Assembly (NCBI RefSeq): GCF_030282845.1
Contig: NZ_JASTWE010000032.1
Location: 1-44,592, forward strand
DNA from: Pseudodesulfovibrio pelocollis
GTDB taxonomy: Bacteria; Desulfobacterota; Desulfovibrionia; Desulfovibrionales; Desulfovibrionaceae
Direction: 5' to 3'
Length of the DNA stretch: 44,592 nt
The translations under genes were made by a program, and so were the position numbers. Below the pieces are notes generated by a model, which worked only from the letters and a program-made list of their open reading frames with translations, searched no databases and had not been told where the DNA came from. Numbering within the stretch: position 1 is the stretch's first letter; every line of letters begins with the position of its first letter. Positions 1 to 44,592 of the stretch are shown here, piece after piece.

Positions 1-151
1 CCTTGTGCTTCGGGCGTATCCTTAGAGCCCTTGATATTGGATATGAGTAACCGTTGCCGCGCCTGTGCCTCATTTTGTATTTCTTCACCACTGATTTTGG
101 AATCCTTTGCCAGCGGATGCCTTTTGCGCATCTTTGCGATATAGTGCTTCC

Positions 152-418
152 ATGAACAAACCAAATATTGAAAATAACCGTTGGCAAATAGTCAAAAATT
201 GGTGCCGCAATTGGCTGGTCAGCCCCTTTATTCTGTTGCAGCAATGGGCGACCTCAAAAACGTGGATGAGGTGGGGCCAATTCACAAAGGGCGGGTGGCT
301 TCGGCATGAATGGTTACCCAATCTCCTGAGGCATCCGTTTTTTGTGACTATGTGCGGAGTTATAGGGACCGGTATAATGGCGATCATTGTATGGAACTGT
401 ACTGCAGGTGAGAAATAG
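152..418 (+). CDS. Small hypothetical protein with C-terminal membrane segment (doubtful)
   Basis: An 88-residue reading frame with a basic, tryptophan-rich N-terminal part and one hydrophobic stretch near the C-terminus (FFVTMCGVIGTGIMAIIVW), so it could be a small tail-anchored membrane protein. The ATG at 152 was preferred over the upstream in-frame start at 107 because the residues before it look non-coding. No good ribosome binding site is visible. Base composition is clearly lower in GC than the rest of the window, which fits acquired DNA or non-coding sequence. A strong terminator follows at 477-506. I recognise no family. An overlapping minus-strand frame (85-426) is equally long but even less protein-like. 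Confidence 0.35.
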   Translation: MNKPNIENNRWQIVKNWCRNWLVSPFILLQQWATSKTWMRWGQFTKGGWLRHEWLPNLLRHPFFVTMCGVIGTGIMAIIVWNCTAGEK

Positions 419-476
419 CGATTCATTTTGTGCTACATACTATCAATAATACGACGTCTCGAAGAAGCACAACGAA

Positions 477-506
477 AAGGCTCCCAAAAATTGGGAGCCT
501 TTTTTT
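477..506 (+). terminator. Strong intrinsic terminator, likely bidirectional
   Basis: A perfect 11-bp stem (477-487 with 491-501) around an AAA loop, followed by a T-run. A-residues precede the stem, so it can also act on the minus strand, where it lies just downstream of the Mrp-like ATPase gene that ends at 575. Confidence 0.85.
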
Positions 507-574
507 CAACATTTATGGGAAACGCCTTGGGGCGAACCCGGCCTTTTTCATTATCTGCGAGACAAGACGGCGGT

Positions 575-1435
575 CTAGTCCGGGAAGGCGAGCAGGGGTT
601 CGATGACCTGCTGCATGGCCTTGCCCGTGGCCGTGTCGCGGTGGACCTTCATGAAGGGGTAGCCCTCGTCGCCCGAGGCAGTCACCGCGGGGTCCAGGGG
701 GATGCGGCCCAGGAAGCGGACGCCGGATTCCTTGGCCAGTTCCTCGCCGCCGCCGGTGTTGAAGATGTTGTGGACCGCGCCGCAGTCCGGGCAGGCAAAG
801 CCGGACATGTTCTCGACGATGCCGAGGACGCGGTTGCCCAGCTCGCCCACAAAGGAGACCGAGCGGCGCACATCGTCCACGGCCACGCCCTGAGGGGTGG
901 TGACGATGACGGCGATGGCCGTGGGGCCGAGGGTCTGGAGGGTGGAGAGGGGCTCATCGCCCGTGCCGGGGGGACAGTCCACGATGAGGAAGTCGAGGTC
1001 GCCCCACATGACGTCCTCCACGAACTGCTTGATCAGGCCCATCTTGACCGGGCCGCGCCAGATGACGGCCTGCCGGTCGTCCTCAAGCAGGAAACCCAGC
1101 GACATGACCGAGAGGTTCCGGCTCCAGGGCACGGGCTCCATGATCTGGTCGCCCATGTGGGGCTTCTGGCCCTTGAGGGAGAGCAGGCGCGGGATGCTCG
1201 GGCCGTGAACATCCACGTCGAGCAGGCCGACCTTCTTGCCCGCCAGGGACAGGGCCACGGCGATGTTGGCGGCCACGGTGGACTTGCCCACACCGCCCTT
1301 GCCGGACATGACCACGATCTTGTGCTTGATGCGGCCCAGGGTCTTCTGGAGCTTTTCGTCGACCTTGTCGCATCCCTCGGCGCCGGAACAGCTGCCGTCC
1401 GGCGCGGCAGAGGCGCACCCGCTGCATTCGCTCAT
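575..1435 (-). CDS. Mrp/Nbp35-family iron-sulfur carrier P-loop ATPase
   Basis: A 286-residue cytoplasmic P-loop ATPase of the Mrp/ApbC/Nbp35 family, which carries and delivers Fe-S clusters. The N-terminus has four cysteines (residues 4, 7, 16 and 22), as in Nbp35-type carriers. The deviant Walker A motif GKGGVGKST is at 45-53, followed by the D-V-D-V-H-G-P-S switch region, the Walker B-like VDCPPGTGD and a C-terminal CxxC (about residues 215-218) that in this family bridges the dimer and holds a 4Fe-4S cluster. The start at 1435 is preceded by an AGGAGA ribosome binding site. The upstream minus-strand gene encodes a NifX-like cluster-binding protein, which fits a metal-cluster role. The frame continues far upstream, but that extension is not protein-like. 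Confidence 0.93.
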   Translation of the reverse strand: MSECSGCASAAPDGSCSGAEGCDKVDEKLQKTLGRIKHKIVVMSGKGGVGKSTVAANIAVALSLAGKKVGLLDVDVHGPSIPRLLSLKGQKPHMGDQIMEPVPWSRNLSVMSLGFLLEDDRQAVIWRGPVKMGLIKQFVEDVMWGDLDFLIVDCPPGTGDEPLSTLQTLGPTAIAVIVTTPQGVAVDDVRRSVSFVGELGNRVLGIVENMSGFACPDCGAVHNIFNTGGGEELAKESGVRFLGRIPLDPAVTASGDEGYPFMKVHRDTATGKAMQQVIEPLLAFPD

Positions 1436-1560
1436 GTTGATCTCCTGAAAAAAACGGCCCAGGGCCGTGTGAAGGTGGTGATGGTTCCGGGCGTCAGGCC
1501 CGGGCAAGCCCAAAGAGATACCCACAGTCTGGGAAAAGTCAAACCCGGCCCGTGCCGCCC

Positions 1561-1917
1561 TCAGGGGCAGCCGGGCGCGCCGGGCATGGTCATCCGCGAG
1601 AGGCTGTCGTGGTCCAGAGCGTCCACCACCTCGCGAATGCCGCCGGTGAGCCAGGGGATGACGCGCACCCCGCCCTGTTCGAGCAGGGCGCGGGTGTCGG
1701 CGCAGATGGCGCCGCACAGCAAAAGGGATACCCCGCAGGCCAATATGGCGGATGTCCTGTCCATAGGGTCCTTTGAGGGAAGGGATAGGCGGCCTGCGGG
1801 GTAAATTGTGTCGTCACGCATTTCAAACAGCTTGTACTCGTCTGCGTTTTCGCAGACAGAGGCCAGACGGTCCTTGTAGCACGCCAAACAGAGCAGCGTT
1901 CCGGTTTCATGCCGCAT
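1561..1917 (-). CDS. NifB/NifX-family metal-cluster-binding-like protein, divergent
   Basis: About 118 residues with the general layout of the dinitrogenase iron-molybdenum cofactor biosynthesis domain: an N-terminal strand, a GR-containing central stretch, a central LACGVSLLLCGAIC segment and a C-terminal IPWLTGGIREVVDAL that resembles the conserved end of NifX/NifB-like proteins. The segment near residue 10 (CLACYKDRLASVC) is richer in cysteine than usual. In sulfate reducers, such proteins often sit beside Mrp/MinD ATPases, as here, where the ATPase is 126 bp downstream. The start is uncertain: the ATG at 1917 was chosen, but no clear ribosome binding site precedes it and an in-frame GTG lies four codons earlier. 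The assignment is by motif reading only. Confidence 0.7.
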   Translation of the reverse strand: MRHETGTLLCLACYKDRLASVCENADEYKLFEMRDDTIYPAGRLSLPSKDPMDRTSAILACGVSLLLCGAICADTRALLEQGGVRVIPWLTGGIREVVDALDHDSLSRMTMPGAPGCP

Positions 1918-2075
1918 GAGTTGCACTTCGCCAGGACCAATCCGACATGCCCGAAGAGAGCACCAATCGTGCCATCGAAATATGTAGAATGATTTCAACT
2001 GAGTGCCAGAGCGGCAGAGGTGCGGGCGGGCGAAAAATACGTCCGCTCAGGGCTGTGTGGGCAAATTATTCGCCC

Positions 2076-3401
2076 TTACTCGTCCGTGTCGTCGGCCAGA
2101 AGGCGGCGCAGGGTGTCCTTGGAGATGCCCAGTTCCCGGCAGGCGGCCATTTTGCGGCCGTTGTGGCGCTCCACGGCGCGGCTCGCGGCGCGGCGCTTGA
2201 TCTCCTCCATGCTGCCGTTCAATCCGTCGCCTGGCGCGGCGCGGCCGCCGGGATGCAGGTACTCGGGCAGGTGCTCCACCTGGATGAAGCCCGTGGCGCA
2301 GAGGATGAAGGCGTATTCGAGGATGTTCTCCAGCTCGCGGACATTGCCCGGAAAGTCGTGGCGCATGAGCAGGTGGAGCGCATCGCCGCTCAGGCCGCGC
2401 ACGCCCTTGCCCTGAACCGCGTTGAACTCGTCCACGAAGTGGTCCACCAGCAGCGGGATGTCCTCACGCCGCTCGGCCAGGGGCGGCAGGCGCAGGGTGA
2501 CCACGTTGAGGCGGTAGAAGAGGTCCTCGCGGAACGCCCCTTGGGCCACCCGGGCGGTCAGGTCGCGGTTGGTGGCCGCCACCACGCGCACGTCCGCCTT
2601 GATGGGGGCCACCCCGCCCAGGGGCTCGTAGGTCTTTTCCTGGAGGAAGCGCAGCAGCTTGACCTGGAGGTTGCCCGGCAGGTCGCCGATCTCGTCGAGG
2701 AACACGGTGCCGCCCTCGGCCAGGGCGATGCGGCCGGGCTTGTCGGCGCGGGCGTCGGTGAAGGCCCCGGCCTTGTAGCCGAAGAGTTCGGATTCGAGCA
2801 GGGTGTCGGGCAGGGCGCCGCAGTTGACGGCCACAAAGGGGCCGTGCTTGCGCGGGCTCAGGGCGTGGATGGCCCGGGCGAACAATTCCTTGCCCGTGCC
2901 CGAGGGGCCGAGGATCAGGGTCGTGGCCTGGCTGGCGCTGACCTGGGGCAGGATGCCGAAGAGCTTTTCCAGCGCCGGGCTGCGGCCCACGATGTCCTCG
3001 AACCGGTAGAGGGCCTCGACCTTGCGGCGCATGACCTGGATCTCGGTCAGGTCGCGGAAGGTCTCCACCCCGCCCACCACCTCGCCGCTGGCGTTGCGCA
3101 GGGCCGAGGCCGAGATGGAGACCGGCACGCGGGTGCCGCCGCCCCGGACGATGAAGATGGACTTGTTGATGACCCGGCCGCCCTGGCGGATGCAGTGGGC
3201 CATGGCGCACTGGCCGTCGCACAGGCTTGAGCGCAGCACGTCCCAGCATTTGCGGCCCAGGGCCTCGTCGGCCGGGATGCCGGTGATGCGCTGGGCCGAC
3301 TCGTTGAAGTAGGTCACGTTCCAGTCGGCGTCCACGGTGAAGAGGCCGTCCGCGATGGAGGCGAAGACCTCCTCAAGAGGCAGGTTTCGGGGAAAGGACA
3401 T
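2076..3401 (-). CDS. PAS-domain sigma-54-dependent transcriptional activator
   Basis: A 441-residue bacterial enhancer-binding protein. An N-terminal PAS domain (about 10-120) contains a cysteine cluster (CWDV ... CDGQC ... HC), which could bind a cofactor or sense redox. The AAA+ domain follows, with Walker A GPSGTGKE at about 165-172, the sigma-54 contact loop as GAFTDA (212-217, canonical GAFTGA), Walker [10 protein letters not shown] and the R-finger region ATNRDL ... [12 protein letters not shown] Fis-type helix-turn-helix ends the protein ([17 protein letters not shown]). It has no receiver domain, so the signal probably enters through PAS. The start at 3401 follows a perfect AGGAGG 12 nt upstream. 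It lies 150 bp downstream of hypB on the same strand, so its targets may include hydrogenase or metal genes (inference). Confidence 0.93.
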
Positions 3402-3471
3402 GGCCCGACCATACCTCCTGGCGCGGATTCTGCCAATGGGGCGCGGCGGCCTTTCGCCGCCCGGACGCGAA

Positions 3472-3499
3472 ACCCCCTCCGCCCGGGGGCAGAGGGGGT
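3472..3499 (-). terminator. GC-rich hairpin after hypB
   Basis: An 8-bp inverted repeat (3472-3479 with 3492-3499) between hypB and the activator gene. On the minus strand, GAGGGGGT is followed only by TTTCG, so it is a weak terminator or attenuator at best. Confidence 0.4.
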
Positions 3500-3550
3500 G
3501 GAAGTCTTGGCAATATTCAATGTCGGCAACGCCCCGACCTACCCGTCGGC

Positions 3551-4210
3551 CTAGAGCTTTTCGGCCCGGCGGGCGCGCAGCCAGTCGTACCAGGCGTTCA
3601 TGTTTTCGCCGGTGCGGGCCGACACGGTGATGACCTCGATGTCCTTGTTCAGCTTGCGGGCGTGGCCTGCGGCCTTTTCCAGGTCGAAGTCCACATAGGG
3701 CAGGAGGTCCACCTTGTTGAGCAGCATGACCGAGGAGATGTGGAACATGAGGGGGTATTTTTCGGGCTTGTCGTCGCCCTCGGCCACGGACAGCAGCGTG
3801 ACCTTGTAGTCCTCGCCCACCTCGAACTCGGCCGGGCACACGAGGTTGCCCACGTTTTCCACAAAGAGGATGTCCACCTCGTCCATGTCCAGGGCCTTGA
3901 TGGCGTCGAGGACCATGCCCGAATCCAGGTGGCAGCCGCCCTCGGTGTTGATCTGCACGGCCTGGGCGCCGGTGGCGGCCACGCGCCGGGCGTCGTTGTC
4001 GGTTTGCAGGTCCCCTTCGACCACGGCCATGCGAAACTCGTCGCGCAGGTCGGTCAGGGTGCGTTCAAGCACGGAGGTCTTGCCCGCGCCGGGCGAACTC
4101 ATCAGGTTCAGACACAATATTTTCTTGGCCTTGAATGTGGCGCGCAGTTCATCGGCGAGCCGGTCGTTGGCTTCGAGCACGTTGCGGATAATGGTCACTT
4201 CCTTGGACAT
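3551..4210 (-). CDS. hypB: Hydrogenase nickel incorporation GTPase HypB
   Basis: A 219-residue cytoplasmic GTPase that, with HypA, inserts nickel into [NiFe] hydrogenase. The P-loop SSPGAGKTS is at 38-46. The shared G-domain metal site is present as C93-H94 in GGCHLDSG and C125 in NLVCPAEF. The family sequence EGDLQTDNDA and the LLNKVDLL guanine-specificity motif are also present. It is the short form: the N-terminal CxxCGC high-affinity site and any His-rich stretch are missing, so it is a delivery GTPase without nickel storage. Start at 4210 with AGAGGT upstream. It lies 53 bp downstream of hypA on the same strand. Confidence 0.96.
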   Translation of the reverse strand: MSKEVTIIRNVLEANDRLADELRATFKAKKILCLNLMSSPGAGKTSVLERTLTDLRDEFRMAVVEGDLQTDNDARRVAATGAQAVQINTEGGCHLDSGMVLDAIKALDMDEVDILFVENVGNLVCPAEFEVGEDYKVTLLSVAEGDDKPEKYPLMFHISSVMLLNKVDLLPYVDFDLEKAAGHARKLNKDIEVITVSARTGENMNAWYDWLRARRAEKL

Positions 4211-4263
4211 GGGGTACCTCTTCTCGTTGCGCCGGGGCTGTGAAAAACACGCGGGCCTGGCCG

Positions 4264-4617
4264 CTACTCGTCGTCGATCTCGATGGAGTCGATGAGCATC
4301 TCCTTGCCTTGCAGCACGGTGTGGCCAAGCAGCGCCTCGCATTTGGGGCAGGGCATGCACCGCGAATGGTCGGGGCTGAACTCCTCGCCGCACTCGCCGC
4401 AGGCCACCCGGATGGGTACCTCGACCACTTCGAGCTTCGAGCCGTCGAATTCGCCGCCGGGCGTGAGGGCGTCCCAGGCAAAGATGAGGGATTCCGTGAC
4501 CACTCCGGCCAGTGCGCCGTTCTTGATCACCACTTTCTTGAGCCGGTGGCCGTCGTGCTTGATCATCTCCTCGCGCAGGATGCCGAGGATGGATTGGACA
4601 ATGGACATTTCATGCAT
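4264..4617 (-). CDS. hypA: Hydrogenase nickel chaperone HypA
   Basis: A 117-residue nickel chaperone. It begins MHEMS, where His2 and the N-terminus bind nickel in known HypA proteins, and carries the structural zinc site as two CxxC pairs (C73/C76 and C90/C93) with an extra C87. The length is normal. The ATG at 4617 was chosen because HypA must begin Met-His-Glu; the longer frame to 4677 has no support. hypB follows 53 bp downstream, forming a hypAB unit. The hydrogenase genes themselves are not in this window. Confidence 0.95.
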   Translation of the reverse strand: MHEMSIVQSILGILREEMIKHDGHRLKKVVIKNGALAGVVTESLIFAWDALTPGGEFDGSKLEVVEVPIRVACGECGEEFSPDHSRCMPCPKCEALLGHTVLQGKEMLIDSIEIDDE

Positions 4618-4825
4618 GGAGAGATCGCTTACCCCATAAACACGATGGGGGCAAGAGGGCATGAACGCCTTGATCAAACACGACTTTTCAGGGCGGAAAT
4701 AGCGACAAGTGAGTCATGGCGTCCGGTTATGTCGTTGCGCCTCCCCGGGAAACCGGGTAGGATGATCAAACGCGCAACCTTCCGGCGGCGCTGCCCATCC
4801 CCGGCCAACCCCAGCGCGAGGAACC

Positions 4826-6718
4826 ATGCGGCTCAGACAGATCACCTTCATCAGCATCGCCATCCTCACCCTGGTCTTTCTCGCCATCGAGGTCTGGGTC
4901 GCCAGTTCAGTGGTCAAGGACGGGTTCGATTCGCTGGAGCGCGGCTTTGCCGCGGCCGAGGCCCGGCGGGTCAGAAACGGCGTCCTGCGCGAGGTCCAGG
5001 CCCTGGACACCTTTGTCTGGGACTGGGCGTCCTGGGACGACACCTACCATTTCGCCCGCACCGGCAATCCTGACTACGTCGAATCCAACCTGCCCATCGA
5101 GACCTTCAGCAACCAGTCCCTTTGCGCGGTCATCATCGCCGACGTGGAAGGGCGCGTGGTCTTTGGCCGCGCTCTGGACGCGGAGGGCGAATACGACGGC
5201 GCGCTGCTGGCCGATCTGGTGGCGGCCATGGGCCGGGGCGACCTGCCCGCCGCATCGCCCGGGGTGGAGGAGGAGGCGGGCCGGGGCGGCCTGCTGGTCC
5301 TGCCCGAGGGGGCCATGCTCATCGTGCGCCGCGACATTCTCGACTCGCAGGACAACGGCCCGCCCTCGGGGCGCATGCTCATGGCCCGTCGGCTGGACGA
5401 CGCCATGCGGCAGGCCATCTCCCTGCGGCTTGAACTGCCGGTGGTCTTTCATCCCCTGGTGGACGGGCGGTCCGCCCCGGGCCTGGACGGCGGGTTGGTG
5501 GCGTCGCTGACCGTCGGGGAAGGGACTGCGGTCGTGCCCCGCGACGGCGAGACCATCGACGCCTATGCCCTGCTCCGCGATATCGGCGGCCATCCCGGGC
5601 TGGTGGTCCAGGCCGTGGGCGGCCGGGCCATTTCCAAGAAGGGCCGCGTCGTTGCCAATCTGAACTTCATGATCCTGTCCGCCGCGCTGGTGGCCTTCGG
5701 CCTGCTCGTCTTCTATCTGCTGCGGCGCAAGGTGCTCTCGCGGGTGGAGAGCCTCAACAGCCAGGTCCGGGCCCTGGACATGACCGGCGCGGGCGGGGTC
5801 CACATTGATGGGCGCGACGAGATCGCCGAGCTGGCCCGCGACATCAACGCCATGTTGGCCCATATCGCCGAGAGCCGGCAGGCGCTCCAGGCGGCTCATG
5901 ACGACCTGGAAAGGCGCGTGGCCGAGCGGACCGTGGAGCTTGAGGAAGCCAACCGGGAGCTGAAGTGGCTCGATCAGGCCAAGTCGCACTTTCTCTCGTC
6001 CACGTCCCATGAGCTGCGCACTCCGCTCACGTCCATCCTCGGCTTTGTCAAGCTCATGGAGCGGACCTTCAAGGAGTCCTTCGGGCCGAGCCTTGAGGCG
6101 TGCGACGAGCCGCCGGAGCGCATCGCCAAGCACCTCCAGAATTTCAAAATCGTCAGGACCGAGGCCGAGCGCCTGAGCCGCCTGATCAACGACCTGCTCG
6201 ACTTCAGCAAGATCACGGCGGGCCGCATGGACTGGCAGGAAAGCGACGTGCGGGCCGACGAGCTGGTGCGCGACGCCGTGGCCGCCATCTCGGGCCAGCT
6301 GGACGGGAATCCTGACCTTGCGCTGGTGGAGGACGTGCCCCCGGACCTGCCCCTGCTGCGCGTGAGCCGCGACCGGATTCTCCAGGTACTGATCAATCTG
6401 CTCGGCAACGCCGTCAAGCACACCGAGCGCGGGCACATCCGGGTCTCGGTCCGGGCCGTGGCCGACGCTGTGGAGTTTTCCGTGGCAGACACGGGCATTG
6501 GCATCCACCCCGATGACCGGGAGCGCATCTTCGAGGTGTTTTTCCAGTCAAGCCAGGCGCATCCCCCGTCATCGCGGCCCGTGGGCACCGGGCTCGGGCT
6601 GGCCATCTGCAAGGAGATCATCGAGCATTACGGCGGCTCCATCCGGGCCGAATCCGAGCCCGGCCAGGGCAGCGTCTTCACCTTCAGCCTGCCGCACTCC
6701 CTGGTGGTGCCGCTGTGA
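4826..6718 (+). CDS. CHASE4-type membrane sensor histidine kinase
   Basis: A 630-residue sensor kinase. TM1 covers about residues 7-27. The periplasmic part (about 30-275) has the CHASE4-like segment with [12 protein letters not shown] and is followed by TM2 near 281-300 and a HAMP plus coiled coil. The HisKA box [11 protein letters not shown] has the phospho-acceptor at His395. The HATPase domain has N-box [11 protein letters not shown]1 DTGIGI and G2 GTGLGL. No receiver domain or adjacent response regulator gene is present, so it is an orphan here. It is divergent from hypA with about 208 bp between. The ATG at 4826 (MRLRQI) follows a GCGAGGAACC sequence. The ligand is unknown. Confidence 0.92.
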
Positions 6719-6743
6719 GAGCGGCGGTGCGCCGCGATCAGCT

Positions 6744-6835
6744 CCGGGCTTGATACCAACCCCGATCCGAGCCTGACATCAACTTCGATACGGGCTTGAC
6801 ATCAACCCCGATACGGGCTTGACATCAACCCCGAT
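6744..6835 (+). repeat. Four tandem 23-bp repeats carrying TTGACA boxes
   Basis: Four head-to-tail 23-bp units (6744-6766, 6767-6789, 6790-6812, 6813-6835) and the start of a fifth. Units 3 and 4 are identical; 1 and 2 differ at a few positions. Units 3 and 4 contain CTTGACATC, so each brings a -35-like hexamer. They lie directly upstream of the FMN riboswitch. Confidence 0.92.
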
Positions 6836-6847
6836 CCGGGCTTTGCT
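6819..6847 (+). promoter_or_regulatory. Probable sigma-70 promoter for the riboswitch-ribB transcript
   Basis: TTGACA at 6819-6824 in the last tandem repeat unit, a 17-bp spacer, and TTTGCT at 6842-6847 as a -10 box. Transcription would then start about 10 bases before the FMN aptamer. Confidence 0.5.
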
Positions 6848-6856
6848 GGCCCCGCT

Positions 6857-7000
6857 TGTTCTCAGGGCGGGGTGAAAGTCCCCACCGGCGGTGATCCGGC
6901 CTTGGCCGGAAAGCCCGCGAGCGCTCCCCCGGGTGGGGGAGGTCAGCAGACCCGGTGCGACTCCGGGGCCGACGGTAACAGTCCGGATGAAAGAGAATGA
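6857..7000 (+). ncRNA. FMN riboswitch (RFN element)
   Basis: The conserved RFN elements are in order: TCTCAGGGCGGGGTGAAAG, CCCCACCGGCGGTGAT, AGCCCGCGAGCG, GGTCAGCAGACCCGGTG, GGCCGACGGTAACAGTC and CGGATGAAAGAGAA. It precedes ribB by about 120 bases. Between aptamer and gene is a GC-rich hairpin (about 7048-7070) with no T-run, so control is probably at translation or by Rho rather than by an intrinsic terminator. Confidence 0.95.
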
Positions 7001-7104
7001 GGCAGTCCGCTCCGTGCCCGGGTGCTTGCGCCTGGGCCGCGCCTGCTCCCGCGCGCTTGCGCCGGGAGGCTGTCTAGTCATGCGCCCTGATTCACCCTGA
7101 CTCT

Positions 7105-7118
7105 TGCAAGGAGTTGCA
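7105..7118 (+). promoter_or_regulatory. Shine-Dalgarno of ribB in a hairpin loop
   Basis: TGCAA and TTGCA form a perfect 5-bp stem with GGAG as the loop, just before the ribB ATG at 7121. This may help couple the riboswitch to translation. Confidence 0.5.
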
Positions 7119-7120
7119 CG

Positions 7121-7774
7121 ATGAATCAGTCCCTGCTCACCCGGTTCGGCACACCCGCCGAACGTGTCGAAAACGCCCTGGCCGCCCTGCGCGACGGCCA
7201 AGGCATCCTGGTCGTGGACAACGAGGACCGGGAAAACGAAGGCGACCTCATCTTCGCCGCCCAGACCCTGACCGCGGCACAGATGGCCCTGCTCATCCGC
7301 GAATGCAGCGGCATCGTCTGCCTGTGCCTGACCGAGGGAAAGGCGCGGGCGCTGAACCTGCCCATGATGGTGGAGAGAAACGGCAGCCGCCATCAGACCG
7401 CCTTCACGGTGTCCATCGAGGCCGCGCCCGGCGTGACCACCGGGGTCTCGGCCTCGGACCGCACGGCCACGATCCTGGCCGCGGTGGCCGACGGGGCGGT
7501 GCCGTCCGACCTGGTCAGCCCCGGCCACGTCTTCCCGCTGCGCGCCCGGCCCGGCGGGGTGCTGGAGCGGGCCGGTCATACCGAGGCCACAGTGGACCTG
7601 ACACGGCTGGCCGGGCTCGCCCCCTGCGGCGTGCTCTGCGAGTTGACCAATGCTGACGGCACCATGGCCCGCCTGCCAGAGATCGTGTCTTTTGCCGACC
7701 GCCACGGCTTCCCTGTCTGCGCCGTGGAAGACATCATCGCCTACCGCCGCGCCCGGGAGCGGGCAGCCGCCTGA
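7121..7774 (+). CDS. ribB: 3,4-dihydroxy-2-butanone 4-phosphate synthase RibB
   Basis: A 217-residue cytoplasmic enzyme that converts ribulose 5-phosphate to 3,4-dihydroxy-2-butanone 4-phosphate plus formate, a riboflavin precursor step. The active-site acidic loop [15 protein letters not shown], the metal and substrate segment [24 protein letters not shown] and the late [12 protein letters not shown] block are all present. The protein is the stand-alone RibB domain, not a RibBA fusion. It is controlled by the FMN riboswitch upstream and ends before a perfect hairpin at 7803-7837. Confidence 0.97.
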
Positions 7775-7802
7775 CGGCATACAGCCCGGCCATGAACGTG
7801 AA

Positions 7803-7837
7803 GCGGGCCGCCCATCCTGTGAGGATGGGCGGCCCGC
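7803..7837. terminator. Perfect 15-bp hairpin between convergent genes
   Basis: A 15-bp perfect stem (7803-7817 with 7823-7837) around TGTGA. It lies between ribB and the minus-strand 47-aa gene. It lacks a clear T-run on either strand, so it may be an RNA-stabilising hairpin or a Rho-assisted terminator. Confidence 0.55.
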
Positions 7838-7860
7838 ATGATTGTGGTCGCGGAGTCGGT

Positions 7861-8004
7861 TCAGGCCAGCACGAGTCGGTAGAGCACCCTCTCGTAACAG
7901 GAGCACACGGCGCGGGCCGGGGCGTGGCCCATGCCCAGGCAGCGCAGGCGACAGTAGACGTGCAGCGGATTGAATTTGTGTTGCAGATGCGCACGCAGCG
8001 ACAT
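7861..8004 (-). CDS. Small 47-residue basic, cysteine-containing protein
   Basis: A 47-codon frame that begins MSLRAHLQHKFNPLHVYC and ends YRLVLA. It is basic, with four Cys, four His and no membrane segment. A good ribosome binding site (AAGGAAGG) lies about 7 nt before the ATG, and codon third positions are mostly G/C. It is flanked by the hairpin at 7803-7837. I do not recognise a domain, but the compact pattern (HLQHKFNPLHVYCRLR) looks like a real small protein, and I suspect that relatives exist in other Desulfovibrio-like genomes. The function is unknown. Confidence 0.6.
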   Translation of the reverse strand: MSLRAHLQHKFNPLHVYCRLRCLGMGHAPARAVCSCYERVLYRLVLA

Positions 8005-8170
8005 GGTTTACCTTCCTTGCTTGCCGCTCTTATCGGCAAGATCCGGGCAGAGGATTAGCCGGGGCCGAAAAAAACGGGTATGACGCGCCGTTTGCCCAGA
8101 CAAACTGATTCCGCTTATTCCATCGGGGCCTTGGAGTCAAGCCTTTGGGGCGGGCCAGCGGGGCGGGGCA

Positions 8171-9121
8171 TCAGGCCGGGCCGGACACGGCCCAGACATG
8201 AAACCCCTGGTCGCCCTTGTGGGCCACACCCACGGCTCCCTTGTGCAGGTAGAGGCACATGGCCCAGTCGCGCTCAAAGGCGCTGCTGGTGGACGACCAG
8301 TACGCCTCGGCCGGGTGGTCGAAGGGATGGCCCTCGGGCAGGGCCGGGCTGTGGCGCGAGGCGTCCACCAGGGATTCCAGTTCGCGGATGGTGGGCAGCC
8401 GCCAGGTGGCGGTGCCGCCCGGTCGCTCCCGGTCCAGGCGGTTGATCGTGGCAAAGGCCTCTTCCCAGCCAGTGGGACCGTGGGCCAGGTCGGCGCTTGC
8501 GGTCCAGGTCAGGCCGGTCAGGGCGTCGAGCACCACCGGGCCTTGCCGGACGAGGCGCGGCCTGGGCCAGGGGGCGTTGACCGAATCGCCCGCGCCGGTC
8601 ACGGGCAGCACCGGGCTTGCGCCGCGCACGGGCCAGACCAGCTCATATCCGGTGCGGCTGCCCCAGAACATGCGGCCGCCCGAGAACTGGACATGCCAGA
8701 CCTGGGCCGGGTGCATGGCCGACACGGTCGAGGTCCAGTACCAGCCGCCGAAGACGTTGACAAAGGGATGGCCCGCTGGCAGGGCCGGGCCGGTCTGGTC
8801 AAAGCAGATGAGGCTGAAAAGCTCGCGCCGGTCCGGCAGGCGCCAGTCATTGTGCCCGGCGTGAGCGCTTTGGTTCATGGTCTTGATGAAATCGTGTCCT
8901 TCCTGCCAGGAGAGTGGAAAGCTCGCAGCATTGGCATCGCGCAGCCAAATCAGGCCGGTCAGGCGGTCCGTGACCACGTCGTCGGACAGGGCGAACCGTT
9001 CCGGTCCGGGCGCGGCATGGGCGAAGAACTCGGCGTCCTGTCCGGTTCCGTGGCATGGGATGGTCGCGCCGGTGGCGTCGGCGCAGAAGGTTTGTCCGGT
9101 GGGCAGCGGCGGGTGGGGCAT
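8171..9121 (-). CDS. DUF1566 (Lcl-type) tandem-domain protein
   Basis: A 316-residue protein with two DUF1566/Lcl C-terminal-type modules. The first has DRLTGLIWLRDAN, then NDWRLPDRREL, then GGWYWTST and GYELVWPVR. The second repeats the pattern as DALTGLTWTASAD, TWRLPTIRELESL, EAYWSSTS and GFHVWAVSG. No signal peptide is evident. Such domains are C-type-lectin-like and often occur in surface or secreted proteins, but their role is unknown. It starts 9 bp after the MFS gene, so the two are co-transcribed. A GGAG lies 14 nt before the ATG. Confidence 0.85.
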   Translation of the reverse strand: MPHPPLPTGQTFCADATGATIPCHGTGQDAEFFAHAAPGPERFALSDDVVTDRLTGLIWLRDANAASFPLSWQEGHDFIKTMNQSAHAGHNDWRLPDRRELFSLICFDQTGPALPAGHPFVNVFGGWYWTSTVSAMHPAQVWHVQFSGGRMFWGSRTGYELVWPVRGASPVLPVTGAGDSVNAPWPRPRLVRQGPVVLDALTGLTWTASADLAHGPTGWEEAFATINRLDRERPGGTATWRLPTIRELESLVDASRHSPALPEGHPFDHPAEAYWSSTSSAFERDWAMCLYLHKGAVGVAHKGDQGFHVWAVSGPA

Positions 9122-9130
9122 GGCCCCAGG

Positions 9131-10288
9131 TTACTCCTGAACCCAGAAAATCGCCAGGAGCAGGATGACGGCCGCGCAGACCAGCCCGCCCGCGAACACG
9201 CCGGTCATGCCGAAGAGGGCGTAGAGCCCGCCCATGACCAGGGGGGCCAGGGTCTGGGCCAGACGCAGCAGCAGGCCGTTGGCGGCCATGAACGCGCCGC
9301 GCTGCTCCATGGGCGCGATGGTGGCCAGCATGGTCATGATGGTGGGAATGTTCAGCCCCTGGGCGAGGCCGAAACAGATCACAGGCGGGATGACGTGCCA
9401 CAGGCCCGGCGCGTTGGGGGTCAGGATCATGGCCAGGGCGTAGAGCACGGCCGAGGCCATGAGCAGTCTGCGCTGGCCGAACCGCTCCGCCAGCGGGCCG
9501 AGCAGGAACGAGGCCGCGCCCGAAAAGCCCGAGGCCACCAGGAAGACCATGCCGATGGTCATGGCCGTGGCCTGATGGGACTGGCGAAGGAGCACCGGCA
9601 GATAGGTGACGATGGGGCCGTAGAGGACCATGAAGGTCATCAGGGTGGTGGCGAACAGGGCGAGCACCTGCCGGGTGCGGATGCGCTCCCATGCCCCGGC
9701 GAGGTAGTCCCTGAAGCTGCCCTTGCTCCGGGGTTCGGGCGCGTCGAGATGGCGCAGCACCACCAGTCCGAGGGGAATGGCCATCAGGGGCAGGATGAAG
9801 GGATACTGCCAGCCGAGCATGGCCAGCACCCCGCCCAGAGCCGGGAAGCCCGCCGTGCCCATGGACAGGACCGAGGCATTGTAACCCATGGCCCGACCCC
9901 GCTCCGGCCCCTGGTAGAGGTCGCCGATGATGGTGCCGTAGAGCACGCCCAGCGGGGCCGCGCCCACGCCCTGGAGCAGACGCAGCACCAGAAGTTGTTC
10001 GATGGTTTGGGCGAAGAAGCAGGCAAAGCCGAAGATGCCGAAGAGAAACAGGGAGGGAACCAGCACGGCCTTGCGCCCCAGCCTGTCGGCCAGGATGCCC
10101 ACCAGCGGGGCCAGGAGCGCGCCCGGCAGGGTGAAGGCCGCGATGACCAGCCCGATGCGGGACGGGGTGATGCCCAGGCCGTCGATCATGTCCGGCAGGG
10201 CCGGGATGATGCTTGAGACGCCCAGAATCGCCATCAGCGTGACGCCGAAGACGAGCTGGAGGTTCTTGTCGAGATAGAGGCGGCGCAA
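9131..10288 (-). CDS. Major facilitator superfamily efflux-type transporter
   Basis: A 385-residue inner-membrane protein with about 12 hydrophobic segments. The MFS loop 2-3 motif is present as GILADRLGRKAVL, and a second copy of this type (GPLAERFGQRRLL) starts the second half. The sequence PALPDMIDGLGI near the N-terminus fits drug-efflux-type members. The start appears to be TTG at 10288, 11 bp after the proB stop, implying translational coupling; an internal ATG at about residue 19 is the alternative. The substrate cannot be read from the sequence. Confidence 0.88.
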   Translation of the reverse strand: MRRLYLDKNLQLVFGVTLMAILGVSSIIPALPDMIDGLGITPSRIGLVIAAFTLPGALLAPLVGILADRLGRKAVLVPSLFLFGIFGFACFFAQTIEQLLVLRLLQGVGAAPLGVLYGTIIGDLYQGPERGRAMGYNASVLSMGTAGFPALGGVLAMLGWQYPFILPLMAIPLGLVVLRHLDAPEPRSKGSFRDYLAGAWERIRTRQVLALFATTLMTFMVLYGPIVTYLPVLLRQSHQATAMTIGMVFLVASGFSGAASFLLGPLAERFGQRRLLMASAVLYALAMILTPNAPGLWHVIPPVICFGLAQGLNIPTIMTMLATIAPMEQRGAFMAANGLLLRLAQTLAPLVMGGLYALFGMTGVFAGGLVCAAVILLLAIFWVQE

Positions 10289-10299
10289 AACAGTCCCGG

Positions 10300-11463
10300 T
10301 CAGATGGCGGCGTCGAGCAGCATGTTGTCGCGGTGCACGGCCTCGTCAAAGGTCACGGGGCCGATGGTGCGGGCCAGCTCATCGGTGCGCAGGCCCTTGA
10401 TCCGGTCCAGTTCGTTGGAGGAGAAATTGGTCAGGCCCACGCCCAGCCGGTCGCCGTCCAGGGTCTCGATGAATACCAGGGCCCCGCGCTCGAAGCATCC
10501 CCGCACCGAGCGGATGCCGATGGGCAGCAGGGATTTGCCCTTGCCCACCAGGGCCCCGGCCGCGCCACGGTCCACCACGATGGCCCCGGACGGGTCGTCG
10601 TGGTAGGCGAGCCAGAATTTCTTGCTGGACACGGTCCGGTCCTCGGGCAGGACCAGGGTGCCGCACTCCTGGCCGTCGAGCACGGCCGCGAGGTCGAACT
10701 CGCCCCGGCCCGAGACGATGACCGTGGGCACGCCCAGCTGGGCCGCGCGTCGGGCCGCGCGCAGCTTGGAGTACATGCCTCCCGTGCCCACGCTGGTCTT
10801 GCCGTCGCACATGGCCTCGATGTCGAGGGCGGCAATGGCCTCGATGCAGGGCATGGGCCGGGCGTCCGGGTTGGTCTCGGGGTTCCTGTCAAAGACGCCG
10901 TCCGCGCTGGTCAGGTTGATGAACAGATCAGCCCCGACCAGCCCGAGACACATGGCCCCGAGCGTGTCGTTGTCGCCGAACTCCAGTTCCTTGACCGACA
11001 CGGTGTCGTTCTCGTTGACAATGGGAACCACGCCCCATTCCAGGAGGCGCTCCATGGTGTTGCGGGCATTGAGGAAGCGCTCGCGGTTCTTGAGACCGCT
11101 GCGGGTGAGCAGCACCTGGGCCGTGATCTTGCCGTGGACGGCAAAGGCCTCGTCGTAGTCGTGCATCAGGCGGCCCTGGCCGATGGCCGAGGCGGCCTGA
11201 CGCGAGGGCAGATCGCCGAAGGTCTTGCCATTTTTTCTGGGGGCGCGCTCGCGGATGCGCTGGCGGCCAGCCGCCACCGCGCCCGACGAGACCAGGACCA
11301 CGTCAAGCCCCCGGTCGCGCAGGGCGGAAATCTGTGTCGCGAGGCGGCTGATGGCCTGCGGATTCAGGCCGTCGCCGGTGGTCAGCACGGCGCTGCCCAC
11401 CTTGATCACCACCCGCCTGACATGGGCGAGCAGCGCTTTTCTGTCCACGGGTGTCTGCGTCAT
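10300..11463 (-). CDS. proB: Glutamate 5-kinase ProB
   Basis: A 387-residue enzyme that phosphorylates glutamate, the first step of proline synthesis. The amino-acid-kinase domain has VVIKVGSAVL, VSSGAVAAGR, the IVNENDTVSV and FGDNDTLGA motifs, and GTGGMYSKL. The C-terminal PUA domain (from about residue 275) is retained. The ATG at 11463 (MTQTPV) is the family-consistent start, though its ribosome binding site is weak. It lies 90 bp downstream of obgE, in the widely conserved rplU-rpmA-obgE-proB order. Confidence 0.96.
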   Translation of the reverse strand: MTQTPVDRKALLAHVRRVVIKVGSAVLTTGDGLNPQAISRLATQISALRDRGLDVVLVSSGAVAAGRQRIRERAPRKNGKTFGDLPSRQAASAIGQGRLMHDYDEAFAVHGKITAQVLLTRSGLKNRERFLNARNTMERLLEWGVVPIVNENDTVSVKELEFGDNDTLGAMCLGLVGADLFINLTSADGVFDRNPETNPDARPMPCIEAIAALDIEAMCDGKTSVGTGGMYSKLRAARRAAQLGVPTVIVSGRGEFDLAAVLDGQECGTLVLPEDRTVSSKKFWLAYHDDPSGAIVVDRGAAGALVGKGKSLLPIGIRSVRGCFERGALVFIETLDGDRLGVGLTNFSSNELDRIKGLRTDELARTIGPVTFDEAVHRDNMLLDAAI

Positions 11464-11553
11464 GGGGCGCACGGTACAGCATCTTCCCGGCGGGTGGCAA
11501 GGGCCGATGGCCCCGAGATGAGACCCGGTGTCGCCATGGCGCGGCCCCACCGG

Positions 11554-12630
11554 TCAGGCGGGCCGGACGTCTTCGCCCGATCCGGCGTCGGCAGTAGGGG
11601 GGGTGGCCGTTTCCAGTGCGCGCAGGGTGCGCCACATCTCGTCCAGGAGCACCTCCACCCCTTCCCCGGTCAGGGCGGAGATGAGGAAGATGCGCTGGCC
11701 CGAGGCCGCCACCTTGTCGCTCAGGTCGGCCAGTTCGTCCGGGCTCAGGGTGTCGATCTTGTTGATGACCCGGATCTGGGTCCGGTCTGCCAGCTCCGGG
11801 CTGTATTCGCGCAGTTCCTGGTTGAGCATGTCGTAGCCGTCGGTCGGGTCGTCGCGGTTCAGGTCCTCGGCTGCCAGGATGTGGACCAGGAAGCGGGTGC
11901 GCTCCACATGGCGCAGGAAGGTGATGCCCAGGCCGAGGCCCGCGCTGGCTCCCTCGATGAGGCCCGGGATGTCGGCGATGACCATGCGCTCGAAGGCGTC
12001 GTTTTCCACCACGCCGAGATTGGGGTGCAGGGTCGTGAAGGGGTAGGCCGCGATCTTGGGCCGGGCGGCCGAGACCTGGGAGATGAAGGTGGACTTGCCA
12101 GCGTTGGGCAGGCCGAGCAGACCCACATCGGCCAGGATCTTCAGCTCCAGGCGCAGCCGTTTTTCCTCGCCGGGCCAGCCGGGCTCGGCATAGCGCGGGG
12201 TGCGGTTGACCGAGGACTTGAAGTGGAGATTGCCCCGGCCGCCGTCCCCGCCCTTGCAGATGACCACCTCGGTGCCGTCCTCCACCAGATCGGCGATGAG
12301 CCGCTCGTCGGTGGTGCCGTCCTCGTTCTCAGTGATCTCGTAGATCAGGGTGCCCACGGGCAGGTCCACATAGAGGGGCGGCGCGGCCTTGCCGTAGCGG
12401 TCTCGGCCCATGCCGCCCTGGCCGTTCTTGGCGAAATAGTGGCGGTGCAGGCGGAAGTCGTAGAGGGTCATGAGCCGGTTGGTGCCGCGGAAGATCACGT
12501 CGCCGCCCCGGCCGCCGTCGCCGCCGTCCGGGCCGCCCTTGGGCACGTTGGCCTCGCGGTGCAGGCTGGCACAGCCCTTGCCGCCATTGCCCGACCGCAC
12601 GAGGATGGTCGCTTCGTCAACAAATCGCAT
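11554..12630 (-). CDS. obgE: GTPase Obg/CgtA
   Basis: A 358-residue ribosome-associated GTPase. The glycine-rich Obg fold is N-terminal (MRFVDEATILVRSGNGGKG, then GGPDGGDGGRGGDV). The G domain has GLPNAGKST as P-loop, the FTTLHPNLG switch I, DIPGLIEGA switch II and NKIDTL as the base-specificity motif. The variable C-terminal OCT domain seems absent or very short, as in many proteobacteria. The ATG at 12630 has GGGAGG upstream. An intrinsic terminator (12680-12718) separates it from rpmA, so expression needs read-through or a local promoter. Confidence 0.97.
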   Translation of the reverse strand: MRFVDEATILVRSGNGGKGCASLHREANVPKGGPDGGDGGRGGDVIFRGTNRLMTLYDFRLHRHYFAKNGQGGMGRDRYGKAAPPLYVDLPVGTLIYEITENEDGTTDERLIADLVEDGTEVVICKGGDGGRGNLHFKSSVNRTPRYAEPGWPGEEKRLRLELKILADVGLLGLPNAGKSTFISQVSAARPKIAAYPFTTLHPNLGVVENDAFERMVIADIPGLIEGASAGLGLGITFLRHVERTRFLVHILAAEDLNRDDPTDGYDMLNQELREYSPELADRTQIRVINKIDTLSPDELADLSDKVAASGQRIFLISALTGEGVEVLLDEMWRTLRALETATPPTADAGSGEDVRPA

Positions 12631-12679
12631 GGAACCTCCCTGCCGCGCCGGGCCATCGCCCGCTTCCTTGCGACAACGC

Positions 12680-12718
12680 AAAAAACGGGCAGGGGGCGCC
12701 CATGACGTCCCCTGCCCG
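12680..12718 (-). terminator. Intrinsic terminator after rpmA
   Basis: A 10-bp perfect stem (12686-12695 with 12709-12718) followed on the minus strand by six T residues. It lies between rpmA and obgE and probably separates ribosomal protein output from obgE. Confidence 0.85.
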
Positions 12719-12739
12719 GATGAGTCGGTTTCCCCTGAG

Positions 12740-13009
<270 letters not shown>

Positions 13010-13028
13010 GGTATCCTCCCCTCAGGCA

Positions 13029-13340
13029 CTAGGCCGTGATGGATTTGACTTTGATTTGGGTGTAGTCTTGGCGGTGACCCTGGGTCTTGCGGGCGTCCTT
13101 CTTGGGGCGCTTGTGAAAGACCACGATCTTCTTGCCGCGAATGTGCCCGAGGACTTCGCACTCGACCTTGGCGCCCTGAACGAACGGTGCGCCGAGTTTG
13201 GTCTCGCCGTCCTTGTCGAGCAGGAGGACAGAGTCGATGCTCAGTTTGTCACCGGCTTCGGCCTTGAGCAGATCCACATTGAGTTCAAGACCTTCTTCAA
13301 CGCGGTACTGTTTCCCGCCGGTCTCGATGATAGCAAACAT
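13029..13340 (-). CDS. rplU: 50S ribosomal protein L21
   Basis: A 103-residue L21 that starts MFAIIETGGKQYRVEEG and ends with the typical KKDARKTQGHRQDYTQIKV block. The ATG at 13340 has a GGAGG 8 nt upstream; the longer frame to 13355 adds only non-conserved residues. It is the first gene of rplU-rpmA and has a good promoter upstream (13371-13400). Confidence 0.98.
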   Translation of the reverse strand: MFAIIETGGKQYRVEEGLELNVDLLKAEAGDKLSIDSVLLLDKDGETKLGAPFVQGAKVECEVLGHIRGKKIVVFHKRPKKDARKTQGHRQDYTQIKVKSITA

Positions 13341-13370
13341 AGTTGGAACCTCCAATTCGTAAGAGGAGGC

Positions 13371-13400
13371 AAGCTAGCCGCAACAGGGCAGGTAAGTCAA
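13371..13400 (-). promoter_or_regulatory. Promoter of rplU-rpmA
   Basis: On the minus strand, TTGACT (13395-13400), an 18-bp spacer and TAGCTT (13371-13376), about 31 bp before the rplU ATG. Confidence 0.6.
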
Positions 13401-13481
13401 GCCCTGCGCGCCGGTTTTTTGCGATTTTCTCGCATCGGCGCGATTCGGGCAGGAGTGCCAGCGCGATTCGGTACCGTGCTG

Positions 13482-14288
13482 TCAGCGCGGCTCGCGCCCG
13501 GCGCGGGCCAGTACCAGCGCGTCCAGCCCGGCGGCCCCGGCGCGGCGCAGGGTGCGGGCGTACTCGGTCAGGGTCGCGCCCGTGGTGTACACGTCGTCCA
13601 CCAGGAGGGTGGTCCGGCCGCGCACTTGTCCGGCGTCTGCGGCAAAGGCGTCGCGGATGTTCTCGCGGCGCTGGTCCTTGTCCAGGCTCATCTGGGGCGC
13701 GGTATGGCGCACCCGGGCCAGGGCGTCGGCCGCCACGGGCCTGTCCAGGCTGTCCCCCAGGCCGCGCGCCAGTTCAAGACTCTGGTTGTAGCCGCGCTCC
13801 CGGAGCCGCCGGGGGTGGAGCGGCACGGGCACGATGATGTCCGGCAGCGCCACGGTGCGAACCGCGTCAGTTGCGCCGCGCCGGAACGCTTCCGAGGCGA
13901 GCGTGACCAGCAACCGGGTGCGGTGCAGGCCGCCGTGGAATTTGAAGTCGATGATCAGGTCGCGCAGCGGGCCGGAATACGCCCCGTGGAAAAAGAGCCG
14001 GTCCCACGGCGGCGGGTCAAGGCGACACTCGGCGCAGATGATGGCCGGTCCCCGGGATTCGTGGCCGCTCTCGTCCAGTCTTTCTTCCGACGCATGATCC
14101 GGCCCGTCGCCGAACATGTCGCCACAGCGGGCGCAGCATCCCGCAAGGCGGGGGCGCAGCGCCTCGGCGCAGGCCGGGCACAGCGGGCTGCCCGGGTGGT
14201 CTATGAGGGCCGAGCAGACCGGGCAGCGCGCTGCGGCCACGCCCAGGGTCTGCGCGAGGCGGGCCAGTCGAGCGGTGAGGCCGCGCAT
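13482..14288 (-). CDS. ComF-family phosphoribosyltransferase-like protein
   Basis: A 268-residue protein of the ComF/GntX type. The N-terminal half has double zinc-ribbon cysteines (CPVC, CPAC, CARC and CAEC). The C-terminal half has the phosphoribosyltransferase fold with VPVPLHPRRLRERGYNQSLELA and the PRPP-binding loop LLVDDVYTTGATLTE. In competent bacteria, ComF helps handle incoming single-stranded DNA; in others the role is unclear. It is the last gene of a five-gene minus-strand unit, 6 bp after the flavodoxin-like gene. Confidence 0.93.
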   Translation of the reverse strand: MRGLTARLARLAQTLGVAAARCPVCSALIDHPGSPLCPACAEALRPRLAGCCARCGDMFGDGPDHASEERLDESGHESRGPAIICAECRLDPPPWDRLFFHGAYSGPLRDLIIDFKFHGGLHRTRLLVTLASEAFRRGATDAVRTVALPDIIVPVPLHPRRLRERGYNQSLELARGLGDSLDRPVAADALARVRHTAPQMSLDKDQRRENIRDAFAADAGQVRGRTTLLVDDVYTTGATLTEYARTLRRAGAAGLDALVLARAGREPR

Positions 14289-14294
14289 CGCGCC

Positions 14295-14900
14295 CTAGGG
14301 GGCCTCTTCCCAGGCACGGCGGCCCAGGGCGGTGATGGCGTTGCGGTCGGCCCGGTTTGTCAGGTCGTCCGGCCCGTCCACCCCGCGAAAGGTCAGGGGG
14401 TCGTCCAGGGTCATGGCGAAGTTGTGCAGAAAGTAGCGCAGCGTGACCGCAGCTCCCTCGAAGAGCTTGTCGCCCCGGGGGCGACCGGCCGCGAACACGG
14501 CCCGGGCGGTGCGCTGGGGCAGGTCGGTCAGCCAGGGCGCGCCGTCTGCCCGGGCGGCCCAGAACTGTTGGCCCCGGTCGATCCAGGTCTTGAACATGGA
14601 GGGCAGATGATAGAAATAGATGGGCGAGGCAAAGAGCACGGCCCTGGCCGTGAGCAGCGGCTCGAAGAGGTCCCAGGCCGCATCGCCCGGGCCGAGCACG
14701 CACAGGTCGCGGCCGCGCCGCTCGCCCGGTTCGTCGCAGTAGCCGCAGGCCAGGCAGGGGCGCACCTCGTGCTCGCGCACATTGATGATGTCCGCCTGCC
14801 CGCCCGCCTCGCGCACGCCGTCCGCCAGCCAGGCTGCGGCGCGGTCGGTGTTGCCGCCCCGGCGGTGGCTGCATGCGAAGATGACGGCCCTGTCGGTCAT
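14295..14900 (-). CDS. Flavodoxin-fold NAD(P)H-dependent oxidoreductase
   Basis: A 201-residue cytoplasmic flavoprotein of the NADPH-dependent FMN reductase group. The phosphate-binding loop is CSHRRGGNTDRAA (about residues 10-22). A CLACGYC motif of the iron-sulfur flavoprotein kind lies at about 49-55, and ASPIYFYHLPSMFKTWIDR is the typical flavin-binding segment. The ATG overlaps the stop of the upstream small gene by 4 bases (ATGA). It could be an iron-sulfur flavoprotein or a simple FMN reductase. Confidence 0.9.
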   Translation of the reverse strand: MTDRAVIFACSHRRGGNTDRAAAWLADGVREAGGQADIINVREHEVRPCLACGYCDEPGERRGRDLCVLGPGDAAWDLFEPLLTARAVLFASPIYFYHLPSMFKTWIDRGQQFWAARADGAPWLTDLPQRTARAVFAAGRPRGDKLFEGAAVTLRYFLHNFAMTLDDPLTFRGVDGPDDLTNRADRNAITALGRRAWEEAP

Positions 14901-15166
14901 GATTCGTTTCCTGTGTCGGCGGTTTCATCCTGGCCGGAATACACCGGCTTGACGCGGGTCATGCGCGTCAGCGCGTGGTCGCCGCGTTCCTCGATCTCAA
15001 GGGTCCAGTCCGGGTGGCTGTGCATCTCGTGGCGCACCTGGGCCACCCCCTTGGGGGCGACCAGGGCCTCGACCCGGTCTGTCCTGGCGAAGCGGAGGTA
15101 CCAACCTACCTCCAGTCCCACGCCTCAGCATTTGTCACGGATGTCGATGCTGACCATGTCGCTCAT
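14897..15166 (-). CDS. Candidate small selenoprotein with in-frame TGA
   Basis: An 89-residue frame if TGA at 15125-15127 is read as selenocysteine. ATG at 15166 lies one base after the stop of the metallo-hydrolase gene. Thirteen codons ending in Asp-Lys-Cys lead to TGA, then Gly-Val-Gly-Leu-Glu and 70 more residues, with no other stop until a 4-base overlap with the next gene. Codons before TGA have strong G/C third positions like the rest. A hairpin 12-31 nt after TGA has a GGU in its loop at +19 to +21, the spacing I recall for E. coli fdhF. The Cys-Sec pair suggests a redox role, and the neighbours are redox genes. I recognise no family. The alternative is a 13-residue peptide plus a 74-residue protein from GTG at 15121, which lacks a usable ribosome binding site. 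Confidence 0.6.
15094..15113 (-). promoter_or_regulatory. SECIS-like hairpin
   Basis: On the minus strand, GGAGGT and ACCTCC form a 6-bp stem (7 with the inner A-T) around a loop containing GGT. The stem opens 11 nt after the in-frame TGA. The codons here (GTA, GGT) break the local G/C third-position preference, as expected if RNA structure is selected. Confidence 0.55.
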
Positions 15167-15167
15167 G

Positions 15168-15791
15168 CTAGAATCCCGCGAAGAAAGGGTTGTGGTTCAT
15201 CTCGTCGCCCACCGTGGTCTCCGGGCCGTGGCCCGACAGGAGCAGGGTCTCGGGCGGCAGGGTGAAGATGCGCTCCGTGACCGAACGCTTGAGCGTGTCG
15301 AGGTCGCCGCCCTCGAAATCGGTCCTGCCGATGGAGCGGTAGAAGATGAGGTCGCCCACAAAGGCGGCCCGGGCCTCGGGAAAGTAATAGGTCAGGCTGC
15401 CTATGGAGTGGCCCGGGGTGGCCAGCACGGTGCAGGCCAGCCCGGCGAACACGGCCTCGCCCGGTTCGATGGTCTGCGCCTCGTAGCGGTCAACCGGCGG
15501 CAGGCCGAAGAGGCCGCCCAGGCCCAGCTCGGTTTCGAGCAGGTAGGCGTCGTCGACCCCGTGCAGCACGGGCGCGCCCGTGGCCTGGGCCAGGGCCTTG
15601 TTGCCGTAGGTGTGGTCAAAGTGCAGGTGGGTGTTGAGGATATGGGTCAGGGTCAGCCCCTTGTCCTTGAGATAGGCCAGCACCGGGGCCGGGTCGCCGC
15701 CCGGGTCCACGGCCACGGCCTCGGCACCGTTGGCCAGGACGAAACAGTTGGTCTGCAGGGGGCCGAGGGCAAAGCTCTTGATTTCCGTCAT
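15168..15791 (-). CDS. Metallo-beta-lactamase-fold hydrolase (glyoxalase II-like)
   Basis: A 207-residue cytoplasmic hydrolase. The zinc-binding signature is NTHLHFDHTYG (HxHxDH type), followed by ATPGHSIGSLTYYF and FVGDLIFYRSIGRTDFEGGD, all typical of YcbL/glyoxalase II-like enzymes that cleave thioesters such as hydroxyacyl-thiols. The C-terminal histidine is in LLSGHGPETTVGDE. It overlaps the upstream nitroreductase by 4 bases and is followed by the small TGA-containing gene after one base. Confidence 0.93.
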   Translation of the reverse strand: MTEIKSFALGPLQTNCFVLANGAEAVAVDPGGDPAPVLAYLKDKGLTLTHILNTHLHFDHTYGNKALAQATGAPVLHGVDDAYLLETELGLGGLFGLPPVDRYEAQTIEPGEAVFAGLACTVLATPGHSIGSLTYYFPEARAAFVGDLIFYRSIGRTDFEGGDLDTLKRSVTERIFTLPPETLLLSGHGPETTVGDEMNHNPFFAGF

Positions 15792-16309
15792 ATCTCCTCC
15801 AGGAGCAGTTCCGAGAGTGGTTTGCGGGTTGAGGCACCCTTCTGGTCCGGGTGGCCCAGGGAGATGACCGCCTGGAGTTCGTGGATCTCGGGATCAAGCC
15901 CGAGGGCGGCCAGGGAGGCACCCTGATCGTTGACGATCTGGCCGATCCAGACTGCGCCGAGGCCCAGGGCGTGGGCGGCCAAAAGCATGTTCTGGATGCA
16001 GGCTCCGGCCCCTTGGTGGTCCTTCATCTCGCTGTACATGGCGCTTTTTTCGAGGGTCACGGCGATGCAGGCGGCCGAGGCGCGGATGATGTGCGCGTAC
16101 TTGGTGCACTCGGCCAAAGGATCGCGCCGGGGGTCGTCGCCGGTGATCACCAGGAATCGCCAGGGCTGGTTGTTCAGGCCGCTGGGTGCCCAGCGGCCGG
16201 CTTCGAGGATGGTCAGGATGTCCTCCCGGGCAACGGATTGTCCGGTGAACTTGCGGATGCTGCGCCGCTCAAGCAGGGCGCGTATCACGGGGTTGTCTGT
16301 CCGGCTCAT
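15788..16309 (-). CDS. Nitroreductase-family FMN oxidoreductase
   Basis: A 173-residue member of the nitroreductase family, which uses FMN and NAD(P)H. The N-terminal RRSIRKF and GRWAPSGLNNQPWRFLVI bind FMN phosphate and ring, and LLAAHALGLGAVWIGQI is the conserved second block. It is the short type common in anaerobes. It is the first gene of the redox operon. AAGGAG lies upstream of the ATG, and just above it is the nested inverted repeat at 16327-16450. Confidence 0.93.
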   Translation of the reverse strand: MSRTDNPVIRALLERRSIRKFTGQSVAREDILTILEAGRWAPSGLNNQPWRFLVITGDDPRRDPLAECTKYAHIIRASAACIAVTLEKSAMYSEMKDHQGAGACIQNMLLAAHALGLGAVWIGQIVNDQGASLAALGLDPEIHELQAVISLGHPDQKGASTRKPLSELLLEEI

Positions 16310-16326
16310 ATGCGTGTACTCCTTGA

Positions 16327-16450
16327 CAGGCTGTTGAAAAATGGCAATCTGCGTCGTTGCTTCAAAAAGTTCAAATCCTCGCGTACAGGAAGTACGCTTC
16401 GGCCTTGAACTTTTTTCGCGCCTAGCATCTCGCCATTTTTGAACAGCCTG
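16327..16450. repeat. Nested inverted-repeat element, copy A
   Basis: Three nested stems: outer CAGGCTGTT...AACAGCCTG plus AAAAATGGC...GCCATTTTT (16327-16345 with 16432-16450), middle AAAAAGTTCAA with TTGAACTTTTT (16364-16374 with 16405-16415), and inner GCGTAC with GTACGC (16381-16386 with 16392-16397). It has the same plan as the elements at 42.7-43.2 kb but different arm sequences. It sits between the nitroreductase operon and the ECF sigma gene. Confidence 0.9.
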
Positions 16451-16606
16451 CTGGGTCTGACTATTTCAACGGCCAGTTGACTCACCGTGTTTAGCCTACC
16501 AGGGCGCAACGGGCAAGGGGGGCATGTGACCCTTTGCCGCCGAGGCGCGTATATGTCTTGTGCAGATGAGTCGAACACCGCCCGCTCCGGGCGGACGGGA
16601 AGATGA

Positions 16607-17173
16607 ATGGACGAAAGCCGCGAAGCAGAGATCATAAGCGACGTGCTCCAGGGCGACGTGCAGGCCTTCGAGGCCCTGGTGCGCGCCTATCAGGGGCCGG
16701 TCTATGCGCTCATGCTCAGATACGTGGGCGATGTCGATGTGGCAGCCGACCTCGCCCAGGAGGCCTTTACCAGGGCCTATGCGCGGCTTGAGACCTTTTC
16801 GACGGGGAAGCGCTTCTTCCCCTGGCTCTATTCCCTGGCCCTGAACGTGTCGCGCGACTGGATGCGGCGCAACGGCCGGGACAGACATGTGTTCATGGAC
16901 GACGCGGCCGGGATGGTACGCGTCGAGGACCGGCCAGACGAAAGGCAGGCCATGGACGACCAAGTGGACGGGGCCAAGGCCTTTGACCATGTCATGGGCC
17001 TTGCCCCCAAATATCGAGAGGCGCTGCTCCTCAGGTTCCGGTACGATTTCTCCATGCAGGAGATCGCTGGCGCCCTGGGGATCACCACGAGCGGCGCCAA
17101 GATGCGCGTCAGCCGGGGACTGGAGATGGTCCGCGAGCGGTTCACGGAGGTGAACGATGGTCATGAACGGTAG
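16607..17173 (+). CDS. ECF-type RNA polymerase sigma factor
   Basis: A 188-residue sigma-70 family factor with only regions 2 and 4. Region 2 includes VRAYQGPVYALMLRYVGD and ADLAQEAFTRAYARLETF; region 4 ends with FSMQEIAGALGITTSGAKMRVSRGLEMV, a helix-turn-helix for -35 recognition. The next gene overlaps it by 17 bases and encodes a one-pass membrane protein, the usual place of an anti-sigma factor. The ATG at 16607 overlaps another ATG at 16603 in a different frame, and the ribosome binding site is moderate (GGGAAG). Confidence 0.95.
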   Translation: MDESREAEIISDVLQGDVQAFEALVRAYQGPVYALMLRYVGDVDVAADLAQEAFTRAYARLETFSTGKRFFPWLYSLALNVSRDWMRRNGRDRHVFMDDAAGMVRVEDRPDERQAMDDQVDGAKAFDHVMGLAPKYREALLLRFRYDFSMQEIAGALGITTSGAKMRVSRGLEMVRERFTEVNDGHER

Positions 17174-17768
17174 CAGTGGTCGAAAGGATGCCGGGCGCGA
17201 CAACGCGGCCCTTGACGCCCTGATCAGGGACGCCGTGCGGCGCGCGCCCGAGCCGGTCCCGCCCGATGGTTTTTCCGCACGGGTCATGGCCGGGCTCGCC
17301 CCCAGGCGGCTGTCGGCCATGGCGCGGCTGCGGCTGTGGCTGACCCGGCCCCGGTCCGTGACCTTCACGCCCTTGCGGCTTGTCCCGGCCATGGCGGCGG
17401 CCGTGGTGCTGTTGGCCGTGGGGTTCCTGGCCCTGGAGCGCGTCAACGCGCCCGTGGCGATGGATTCATCCGGACAGGGGACGCTGCCGGTCCGGTTCGT
17501 GCTGCACGACGCGGACGCCTCGGCCCGGGCCGTGTCGGTCATCGGCGGTTTCAACGGATGGCAGGCCGGAGCCTCGACCATGCGCCACGACCCGGCCGCC
17601 GGGGTCTGGGTGCTCGAGACCCGGCTCCCTCCGGGCGATCACGAATACATGTTTCTCGTGGACGGCAGGCCCGTGGCCGACCCGCAAGCGCGGCTGACGC
17701 GCGACGACGGCTTCGGCAACGTCAACGCCATACTCATCGTCAATGGTCGCCATGAACATATGCTGTAA
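17157..17768 (+). CDS. One-pass membrane protein with glycogen-binding-like domain, likely anti-sigma factor
   Basis: A 203-residue protein. The first 70 residues are cytoplasmic, a hydrophobic segment (about 73-93) spans the membrane, and residues about 108-200 form an AMPK/isoamylase-type carbohydrate-binding module: VRFVLHDADA, VSVIGGFNGWQ, MRHDPAAGVWVLETRLPPGDHEYMFLVDG and DPQARLTRDDGFGNVNAI. It overlaps the sigma gene, so I infer an anti-sigma role with a periplasmic sensor domain. No zinc-binding HxxxCxxC anti-sigma motif is present. The start at 17157 has GGAGG 7 nt upstream. Confidence 0.82.
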   Translation: MVMNGSSGRKDAGRDNAALDALIRDAVRRAPEPVPPDGFSARVMAGLAPRRLSAMARLRLWLTRPRSVTFTPLRLVPAMAAAVVLLAVGFLALERVNAPVAMDSSGQGTLPVRFVLHDADASARAVSVIGGFNGWQAGASTMRHDPAAGVWVLETRLPPGDHEYMFLVDGRPVADPQARLTRDDGFGNVNAILIVNGRHEHML

Positions 17769-18477
17769 TCCCCGTCTTGTTTCGGCCCTTGTCCTGGCCC
17801 TGTTCCTGTGCGTCCCTGCCCAATCCGCCAAAGGGGCAGACAGCCAGTGCGCCGTGTCGCGGGAACTGGCCGAGCGGGTTCGCGAAAGCGCGGCAGACCA
17901 GGCCGAGGCCATCCTCTCGCGGCTGGCCCTGGCATGCGACGAGGGATTTCCCCTGGCTCCCTTTGAGGGCAAGGTGGCCGAGGGGTTGGCCAAGAGAGTA
18001 CCCCCGTCCGTCATCGTCACCACTCTGGACAGAAAACTCGACGCCTTCGGCCACGCAGCCGCCATGCTGCGCCAGTGCGGGCTCGCGGCGCGGCCGGACG
18101 CCCTGGCCGTCCTTGGCGCGGGAATCTTCGACGGTGTCCCGGACGCGACCCTGAACGGGTACGTCTGCGCGTACGCCGACCAGGAGCCCGGGCCGTTCCT
18201 GTGGGGGCTTGAAATGCTCTGCTTCCTGAGCCGGGCCGGATTCGACGACGCGCTGACACGCTCGGTGCTCGACGCCGGGTTCGAGGCCGGGTCGCTGACC
18301 CGGGACTGGCGCTATTTCGTCCGCGTGGTGCTGGCCGCCCGGCAGCGCGGGGTTTCGGATGGGGCCGTGGCCGAGGCGGCCCGGGCCGTGCTTCGGGACC
18401 ATGGCTCGCCCTCGGACGTCTCCACCCGCCTGGGCTTTACCGATAGGGATCTGACCGGTCGCTCGTCCGGCAGCTGA
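17743..18477 (+). CDS. Secreted hypothetical protein of the ECF sigma operon
   Basis: A 244-residue protein that overlaps the end of the previous gene by 26 bases. It has a signal peptide (LVSALVLALFLCVPAQSAKGA) and a mostly helical mature part with cysteines at several places. A second possible start is ATG at 17752. I recognise no domain. Position suggests that it serves the same envelope response as the sigma/anti-sigma pair. Confidence 0.8.
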   Translation: MVAMNICCNPRLVSALVLALFLCVPAQSAKGADSQCAVSRELAERVRESAADQAEAILSRLALACDEGFPLAPFEGKVAEGLAKRVPPSVIVTTLDRKLDAFGHAAAMLRQCGLAARPDALAVLGAGIFDGVPDATLNGYVCAYADQEPGPFLWGLEMLCFLSRAGFDDALTRSVLDAGFEAGSLTRDWRYFVRVVLAARQRGVSDGAVAEAARAVLRDHGSPSDVSTRLGFTDRDLTGRSSGS

Positions 18478-18650
18478 GCGGTCGCCCGTTGCCTGATTCA
18501 TCCTGCCTCTGATATGCTGGGAAAACGTGTTGCGCGCAGGGCTTTTCCCTGCCCGCGCCCGTTTTGTCGCGAGGTGTTGTGACCTGTCCGGCCGCAGCGT
18601 CGTATATTCTTGCAGACCGGTCGAGACGAAAAACCCATGGGAGTCCTTAC

Positions 18651-19607
18651 GTGAGAAATGTCGTGCTGGGAGTGCTGGCGGCATCGGTTCTGATGTTTGC
18701 CGGGTGCGCCAAGGTCGTTGGTCCGTACTATCTGGAACAGGGAAAATATCAGGAAGGGATAGACCTGCTGGGCAAGCGGCTCCAGGAGAACCCTTCGGAC
18801 GCGGACTCGGCGTACTATGTCGCCCGCTACCATCTGGCGCTGAACAGGCCCGGGGAGGCGATGCCGTACATGACCAGGGCCGTGGAACTGGCCCCGGACA
18901 AGGCGGATTACCGGTTCTGGCTGGGAGTCACCCGCTGGGCACTCCTTGACTACGAAGGCGAGCGGGAGGCCTATCTGGAGGCGGTCCGCATCAATCCGCG
19001 ACACATCTCGGCCAATCTCTATCTCGGGCACGGCTGTATCGACCGGGGAGAGTGGGATGAGGCCCTTGCCCGGTACGACACGGTCATCGCCCTCGACAAA
19101 TTCAACCCCGAGGCGCTGTACAATCGCAGCACCGCCCTCGGGCGGCTTGGAAGGGCAAAGGACGAAGCGGCGGCGCTGAAGACGTTCCTGGAGTTCTATC
19201 CCGACGGGATGCTGGCCCTTGAGGCCACCGAACGACTCAATCTGCACGGGGACTTCACCTACCGCAACTTCATCCTCGGAAGTCGCAACGTCACGCTGAG
19301 GAGCATGGCGTTCAAACCAGGGACCGATGAACTGGACATGGACAGCAAGGAATCGTTGCGCGTGGTGGCGGCCATGATGGACGCCAACCGAAAGCTCGCC
19401 CTCCATGTGGTCGGCTATGTCCAGGGAGACCCGGAACTGGCGAAGGCCCGCGCCCGCAGTGTGCGCGCCGCCCTCCTCGCCGGGCGTCCGTTTCTCGATC
19501 CCGCAAGGCTGCCTTTGAGTTGGTTTGGATCGGCCGAGACCGTGGAGGTGGGCGAAACGGCCCACACCCTCCCGGAATCGGTGCAATTCATTACCGTAGT
19601 CCGGTAA
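18651..19607 (+). CDS. TPR lipoprotein with OmpA-like C-terminal domain
   Basis: A 318-residue lipoprotein. The start is GTG at 18651 (GGGAG upstream), giving a signal peptide with lipobox FAGC and lipidation at about Cys19. Residues about 27-200 form four or five tetratricopeptide repeats (for example KYQEGIDLLGKRLQENPSDAD and EWDEALARYDTVIALDKFN). The C-terminal part (about 215-318) resembles an OmpA/MotB peptidoglycan-binding fold: FKPGTDELD, then LALHVVGYVQGD, then ARARSVRAALL. It is probably attached to the outer membrane and cell wall as a scaffold. A gap of 173 bp separates it from the sigma operon. Confidence 0.85.
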   Translation: MRNVVLGVLAASVLMFAGCAKVVGPYYLEQGKYQEGIDLLGKRLQENPSDADSAYYVARYHLALNRPGEAMPYMTRAVELAPDKADYRFWLGVTRWALLDYEGEREAYLEAVRINPRHISANLYLGHGCIDRGEWDEALARYDTVIALDKFNPEALYNRSTALGRLGRAKDEAAALKTFLEFYPDGMLALEATERLNLHGDFTYRNFILGSRNVTLRSMAFKPGTDELDMDSKESLRVVAAMMDANRKLALHVVGYVQGDPELAKARARSVRAALLAGRPFLDPARLPLSWFGSAETVEVGETAHTLPESVQFITVVR

Positions 19608-19628
19608 GACAACGAAAAGGAAGACAGT

Positions 19629-20576
19629 ATGCGTTCAATATTCAAGAACTTGGTTTTCTGGTTCATGGCTGTCGTTCTGGTGGTCGTGCTCGGCGCGGCT
19701 TTGGCCATGGCCCAGGAGGAAGGGGCCACCTCCGGCGACGGAGTGACCGCCACCGAGACCGGCATCGGCGACACGGGCACTGGCGAGACCGACACCGGCG
19801 ACGCAGGCACTGGCGACGAGACTTCGGCCTTTGCCAACCCGGCCCAGGCCGCTCATGCCGAGGCCCTGGCCGAGGCTGCCGCCGCTGCTTCTGCCGAGTC
19901 CACGGCCGAGGCCGTGGCCGAGGCCGAAGCCGCCGTGGCCGAGGCCGAAAGCGCGGTGGCCGCTGCCACCGAGGCCGTTGCCGCCGCCGAAGCGGCCGAG
20001 GACGAGGCTGCCGTGGCCGAGGCGCAGGCGAGCCTGGCCGAGGCCCAGGCCAGCCTGGACGCGGCGCGGACCGCAGCCGATGATGCCGTGGCTGATGCGT
20101 CTTCCGTGGATGTGGGGGCCATTGCCTCCATGCGCGAGGCGGGCATGGGCTGGGGCGAGATAGCCCATGAGCTGGGTGTTCATCCCGGCACCCTTGGCCT
20201 GGGCCACAGGAATCGCGAGCAGGCGCAGGTATCCAGCCAGGGCGTGGGACTCGCCCGCGCCTCGGTGGCTTCGGCCGCTGGCCTTGGCCTGGGCAAGGCC
20301 ACGGGCCGTGACGTCAAGAGCGGCGTCTCCAAGACCCCTGGCGTGGCCGCTGGCAAGGGGAGCAACGCCGTTGGTCTGAGCCGGGCCTCGTCCAAGGCCA
20401 AGACCGGAGCCAAGGGTTCGGCCTCGGCCAACAGTGCGGCCGCTTCCGGCGGCCGGGGCAACTCCGCCAGCAGCGGCAAGGGCGCAGGCGCCACCGGTGC
20501 CGCCGGCGCGTCTGGCGCCGCCGGAAAGGGCGGCGGGAACAGCGGGGGCAAGGGCGGAGGCAAGGGAAAGAACTGA
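19629..20576 (+). CDS. Secreted Ala/Glu coiled-coil protein with GMGWG motif and Gly/Lys/Ser-rich tail
   Basis: A 315-residue exported protein. A signal peptide ends at AMA|QEE. Then come a Thr/Gly/Asp-rich linker, a long Ala/Glu helix with EA-VAEAE-type repeats (about 75-160), a conserved-looking block MREAGMGWGEIAHELGVHP (about 167-185) and a low-complexity Gly/Ser/Lys tail. The same block occurs in the gene at 33920-34501, so the two are paralogs. The block resembles a short helix-turn-helix, odd in an exported protein. It lies 21 bp after the TPR lipoprotein gene and is followed by a strong terminator. The function is unknown. Confidence 0.85.
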   Translation: MRSIFKNLVFWFMAVVLVVVLGAALAMAQEEGATSGDGVTATETGIGDTGTGETDTGDAGTGDETSAFANPAQAAHAEALAEAAAAASAESTAEAVAEAEAAVAEAESAVAAATEAVAAAEAAEDEAAVAEAQASLAEAQASLDAARTAADDAVADASSVDVGAIASMREAGMGWGEIAHELGVHPGTLGLGHRNREQAQVSSQGVGLARASVASAAGLGLGKATGRDVKSGVSKTPGVAAGKGSNAVGLSRASSKAKTGAKGSASANSAAASGGRGNSASSGKGAGATGAAGASGAAGKGGGNSGGKGGGKGKN

Positions 20577-20603
20577 TGCCGCCTCTGGCACGATATTGAA
20601 ACA

Positions 20604-20631
20604 GGGAGCGTCTGCGGGCGCTCCCTTTTTT
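20604..20631 (+). terminator. Intrinsic terminator
   Basis: A 7-bp stem (GGGAGCG with CGCTCCC, 20604-20610 and 20619-20625) followed by a T-run. It ends the TPR lipoprotein/GMGWG-protein unit. Confidence 0.88.
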
Positions 20632-20703
20632 CTCTCCCCACCTTCCAAGGGGCGGAAAACATCGCTATGGTCTGGAAAACAGCCCGCAACCACCGGACAC
20701 GCC

Positions 20704-21783
20704 ATGCCCCAGCCAGACACATCCCACTCCCCGCCACCGGGCGCGCCCCTGTCCGAGACCTATCTTCAGATCAGCCCGAACATCCTTGAGATATTCCCGA
20801 GGTTCCGGCCGCCTGTGGACCTCTATCTGCACGATGAGGCCGTGGGCCGGGTGGGGCTGTTCCACCGCGCGGGCAAACGGCTGGGTACCGAGGCCCAGGC
20901 CCGGGTGGGGCAACTGGCTGGCGAGGGCCGCCTCTTCCTGCTGCGCGAGGATTATCTGGTCTATGCCCGGCATCTGAGCCGCAAGCTCGGGCTGGTGCTG
21001 GTGGAGGACGGCCTCAATCCCCGCGAGGTGGCCGAGATCTTCTTCCTCGCCCTGCGCGACACCGTGGCCGGTTTCCTGGACCAGCCCCGGCGCGAGGAGC
21101 TGGACCGGCTGCGCGACAATATCGCCATCCTGGCCGAATACCTCTGGGCCGACCCCTGCCGGGTGGAATTTCTGACCCGCACCCTGCACAAGGAGCACGA
21201 CCCGGCCGTGCACGCGGTGAACACCCTGTTCATCGGCCTTGGCCTGTTCGTCATGCTCTCCACTTCAGGATCAGGCGGGCCAAGGGGATCAGGCGCGCCC
21301 GGCGGGCAAGGCTGGTCGGGCGAGGCGTCGCGCGCCACCCTGCCCACCCTGGCCCTGGGGCTGGCCCTGCACGATCTGGGCATGACCAGCGTGCCCCGGT
21401 TCATCACCGACAAGGAGCGCTACCTGTTGCGCCGCGACCGCGAATCCATCGAGCGGCACATCGAGGCCGGGCTGCGCAAGCTCGACCGGCTCAAGGTGCA
21501 CGATACGGTGGTCCGCCAGTGCCTTGCGGAGCACCACGAGCGGCTCGACGGCTCGGGCTATCCGCGCGGGCTGCGTGGCGAGGCCATTTCGCTGCCCGGG
21601 CGGCTGTGCGCGGTGGCCGACTCCTTTTCCGCCATGATCGGCAGGCGGCCCCATCGCGACGCCGGGGCCGTGGCCGGGGCGGTGACCACCCTGGTCCACG
21701 AGTCCAGGCGCTACGACAGGCGGCTGACCGGCCTGCTGGCCGTGCTCGTGGGCAGCGGCGTGCCCGGTTGTGTCATGAGGTGA
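20704..21783 (+). CDS. HD-GYP domain protein (probable cyclic-di-GMP phosphodiesterase)
   Basis: A 359-residue soluble protein. The N-terminal 150 residues are of unknown type. The C-terminal half is an HD-GYP domain: HDLGMTSVPRFITDKERYLL, HHERLDGSGYPRGLRGEAISLPGRL and AVADSFSAMIGRRP. In well-studied family members the first motif is HDIGK, and its Lys contacts cyclic-di-GMP; here it is Met, so activity may be altered. A Gly/Ser-rich insertion (about 200-215) sits just before the HD motif. The ATG at 20704 was chosen as the first Met after the upstream terminator; no clear ribosome binding site was seen. Confidence 0.87.
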   Translation: MPQPDTSHSPPPGAPLSETYLQISPNILEIFPRFRPPVDLYLHDEAVGRVGLFHRAGKRLGTEAQARVGQLAGEGRLFLLREDYLVYARHLSRKLGLVLVEDGLNPREVAEIFFLALRDTVAGFLDQPRREELDRLRDNIAILAEYLWADPCRVEFLTRTLHKEHDPAVHAVNTLFIGLGLFVMLSTSGSGGPRGSGAPGGQGWSGEASRATLPTLALGLALHDLGMTSVPRFITDKERYLLRRDRESIERHIEAGLRKLDRLKVHDTVVRQCLAEHHERLDGSGYPRGLRGEAISLPGRLCAVADSFSAMIGRRPHRDAGAVAGAVTTLVHESRRYDRRLTGLLAVLVGSGVPGCVMR

Positions 21784-21860
21784 TTCAGGGGTCGGCCGCA
21801 AGGTCGGTCAATGGAGCGCGTAACTGGCTGAAGGACAGGGAGCGGTGCCAGGAAGGGCGC

Positions 21861-22715
21861 TCACTCCACCCGGCGGTGGCGTTGGCTCAGGAGTCGCACG
21901 GCGAGGGCCAGGACCAACACCAGCAGGCCGATGAGCATGCCGCGCACGATCCAGGGTGATCGTTCCGGGGCGTCCATGAACCATTTCCCGTGAATCCGGG
22001 CGATCCGCTTCTGGTCCATGCGCTCCCAGCCGTGGATGACGAGGTTGAGGATGTCATGGCGTCCCTCGACCACGGCCGCCCGCAGGGGCTTGCGGTAGAG
22101 CAGGTCGGCCCGGTCAAAGTCGTCGCGGCTGTCATGCATGGCGAGGCAGGCGCTGGCCGTGGGGGTGTCTGCGGCAAAGGCCGGATACTCGCCCCGCGCG
22201 GCCGCCCCGATCATGGAGAGGTTCTCATCAAAGAGGATCAGGGGCGTGCCGGGCCGGTTGGCGCGCATGAAGTATTCCTCGTATCCGCCCCTGACCACGC
22301 CCACGGGCCGGGCCTTGGCCGCGTCCCTGCCCTTGCGCACATGGATGTGGGTCGAAAGCTCGATGATGTCCGGGCCGAAGTCGAAGATCCGGTCGCGGTC
22401 GGCCGAGTGGACCAGCCCGCCGTGGACGTCCGCCCGGCCGTCGAGGACCATGTCCAGCGATTCCTGCCAGGTGCCGAGCTTGAAGACGATCTCCATGTCG
22501 TTCTCGCTGCCAAAGGCGCGCCAGAGATCGACCAGGTACCCGGCGGGTTCGCCCTCGGAATCGAAGAAGCAGAACGGTGGGTAATAGGCGTCGTGGGCCA
22601 CCAGGAGAATGGGGCGGTCATAGGGCGTCTCCGCCTCCCCCCTTCGGCTGTCGCCCGCAGCCGGGCTCGCGCAGAGCACGGTCAGCAGGCAGAGTGTCGC
22701 GACAATCCTTGGCAT
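21861..22715 (-). CDS. Membrane-anchored family-3 solute-binding protein
   Basis: A 284-residue protein with a signal peptide (ATLCLLTVLCASPAAG) and a periplasmic SBP_bac_3 domain (YYPPFCFFDSEGEPAGYLVDLWRAF through DLLYRKPLRAAVVEG and ARIHGKWFM). Near its C-terminus is a transmembrane helix (VRGMLIGLLVLVLALAVRLL) followed by only about ten basic residues. This is the layout of the sensor part of BvgS/EvgS-type kinases, but no kinase domain follows. It may be a stand-alone membrane-tethered receptor or a remnant. No ABC permease or ATPase gene is near. Confidence 0.88.
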   Translation of the reverse strand: MPRIVATLCLLTVLCASPAAGDSRRGEAETPYDRPILLVAHDAYYPPFCFFDSEGEPAGYLVDLWRAFGSENDMEIVFKLGTWQESLDMVLDGRADVHGGLVHSADRDRIFDFGPDIIELSTHIHVRKGRDAAKARPVGVVRGGYEEYFMRANRPGTPLILFDENLSMIGAAARGEYPAFAADTPTASACLAMHDSRDDFDRADLLYRKPLRAAVVEGRHDILNLVIHGWERMDQKRIARIHGKWFMDAPERSPWIVRGMLIGLLVLVLALAVRLLSQRHRRVE

Positions 22716-22794
22716 GGAGGAATGGTAGGCACAAATGGCGCTGATGGCAATGATTACCAGATTTCTGTGAGGGCGGCGACGGTCCGCCCACGGG

Positions 22795-23580
22795 TCAGGC
22801 GCGCGGCCGCCACCAGGAGCGCATGCGCACGATCTCGCGGTTGTCGGCCACCCGGGTCAGGCTGTGGAGCAGGGTGGGCGCGCCGTTGTCCGGGGCGTCC
22901 TCGGCGCAGGCCGAGACATAGGTGTCCCCGGCAAAGGATTCGCTGCGGAACTGGATGTCGATGCCCGCGCAGCGATGGGCCGCCTCCCAGGCCTCGGGCA
23001 CGGCCTCCAGGCAGAATTCCGCATAGCGCACGTTGTTGACGTGGCCGTTGATGTCCAGGTCGGCCCGGCGGGCGGTGACGGCAGCCTCGTGGTCCCCGGA
23101 CCGCAGCCGGGTCACGGCCTTGGCCGGAAAGGCGAGGGCGCGGTCCATCTCGGGGATGAACCGCTCGTGGAGCACCTCGGACGGCGGATCGGGCCGGTGG
23201 GTGCGGGCGTTCATGGTCACCCAGGCCGAGGTGGCCCGGCCCAGGATAGCGTCCGGCTCACCTTGCTTCCGGCCCGGGTCGAGGATCAGGAAGTCGCGGG
23301 TGGCCACCAGCCGTTCGTTGCCCGAGGGCCAGGTGCGCACCGCAAGGGAGTCGCCATAGCCGGGCATACGTTCCATCATCACGTGCAGCCGGGCCAGCAG
23401 CCAGTAGTGGCCGCTGGTTTCCAGGTCGTGGTAGCCGAAACCCAGGGCGTCGGCGTGGCGCGAGGCAATGTCCTGAAGCTGGTTGCAGATGGCGGTGATG
23501 GGGATGCGGCCGTTCTGGCGCGGCTCGTAGGAGCGCACGTCGTAGCCGTGGTCGAGGACGAGGGAGGATTCGGGCGTCAT
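22795..23580 (-). CDS. Acyl-ACP thioesterase family protein
   Basis: A 261-residue protein with two hot-dog domains. The first contains ICNQLQDIASRHADALGFG and later GYGDSLAVRTWPSGNERLVATRDFLI. The second has the family signature DLDINGHVNNVRYAEFCLEAVPE, with Asn/His of the catalytic site. Such enzymes release fatty acids from acyl carrier protein. ATG at 23580 (MTPESSL) was chosen. It lies 53 bp downstream of a solute-binding protein gene on the same strand. Confidence 0.92.
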   Translation of the reverse strand: MTPESSLVLDHGYDVRSYEPRQNGRIPITAICNQLQDIASRHADALGFGYHDLETSGHYWLLARLHVMMERMPGYGDSLAVRTWPSGNERLVATRDFLILDPGRKQGEPDAILGRATSAWVTMNARTHRPDPPSEVLHERFIPEMDRALAFPAKAVTRLRSGDHEAAVTARRADLDINGHVNNVRYAEFCLEAVPEAWEAAHRCAGIDIQFRSESFAGDTYVSACAEDAPDNGAPTLLHSLTRVADNREIVRMRSWWRPRA

Positions 23581-23633
23581 GGGGAATGCTCGCGGCCACG
23601 CGTTGGCGGGCGGGTTTTGTCGTGTTTGGCGAA

Positions 23634-24413
23634 TCAGAGATAGCCGAGGATGATTTCGCGGATGACGCCCTGGTCCATGGCCTCGTCCTGGACCGCGGCG
23701 AACCGCTCCAGGAGGGCCGGGGCGTCGGGGTGGCTTGCGCGCAGGCCGAAGTGGAAGCTCGACGGTTCGCCCACGGGCAGCTCCCGGATGCGCATCCTGT
23801 CCTTGAGCCCGGCCTCGCGCAGGGTGTGCAGCGCGGCCAGGCTGTTGCCCACAAAAATGTCCGCCTCGCCCGAGGCGACCATGTTCAGGGCCGTGGCTAG
23901 GGAGTCCACGAAGGTGATGGGGTGGTCCTGGGGAAAGGTCCGGGCCGCCCAGCCGTTGCCCGCGTAGTCCACCTGCCTGAAGGGGCGCAGCCCGTCGAGG
24001 TCCGTGATGGCGTTGATCTCGGCCAGCCGGGGGTTGTCCACGGCGCAGAAGATGGAGGGCAGGCTCTCCACCACGGGCATGTCGGCGAACAGGGCGAATT
24101 TCCGCCGCGTGGCCGTGGGGTTGGTGCACAGAACATCGGCCTCGCCGCGCTCCACCATGGCCTGGGCCAGGGGCCAGTCCAGGCCGCGATGCGTCAGGGT
24201 CATGCCCATGCGCGCTCCCAGCAGCTCGTCCATGCAGTCCACAAGGATGCCGGTCATGGCCCCGTCGCGCTCCATGGAGAACGGGGGAAAGTTCCGGTCC
24301 CAGCAGCAGATCAGGTCCTGCCGGGAGGCGAGAACCAGGGCCGGGTTCAGGGCGATGGCGGCGGCGGTGGTGCCGAACAGGGTCAGGGCGTGTCTGCGGG
24401 TGAGCTTGGTCAT
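23634..24413 (-). CDS. Family-3 solute-binding protein with Tat-like signal
   Basis: A 259-residue periplasmic protein. The N-terminus MTKLTRRHALTLFG is a twin-arginine-like signal and is followed by a hydrophobic region. The mature part is SBP_bac_3: WDRNFPPFSMERDGAMTGILVDCMDEL, then VERGEADVLCTNPTATRRKF, DLDGLRPFRQVDYAG and IREIILGYL. Tat export is unusual for this fold and might mean a cofactor or fast folding. It has no partner transporter genes here. The ATG at 24413 was chosen by the signal sequence. Confidence 0.88.
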   Translation of the reverse strand: MTKLTRRHALTLFGTTAAAIALNPALVLASRQDLICCWDRNFPPFSMERDGAMTGILVDCMDELLGARMGMTLTHRGLDWPLAQAMVERGEADVLCTNPTATRRKFALFADMPVVESLPSIFCAVDNPRLAEINAITDLDGLRPFRQVDYAGNGWAARTFPQDHPITFVDSLATALNMVASGEADIFVGNSLAALHTLREAGLKDRMRIRELPVGEPSSFHFGLRASHPDAPALLERFAAVQDEAMDQGVIREIILGYL

Positions 24414-24505
24414 GGCGTACCTGTCTTGGGTGTGTCGATTTGCGGCACTATAGGGTGTGGCGCGCACCATTGCAACCTGTCCGGGCGACAGTGTTTTGCG
24501 CGAGG

Positions 24506-25099
24506 TCAGGCCATGAAGTTCCTGACCCCGGTGAAGACGATCTGGGCGGCCATGGCCGAGAGGACCAGCCCGGTGATGCGCATGAGCACGGCCAGCCCCA
24601 TGGGGCCGATGAGCCGGTGGATGGCCGTGGCCGAGAAGAGGAGCCCGGCCACGGTCAGGCAGGCGCAGACCAGGGCGGCCGCGCCCACGGCCTGCTCGGC
24701 GGGCCCGCCCAGCTCCGCGCCGAGGATGAGCAGGGTGCCGATGGTGGCCGGGCCCACGGTGATGGGCATGGCCAGGGGTACCACGGCCATGTCCGTGTTC
24801 TCTTCCGGCTCGGGCCGCGACCGCTTGCCCGAGACCAGGGACACCGCAGAAAGAAAGAGCAGGCTGCCCGCACCCACCCGGAAGCCGTCCATGGTGATGC
24901 CCAGGGTGGCGAAGATGGGGTTGCCCGCATAGTACAGGACCAGGGCGATGATCAGCACGGCCACTGACGTGCGCAGCGCCACCTTGCGCCGTTCCGCCTT
25001 CTCCATGCCCTCGGTCAGGGACAGGAAGACCGTGAGCACGAAAAACGGCGTCAGCAGGAAAAACAGCTTGATGAAGAGCGAGACGAAAAGACTGCCCAT
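24506..25099 (-). CDS. MarC-family (UPF0056) integral membrane protein
   Basis: A 197-residue inner-membrane protein with six hydrophobic segments. The family features FLLTPFFVLTVFLSLTEG near the N-terminus and VVPLAMPITVGPATIGTLLI in the middle are present. The function of MarC proteins is not established. The ATG at 25099 has GAGG upstream. It is on the same strand as the solute-binding protein downstream of it, but 92 bp separate them. Confidence 0.92.
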   Translation of the reverse strand: MGSLFVSLFIKLFFLLTPFFVLTVFLSLTEGMEKAERRKVALRTSVAVLIIALVLYYAGNPIFATLGITMDGFRVGAGSLLFLSAVSLVSGKRSRPEPEENTDMAVVPLAMPITVGPATIGTLLILGAELGGPAEQAVGAAALVCACLTVAGLLFSATAIHRLIGPMGLAVLMRITGLVLSAMAAQIVFTGVRNFMA

Positions 25100-25201
25100 G
25101 GATACCTCGCGTCGCGCGTTGCCGGAAGGATGTGCGGTCCCGGGGCGCACCGTGCGACCCGTCCGTCCGCAGGCGAGTGTATCCGTCTGCGGCCCGCTTG
25201 G

Positions 25202-25963
25202 CTAGTGGGCGAAGTTGCGTTCCATGATGGCGTCGTACACGCCGTTGGCCTTGAGGGTGTCCAGGGCCTGCTGCCACTGCTCCACCATCTCGTCGGGCAC
25301 GTCGAGGGAGAAGGCGAGCCAGGCGCTCGACTCGTTGAACAGGTATTCGGTGCGCTCGAAGTCCTCGGGGTCGAGGCCCGCGTGCCCGACCATGTAGCGG
25401 TAGGTCCTCTCGCCCATGAGCACGAGGTCCACGCGCCCCTCGATCAGCTTGTGGTAGCTCGAATCATAGGTGGGGCCGATGTCGAGATTGGTGAAGCCTT
25501 TGGCCGCCATGGCCTTATGGGTGTAGCCGTCCTTGCGCGCGGCGATGCGGGGTACGGCCTTGGCGTCTTCCAGGCTTTTGATCTCAAGGGGGCTGCCCTT
25601 GCGCTTGAAAAAGTAGTCCCCCTCGCCGAACACCGGGCCGACCCACTTGAAGAGCGGCTCGCGCTCCGGGATGCGGACAATGGCGAAGAGTGCGTGCCCA
25701 GGTTCGGTCTTGGCCTTTTCAAAGGCCCGCAGCCAGGGCACTTCCTTGAGTTGGCTGTCGTCGCCCACGAGGCGCTGGATCTCGCGGACCACCTCGGGCA
25801 CCACGCCCCAGAGCCTGTCGCCGTCCGCGTATACCAGCGGCGGGTAGACGATGGCCTGCATCTCGACCTGGCCCGCTGCCGCGACACCGGGCAGGGCCAG
25901 CCAGAGGCAGAGCAGCAGGGCGGCAGGATGTCGGCCGATACAACGGTGCTGGACTGGACGCAT
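25202..25963 (-). CDS. Family-3 solute-binding protein
   Basis: A 253-residue secreted protein with signal peptide LLLCLWLALPGVAAAG. The mature domain is SBP_bac_3-like: YPPLVYADGDRLWGVVPEVV, then PWLRAFEKAKTEPGHALF, VGPVFGEGDYFFKRKG, YHKLIEGRVDLVLMGERTY and YDAIMERNFAH. This subtype (amino-acid-like receptor without an adjacent ABC system) is common in Desulfovibrio-like genomes. The ATG at 25963 fits the signal peptide. Residues upstream in the open frame are not signal-like. Confidence 0.88.
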   Translation of the reverse strand: MRPVQHRCIGRHPAALLLCLWLALPGVAAAGQVEMQAIVYPPLVYADGDRLWGVVPEVVREIQRLVGDDSQLKEVPWLRAFEKAKTEPGHALFAIVRIPEREPLFKWVGPVFGEGDYFFKRKGSPLEIKSLEDAKAVPRIAARKDGYTHKAMAAKGFTNLDIGPTYDSSYHKLIEGRVDLVLMGERTYRYMVGHAGLDPEDFERTEYLFNESSAWLAFSLDVPDEMVEQWQQALDTLKANGVYDAIMERNFAH

Positions 25964-26102
25964 TATCGCCAAAGTGTCCCCTGTGAAAGAATGCGTTACA
26001 AGAGTGTCGATACTACTGTAGCCGGGTGAGGGTGTCCAGAGAAATCGCTGGGCGGCATGATCGGAGAGCGACTTGCGGCAGGTCGTCGCCCCCATGAGCG
26101 GG

Positions 26103-27719
26103 TCAGCGGCAGAGCTTTTCGGCCAGGGCGTCGCCCTGTTCGCCGCCGCCGGCCATGCGCGAGAGTTCGGCCCTGATGCCCTCGCCTTCGAGGCGGTCGC
26201 AGCGGGTGAAAGTGGCCCCGTCCACCACCTCTTTCTGGATGAGAAAGTGCCGGTCCGCCCTGCCGGCCAGCTGGGGCCAGTGGGTGATGAGCAGGGTCTG
26301 CTGCCTGTCGGCCAGGGCACGCAGCCGGGCTCCCACGGCGTTGAGGGTCAGGCCGCCGATGCCCGCGTCAACCTCGTCGAAGATGAGGGTGGGCAGGGCG
26401 TCGTGGTCGTCTGCGCTGTCGCCGCCCATGGTCACCAGGGCGAGCAGGAAGCGCGACAGTTCGCCGCCTGAGGCGATCTTGTCCAGGGGCTGGGCGGGCT
26501 GGCCCGGGTTGGGCACCCACATGAGCCTGCCGCGCAGGTCGTTGCAGCCGGGGTACAACTCGCGGGTGTCGAACTCGAAGTGGACCTTGACGTGCTCGGA
26601 AAAGCCGAGGTCCTTGAGTTCCTCCACAATGCGCGCGCACAGGGACTGGCCCGCCTTCTGCCGCGCCCGGCCCAGGGTGGTCAGGACGGCCTTGAGGGAT
26701 TTGGCGGCCGCGTCCTCCTCGGCCTTGAGCGCCTTGAGGTCCAGGGCGCAGACGTCGAGGAAGGAAAGACTATCATCGATCTCGTTCTTCAGGTCCACGA
26801 TCTCGTCCAGGCCGCGCTTGAGCTTGCGCTTGAGCCGGGCCAGCTCGAACAGGCGCGCCTCGATGTCGTCGAGGCCCATGTGGTCGTCGTCCAGGTCCTG
26901 GCCCTCGGGGCCTCGCCGCAGCCGCGAGTCGAGATCGTGCAGCATCATGCGCAGCTCCTCGATGGCTTCGCGGTCGTCCTCGAAGCCGGGGAAGAGCCGG
27001 GCGATGATCTCCATCTCGCGGGTGAGCAGGGTCATGGAATCGAGCAGGCCCACCTCGCCGTGCAGGATGTTCAGGGCGTTTTGCAGACACTCGCCCGCCC
27101 GCTCGCGGTCCCTGAGGATTTTCTTGCGCTCCTCCAGATCGTCCTCTTCACCGGGCCGGGGTTTGACCCTGTCGATCTCCTTCTTCTGGAACTCCAGGAA
27201 TTCCCGTTGCTTCGCGACTTCCTCGTAGCGGGCCACGAGCCGGGCCTTGCGTTCGAGCACGTCGTTGAGCACGGCCAGGGCGTCGTTGCGCGCGGTGAGC
27301 AGCGATGGGTCGGGCAGGAACGAGTCGAGCACCTCGGCCTGATAGGCCGGGGAGAGCAGCTTCTGCTGGCCGTGCTGGCTGGTGTGGATGACCAAGGCGT
27401 GGCGCATGTCGCGGATGGTGGGCTGGGAGGAGAGCTGGTCGTTGATGTAGACCCGGCTGCGCCCGGTCTCGGCCGAAAGCTCGCGCCGGATGACTGTCTC
27501 GCCCTCGGGCAGGACGAAGAGCGCCTCCACCGAGGCCTTTTCCTTGCCCGGCCGCACCAGGGAGGCATCCATGCGCTCGCCCAGCAGAAAATCCACGGCG
27601 CGCATGACAAAGGACTTGCCCGCGCCGGTCTCGCCGGTCAGGGCGTTGAGCCCGGGCGAGAACTCAAGCTCCATGTCCTCGATGAGCGCGAGGTCCCTGA
27701 TGCGTAGCAATTCGAGCAT
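26103..27719 (-). CDS. recN: DNA repair ATPase RecN
   Basis: A 538-residue SMC-like ATPase for double-strand break repair. The N-terminus MLELLRIRDLALIEDMELEF leads to the Walker A motif GETGAGKS. The centre (about 150-350) is coiled coil rich in Lys/Glu/Arg. The C-terminal lobe has the ABC signature ASGGELSRFLLAL, Walker B TLIFDEVDAGIGG and the D/H-loop QTLLITHWPQLAGRAD. The length is normal. The ATG at 27719 matches the family start. Confidence 0.97.
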   Translation of the reverse strand: MLELLRIRDLALIEDMELEFSPGLNALTGETGAGKSFVMRAVDFLLGERMDASLVRPGKEKASVEALFVLPEGETVIRRELSAETGRSRVYINDQLSSQPTIRDMRHALVIHTSQHGQQKLLSPAYQAEVLDSFLPDPSLLTARNDALAVLNDVLERKARLVARYEEVAKQREFLEFQKKEIDRVKPRPGEEDDLEERKKILRDRERAGECLQNALNILHGEVGLLDSMTLLTREMEIIARLFPGFEDDREAIEELRMMLHDLDSRLRRGPEGQDLDDDHMGLDDIEARLFELARLKRKLKRGLDEIVDLKNEIDDSLSFLDVCALDLKALKAEEDAAAKSLKAVLTTLGRARQKAGQSLCARIVEELKDLGFSEHVKVHFEFDTRELYPGCNDLRGRLMWVPNPGQPAQPLDKIASGGELSRFLLALVTMGGDSADDHDALPTLIFDEVDAGIGGLTLNAVGARLRALADRQQTLLITHWPQLAGRADRHFLIQKEVVDGATFTRCDRLEGEGIRAELSRMAGGGEQGDALAEKLCR

Positions 27720-27879
27720 GATGCAATGCCTCCGGCGAGTCCCGGCCCGTGCCGACGCGGGCGGGCGTGTTTCAACAGTCTGAGGGTCTTTGCCAGCGGG
27801 TCCTGCCGTTTCTGGCGACATGATACCACGGATTTGCCAAAAGTCCCGGACAAAAACCGGGTCAACGGTTCCGGTGATG

Positions 27880-29010
27880 TCAGTGGGCCAGCCGCGCCCG
27901 GGCGTGGTCGGCGGTCGGTCCCGCCAGATCGCAGTATGCGGGTTCCTTGTACACCAAGGCGGCCCGGTGGAAAAGGGGGGTGTCGTCGGGCGGACGCAGC
28001 CGGTCGGCGCAGTCCGCATCAGCGGGTGCCGTGTCCCGTGGCCCGGCGGCCAGGGCGTCCAGCCCCCCGCGTAGGCCGGTGGCGTGCCAGAGGTCGACGC
28101 CCGCTCCCTCGGCCACGGCGGCCAGGATGAGCATGGCCCGCAATTCCGTGCCGGTCCGGGGCTGTGCCGCCATGCGCTGGCGCAAGCTTTCGGCCGTGGC
28201 CCGGGCCAGATCGTCGTCGCCGGTGAAGCGGGCAAAGGCGGCCACCTGGGCGGTGTGCCACAGGCCGAGGCTGCCCCGGTCCGCCGCTGCCAGCCGTCCG
28301 GGCTCGCTGTGGCGCAGCCAGTGGAGATACTCTGTGAACCAGCCCCGGACAGCCCGGTCCACCGCCGCGCTCCAGGCCGGTGAGGTGGCGAGCATACAGG
28401 CGGCCTCGGCTGCCGCGATCATGTCCCGGGTCTCGATGATGCCGGTGGGGCTGCCCTGGCCCCCCTCGGGCCGGGTGCGGCCATGGTCCAGGTTCGGCCG
28501 GGCGCGGGTCAGGGAGTCGCAGCACCACGCCCAGAGCAGGGCCGTGCCCTTGCCCGCGTAGTCTGTCTCGCCGGTCAGCCTCCAGGCCAGGGCCAGGGTC
28601 AGGGCGTGATCAGCCATGCGGCGCATGCGCAGGCGGTCATAGGTGTCGGCGCATGGGTCGGTTGTGTCGGCGAAGGCGGGGTCGAGGGACCAGTAGTCGT
28701 GCAGATCGCCGCCGGGCGGCGGGCCGGGCTTGAGGACCACGGATTCGGCCGGGGCGGCCATGGCAGCGTCCGCGTCGCGGATCAGGGCGCGCAGGGCCGG
28801 GGTCAGCACCGGGTCCCTCGCCGCGAGCCGGGCCATGGTTCCATTCAGGACATCGGTCGAGAAAACGAGGGTCGCCGGAGTTTCCACCAGCGCCGGGTCC
28901 TCGGCCAGCGCCGGGCCGGGCGCGAGCCAAGGGGCGGCCAGGAACGCGAGCGGAAGGACAAGCCCCGCCAGCCGTCCAATCGCGGCCCTTTTCCGCCCCT
29001 CCATCCTCAT
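27880..29010 (-). CDS. Secreted alginate-lyase-family protein, probably catalytically altered
   Basis: A 376-residue exported protein with an N-terminal signal (LAGLVLPLAFLAAPWLA ... ALA|EDP). The mature part has the (alpha/alpha) toroid of the alginate lyase family: HDYWSLDP, LTLALAWRLTGETDYAGKGTALLWAW, RPNLDHGR, GIIETRDMI and WFTEYLHWLRHSEPG. Where the family has the catalytic NNHG-W block, this protein reads DRGSLGLWH, so Asn and His seem lost (by-eye alignment). The ATG overlaps the stop of the GNAT gene by 4 bases, and both follow two Dpp-type permease genes. A binding or structural role, or a different substrate, is possible. Confidence 0.8.
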   Translation of the reverse strand: MRMEGRKRAAIGRLAGLVLPLAFLAAPWLAPGPALAEDPALVETPATLVFSTDVLNGTMARLAARDPVLTPALRALIRDADAAMAAPAESVVLKPGPPPGGDLHDYWSLDPAFADTTDPCADTYDRLRMRRMADHALTLALAWRLTGETDYAGKGTALLWAWCCDSLTRARPNLDHGRTRPEGGQGSPTGIIETRDMIAAAEAACMLATSPAWSAAVDRAVRGWFTEYLHWLRHSEPGRLAAADRGSLGLWHTAQVAAFARFTGDDDLARATAESLRQRMAAQPRTGTELRAMLILAAVAEGAGVDLWHATGLRGGLDALAAGPRDTAPADADCADRLRPPDDTPLFHRAALVYKEPAYCDLAGPTADHARARLAH

Positions 29011-29498
29011 CCCTTGAGTCTGGTGACCATCTTGAGCATGGTGTATACCTTGACCGGCCCGCCGGGCACGTCGCGCGAGTCGAAGCTCGACGCCCGGCGA
29101 AAGCGCATCCTGGCGAAGAATTCCAGGGCCGGAGCGTTGGCCTCGTAGCAGTAGAGGGTGATGGTGGGAAAGCCCATGGCCCGGTACTCGGATTCTATCC
29201 AGTGGATCAGGGCGCGGCCCGCCCCCTGGCCCTGATAGGCGGGGTCCACCCACAGCTCGGTGATGGTGTGGTCCGTGTACATGACAAAGCCGACCACGCG
29301 GCCCATGATCTCGGCCACTCCGGCCCGGCTCAGGCCGATGCGCACCGTGCGCGAGGCCGTGTTGGCGTCGTACCATTCGCGCACGTACTGCTCGGGCATG
29401 AAGGTGGCGTAGCTCTTGGCAAAGGCGTCGCGCATGATCTGTTCCATGGCGAAGACATCGTCCTGGGTCGCGGCGCGGGTGTGTGGGGTGATGCTCAT
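29007..29498 (-). CDS. GNAT-family N-acetyltransferase
   Basis: A 163-residue acetyltransferase. The acetyl-CoA loop is VDPAYQGQGAGRALIHW (about 96-112), followed by the FPTITLYCYEANAPALEFFARMRFRR block. It overlaps the upstream permease gene by 4 bases (ATGA) and the downstream lyase-like gene by 4 bases, so the four genes are translationally coupled. The substrate is unknown; an amino sugar, amino acid or peptide would fit the setting. Confidence 0.93.
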   Translation of the reverse strand: MSITPHTRAATQDDVFAMEQIMRDAFAKSYATFMPEQYVREWYDANTASRTVRIGLSRAGVAEIMGRVVGFVMYTDHTITELWVDPAYQGQGAGRALIHWIESEYRAMGFPTITLYCYEANAPALEFFARMRFRRASSFDSRDVPGGPVKVYTMLKMVTRLKG

Positions 29499-30358
29499 TG
29501 TTTCAGCCTCGGATCGAGCAAATCCCGCAGGGATTCGCCAAGCAGGTTGTAGCCCAGGACCGTGACGAGGATGGCCAGCCCGGGAAAGACCGACAGCCAC
29601 CACGCGATGCCCAGCACCTCTTTGCCCTCAAGGAGCATGTTGCCCCAGGAGGCGTCGGGCGGCTGGACGCCCAGGCCGAGAAAGGAGAGGGAGGATTCCG
29701 TCAGGATCGCCCCGGCCACGCCCAGGGTGGCCGAGACCAGCACCGGAGCCAGGGCGTTGGGCAGGATGTGCCGGAAGATGATGCGGCCCGACCCGGCCCC
29801 GGCGGCGCGCGCGGCCAGCACGTAGTCGCGCTCGCGAATGGTCAGGGTCTCGGCGCGCACCAGTCGGGCCACGCCCATCCAGCCTGTCAGGCCGATGACC
29901 ACCATGATGTTGGTCAGGCTCGGCTCCAGAAAGGCGATGACCGCCAAAATCAGGAAGAACGACGGGAAGCAGAGCATGACATCCACCCCGCGCATGATGA
30001 TCTCGTCGACCAGCCGTCCGAAATAGCCGGCCATTAGCCCGAGGACCAGCCCGATGGAGGTGGCGATGCCCACGGCCACGAAGCCCACCCACAGCGAGAC
30101 GCGCCCGCCGAAGAGGATGCGCGAGAACACGTCGCGGCCCAGGGCGTCGGTGCCCATCAGGTGCTCGGCGCTGGGAGCCCTGAGCAGGGCGTCCACGTTG
30201 ATCAGATTCGGATCAAAGGGTGCCAGCCACGGGGCGAGCAGGGCACCGACGGACATCAGTCCCACGATGAACCCGCCCACGGCCAGCAGGGCGTGGCGCG
30301 ACCAGGGCGAGGGCCGCTTCAGGGCGCGTCGCCGCGTCGTGCGGGAAAACCACGTCAT
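29495..30358 (-). CDS. Peptide/nickel-type ABC transporter permease (DppC-like)
   Basis: A 287-residue inner-membrane permease. It has an N-terminal OppC-type segment (APWLAPFDPN), HLMGTDALGRDVFSRILFGGRVSL, about six transmembrane helices and the EAA loop as RERDYVLAARAAGAGSGRIIFRHILPN. The protein ends LGYNLLGESLRDLLDPRLKQ, typical of DppC/OppC. It overlaps the dppB-like gene by 4 bases. No ATPase or solute-binding partner gene is in the window. Confidence 0.95.
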   Translation of the reverse strand: MTWFSRTTRRRALKRPSPWSRHALLAVGGFIVGLMSVGALLAPWLAPFDPNLINVDALLRAPSAEHLMGTDALGRDVFSRILFGGRVSLWVGFVAVGIATSIGLVLGLMAGYFGRLVDEIIMRGVDVMLCFPSFFLILAVIAFLEPSLTNIMVVIGLTGWMGVARLVRAETLTIRERDYVLAARAAGAGSGRIIFRHILPNALAPVLVSATLGVAGAILTESSLSFLGLGVQPPDASWGNMLLEGKEVLGIAWWLSVFPGLAILVTVLGYNLLGESLRDLLDPRLKQ

Positions 30359-31353
30359 CGTTCGCGCCCTCCGCCCAGGCGCACGCGCGGGTCGGCCAGG
30401 CCGTAGCCCACGTCGGCCAGCAGGTTGCCCGCCAGGGTCAGCACCGCGCCGAGCACCAGGCTGCCCATGATCAACGGATAGTCGCGGGACATGACCGCCT
30501 GATAGAAGAGCTGGCCCAGCCCGGGCAGGGCGAAGATGGACTCGATGATCACCGAGCCGCCGATGAGCGCGGGCACGGACAGGCCGAGGATGGTGATGAC
30601 CGGCATGAGGGCGTTTCGCAGCGCGTGCTTGAAGAGCACCACCCGGCTGGGCAGCCCCTTGGCCCGGGCGGTCATGATGTAGTCCTGGCGCAGCACCTCG
30701 AGCATGGAGGAGCGCATGAAGCGGGACATGCCCGCCCAGGAGCCGGAGGTGTAGATGAACACCGGCAGGATCAGGTGCCTGATCACATCCCAGACCTTCT
30801 GCGGCCCGGTCATGTGCTCGTGGCCCAGGGAGGTGAGCCCGGAGATGGGCAGGATGGGCCAGGAGATGCCCAGCCAGAGCATGAGCAGCAGCGCCAGCCA
30901 GAAGCCGGGCATGGCAAAGCCGATGAAGACCACCACCGTGGACGCCCGGTCAAAGGTGCCGCCCCGCCACCAGGCCGAGGCCACGCCAATGGGCACGGCG
31001 ATGAGCAGGGTCAGGATCAGCGAGGCCACGTTCATGCCGAAGGTCAGCGGCAGCCGCTCCTTGATCTTGTCCCACACGGGCCGGTGGTCGCCGGACATGG
31101 ACTGGCCGAAGTCGAGCCGCACCAGCCGCGAGAGCCAGCTTGCGTACTGGATGTGCAGGGGCCGGTCCAGGCCGTAGAGCTTTTCGAGCTGGGCGCGGGC
31201 CTCCATGCCCGCCTCGGGATTGAGGGTGGTCTGCAAATCCGTGGGCGAGCCGGGCGCGAGGTGGATGACCCAGAAGCTGACAACCGTGATGCCCAGAAAG
31301 ACCACGGCCACCCAGACGAGTTTCAAGAGAATTTTTTTGAATATCTGGGCCAT
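30355..31353 (-). CDS. Peptide/nickel-type ABC transporter permease (DppB-like)
   Basis: A 332-residue inner-membrane permease of the DppB/OppB type. It has the N-terminal FWVIHLAPGSP, LEKLYGLDRPLHIQYASWL, LGQSMS-like FGQSMSG, and the EAA loop as VLRQDYIMTARAKGLPSRVVLFKHALRN, then GGSVIIESIFALPGLG and YPLIMGSLVLGAVLTL. About six membrane helices. The ATG at 31353 has AAGGA upstream. It is the first gene of the four-gene unit; the tRNA-Ala gene lies upstream on the opposite strand. Confidence 0.95.
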   Translation of the reverse strand: MAQIFKKILLKLVWVAVVFLGITVVSFWVIHLAPGSPTDLQTTLNPEAGMEARAQLEKLYGLDRPLHIQYASWLSRLVRLDFGQSMSGDHRPVWDKIKERLPLTFGMNVASLILTLLIAVPIGVASAWWRGGTFDRASTVVVFIGFAMPGFWLALLLMLWLGISWPILPISGLTSLGHEHMTGPQKVWDVIRHLILPVFIYTSGSWAGMSRFMRSSMLEVLRQDYIMTARAKGLPSRVVLFKHALRNALMPVITILGLSVPALIGGSVIIESIFALPGLGQLFYQAVMSRDYPLIMGSLVLGAVLTLAGNLLADVGYGLADPRVRLGGGRER

Positions 31354-31503
31354 TGGTCGTCCTTGTTCTCCGTGATGCCTCCCCTGTTTACTGCAAGACC
31401 GTGGCCGAATCAATGAACACCGCCCACAAAATTCCACACCCCCGCCGCATTCCCTGTTGACATCTCCCGGCCTCTTGGCTAATTATCCTCCACCCAACGA
31501 CGT

Positions 31504-31579
<76 letters not shown>

Positions 31580-31589
31580 TACGAAAGTT

Positions 31590-31623
31590 AAGGGTTTCAA
31601 GTAAATACTTGGAACCCTTTTTT
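31590..31623 (+). terminator. Terminator of tRNA-Ala(GGC)
   Basis: A long stem (about 31590-31602 with 31607-31619) followed by a T-run, 10 bases after the tRNA 3' end. Confidence 0.85.
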
Positions 31624-31909
31624 CGTGCCTGATGGCGGATTTCAGGAATATGTCCGCTATGTGTCCGCCAACATACCGGAGAGCAAAAAGAAAGCCCCCG
31701 TACTTGGCGGGGGCTGTTCGGAAATTTTGTCGGGATGTTGCCGGGATACAACTCCTCAGCCAAAGGTCTGTTGTTGGGTGTTGCCTGAAAACTCTGCCGA
31801 TTCGATGAAACGGGGTTGTGTTGGGCGTTACCTGGAAACGTTCCTTTGCTCTTGGTTTCACCATACGCCATTTTTGGCGTGGTGCAAGTGTTTTCCGTCC
31901 GCGCTCGGG
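31624..31909. other. Gene-less stretch after tRNA-Ala(GGC)
   Basis: I see no credible gene. It holds a hairpin (31693-31700 with 31708-31715) followed by a T-rich stretch on the minus strand, and two 21-bp direct repeats (31772-31792 and 31819-31839, 18 of 21 identical). It has lower GC than its surroundings. It could be a worn integration site beside the tRNA, but no integrase remains. Confidence 0.5.
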
Positions 31910-32065
31910 TTAGAGTTTCTCGAAGTATTCCTTTTCCGCGCCGCACTGGGGGCAGACCCAGTCGTCGGGCAGGTCCTCGAACCGGGTGCCGATGGCCACG
32001 TTGTTGTCCGGATCACCCTCGGCCGGGTCGTAGATGTAGCCGCAGGGACATTCCCATCTTTCCAT
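31910..32065 (-). CDS. Rubredoxin
   Basis: A 51-residue iron-only electron carrier of the cytoplasm. The two iron-binding cysteine pairs are CPCGYIYDP and [11 protein letters not shown]. The length is normal. The ATG at 32065 (MERWECP) was chosen because GGAGG is 8 nt upstream; the ATG six bases earlier would be too close to it. It follows ruvB on the same strand with about 93 bp between. The first pair reads C-P-C-G, lacking one residue relative to the usual CxxCG. Confidence 0.93.
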
Positions 32066-32158
32066 GATCATATCCTCCGAATAGGTTTGTTGCCCTGAGC
32101 ATACCACAAAGTGCGGGGGGTTCAAGGCCGCTCGGGTCGATTTTCGGCCCGGGGCAGA

Positions 32159-33142
32159 TCAGAGCAGTTCGAGGCGGTCGTCCATGCGCACCTTGAGGTG
32201 GCGGTAGGCCTTGGCCGTGGCCACCCGGCCACGCGGGGTGCGCTTGAGAAAGCCGCACTGGATCAGGTAGGGCTCGTAGATGTCCTCGATGGTCCGCACC
32301 TCTTCGGCGCAGGCGGCGGCGATGGTCTTGAGGCCCACCGGCCCGCCGCTGAAGTTCTCCACCATGAGGGAGAGGATCTTGCGGTCCATGGCGTCGAGGC
32401 CGTGCTGATCCACCTCCAGCCGGTCCAGCGATGATTCGGCGATCTCGCGGGTGACCGTGCCGTCGCCGTGGACCAGGGCGTAGTCGCGCACGCGGCGCAG
32501 CAGCCGGTTGGCGATGCGCGGGGTGCCCCGGGCGCGCCGTCCGATGGCCAGCGCGCCGTCGGGCTCCACGTGCACCCCGATGATGGCTGCCGCGCGTTCC
32601 ACGATGCAGCCCAGCTCCTCGGGCGAGTAGAACTCGATCCGGAAGATGCAGCCGAAACGGTCGCGCAGGGGCGAGGTGAGCAGTCCGAGCCGGGTGGTGG
32701 CCCCCACCAGGGTGAAGGGCTCCAGGTCGAGCTTGACCGTGCGCGCGCCAGGGCCGGACCCGATGATCAGGTCGATCTGGAAATCCTCCATGGCCGGGTA
32801 GAGCACTTCTTCCACAGTGGCTGGCATGCGGTGGATCTCGTCGATGAAGAGGATGTCGCCCCGGTCGAGGTTGGTCAGGATGGCGGCCAGATCGCCCGAG
32901 CGTTCCATGACCGGGCCCGAGGTGGTGACCATGTTCACGCCCAGCTCGCTGGCCATGATCCGCGCCAGGGTGGTCTTGCCCAGGCCGGGGTTGCCGTAGA
33001 AGAGCGTGTGGTCGAGCGGCCGCGAGCGCTCGGTGGCGGCGCGGATGAAGACATCGAGGTTGGCCCGCAGTTCGTCCTGGCCGATGAAGTCGGACAGGCG
33101 GCGCGGCCGGACGCTCTCCTCTGGGAGTGTGCTCTTGCTCAT
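32159..33142 (-). CDS. ruvB: Holliday junction helicase subunit RuvB
   Basis: A 327-residue AAA+ motor that drives branch migration. It has [11 protein letters not shown] at the start, Walker [13 protein letters not shown], Walker [18 protein letters not shown], sensor 1 [19 protein letters not shown] and the arginine/winged-helix end with [15 protein letters not shown]. It overlaps ruvA by 4 bases. Confidence 0.98.
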
Positions 33143-33759
33143 GAGCGGGCCGCAGCGATGCGCCTCAGCGCCGTGCGAATGGCCGAGGCGGCGTCGAGAT
33201 CGGGTTCAGCGTCGTAGATTTCCAGCAGCATGGGTCTCACCTCGTCCTCCTGATACCCCAGCCCCTTGAGACCGGCAAGGGCGTCGAGGTATTCGCCGCG
33301 GCCTCCCTCGGCCCGGGGCGCGTCGCCCTTGGCCGGGGCATGGGGCGGGGCGAGTTTGTCCACCTTGTCCTTGAGATGCCAGAGTATCTGCTTGGCCGAT
33401 TTCGGCCCGATGCCCGGCACCGTGGCCAGGGTGTCGGCGTCCTCGCGCCAGGCTATCTCTCGCAGGTGTCCGGCGTCGAACATGGAGAGGATGGCCAGGG
33501 CCTTCTTGGGGCCGAGCTTGTCGATGGAGATGAGGGTGCGGAAGAGGTCGAGGTCGTCGCTTTCGAGGAAGCCGAAAAGGTCGATGGCCTTTTCCCCAAC
33601 CTGGGTGTGGACATGCAGCGCGGCCTCGCCGCTCCGGCCGGGCAGCCGGGCCAGCACCGACGTGGGCGCGGCCACCTCGTAGCCCACCCCGCCGGGCGTG
33701 AGCAGCACCAGTCCCTTTTCACTCACGGACAGCACCGTTCCCTTGAGATATCCGATCAT
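33139..33759 (-). CDS. ruvA: Holliday junction protein RuvA
   Basis: A 206-residue junction-binding subunit. Domain I starts [12 protein letters not shown], the helix-hairpin-helix region includes [16 protein letters not shown] and [16 protein letters not shown], and the C-terminal domain III contacts RuvB. The ATG at 33759 has GGAGG upstream; the longer open frame is spurious. Upstream, a divergent plus-strand gene separates it from ruvC. Confidence 0.97.
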
Positions 33760-33919
33760 GCGGCTCCTCCGTGCCCATGGTGTACCCCATCGCGGCGAGA
33801 CATTCAAAGGGAATGCGCACCCCTGCGGCGATGCGGCCAGCCCCGCATTTGCGGTGACTTTTTCGGCGGGATTGGTGTATATGTATGAAGGATATACTTC
33901 CGCAAAACAAGGAGCGGTC

Positions 33920-34501
33920 ATGCGACACTGCGCAACAGCACCCCCGGTCGGACGGTTTCTTCTTTCCATGTCTCTGGCATTGGCGGTCTTGCTGGCCACG
34001 ACCTGTCCCGCCCTGGCCCAGGACACCACGCCCCTGACCACGGATGATCTTGTTTCCCTGGTGGGCGAGGTCGTGGTGGAGGAGGCGGCCCAGGCGGATG
34101 AGCGGGTCAGGAAGGCCCGAGAGATGTACGACGAGGTCATGCGACGCGGCACCAGGCAGCAGCAGACCGAGGCGGGCAGGGAGCTTGATCGGGCCAGGGA
34201 GCGCTCGGGGATCGCGGCGCGCAATCTCGACGAGGCGCGCGTCAAGGCCATCGCCGAAAAGAGCGGTCGTTCGCCCGCCGAAATCCGGGCCATGCGCGAC
34301 TCCGGCATGGGCTGGGGAGCCATCGCCAACGAGACCGGCGTCCACCCCTCGGTAAACGCAAAGGGCAAGGCAAAGGGCAAGGGGGCCGACGCCGCCAAGG
34401 GCCGGGGAGCAGGCAAGGGCAGGGCAGCGTCCGGGAATGCCGTGGATCTCCCGCCGGAAGCCACGGGCAAGGGCAAGGCAAAGGGCAAGGGCAGCCAGTA
34501 G
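33920..34501 (+). CDS. Secreted helical protein with GMGWG motif, paralog of 19629-20576
   Basis: A 193-residue exported protein. A signal peptide (SMSLALAVLLATTCPALA|QDT) is followed by an acidic/basic helical region (about 35-115) rich in Ala, Glu and Arg, then MRDSGMGWGAIANETGVHP (about 124-142), then a Lys/Gly/Ala-rich tail (GKAKGKG repeats). The motif and tail match the larger protein at 19.6 kb. AAGGAG lies before the ATG at 33920. It is on the strand opposite to ruvC and ruvA and sits between them, ending at a bidirectional terminator. The function is unknown. Confidence 0.85.
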   Translation: MRHCATAPPVGRFLLSMSLALAVLLATTCPALAQDTTPLTTDDLVSLVGEVVVEEAAQADERVRKAREMYDEVMRRGTRQQQTEAGRELDRARERSGIAARNLDEARVKAIAEKSGRSPAEIRAMRDSGMGWGAIANETGVHPSVNAKGKAKGKGADAAKGRGAGKGRAASGNAVDLPPEATGKGKAKGKGSQ

Positions 34502-34521
34502 CAGCCCGCCCGCGTTGGGAC

Positions 34522-34558
34522 AAAAAAGTTCACCCGGCGCTGCCGGGCGAACCTTTTT
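34522..34558. terminator. Bidirectional terminator between convergent genes
   Basis: An inverted repeat with stem GTTC-CCCGGC against GCCGGG-GAAC (one mismatch), flanked by A-run and T-run, so it can end both the plus-strand gene and ruvC. Confidence 0.85.
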
Positions 34559-34579
34559 CAAGTTTCGGAGATGGTGCGG

Positions 34580-35086
34580 TCAGCCACCGATCAGCCTGCG
34601 CATGCGCCGCTCGTTCAGGTGGCAGATGGCCACGGCCAAGGCGTCCGAGGCGTCCTCGGGCCAGTCGGGCTTCTTGATGCCCAGACAGCGGGCGACCATG
34701 AAGGCCACCTGATCCTTGGGCGCGCCGCCCACGCCCACGAGGTTCTTCTTGACCTTGCTCGGCTCGTATTCGGCCACGCTCAGGCCGTGGGTGGCGCAGG
34801 CGGCCATGGCCGCGCCCCGGGCCTGGCCCAGCTTCAGCGCCGAGGACGGGTTTTTGGACACGAAGACGTTCTCGATGGCCGCCTCGGCCGGATCGTGGGC
34901 CGTGATCAGTTCGGCCAGCCGGGTGTAGATGACCCCCAGGCGCGTGCCCATGTCCTTGCCCGCAGGGGTGCGGATGACGCCGGTGGTCACCAGTTCGGCC
35001 TGGCCCGATGATTCGCGGACGATGCCGTAGCCCGTCACCCGCGAGCCGGGGTCGAGCCCAATGACCACCACGCTGCCCTGGCTCAC
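34580..35086 (-). CDS. ruvC: Holliday junction resolvase RuvC
   Basis: A 168-residue endonuclease that resolves junctions made by RuvAB. The four catalytic acids are in GLDPGSRVTGYG (Asp), AAIENVFVSKN (Glu) and the C-terminal DWPEDASDALAVAICH (two Asp). The typical YEPSKVKKNLVGVGGAPKDQV block is present. It starts 6 bp after the stop of the yebC-type gene. ruvA and ruvB, normally next, lie beyond the inserted plus-strand gene. Confidence 0.97.
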   Translation of the reverse strand: MSQGSVVVIGLDPGSRVTGYGIVRESSGQAELVTTGVIRTPAGKDMGTRLGVIYTRLAELITAHDPAEAAIENVFVSKNPSSALKLGQARGAAMAACATHGLSVAEYEPSKVKKNLVGVGGAPKDQVAFMVARCLGIKKPDWPEDASDALAVAICHLNERRMRRLIGG

Positions 35087-35092
35087 GCCCGC

Positions 35093-35836
35093 CTACTCGT
35101 CCTCGAAGAGTTCGTCAGGGAAGTCGGCGTTGAGGTAGACCTTCTGGACGTCGTCGTTATCCTCAAGGGCGTCGAAAAGGTTCATGGTCTTGCGGCCGGT
35201 GGACACGTCCACAGGGATGAGCGTCTCTGGCACGCGGCCCACCTCGGCGGACTCGTAGGCCATCCCGGCGTCGGTGAACGCCTGCTGCACGGTCATGAAG
35301 TCGCCGGGCGCGGTGTGCACGATCAGGGAATCGCCGTCGTCCATGATGTCTTCGGCTCCGGCTTCCAGGCCCACTTCCATGAGCTGGTCCTCGGTGTACT
35401 TTTCCTTGTCGAAGATGATGACGCCCTTTTTGCTGAACATGTAGGACACGGCTCCGGCCTCGGCCATGCTGCCGCCATGCTTGCTGAAGATGTGCCTGAT
35501 TTCGGCCACGGTGCGGTTGCGGTTGTCGGTGGCCGCGTCCACGAGCATGGCCACGCCGCCCGGGCCGTAGCCCTCGTACACCACCTCGATGTAGTCGCCG
35601 CCCGCCAGCTCGCCGGTGCCCTTCTTGATGGCGTTTTCGATCCTGTCCTTGGGCAGGTTGACCTGCTTGGCCTTCTGGATGGCCAGCCTCAGACCCGAGT
35701 TGTCCTCGGGGTTGCCGCCGCCCGCCTTGGCGGCCAGGATGATGTCCTTGGCGGCCTTGGTAAAGAATTTCGCCTTCTTGGCGTCCTGGCGACCCTTGCG
35801 ATGCTGGATGTTCGCCCATTTGCTGTGTCCGGCCAT
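35093..35836 (-). CDS. YebC/PmpR-family protein
   Basis: A 247-residue protein that starts MAGHSKWANIQHRKGRQDAKK, the hallmark of the family, and continues with GGGNPEDNSGLRLAIQKAK and YEGYGPGGVAMLVDAATDNRNRT. Family members are reported as transcription regulators and, more recently, as helpers of translation at proline-rich stretches. It is 6 bp upstream of ruvC in the conserved yebC-ruvC arrangement. Confidence 0.97.
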   Translation of the reverse strand: MAGHSKWANIQHRKGRQDAKKAKFFTKAAKDIILAAKAGGGNPEDNSGLRLAIQKAKQVNLPKDRIENAIKKGTGELAGGDYIEVVYEGYGPGGVAMLVDAATDNRNRTVAEIRHIFSKHGGSMAEAGAVSYMFSKKGVIIFDKEKYTEDQLMEVGLEAGAEDIMDDGDSLIVHTAPGDFMTVQQAFTDAGMAYESAEVGRVPETLIPVDVSTGRKTMNLFDALEDNDDVQKVYLNADFPDELFEDE

Positions 35837-35891
35837 ATGTCCTCCTCAAAGGATGTGCAAAGAAAGGTTGGGTTCAAAATGGTCGATTATT

Positions 35892-36491
35892 CTACCCGTC
35901 TGTCCCGACAAAGCCAAGCGCCACGATGAAGAGTTCCTTGCTCTCGGAACGCGAGCTGTACGGCTTGAAATATTTCACTTTCTCAAAGTGCGGCCGGAGC
36001 GAGTCGGCATACGCCTTTGTCTCGCCTCCGTCGAAAATCTTGACCGCGAAGTGGCCGCCGCGCTTGAGCCGTCTGGCCGCCACCTCGAAGGCGCGCTCGC
36101 ACAGTTCCAGGCTGTTGGCCTGATCCGCGAACTTGATTCCGGTTGTCTTGGGGGCCATGTCGCTGATAACAAGGTCAAAGGGCGCCAGCGGCTCCATGGC
36201 CGCCAGCAGTTCCGGCGCGTCCGAAAACACGTCGGCCTGGAGGAAGACGATGTTGTCTGCAAAGGTGTGCTTGGTGGCTTGGATGTCCACGGCCAGCACG
36301 CGCCCCTGCGGACCCACGCGCTCGCTCGCATACTGCGACCACGAGCCCGGGGCCGCGCCCAGGTCGAGCACGGTCAGGCCCTTCCTGAAGAGGCCGAACC
36401 GCTTGTCCATCTCCTTGAGCTTGTAGACGGAGCGGGCCGCGTAGTTTTCCTTCTTGGCCCGCTTGAAGTATTTGTCCTGGTATTGTTTCAT
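35892..36491 (-). CDS. rlmE: 23S rRNA 2'-O-methyltransferase RlmE (FtsJ/RrmJ)
   Basis: A 199-residue SAM-dependent enzyme that methylates the 23S rRNA A-loop. SAM motif I is [14 protein letters not shown]. The catalytic K-D-K-E tetrad can be read in [10 protein letters not shown] (Lys), [11 protein letters not shown] (Asp), [10 protein letters not shown] (Lys) and [11 protein letters not shown] (Glu). It lies 55 bp upstream of the yebC-type gene. Confidence 0.96.
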
Positions 36492-36556
36492 GGCACCGCT
36501 CCTTGCCCGGCGTGGAGCGATTGGTAGCCGAATACGCCGGAAAAGCCAAGCGCAGC

Positions 36557-38080
36557 ATGGTCCACCGCCCCGTCAGAATCCGCATCGTCAACGAACTGGG
36601 CAATGCCCAGACCCTGCCCGATGGCCCGGACCAGTTCGAGGTGCTGCCCGGCGGGCAGGACGCCGTGTTCCTCGGCCTGGGGCCTGACCCGGCCGCCACG
36701 GCCGTGCTGTTCGCGCGCTTTCCGTCCGCGGCCTTCATCGAGTGCCCGGCCCTGGCCGAGCAGATCGAGGGCTGGGCCGACGCTGTCCCGGCTGGGTTCG
36801 TCCCCCTTGCGCCCGAGGCGTTCACCCCGGAGCGCGCGGCAGCGGCCACCATCATCCGCTACCGCCCGGTCCTCAAGGCGTTCCCTTCCTTTTTCGCCCC
36901 CCTGGCCGCCCGGGCCGCGCTGGCCAAGGCCCGCGTCGCGCCGCACCGCGCCCATGGCGGACGCAGGACCGTCTGGCTGCCCACGGCCGAGAGCGACCTG
37001 ATGACCCGGGAAGTGGCCCTGGCCTTCGAGTCGCGCGGGTTTCGCGTGGTCATGGTGGAGCGCGAGGGGTTGGAGCGCTCGCCCGGCACCGAGCTGCCCC
37101 GGCTGCTGGCCCAAGGCACGCCAGACCTCTTCCTCAGCGTCAATTTCCGGGGGCTGGAGCCCTTTGGCCTGGGCTTCTCGCTGCTGCGCGAGGCCGGGGT
37201 CAGGGTGGCGGTCTGGCTGGTGGACAACCCCTGCAATCTGCTCACCGGGGTCAAGTCCGGCTACTGGCGGCAGGCGCGGCTTTTCGTGACGGATCACAGC
37301 TTCATCGGCCCGCTGGTGGGGGCCGGGGCGCGCTGGGTGACGCACCTGCCCCTGGCCACCAGCCCGGAGCTGTTCGCCGAGCCCGGCCCGGTGCCTGACT
37401 GCGCCCACGGCCTTGCCGACAGGCTCGTCTTCGTGGGCCGCTCGGCCTTTCCGCACAAGGAGCGCTTCTTTGCCGGGCTGACCCCGGACCCGGCCCTGCT
37501 GGCCGAGGCCGAGGCCATGCTCGATCACGGCCAGCGGCCCGATCATCACTGGTGGCGCGAGCGCGTGCCCGCGCCCCTGTGGCCGGGCAACGAGGTGCGC
37601 CGCGCGGGCGCAGGGGCCGAGGCCGCCGGATATTTCTGGCGCACCCGCTGTCTGGCCGAGGCCGGGCCGCAGGCCGTCATCTTCGGCGACGAGGGCTGGC
37701 GGGACGCCCCGTCCGTGACCGCAGAGCTGCGCCCGCCGCTGGACTATTACGCGGCCCTGCCCGCCGTGTACCGCGCGGCCGGGGCCAGCCTCAACGTCAC
37801 GGGCATGCAGCTTCCGGCCGGACTGACCCAGCGCCATTTCGACGTCTGGTGCGCGGGCGGCCTGCTCCTGACCGACGCCAATCCGGGCCTGTCCATCTTT
37901 CCGGCCGAGCTGACCGGGCCGATCACCTTTGCCGGGCCAAAGGACATCGAGCCCCTGTTCGCGAGCCTGCGCGCCGACCCGGCCACCCCGGCCCTGCGCC
38001 GGGCCTGGCGCGATCTCATCCTGCGCGAACACACCTACGCCCACCGCGTGGACACCATGGTCACCACCCTTGGTCTGTGA
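36557..38080 (+). CDS. CgeB/DUF3880-like glycosyltransferase
   Basis: A 507-residue cytoplasmic protein. The middle part (about 135-230) has [24 protein letters not shown] and [15 protein letters not shown], then [15 protein letters not shown]; the C-terminal part has [15 protein letters not shown] and a GT-B-like end [32 protein letters not shown] with [10 protein letters not shown]. This is the pattern of CgeB-like/DUF3880 glycosyltransferases, often near flagellar or surface polysaccharide genes. The start is uncertain: ATG at 36557 was chosen; a TTG at 36503 is in frame. It is divergent from rlmE. Confidence 0.82.
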
Positions 38081-38165
38081 CCGCGCCCCGGCGCACAATC
38101 TTCCCCACCCCCTCGTCAAAACACTTGTCCCCGCCCCGAAAAAGCGCTAACAACCCTCAACCCAA

Positions 38166-38241
38166 GGGGACGTAGCTCAGCTGGGAGAGCACTGCCTTCG
38201 CAAGGCAGGGGTCGAGAGTTCAAATCTCTTCGTCTCCACCA
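38166..38241 (+). tRNA. tRNA-Ala(CGC)
   Basis: 76 nt including encoded CCA. The anticodon stem CTGCC/GGCAG holds loop TTCGCAA with anticodon CGC. The G3-U70 pair is present, so it is charged with alanine. Confidence 0.97.
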
Positions 38242-38249
38242 GGAAAAAC

Positions 38250-38285
38250 AAGAGGTTGCAGCACACAATGCGCAACCTCTTTTTT
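38250..38285 (+). terminator. Terminator of tRNA-Ala(CGC)
   Basis: A 10-bp stem (38250-38259 with 38272-38281) followed by T residues, 8 bases after the tRNA. The next 180 bases, up to the phosphatidyltransferase gene, contain nothing else that I can support. Confidence 0.85.
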
Positions 38286-38466
38286 GGTGGTAATACTGGA
38301 CGGTAATACAAGGCTGGCTTCTCGGGCCACTCCACCACACCAACTCTTGACAAAAATTCCGGCATGACGGACATTTCTGGCAATCGTCACGGTCCTGTCA
38401 CGGGAATCCGCCTGCTGCCGGGTGTGGGGGCGGCGGAGACCGGGGCCAAAACCTGCGACGCGAGCC

Positions 38467-39117
38467 ATGGATTATTTCAACTTCGAGGAACGGGCCAGCC
38501 AGCGCGACTTCGCGGGCATCCGTGATCGGATATTCTCGCCGGTCACCAATCTGCTGGTGCGGCTCGGGGTTCGGCCCAATCAGGTTTCGGCGGCCGGGGT
38601 CGGCTTTCTGGTGCTGGCCGGGCTGACGCCGCCCTCGCTGGCCTGGCTGGCCATTCTGGCCATGGCCATGTACGTGCTGTGCGACGGCCTGGACGGGCCC
38701 CTGGCCCGCAGGACCGGCACGCCCCATCCCGGCGGATTGCTGGTGGACATCGTGGCCGACCAACTCGGGGTGGTCATCCTGCCTGCTGCGGCCATCTACC
38801 ACTTTGGCGCGTGGGGACCGGCCATGGTCCTTTTCGCCGCCGCCTACGTGGCCTTCATCGGGCTGGTGGTCTACGCCAATGAACTGCGCGTGGAACTGCG
38901 GCGGTTCATCCGCTCCAAGTACGCCTTCTTCCTGCTCTACCTCGCCTCCCTCTATTTCGACAGGGATCTGGTCTCGCATTTTTGCGCGCTGTTCGCCCTG
39001 TATTATTCGGTGGAAACCTTCGAGACCCTGCGCCGCATCTACGCCTTCCACGCCGCCCGGCAGGCCGCATCGCCCGGGGACGCGCCGCCGCCGCAAAAAC
39101 GCCGCGACATCCCCTGA
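38467..39117 (+). CDS. CDP-alcohol phosphatidyltransferase family protein
   Basis: A 216-residue inner-membrane enzyme with about five or six hydrophobic segments. The CDP-OH-P signature is complete: CDGLDGPLARR ... GGLLVDIVADQ, matching D-x2-DG-x2-AR-x8-G-x3-D-x3-D. It joins a CDP-alcohol to an acceptor in phospholipid synthesis; the exact product cannot be read. The N-terminal FNFEERASQRDF is not typical of PgsA or PssA. The ATG at 38467 was chosen; the upstream in-frame extension is not conserved-looking. Confidence 0.92.
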   Translation: MDYFNFEERASQRDFAGIRDRIFSPVTNLLVRLGVRPNQVSAAGVGFLVLAGLTPPSLAWLAILAMAMYVLCDGLDGPLARRTGTPHPGGLLVDIVADQLGVVILPAAAIYHFGAWGPAMVLFAAAYVAFIGLVVYANELRVELRRFIRSKYAFFLLYLASLYFDRDLVSHFCALFALYYSVETFETLRRIYAFHAARQAASPGDAPPPQKRRDIP

Positions 39118-39303
39118 CCGCGCCCCGGCCCGCTGCCTCGACCAATTGCCCGACCAATTGCTGCGCCCGCTGCGTCAATTCCCGACCTCTGGAGTCTGCA
39201 ATCAATTTGCCTTGACACGGCGACTGGTTCTGTTCCATTTTTTGGTCTACAATCCGCAAATTTATCTGTCGGATGGCTTTGCCAGAGGGGTTGAAGGGAT
39301 ACG

Positions 39304-41574
39304 ATGTTCGGGCTCATCATGAAAATCAGGGAAAACCTGATCGCCAAGATCATTGTCGCCACCGGCGGCATAATGCTGGTGGGGACGCTGATCCTCATCC
39401 ACCTGAGCATCGGCTTCGTCAACACCCACACCCTCTCAGAGCACGTCATCACCGCCGACATGGTCAGCAGGACCATCAAGCTCGGCCTGCACAGCGCCAT
39501 GCTGCGCAACTCGCGCGACGAGATCGACCATATCATCCGCAAGGTCGCCGAGATCAATCCCATCACCTCCATCAGGGTGGTCAACAAGGAAGGCGAGATC
39601 AAGTTCTCGAACGATCCCGAGGAAAAGGACACCGTGCTCGGCCAGGACCGCCCCCTGTGCCAGGCCTGCCACGCCTCGCATCCGCCCAAGGCGGCTCTCA
39701 CACGGGAGGAGCGTGTCCGCGAATTCCGCTCCAGCGAGGGCGGCCACCTTTTTAGCGTGCAGACGCCCATCGAGAACTCGCACGAGTGTTCGGGCGGGCC
39801 GTGCCATTTTCATCCGCCGGACAAAACCATCCTCGGGACCATGGAGCTCGTCTTCTCCTTCGACAACACGGATATGATGGTCGCGGACTACCGAACCGGC
39901 CTCATCGTCCTTGGGACCATCTTCTTCATCATCACCTCGGGCGGCATCTTCCTCGGACTGCGCCAGATCATCACCAAGCCCCTCTCGCAGCTGACCAAAA
40001 GCTCGCGCGACATCGCCGAGGGGCGCACCTCCAGGGCGGACCTGCCCATCTCCATGCGCCAGGACGAGCTGGGCGAGCTGGCCCGCTCGCACACGGCCAT
40101 GGTCAGGGCGCTGCACGCCAAGCAGCAGGCCCTCAATGCCAAGATGCTCGAATACGAGCTGCTCTTCGACAACGTCCCCTGCGTGGTCACGGTCCAGGAT
40201 CGGGACTACAAGCTGCTCGAATACAACAAGGAAACCCGCGAGCGCTTCAGCCCGTTCCCCGGGGCCTACTGCTATCAGGCATACAAGGGGATCAACGAGC
40301 GGTGCGAGGACTGTCCGGTGGAGAAGACCTTCGAGAACGGCTTGGCCCACTGTAGCGAGGAGAGCCGCCGTAATCCCGACGGCACCTACTCCCATTGGAT
40401 CGTCCATACCGCGCCCATCCGCGACGAGCATGGCCGAGTGACCAAGGCCATGGAAATGTGCCTGGACATCACCGAGCGCAAGAAGCTCGAAGAGCGCCTC
40501 AAGGAGTCGGAGAAGAAGTACCACACCATCTTCAACAACGTGCCCAACTCCATCTTCGTGGTGGACAACACCACCCTGGCCATCATCGACTGCAACTCCA
40601 CGGCATCGTCGGTCTATGGCTACGCGCCCGAGGAACTCATCGGCCGCCCCTTCCTCACGGTCATTCATCCCGACGAGACCGAGCGCATCCAGGCGCAGTT
40701 GCGCGTCTTCACCTCCATCAACCAGGTCAAGTCCATGCGCAGAGACGGCTCCGCCTTTTTCGTGGACATCATGCAGGCCCTTTCGGCCCACGGCAGCGAT
40801 GAATACCTGCTCATCAGCACCACGGACGTCACCGAGCGGCTGGAGGCCGAGCAGCTGCTCTTCCACGCGGGCAAGATGGCCACTCTGGGCGAGATGGCCA
40901 CGGGCGTGGCCCACGAGTTGAACCAGCCGCTCACGGTCATCAAGTCGGCCAGCAATTTCTTCATCAAGAAGGTCAACGCGGGCGAGACAATCCCGCCCGA
41001 GACCGTCGCCACCCTGGCCCGCGAGGTGGACAGCTACGTGGACCGGGCCACCAGGATCATCAACCACATGCGTGAGTTCGGCCGCAAGGCGGACCGGAAC
41101 CTGGAGCGGGTCAACGTCAACGACTGCGTCAACCGCGCCTTCACCCTGCTCAACAAGCAGTTCGACGCCCACGGCATCACCGTGGATTGGGAGCTGGCCG
41201 ACGACCCGACCCCGGTCATGGCCTCGCCGGAGCAGCTGGAGCAGGTGGTGGTCAATCTGCTGGTCAATGCCCGGGACGTGCTTGAGGAGAAGACAGGAGC
41301 CGCCGATTCTGATACGCCACGGATAACCGTGCGGACCGGGCGCGACAAGGACTCGGTCTTCATCCAGGTGGAGGACAACGGCGGCGGTGTCCCCGAGGCC
41401 ATCCTCAGCAAGATATTCGACCCGTTCTTCACCACCAAGCGGGTCGGCAAGGGAACCGGGCTCGGGCTGTCCATCAGCTATGGCCTGGTCAAGAATATCG
41501 GCGGAGCCATTCACGCGGAAAACGGTGAGGCCGGGGCACGGTTCACCATAACACTTCCAGTCGCGGACAGTTGA
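39304..41574 (+). CDS. Sensor histidine kinase with heme-c motifs in the periplasmic domain
   Basis: A 756-residue membrane kinase. TM1 is about 14-36 and TM2 about 197-218. The periplasmic part between them has CQACH (residues 119-123) and CSGGPCH (162-168), which match CxxCH and CxxxxCH heme-c attachment motifs. After TM2 come a HAMP (about 220-275), a PAS with [21 protein letters not shown] (about 280-400) and a second PAS (about 410-520). The HisKA box [11 protein letters not shown] has His537 as acceptor. The HATPase has [15 protein letters not shown] and GTGLGLSI. It overlaps no gene but is followed after one base by a receiver-kinase hybrid. I infer redox, gas or electron-carrier sensing. 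Confidence 0.9.
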
Positions 41575-41575
41575 G

Positions 41576-42712
41576 ATGCAGAAAACAGTATTGCTCGTTG
41601 ATGACGAAGAGGGAATCCGCACCGTTCTCGGTCTGGCCATCGCCGACTCCGGGTACGAGGTGGTCACGGCCGCTACCGGCGCGCAGGCGCTCGAGGTGCT
41701 GGCCGCGCGCGAAATCCCCCTGATCGTGACCGACATAAGGATGCCGGGCATGGACGGGCTTGAGCTGCTCAAGCGCGTCAAGAGAGACTGGCCCGACAGC
41801 GAGGTGATCATGATCACCGGCCATGGCGACATGGGCGTGGCCATCGAGAGCCTGCGCCTTGGCGCGGGCGACTTCATCACCAAACCCCTGCACGAGAACG
41901 CCCTCGAAATCTCGCTCAGGCGCGCCGAAGAGAAGATCGCCATCCGCGACCAATTGCGCGAATACACCGAAAACCTCGAACACCTCGTGCTCGAGAAGAG
42001 CAAGGAGCTGGTGGAGGCCGAGCGCATGGCCGCCGTGGGCCAGACCGTGGCCTCCATGTCCCACGCCATCAAGAACGTGGCCGGAGGGCTCGAAGGCGGC
42101 ATGTTCGTCATCGAAAAGGGCCTGGAGCTTGAAAACCGCGAATACCTGCGCCAGGGGTGGGAGATGGTGCGCCGCGACGTGGAGCGCATCCGCAATCTCT
42201 CCATGGAACTGCTCGACTACGCCAAGCCCGTGACCATCAATCCCGTGGACGCGGACCCCAACAGCCCGGCCAAACAAGTGCACGACCTGATGGCCACCCA
42301 GGCCGAGAACTGTAGCGTCGAGCTGGTCCTCGACCTGGCCGGGGCGCTCCCCTCCATGCGCATCGACCCCAACGCCATCCACCAATGTCTGACCAACCTC
42401 GTGTCCAACGCCATCGACGCCTGCCAGGACCGCCTGGAAGGCGAGAAAAAAGTGGTCATCCGCACCCGCGACGGCGGCGGCATGGCCGTGCGCTACGAGG
42501 TGGAAGACACGGGCCACGGCATCGCGCCCGAGATTCTGACCCGGATCTTCAACTCCTTCTTCACCACCAAGGGCAGCCGGGGCACAGGCATCGGCCTGAT
42601 GGCCACCAAGAAGCTGGTCAAGGAAATGGGCGGGTCCATCATGGCCAATTCCCGCGTGGGCCAGGGCGCCATCTTTACCATCACCATCCCCACCGCCCAC
42701 CTCACCACCTAG
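41576..42712 (+). CDS. Receiver-histidine kinase hybrid
   Basis: A 378-residue soluble protein. An N-terminal receiver domain has acidic residues D9-D10, the phospho-acceptor Asp53 (TDIRMPGMDG) and the conserved Thr and Lys in MITGHGD and ITKPL. A coiled coil links it to a kinase module with H163 (SMSHAIKNVAGGLEGG) and HATPase boxes NLVSNAID, DTGHGIAPE and GTGIGL. There is no output DNA-binding domain. It begins one base after the stop of the heme-motif kinase gene, so the two are coupled and probably form one phosphorelay. The end abuts an inverted-repeat element. Confidence 0.93.
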   Translation: MQKTVLLVDDEEGIRTVLGLAIADSGYEVVTAATGAQALEVLAAREIPLIVTDIRMPGMDGLELLKRVKRDWPDSEVIMITGHGDMGVAIESLRLGAGDFITKPLHENALEISLRRAEEKIAIRDQLREYTENLEHLVLEKSKELVEAERMAAVGQTVASMSHAIKNVAGGLEGGMFVIEKGLELENREYLRQGWEMVRRDVERIRNLSMELLDYAKPVTINPVDADPNSPAKQVHDLMATQAENCSVELVLDLAGALPSMRIDPNAIHQCLTNLVSNAIDACQDRLEGEKKVVIRTRDGGGMAVRYEVEDTGHGIAPEILTRIFNSFFTTKGSRGTGIGLMATKKLVKEMGGSIMANSRVGQGAIFTITIPTAHLTT

Positions 42713-42838
42713 GCAGGGGGCGGGAAAGCGTCCGATTGCTTCGTTGCTTCGAGAGGATCAAACCCTCGCGTAGGAGGACTACGCTTCGGTCTTGATCCTC
42801 TCTCTCGCCTCGCACTCGAACGCTTTCCCGCCCCCTGC
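42713..42838. repeat. Nested inverted-repeat element, copy B1
   Basis: Outer arms are a perfect 18-bp pair (42713-42730 with 42821-42838), middle arms GAGAGGATCAA with TTGATCCTCTC (42751-42761 with 42792-42802), and inner GCGTAG with CTACGC (42768-42773 with 42779-42784). It begins at the base right after the stop of the preceding gene. Confidence 0.92.
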
Positions 42839-42848
42839 GGGGGCTCGC

Positions 42849-42967
42849 TTCGAAGGTGGGTTGAATGGAACGCGGAGGAAGACAACGCTTCGGCCTTGAA
42901 CTTTTTTCGCGCCTAGCAGCTCACCATTTTTGAACAGCCTGATGGTCCTGACTTTTTCAACGGCCAC
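42849..42967. repeat. Partial repeat element of copy-A type
   Basis: The right half (42886-42967) matches the copy at 16327-16480: ACGCTTCGGCCTTGAAC, TTTTTTCGCGCCTAGCA, CACCATTTTTGAACAGCCTG and a shared tail TTTTTCAACGGCCA. The left half is replaced by a different sequence also seen in the fourth unit. Confidence 0.85.
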
Positions 42968-42971
42968 CTAG

Positions 42972-43097
42972 GCTGGTGGCGGGAAAGCGTCCGATTGCTT
43001 CGTTGCTTCGAGAGGATCAAACCCTTGCGTAGGAAGACTACGCTTCGGTCTTGATCCTCTCTCGCGCCTCGCACTCGAACACTTTCCCGCCCCCAGC
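42972..43097. repeat. Nested inverted-repeat element, copy B2
   Basis: Close to B1, with outer arms 42972-42990 and 43079-43097 (a few mismatches), the same GAGAGGATCAA/TTGATCCTCTC middle stem and a GCGTAG/CTACGC inner stem. Confidence 0.9.
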
Positions 43098-43109
43098 GGG
43101 GGGCTGGTT

Positions 43110-43190
43110 CACTAGTGGATTGAATGAAATGCGAAGCAGACTGCGCTTCTGTCTTGATCCTCTCGCGCCTCGCACCGTCTGGGCGGGATT
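43110..43190. repeat. Partial repeat element of B type
   Basis: It has only the right half of the B type (CTTGATCCTCTCGCGCCTCGCA) preceded by the same alternative left part as the second unit. The four units at 42713-43190 follow with a spacing of about 120-135 bp. Confidence 0.75.
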
Positions 43191-43242
43191 GGCGAAAGGG
43201 GAGGGCGAGGCATCACACGACCCTGGCTGCTCGATGAAGCAA

Positions 43243-43268
43243 AAGGGCGCGCTGGTGAGCGCGCCCTT
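43243..43268 (-). terminator. Terminator of the DUF4198/NikL-like unit
   Basis: An 11-bp perfect stem (43243-43253 with 43258-43268) with GGTG loop, followed on the minus strand by TTTTGCTT. It is 24 bases after the stop of the 107-residue protein gene. Confidence 0.85.
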
Positions 43269-43291
43269 GGGTGTTGGCATATGCGTTCAGG

Positions 43292-43615
43292 TTATTGAAC
43301 GATGTTGCTGCCTTGGATTTGAATCTGGTGGCCCGGCCCGGCGTCGAAGAGCACCGTGTAGGCACCAGCGGGTTTCTCGAAAGTGAACTCGCTGTCGTCG
43401 TTCATGGCACCGCGCGCGATGGTGGTGTCGCTGGCATCGCGGACAAAGACCCGGACTCCGGCGGCGGACGAGCCGTCCGAGAAGCCGCCTTCGCAGGTCA
43501 CGGTGTTGTCGCCGTTGTCAAAGCAGCTGCAAATGGCGGCGTGGGCCATGGCGCTGGCCGGGACCAGCAAGGAGGCGGCGAGGAGCATGGCGGGCAGGAT
43601 GCGCTGTCTGGTCAT
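43292..43615 (-). CDS. Small secreted NikL/CbiL-like protein
   Basis: A 107-residue exported protein. The signal peptide (ILPAMLLAASLLVPASAMA) would leave His at the mature N-terminus (HAAICSCF). The mature part is a small beta-sandwich of the carboxypeptidase-regulatory type: GGFSDGSSAAGVRVFV, then DDSEFTFEKPAGAYTVLFDAGPGHQ. The last block resembles the end of NikL/CbiL accessory proteins of energy-coupling-factor nickel/cobalt transporters. It lies 15 bp downstream of the DUF4198 gene. GGAG precedes the ATG. The metal and partner are inferred. Confidence 0.75.
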   Translation of the reverse strand: MTRQRILPAMLLAASLLVPASAMAHAAICSCFDNGDNTVTCEGGFSDGSSAAGVRVFVRDASDTTIARGAMNDDSEFTFEKPAGAYTVLFDAGPGHQIQIQGSNIVQ

Positions 43616-43630
43616 GGCTTCTCCGTAGGA

Positions 43631-44356
43631 TTACCTGGTGGTGAAGCTCAGGGAGAAGGCGTACCAGACGCGGCGGGTGTCGTCGAGACGGTGCTCGTAC
43701 TTGCCGAGGATGAGCTGGCGGCCCGCTGGTCCGACCTTGACGTTGACGGGCTTTTGGTCAGTGATCTTGTGCATCTCGGGATGCTCGACCGTGGAGTCGG
43801 AGGTCACGGAAACAGCAGCCCCCGTGGCGGGGATGGGCTTGCCCTCGTAGAAGAGCATCACGGGCAGGGTGTCGCCTTCCTTGAGGGTGGTGGGGTCCTT
43901 GAGGGGAACGATTTCGGCGCGCTGGCCAACAGGCTGCGCCATGAACGGCTGCCAGGAGACGATCTCCTTGGCGAGCTTCCAGGAGCGGCCTTCGTCCATG
44001 ATGGTGCCGCGCACTTCGCGCGGGTCCAGAAAGTTGCGCCAGCCGTCTTCCTCGGTGTTGTACCAGTACTTGTTGTCGAAATCGACGCAGAGCATGGCAA
44101 AGTCGTCATTGAGCCACGCATAGGCTTCTCCCTTGTGCTCCATGGGCTCCAGCGCCACCTCCCAATGATTGGCGGTAATGCCGGTCAGGCTCGTGATGCG
44201 GGAAAGGGGGTAGGGATCTGTGCTGCCCGGGTGGCCGTAGAGCAGCCATGCCCGGTCACCCCTCTTTTCCAGCCACATGTCATGGGCCTGAGCCGTGGTG
44301 GCGGCAAACAGGACAAGCAGGCCCATCAGGCCGAGAACAATGCGAAAAGTCTTCAT
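43631..44356 (-). CDS. DUF4198 periplasmic protein (NikK-like), Fur-box-preceded
   Basis: A 241-residue exported protein. After the signal peptide (VLGLMGLLVLFAATTAQA) the mature protein would begin HDMWLEK, a His-first end seen in DUF4198/NikK-like metal proteins. Later features are YGHPGSTDPY, a Trp/Tyr-rich middle, the domain break at VPLKDPTTLKEGDTLPVMLFYEGKPI and a C-terminal WYAFSLSFTTR. The ATG at 44356 has AAAGGAG upstream. A near-perfect Fur-type palindrome lies 25 bp further upstream, so it is likely iron-repressed. With the next gene it may help metal uptake; no permease gene is in the window. Confidence 0.8.
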   Translation of the reverse strand: MKTFRIVLGLMGLLVLFAATTAQAHDMWLEKRGDRAWLLYGHPGSTDPYPLSRITSLTGITANHWEVALEPMEHKGEAYAWLNDDFAMLCVDFDNKYWYNTEEDGWRNFLDPREVRGTIMDEGRSWKLAKEIVSWQPFMAQPVGQRAEIVPLKDPTTLKEGDTLPVMLFYEGKPIPATGAAVSVTSDSTVEHPEMHKITDQKPVNVKVGPAGRQLILGKYEHRLDDTRRVWYAFSLSFTTR

Positions 44357-44380
44357 GGTAACTCCTTTCTTGTGGTGAAT

Positions 44381-44397
44381 TTGAAAATCGTTTTCAA
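44381..44397. promoter_or_regulatory. Candidate Fur box
   Basis: A perfect palindrome TTGAAAA-TCG-TTTTCAA upstream of the DUF4198 gene. It resembles the TGAAAAT/ATTTTCA core known for Fur sites in Desulfovibrio. The remaining 195 bases to the window end show no credible gene. Confidence 0.6.
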
Positions 44398-44592
44398 CAA
44401 CAATTGCGCACTACACTGGCATTCCCGCCTGTGTCAACCCTGGAGGGCAAAGTGTCAGGATCAAGGAAGGATGAATACGGATCAGGGTCTCGCTGGTCGA
44501 TGCGCCGCTGAAGGAGTCGGGGTCAATGCGTTGCCGCCGCTAGGCACCCCCTGTCGCCATGGCACTCGGCACGCCCTAGTATCTCATCTTTT

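Follow-up and report, generated by a model that had tools for sequence, protein, structure and literature searches.

The window analysed here is the whole 44,592-nt stretch of Pseudodesulfovibrio pelocollis DNA (contig NZ_JASTWE010000032.1), and the genes of interest lie on its minus strand. Their run begins with a nitroreductase-family flavoprotein (15788-16309; PF00881, 4e-29) and continues with a metallo-beta-lactamase fold hydrolase that is glyoxalase-II-like (15168-15791; PF00753, 1.5e-30; TIGR03413 at 4.2e-24, which is below that model's cut-off). Directly after the hydrolase comes a gene for a protein of 89 residues, close to certainly a selenoprotein (14897-15166). A gene for an NADPH-dependent FMN reductase or flavodoxin-like protein follows (14295-14900; PF03358, 2.9e-14), and the conserved run ends with a ComF-like phosphoribosyltransferase (13482-14288; PF00156, 1.1e-6, together with a zinc-ribbon match), which is probably a housekeeping gene. 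Just upstream of the nitroreductase gene, an imperfect inverted repeat spans positions 16327-16450, with 26-base arms (16327-16352 and 16425-16450) that are 85% complementary and have 72 bases between them; a small mobile element and a structure formed in the transcript are possible explanations.

Read directly, the selenoprotein gene starts with ATG at 15166, one base past the TAG of the hydrolase gene, and runs for 13 codons to an in-frame TGA (15127-15125) immediately after TGC (Cys13). After the TGA, 75 more codons lead to a terminal TGA (14899-14897), which gives a 4-base overlap with the ATG of the FMN reductase gene (14900). The original prediction had proposed this frame, with its start, the in-frame TGA after a Cys codon and the 4-base overlap, and its coordinates hold. 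The in-frame TGA would insert selenocysteine (Sec) as residue 14, forming a Cys13-Sec14 pair. Such a frame looks broken by a stop, and standard gene callers would probably truncate or omit these genes.

We searched 199 genomes of Desulfovibrionaceae, the window's own taxonomic family, with the read-through protein and found homologs in 111 of them, covering 25 of 44 genera. There were 113 matches, 110 with a TGA inside and three free of stops, and the TGA form was present in 110 genomes, single-contig genomes included. Ninety of the matches were read at locus level, where the aligned Sec column holds TGA in 87 and Cys in three (L082, L083 and L084). Within the 87 Sec-form loci the codon is always TGA and never TAA or TAG; a sense codon other than Cys, an outcome that had been named as speaking against a selenoprotein, appeared in none of the loci read. 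The segment before the TGA had been thought to look coding, and it does: the Asp at position -6 is invariant (87/87; GAC 34, GAT 53) and a Cys stands at -1 in 86 loci (TGC 57, TGT 29), with varying third bases in both. Gly directly follows the Sec in 84 of the 87 loci, and after it comes a Glu-x-x-Trp-Tyr/His-Leu-Arg block. Using a search pattern without the TGA, we also retrieved 40 loci, every one with TGA at the Sec column, from named genomes including Pseudodesulfovibrio, Solidesulfovibrio, Nitratidesulfovibrio, Humidesulfovibrio, Desulfonatronovibrio, Desulfovibrio, unclassified Desulfovibrionaceae and others; several contigs are common to this set and the family-wide set, and the two are therefore not independent.

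The TGA might be read as a real stop, with a 13-codon leader ahead of it and a separate 74-residue protein starting from GTG 15121. That open reading frame does exist mechanically, but the alignment rules the reading out and we regard it as extremely improbable. The Asp and Cys ahead of the TGA are conserved while their codons vary in the third base, no other stop codon ever replaces the TGA, and the Cys relatives read straight through the column. Moreover, 31 of the 87 Sec-form loci have no ATG, GTG or TTG within 12 codons past the TGA; together with the conserved residues before the TGA, this indicates that the GTG is not the family's start, and the homologs beginning at the GTG that the original prediction had listed as counting against it were not seen. 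Bases resembling a Shine-Dalgarno sequence precede the upstream start chosen by our script in 68 of the 87 loci, by a loose pattern. A stop-interrupted frame is equally the expected look of a pseudogene or of a sequencing error, the latter another doubt raised at the outset, but the TGA recurs in 110 of 113 matches, across 25 genera, in single-contig genomes and at all 40 named loci. Conservation across genera thus rules out both, and we consider them even less probable than a real stop.

When the search was widened to 395 genomes from across the phylum, homologs turned up in six, all within the window's own taxonomic family, and a query with the Cys form gave three genomes, again all within it. 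No wider Cys ancestor came to light in this sample.

The 45 bases past the TGA (15080-15124) were folded with RNA parameters and submitted to a synonymous-recoding test. Refolding recovered the predicted hairpin at the same position: its stem, GGAGGUA/UACCUCC, begins 12 bases past the TGA, and the apical hairpin occupies +12 to +31 (15094-15113) with the loop GGUUGG, whose GGU lies at +19 to +21 (15106-15104), which we take to be its position in the E. coli fdhF SECIS. The pairs from +12/+31 to +17/+26 are almost always retained among the 81 distinct sequences, which are the 87 Sec-form loci minus six identical copies. At the +16/+27 pair these sequences hold A-U 36 times, G-C 32 times and G-U 13 times, and A-C not at all; when only Tyr codons are counted among the 87 loci, the corresponding numbers are 34, 25, 14 and 0. 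The third bases of the stem codons are almost frozen, with Glu as GAG in 84 of 84 cases and Leu as CTC in 83 of 87 (background 24%), and the Val/Ile codon of the stem is GTA or ATA in 60 of the 81 sequences, compared to local backgrounds of 13% and 19%; the background here comes from the longest non-overlapping open reading frames of each fetched locus rather than from annotated genes.

When compared to synonymous recodings drawn with local codon usage, the hairpin was more stable than their mean in all 81 Sec-form sequences (mean z -2.3; P ≤ 0.05 in 56 of 81). The same test on 34 Cys forms gave a mean z of -0.45, with 20 below zero and P ≤ 0.05 in two. Applied to the host genome's own elements, it gave a z of about 0 for two fdhA genes and a weak -0.99 for selD. 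The test therefore does not detect SECIS elements in general; a low z supports a SECIS, while its lack would not refute one. Covariation at +16/+27, corrected with a tree built on the neighbouring hydrolase (66 loci), yielded three supported independent pairs, concordant or neutral and none contrary, and was not significant. The Rfam model RF00031, used as a SECIS probe, gave no match, and neither did its 14 controls, so that this search is uninformative. On these sequence comparisons, the hairpin after the UGA is SECIS-like, conserved and constrained at synonymous sites, with a much weaker signal in the Cys forms. One Cys form, L082, has an unusually stable fold after its Cys codon (z -3.6), perhaps a relic hairpin following a change from Sec to Cys.

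The host genome carries selA, selB over its cut-off, selD and a tRNA-Sec gene scoring 82 bits, and in-frame TGA codons also lie within its selD and two fdhA genes; the absence of selB and selC that could have spoken against the prediction does not apply. Across the family, selB exceeds its cut-off in 102 of the 110 genomes with the TGA form, compared to 65 of the 89 without it (P = 2e-4, with kinship left uncorrected). The eight TGA-form genomes lacking such a selB (G014, G077, G109, G145, G174, G175, G189 and G195) are represented by draft assemblies in 30 to 590 contigs, and five of them are under 90% complete. In one genome (G182) the sole match is a Cys form. With the TGA/Cys column, the SECIS-like hairpin and the Sec machinery all found, the candidate put forward by the original prediction is borne out, and we regard it as close to certain that the gene at 15166-14897 encodes a genuine selenoprotein.

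The protein had also been said to match no known selenoprotein family, which holds within Pfam, NCBIfam and Table 1 of a 2026 catalogue. It has no match in NCBIfam release 20.0 (E ≤ 10), selenoprotein models included, and 33 family members gave four weak unrelated NCBIfam matches, in one member each, with no selenoprotein model among them. We rejected DUF6578 as a chance match (E = 0.078 for the window protein; two of the 33 members, the best at 0.023), along with single-member Pfam matches such as UL148 (E = 0.0058). Nothing resembling TusA or SirA stands among the 119 selenoprotein families of the 2026 catalogue, in the parts accessible (PMC13188914), and the accessible parts of the deep-Sep report do not name this family among its new ones (PMC12013277). 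It is likewise unnamed in the accessible text of PMC9312934, PMC1914089, PMC10779653, PMC2432076 and PMC5322559. For Desulfovibrio vulgaris, the selenoproteins given in the accessible part of PMC1794560 are SelD, three FdhA, a DsrE-like protein, GlpC, a HesB-like protein and FrhA, a list without a TusA-like Sec protein. Literature on Desulfovibrio and deltaproteobacterial selenoproteins and on TusA, SirA and MnmE with Sec yielded no description among the matches listed, judged by title and the start of the abstract, with subscription papers mostly outside its scope. This is very probably a selenoprotein family of Desulfovibrionaceae without a description in the sources searched. It occurs in 110 of the 199 genomes sampled, slightly more than half, yet neither the domain libraries nor the 2026 catalogue checked here include it.

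An AlphaFold model of the Sec protein (pLDDT 88) has a single beta-alpha-beta-alpha-beta-beta domain. The modelled fold is nearest SirA/TusA, with the Sec lying after strand 1 and ahead of helix 1, and on this model Sec14 occupies the place of TusA's sulfur-accepting Cys (Cys19), the two residues being matched by offset only. VIA-align scored TusA (3lvj) at 8.8, tied with the MutS2 Smr domain at 8.6, and placed IF3-like and Alba rows at 6-8. Foldseek with the model returned no match at E ≤ 0.001, ranked SpoVS first and did not single out TusA; the structural likeness to TusA therefore rests on VIA-align, which re-ranks Foldseek's own candidates only. Profile-profile comparison with local TusA proteins gave a probability of 31.6% (E = 0.0005 for a single pair) over the C-terminal half only, too weak a match to claim TusA membership, and a profile search of solved structures returned four matches at E = 0.3-0.5, nothing meaningful. 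TusA (PF01206) is absent from the six Pfam families that the 33 members match at E ≤ 1.

In common with the TusA/SirA proteins (PF01206; E. coli TusA, SirA-like 3hz7, YeeD/TsuB), the Sec protein is thus predicted to be one small domain of this topology, in which the reactive chalcogen residue follows strand 1, precedes helix 1 and stands six residues past a conserved Asp. It differs in having Sec for Cys, a Cys before it, and UGxG, found in most alignment rows, where TusA has CPxP, a motif absent from the Sec family; it also lacks a Pfam match, and no profile similarity was detected over the half that holds the motif. A TusA-like protein, as modelled here, with Sec replacing the sulfur-accepting Cys was not found in the literature searched. 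The host genome also holds two ordinary TusA-family genes, so that the host is not missing a carrier of the TusA kind.

DsrE-like proteins form a sulfur-relay-type fold family, and the KCU-star protein, as its name says, ends at its Sec. Besides the TusA/SirA proteins, three groups come closest among known proteins. YedF, with SirA-like and DsrE-like domains (TIGR03527), has a SirA-like domain tied to selenium metabolism, but it is a two-domain protein whose SirA-like domain carries CPxP, with no Sec mentioned in the accessible text (PMC2432076, PMC5322559), whereas the present protein has one domain with Sec. The DsrE-like selenoprotein (PF02635) occurs in a Sec form, listed for D. vulgaris in the accessible part of PMC1794560, but belongs to another Pfam family and has a UxxC motif in Table 1 of PMC13188914, compared to CUG here; neither the window protein nor the 33 members match PF02635. 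Adjacent Cys and Sec (a CU motif) also occur in KCU-star (DUF466), SaoC, SaoL, HgcA and MbdU, but these are other families (NCBIfam models; PMC13188914, Table 1), matched by none of the 33 members.

Stop-free relatives of the Sec protein occur in 57 of the 199 family genomes. In the host genome, one such Cys paralog with the motif TCGLMP (L187:1471-1758, contig C53) lies directly behind mnmE (L187:50-1468) and has no Pfam or NCBIfam match. We tallied the 30 best stop-free matches and five other Cys-form places, with 22 further matches outside this tally. All 30 best loci lie on the mnmE strand, with no more than 36 bases separating the alignment ends of the two genes, and have Cys at the Sec column, with the motif TCGLxP in most. 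The five other places (L082, L083, L084, L148, which is the same as L185, and L186) have the motifs CCGLVP, TCGLVP or YCGLVP and no mnmE in the stretch covered, and the mnmE link therefore does not extend to all Cys relatives. The paralogs carry CGLxP, or CNLTP in one case, and the residue pair at the Sec column is TC, SC, VC or YC in most of them; most Cys paralogs thus have no vicinal Cys, and the wider family can do without the pair. Five Cys relatives that we scanned had no Pfam match and one weak unrelated NCBIfam match. The Sec family brings along a Cys paralog that has no Pfam or NCBIfam name and is often fixed behind mnmE, a hint at tRNA wobble-base modification. L082, L084, L148 and L186 are further Cys forms with the motif CCGLVP or YCGLVP, and L148 lies near a gene for a 4Fe-4S membrane protein.

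The operon around the Sec gene is widely kept, although loci L001-L030 were covered with 1500-base flanks only in these context counts. The order nitroreductase, metallo-beta-lactamase fold hydrolase, Sec protein and FMN reductase is kept in 57 of the 87 Sec-form loci; eight have the hydrolase and the FMN reductase, in four the FMN reductase is present but no hydrolase lies within 400 bases, and 18 have none of these neighbours. Overall, 65 loci have the hydrolase no more than 400 bases upstream, 69 have the FMN reductase no more than 400 bases downstream, and a ComF-like gene comes after the FMN reductase in most operon-bearing loci.

Our preferred reading, to which we give a probability of roughly 58%, is that this is a genuine selenoprotein, of a family not described in the sources searched, and that it works as a TusA-like chalcogen carrier through its Cys-Sec pair. 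The modelled fold suggests that the protein may work like TusA by analogy, although a shared TusA-like fold does not establish function. A persulfide donor would give up a sulfane sulfur (or selenium) atom to the selenol of Sec14, which would then pass it on. Cys13 would close a Cys13-Sec14 selenenylsulfide, releasing the cargo and resetting the site, and the flavin reductase or reductases of the operon would supply the electrons that reduce it. MnmE acts on the same base as TusA-dependent thiolation. In E. coli, TusA takes part in forming mnm5s2U, according to the accessible part of PMC2854127, and the link to mnmE seen in many Cys paralogs therefore favours the carrier reading. From gene position alone, we infer a carrier role for the mnmE-linked paralog, which would be the Cys counterpart, perhaps serving the wobble-uridine pathway of E. 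coli TusA. Against the preferred reading count the absence of a TusA match in Pfam and of the CPxP motif, the weak profile and structure comparisons, the two ordinary TusA-family genes of the host, the 18 Sec-form loci outside the operon and the five Cys-form places without mnmE. The family makes it possible to test why a sulfide-soaked cell would pay for selenium in a chalcogen-relay fold.

Nearly as good an explanation, which we hold to be possible rather than probable, is a genuine selenoprotein that acts as a small thiol/selenol redox protein. Cys13-Sec14 would then shuttle electrons between the operon's flavin reductase and an oxidised thiol, a persulfide or an organic substrate of the nitroreductase and hydrolase. 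Mammalian thioredoxin reductase has such a vicinal Cys-Sec (GCUG), and the Cys before Sec, the flavin reductase close downstream (69 of 87 loci) and the nitroreductase upstream (57 of 87) all fit an electron shuttle. Many selenoproteins without an assigned function also resemble thiol oxidoreductases, as stated in the accessible part of PMC13188914. However, the modelled fold is TusA-like and not thioredoxin-like, and the Cys paralogs mostly do without the vicinal Cys that a shuttle would use. We consider it unlikely that the Cys-Sec pair instead handles soft metals or metalloids, binding Hg, As, Cu or the like. Table 1 of PMC13188914 places CU motifs in several mercury- or metal-related families, and a metal role is proposed for HgcA, SaoL, SaoC and MbdU, but the four neighbours scanned in the window are flavoproteins, a hydrolase and a ComF-like protein, with no metal-resistance gene.

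Within the carrier reading, we can also imagine, as an unlikely extension, that a Sec-armed TusA-like carrier transports either sulfane sulfur or selenium, the latter as a perselenide on its selenol, and feeds selenophosphate synthetase or the selenation or thiolation of wobble uridine, the sulfur counterpart being the Cys paralog linked to mnmE. Reduced sulfur is in great excess in sulfate reducers, and a selenol could give discrimination or speed beyond that of a Cys. The selenium donor to SelD is incompletely elucidated according to the accessible part of a 2026 review (PMC13188914), and a Sec-armed carrier of this kind would, if real, be a candidate for that donor.

Several Sec genes stand in other surroundings. 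In two Solidesulfovibrio loci (L112 and L123) the gene lies in a different setting with a GDT1 transporter gene close by; the surroundings of L123 also include a MoeA-type molybdopterin gene that is fused to a binding-protein domain. In L065 (G031:C6), about 1.1 kb separates the Sec gene from selB, and a universal stress protein gene lies in this interval.
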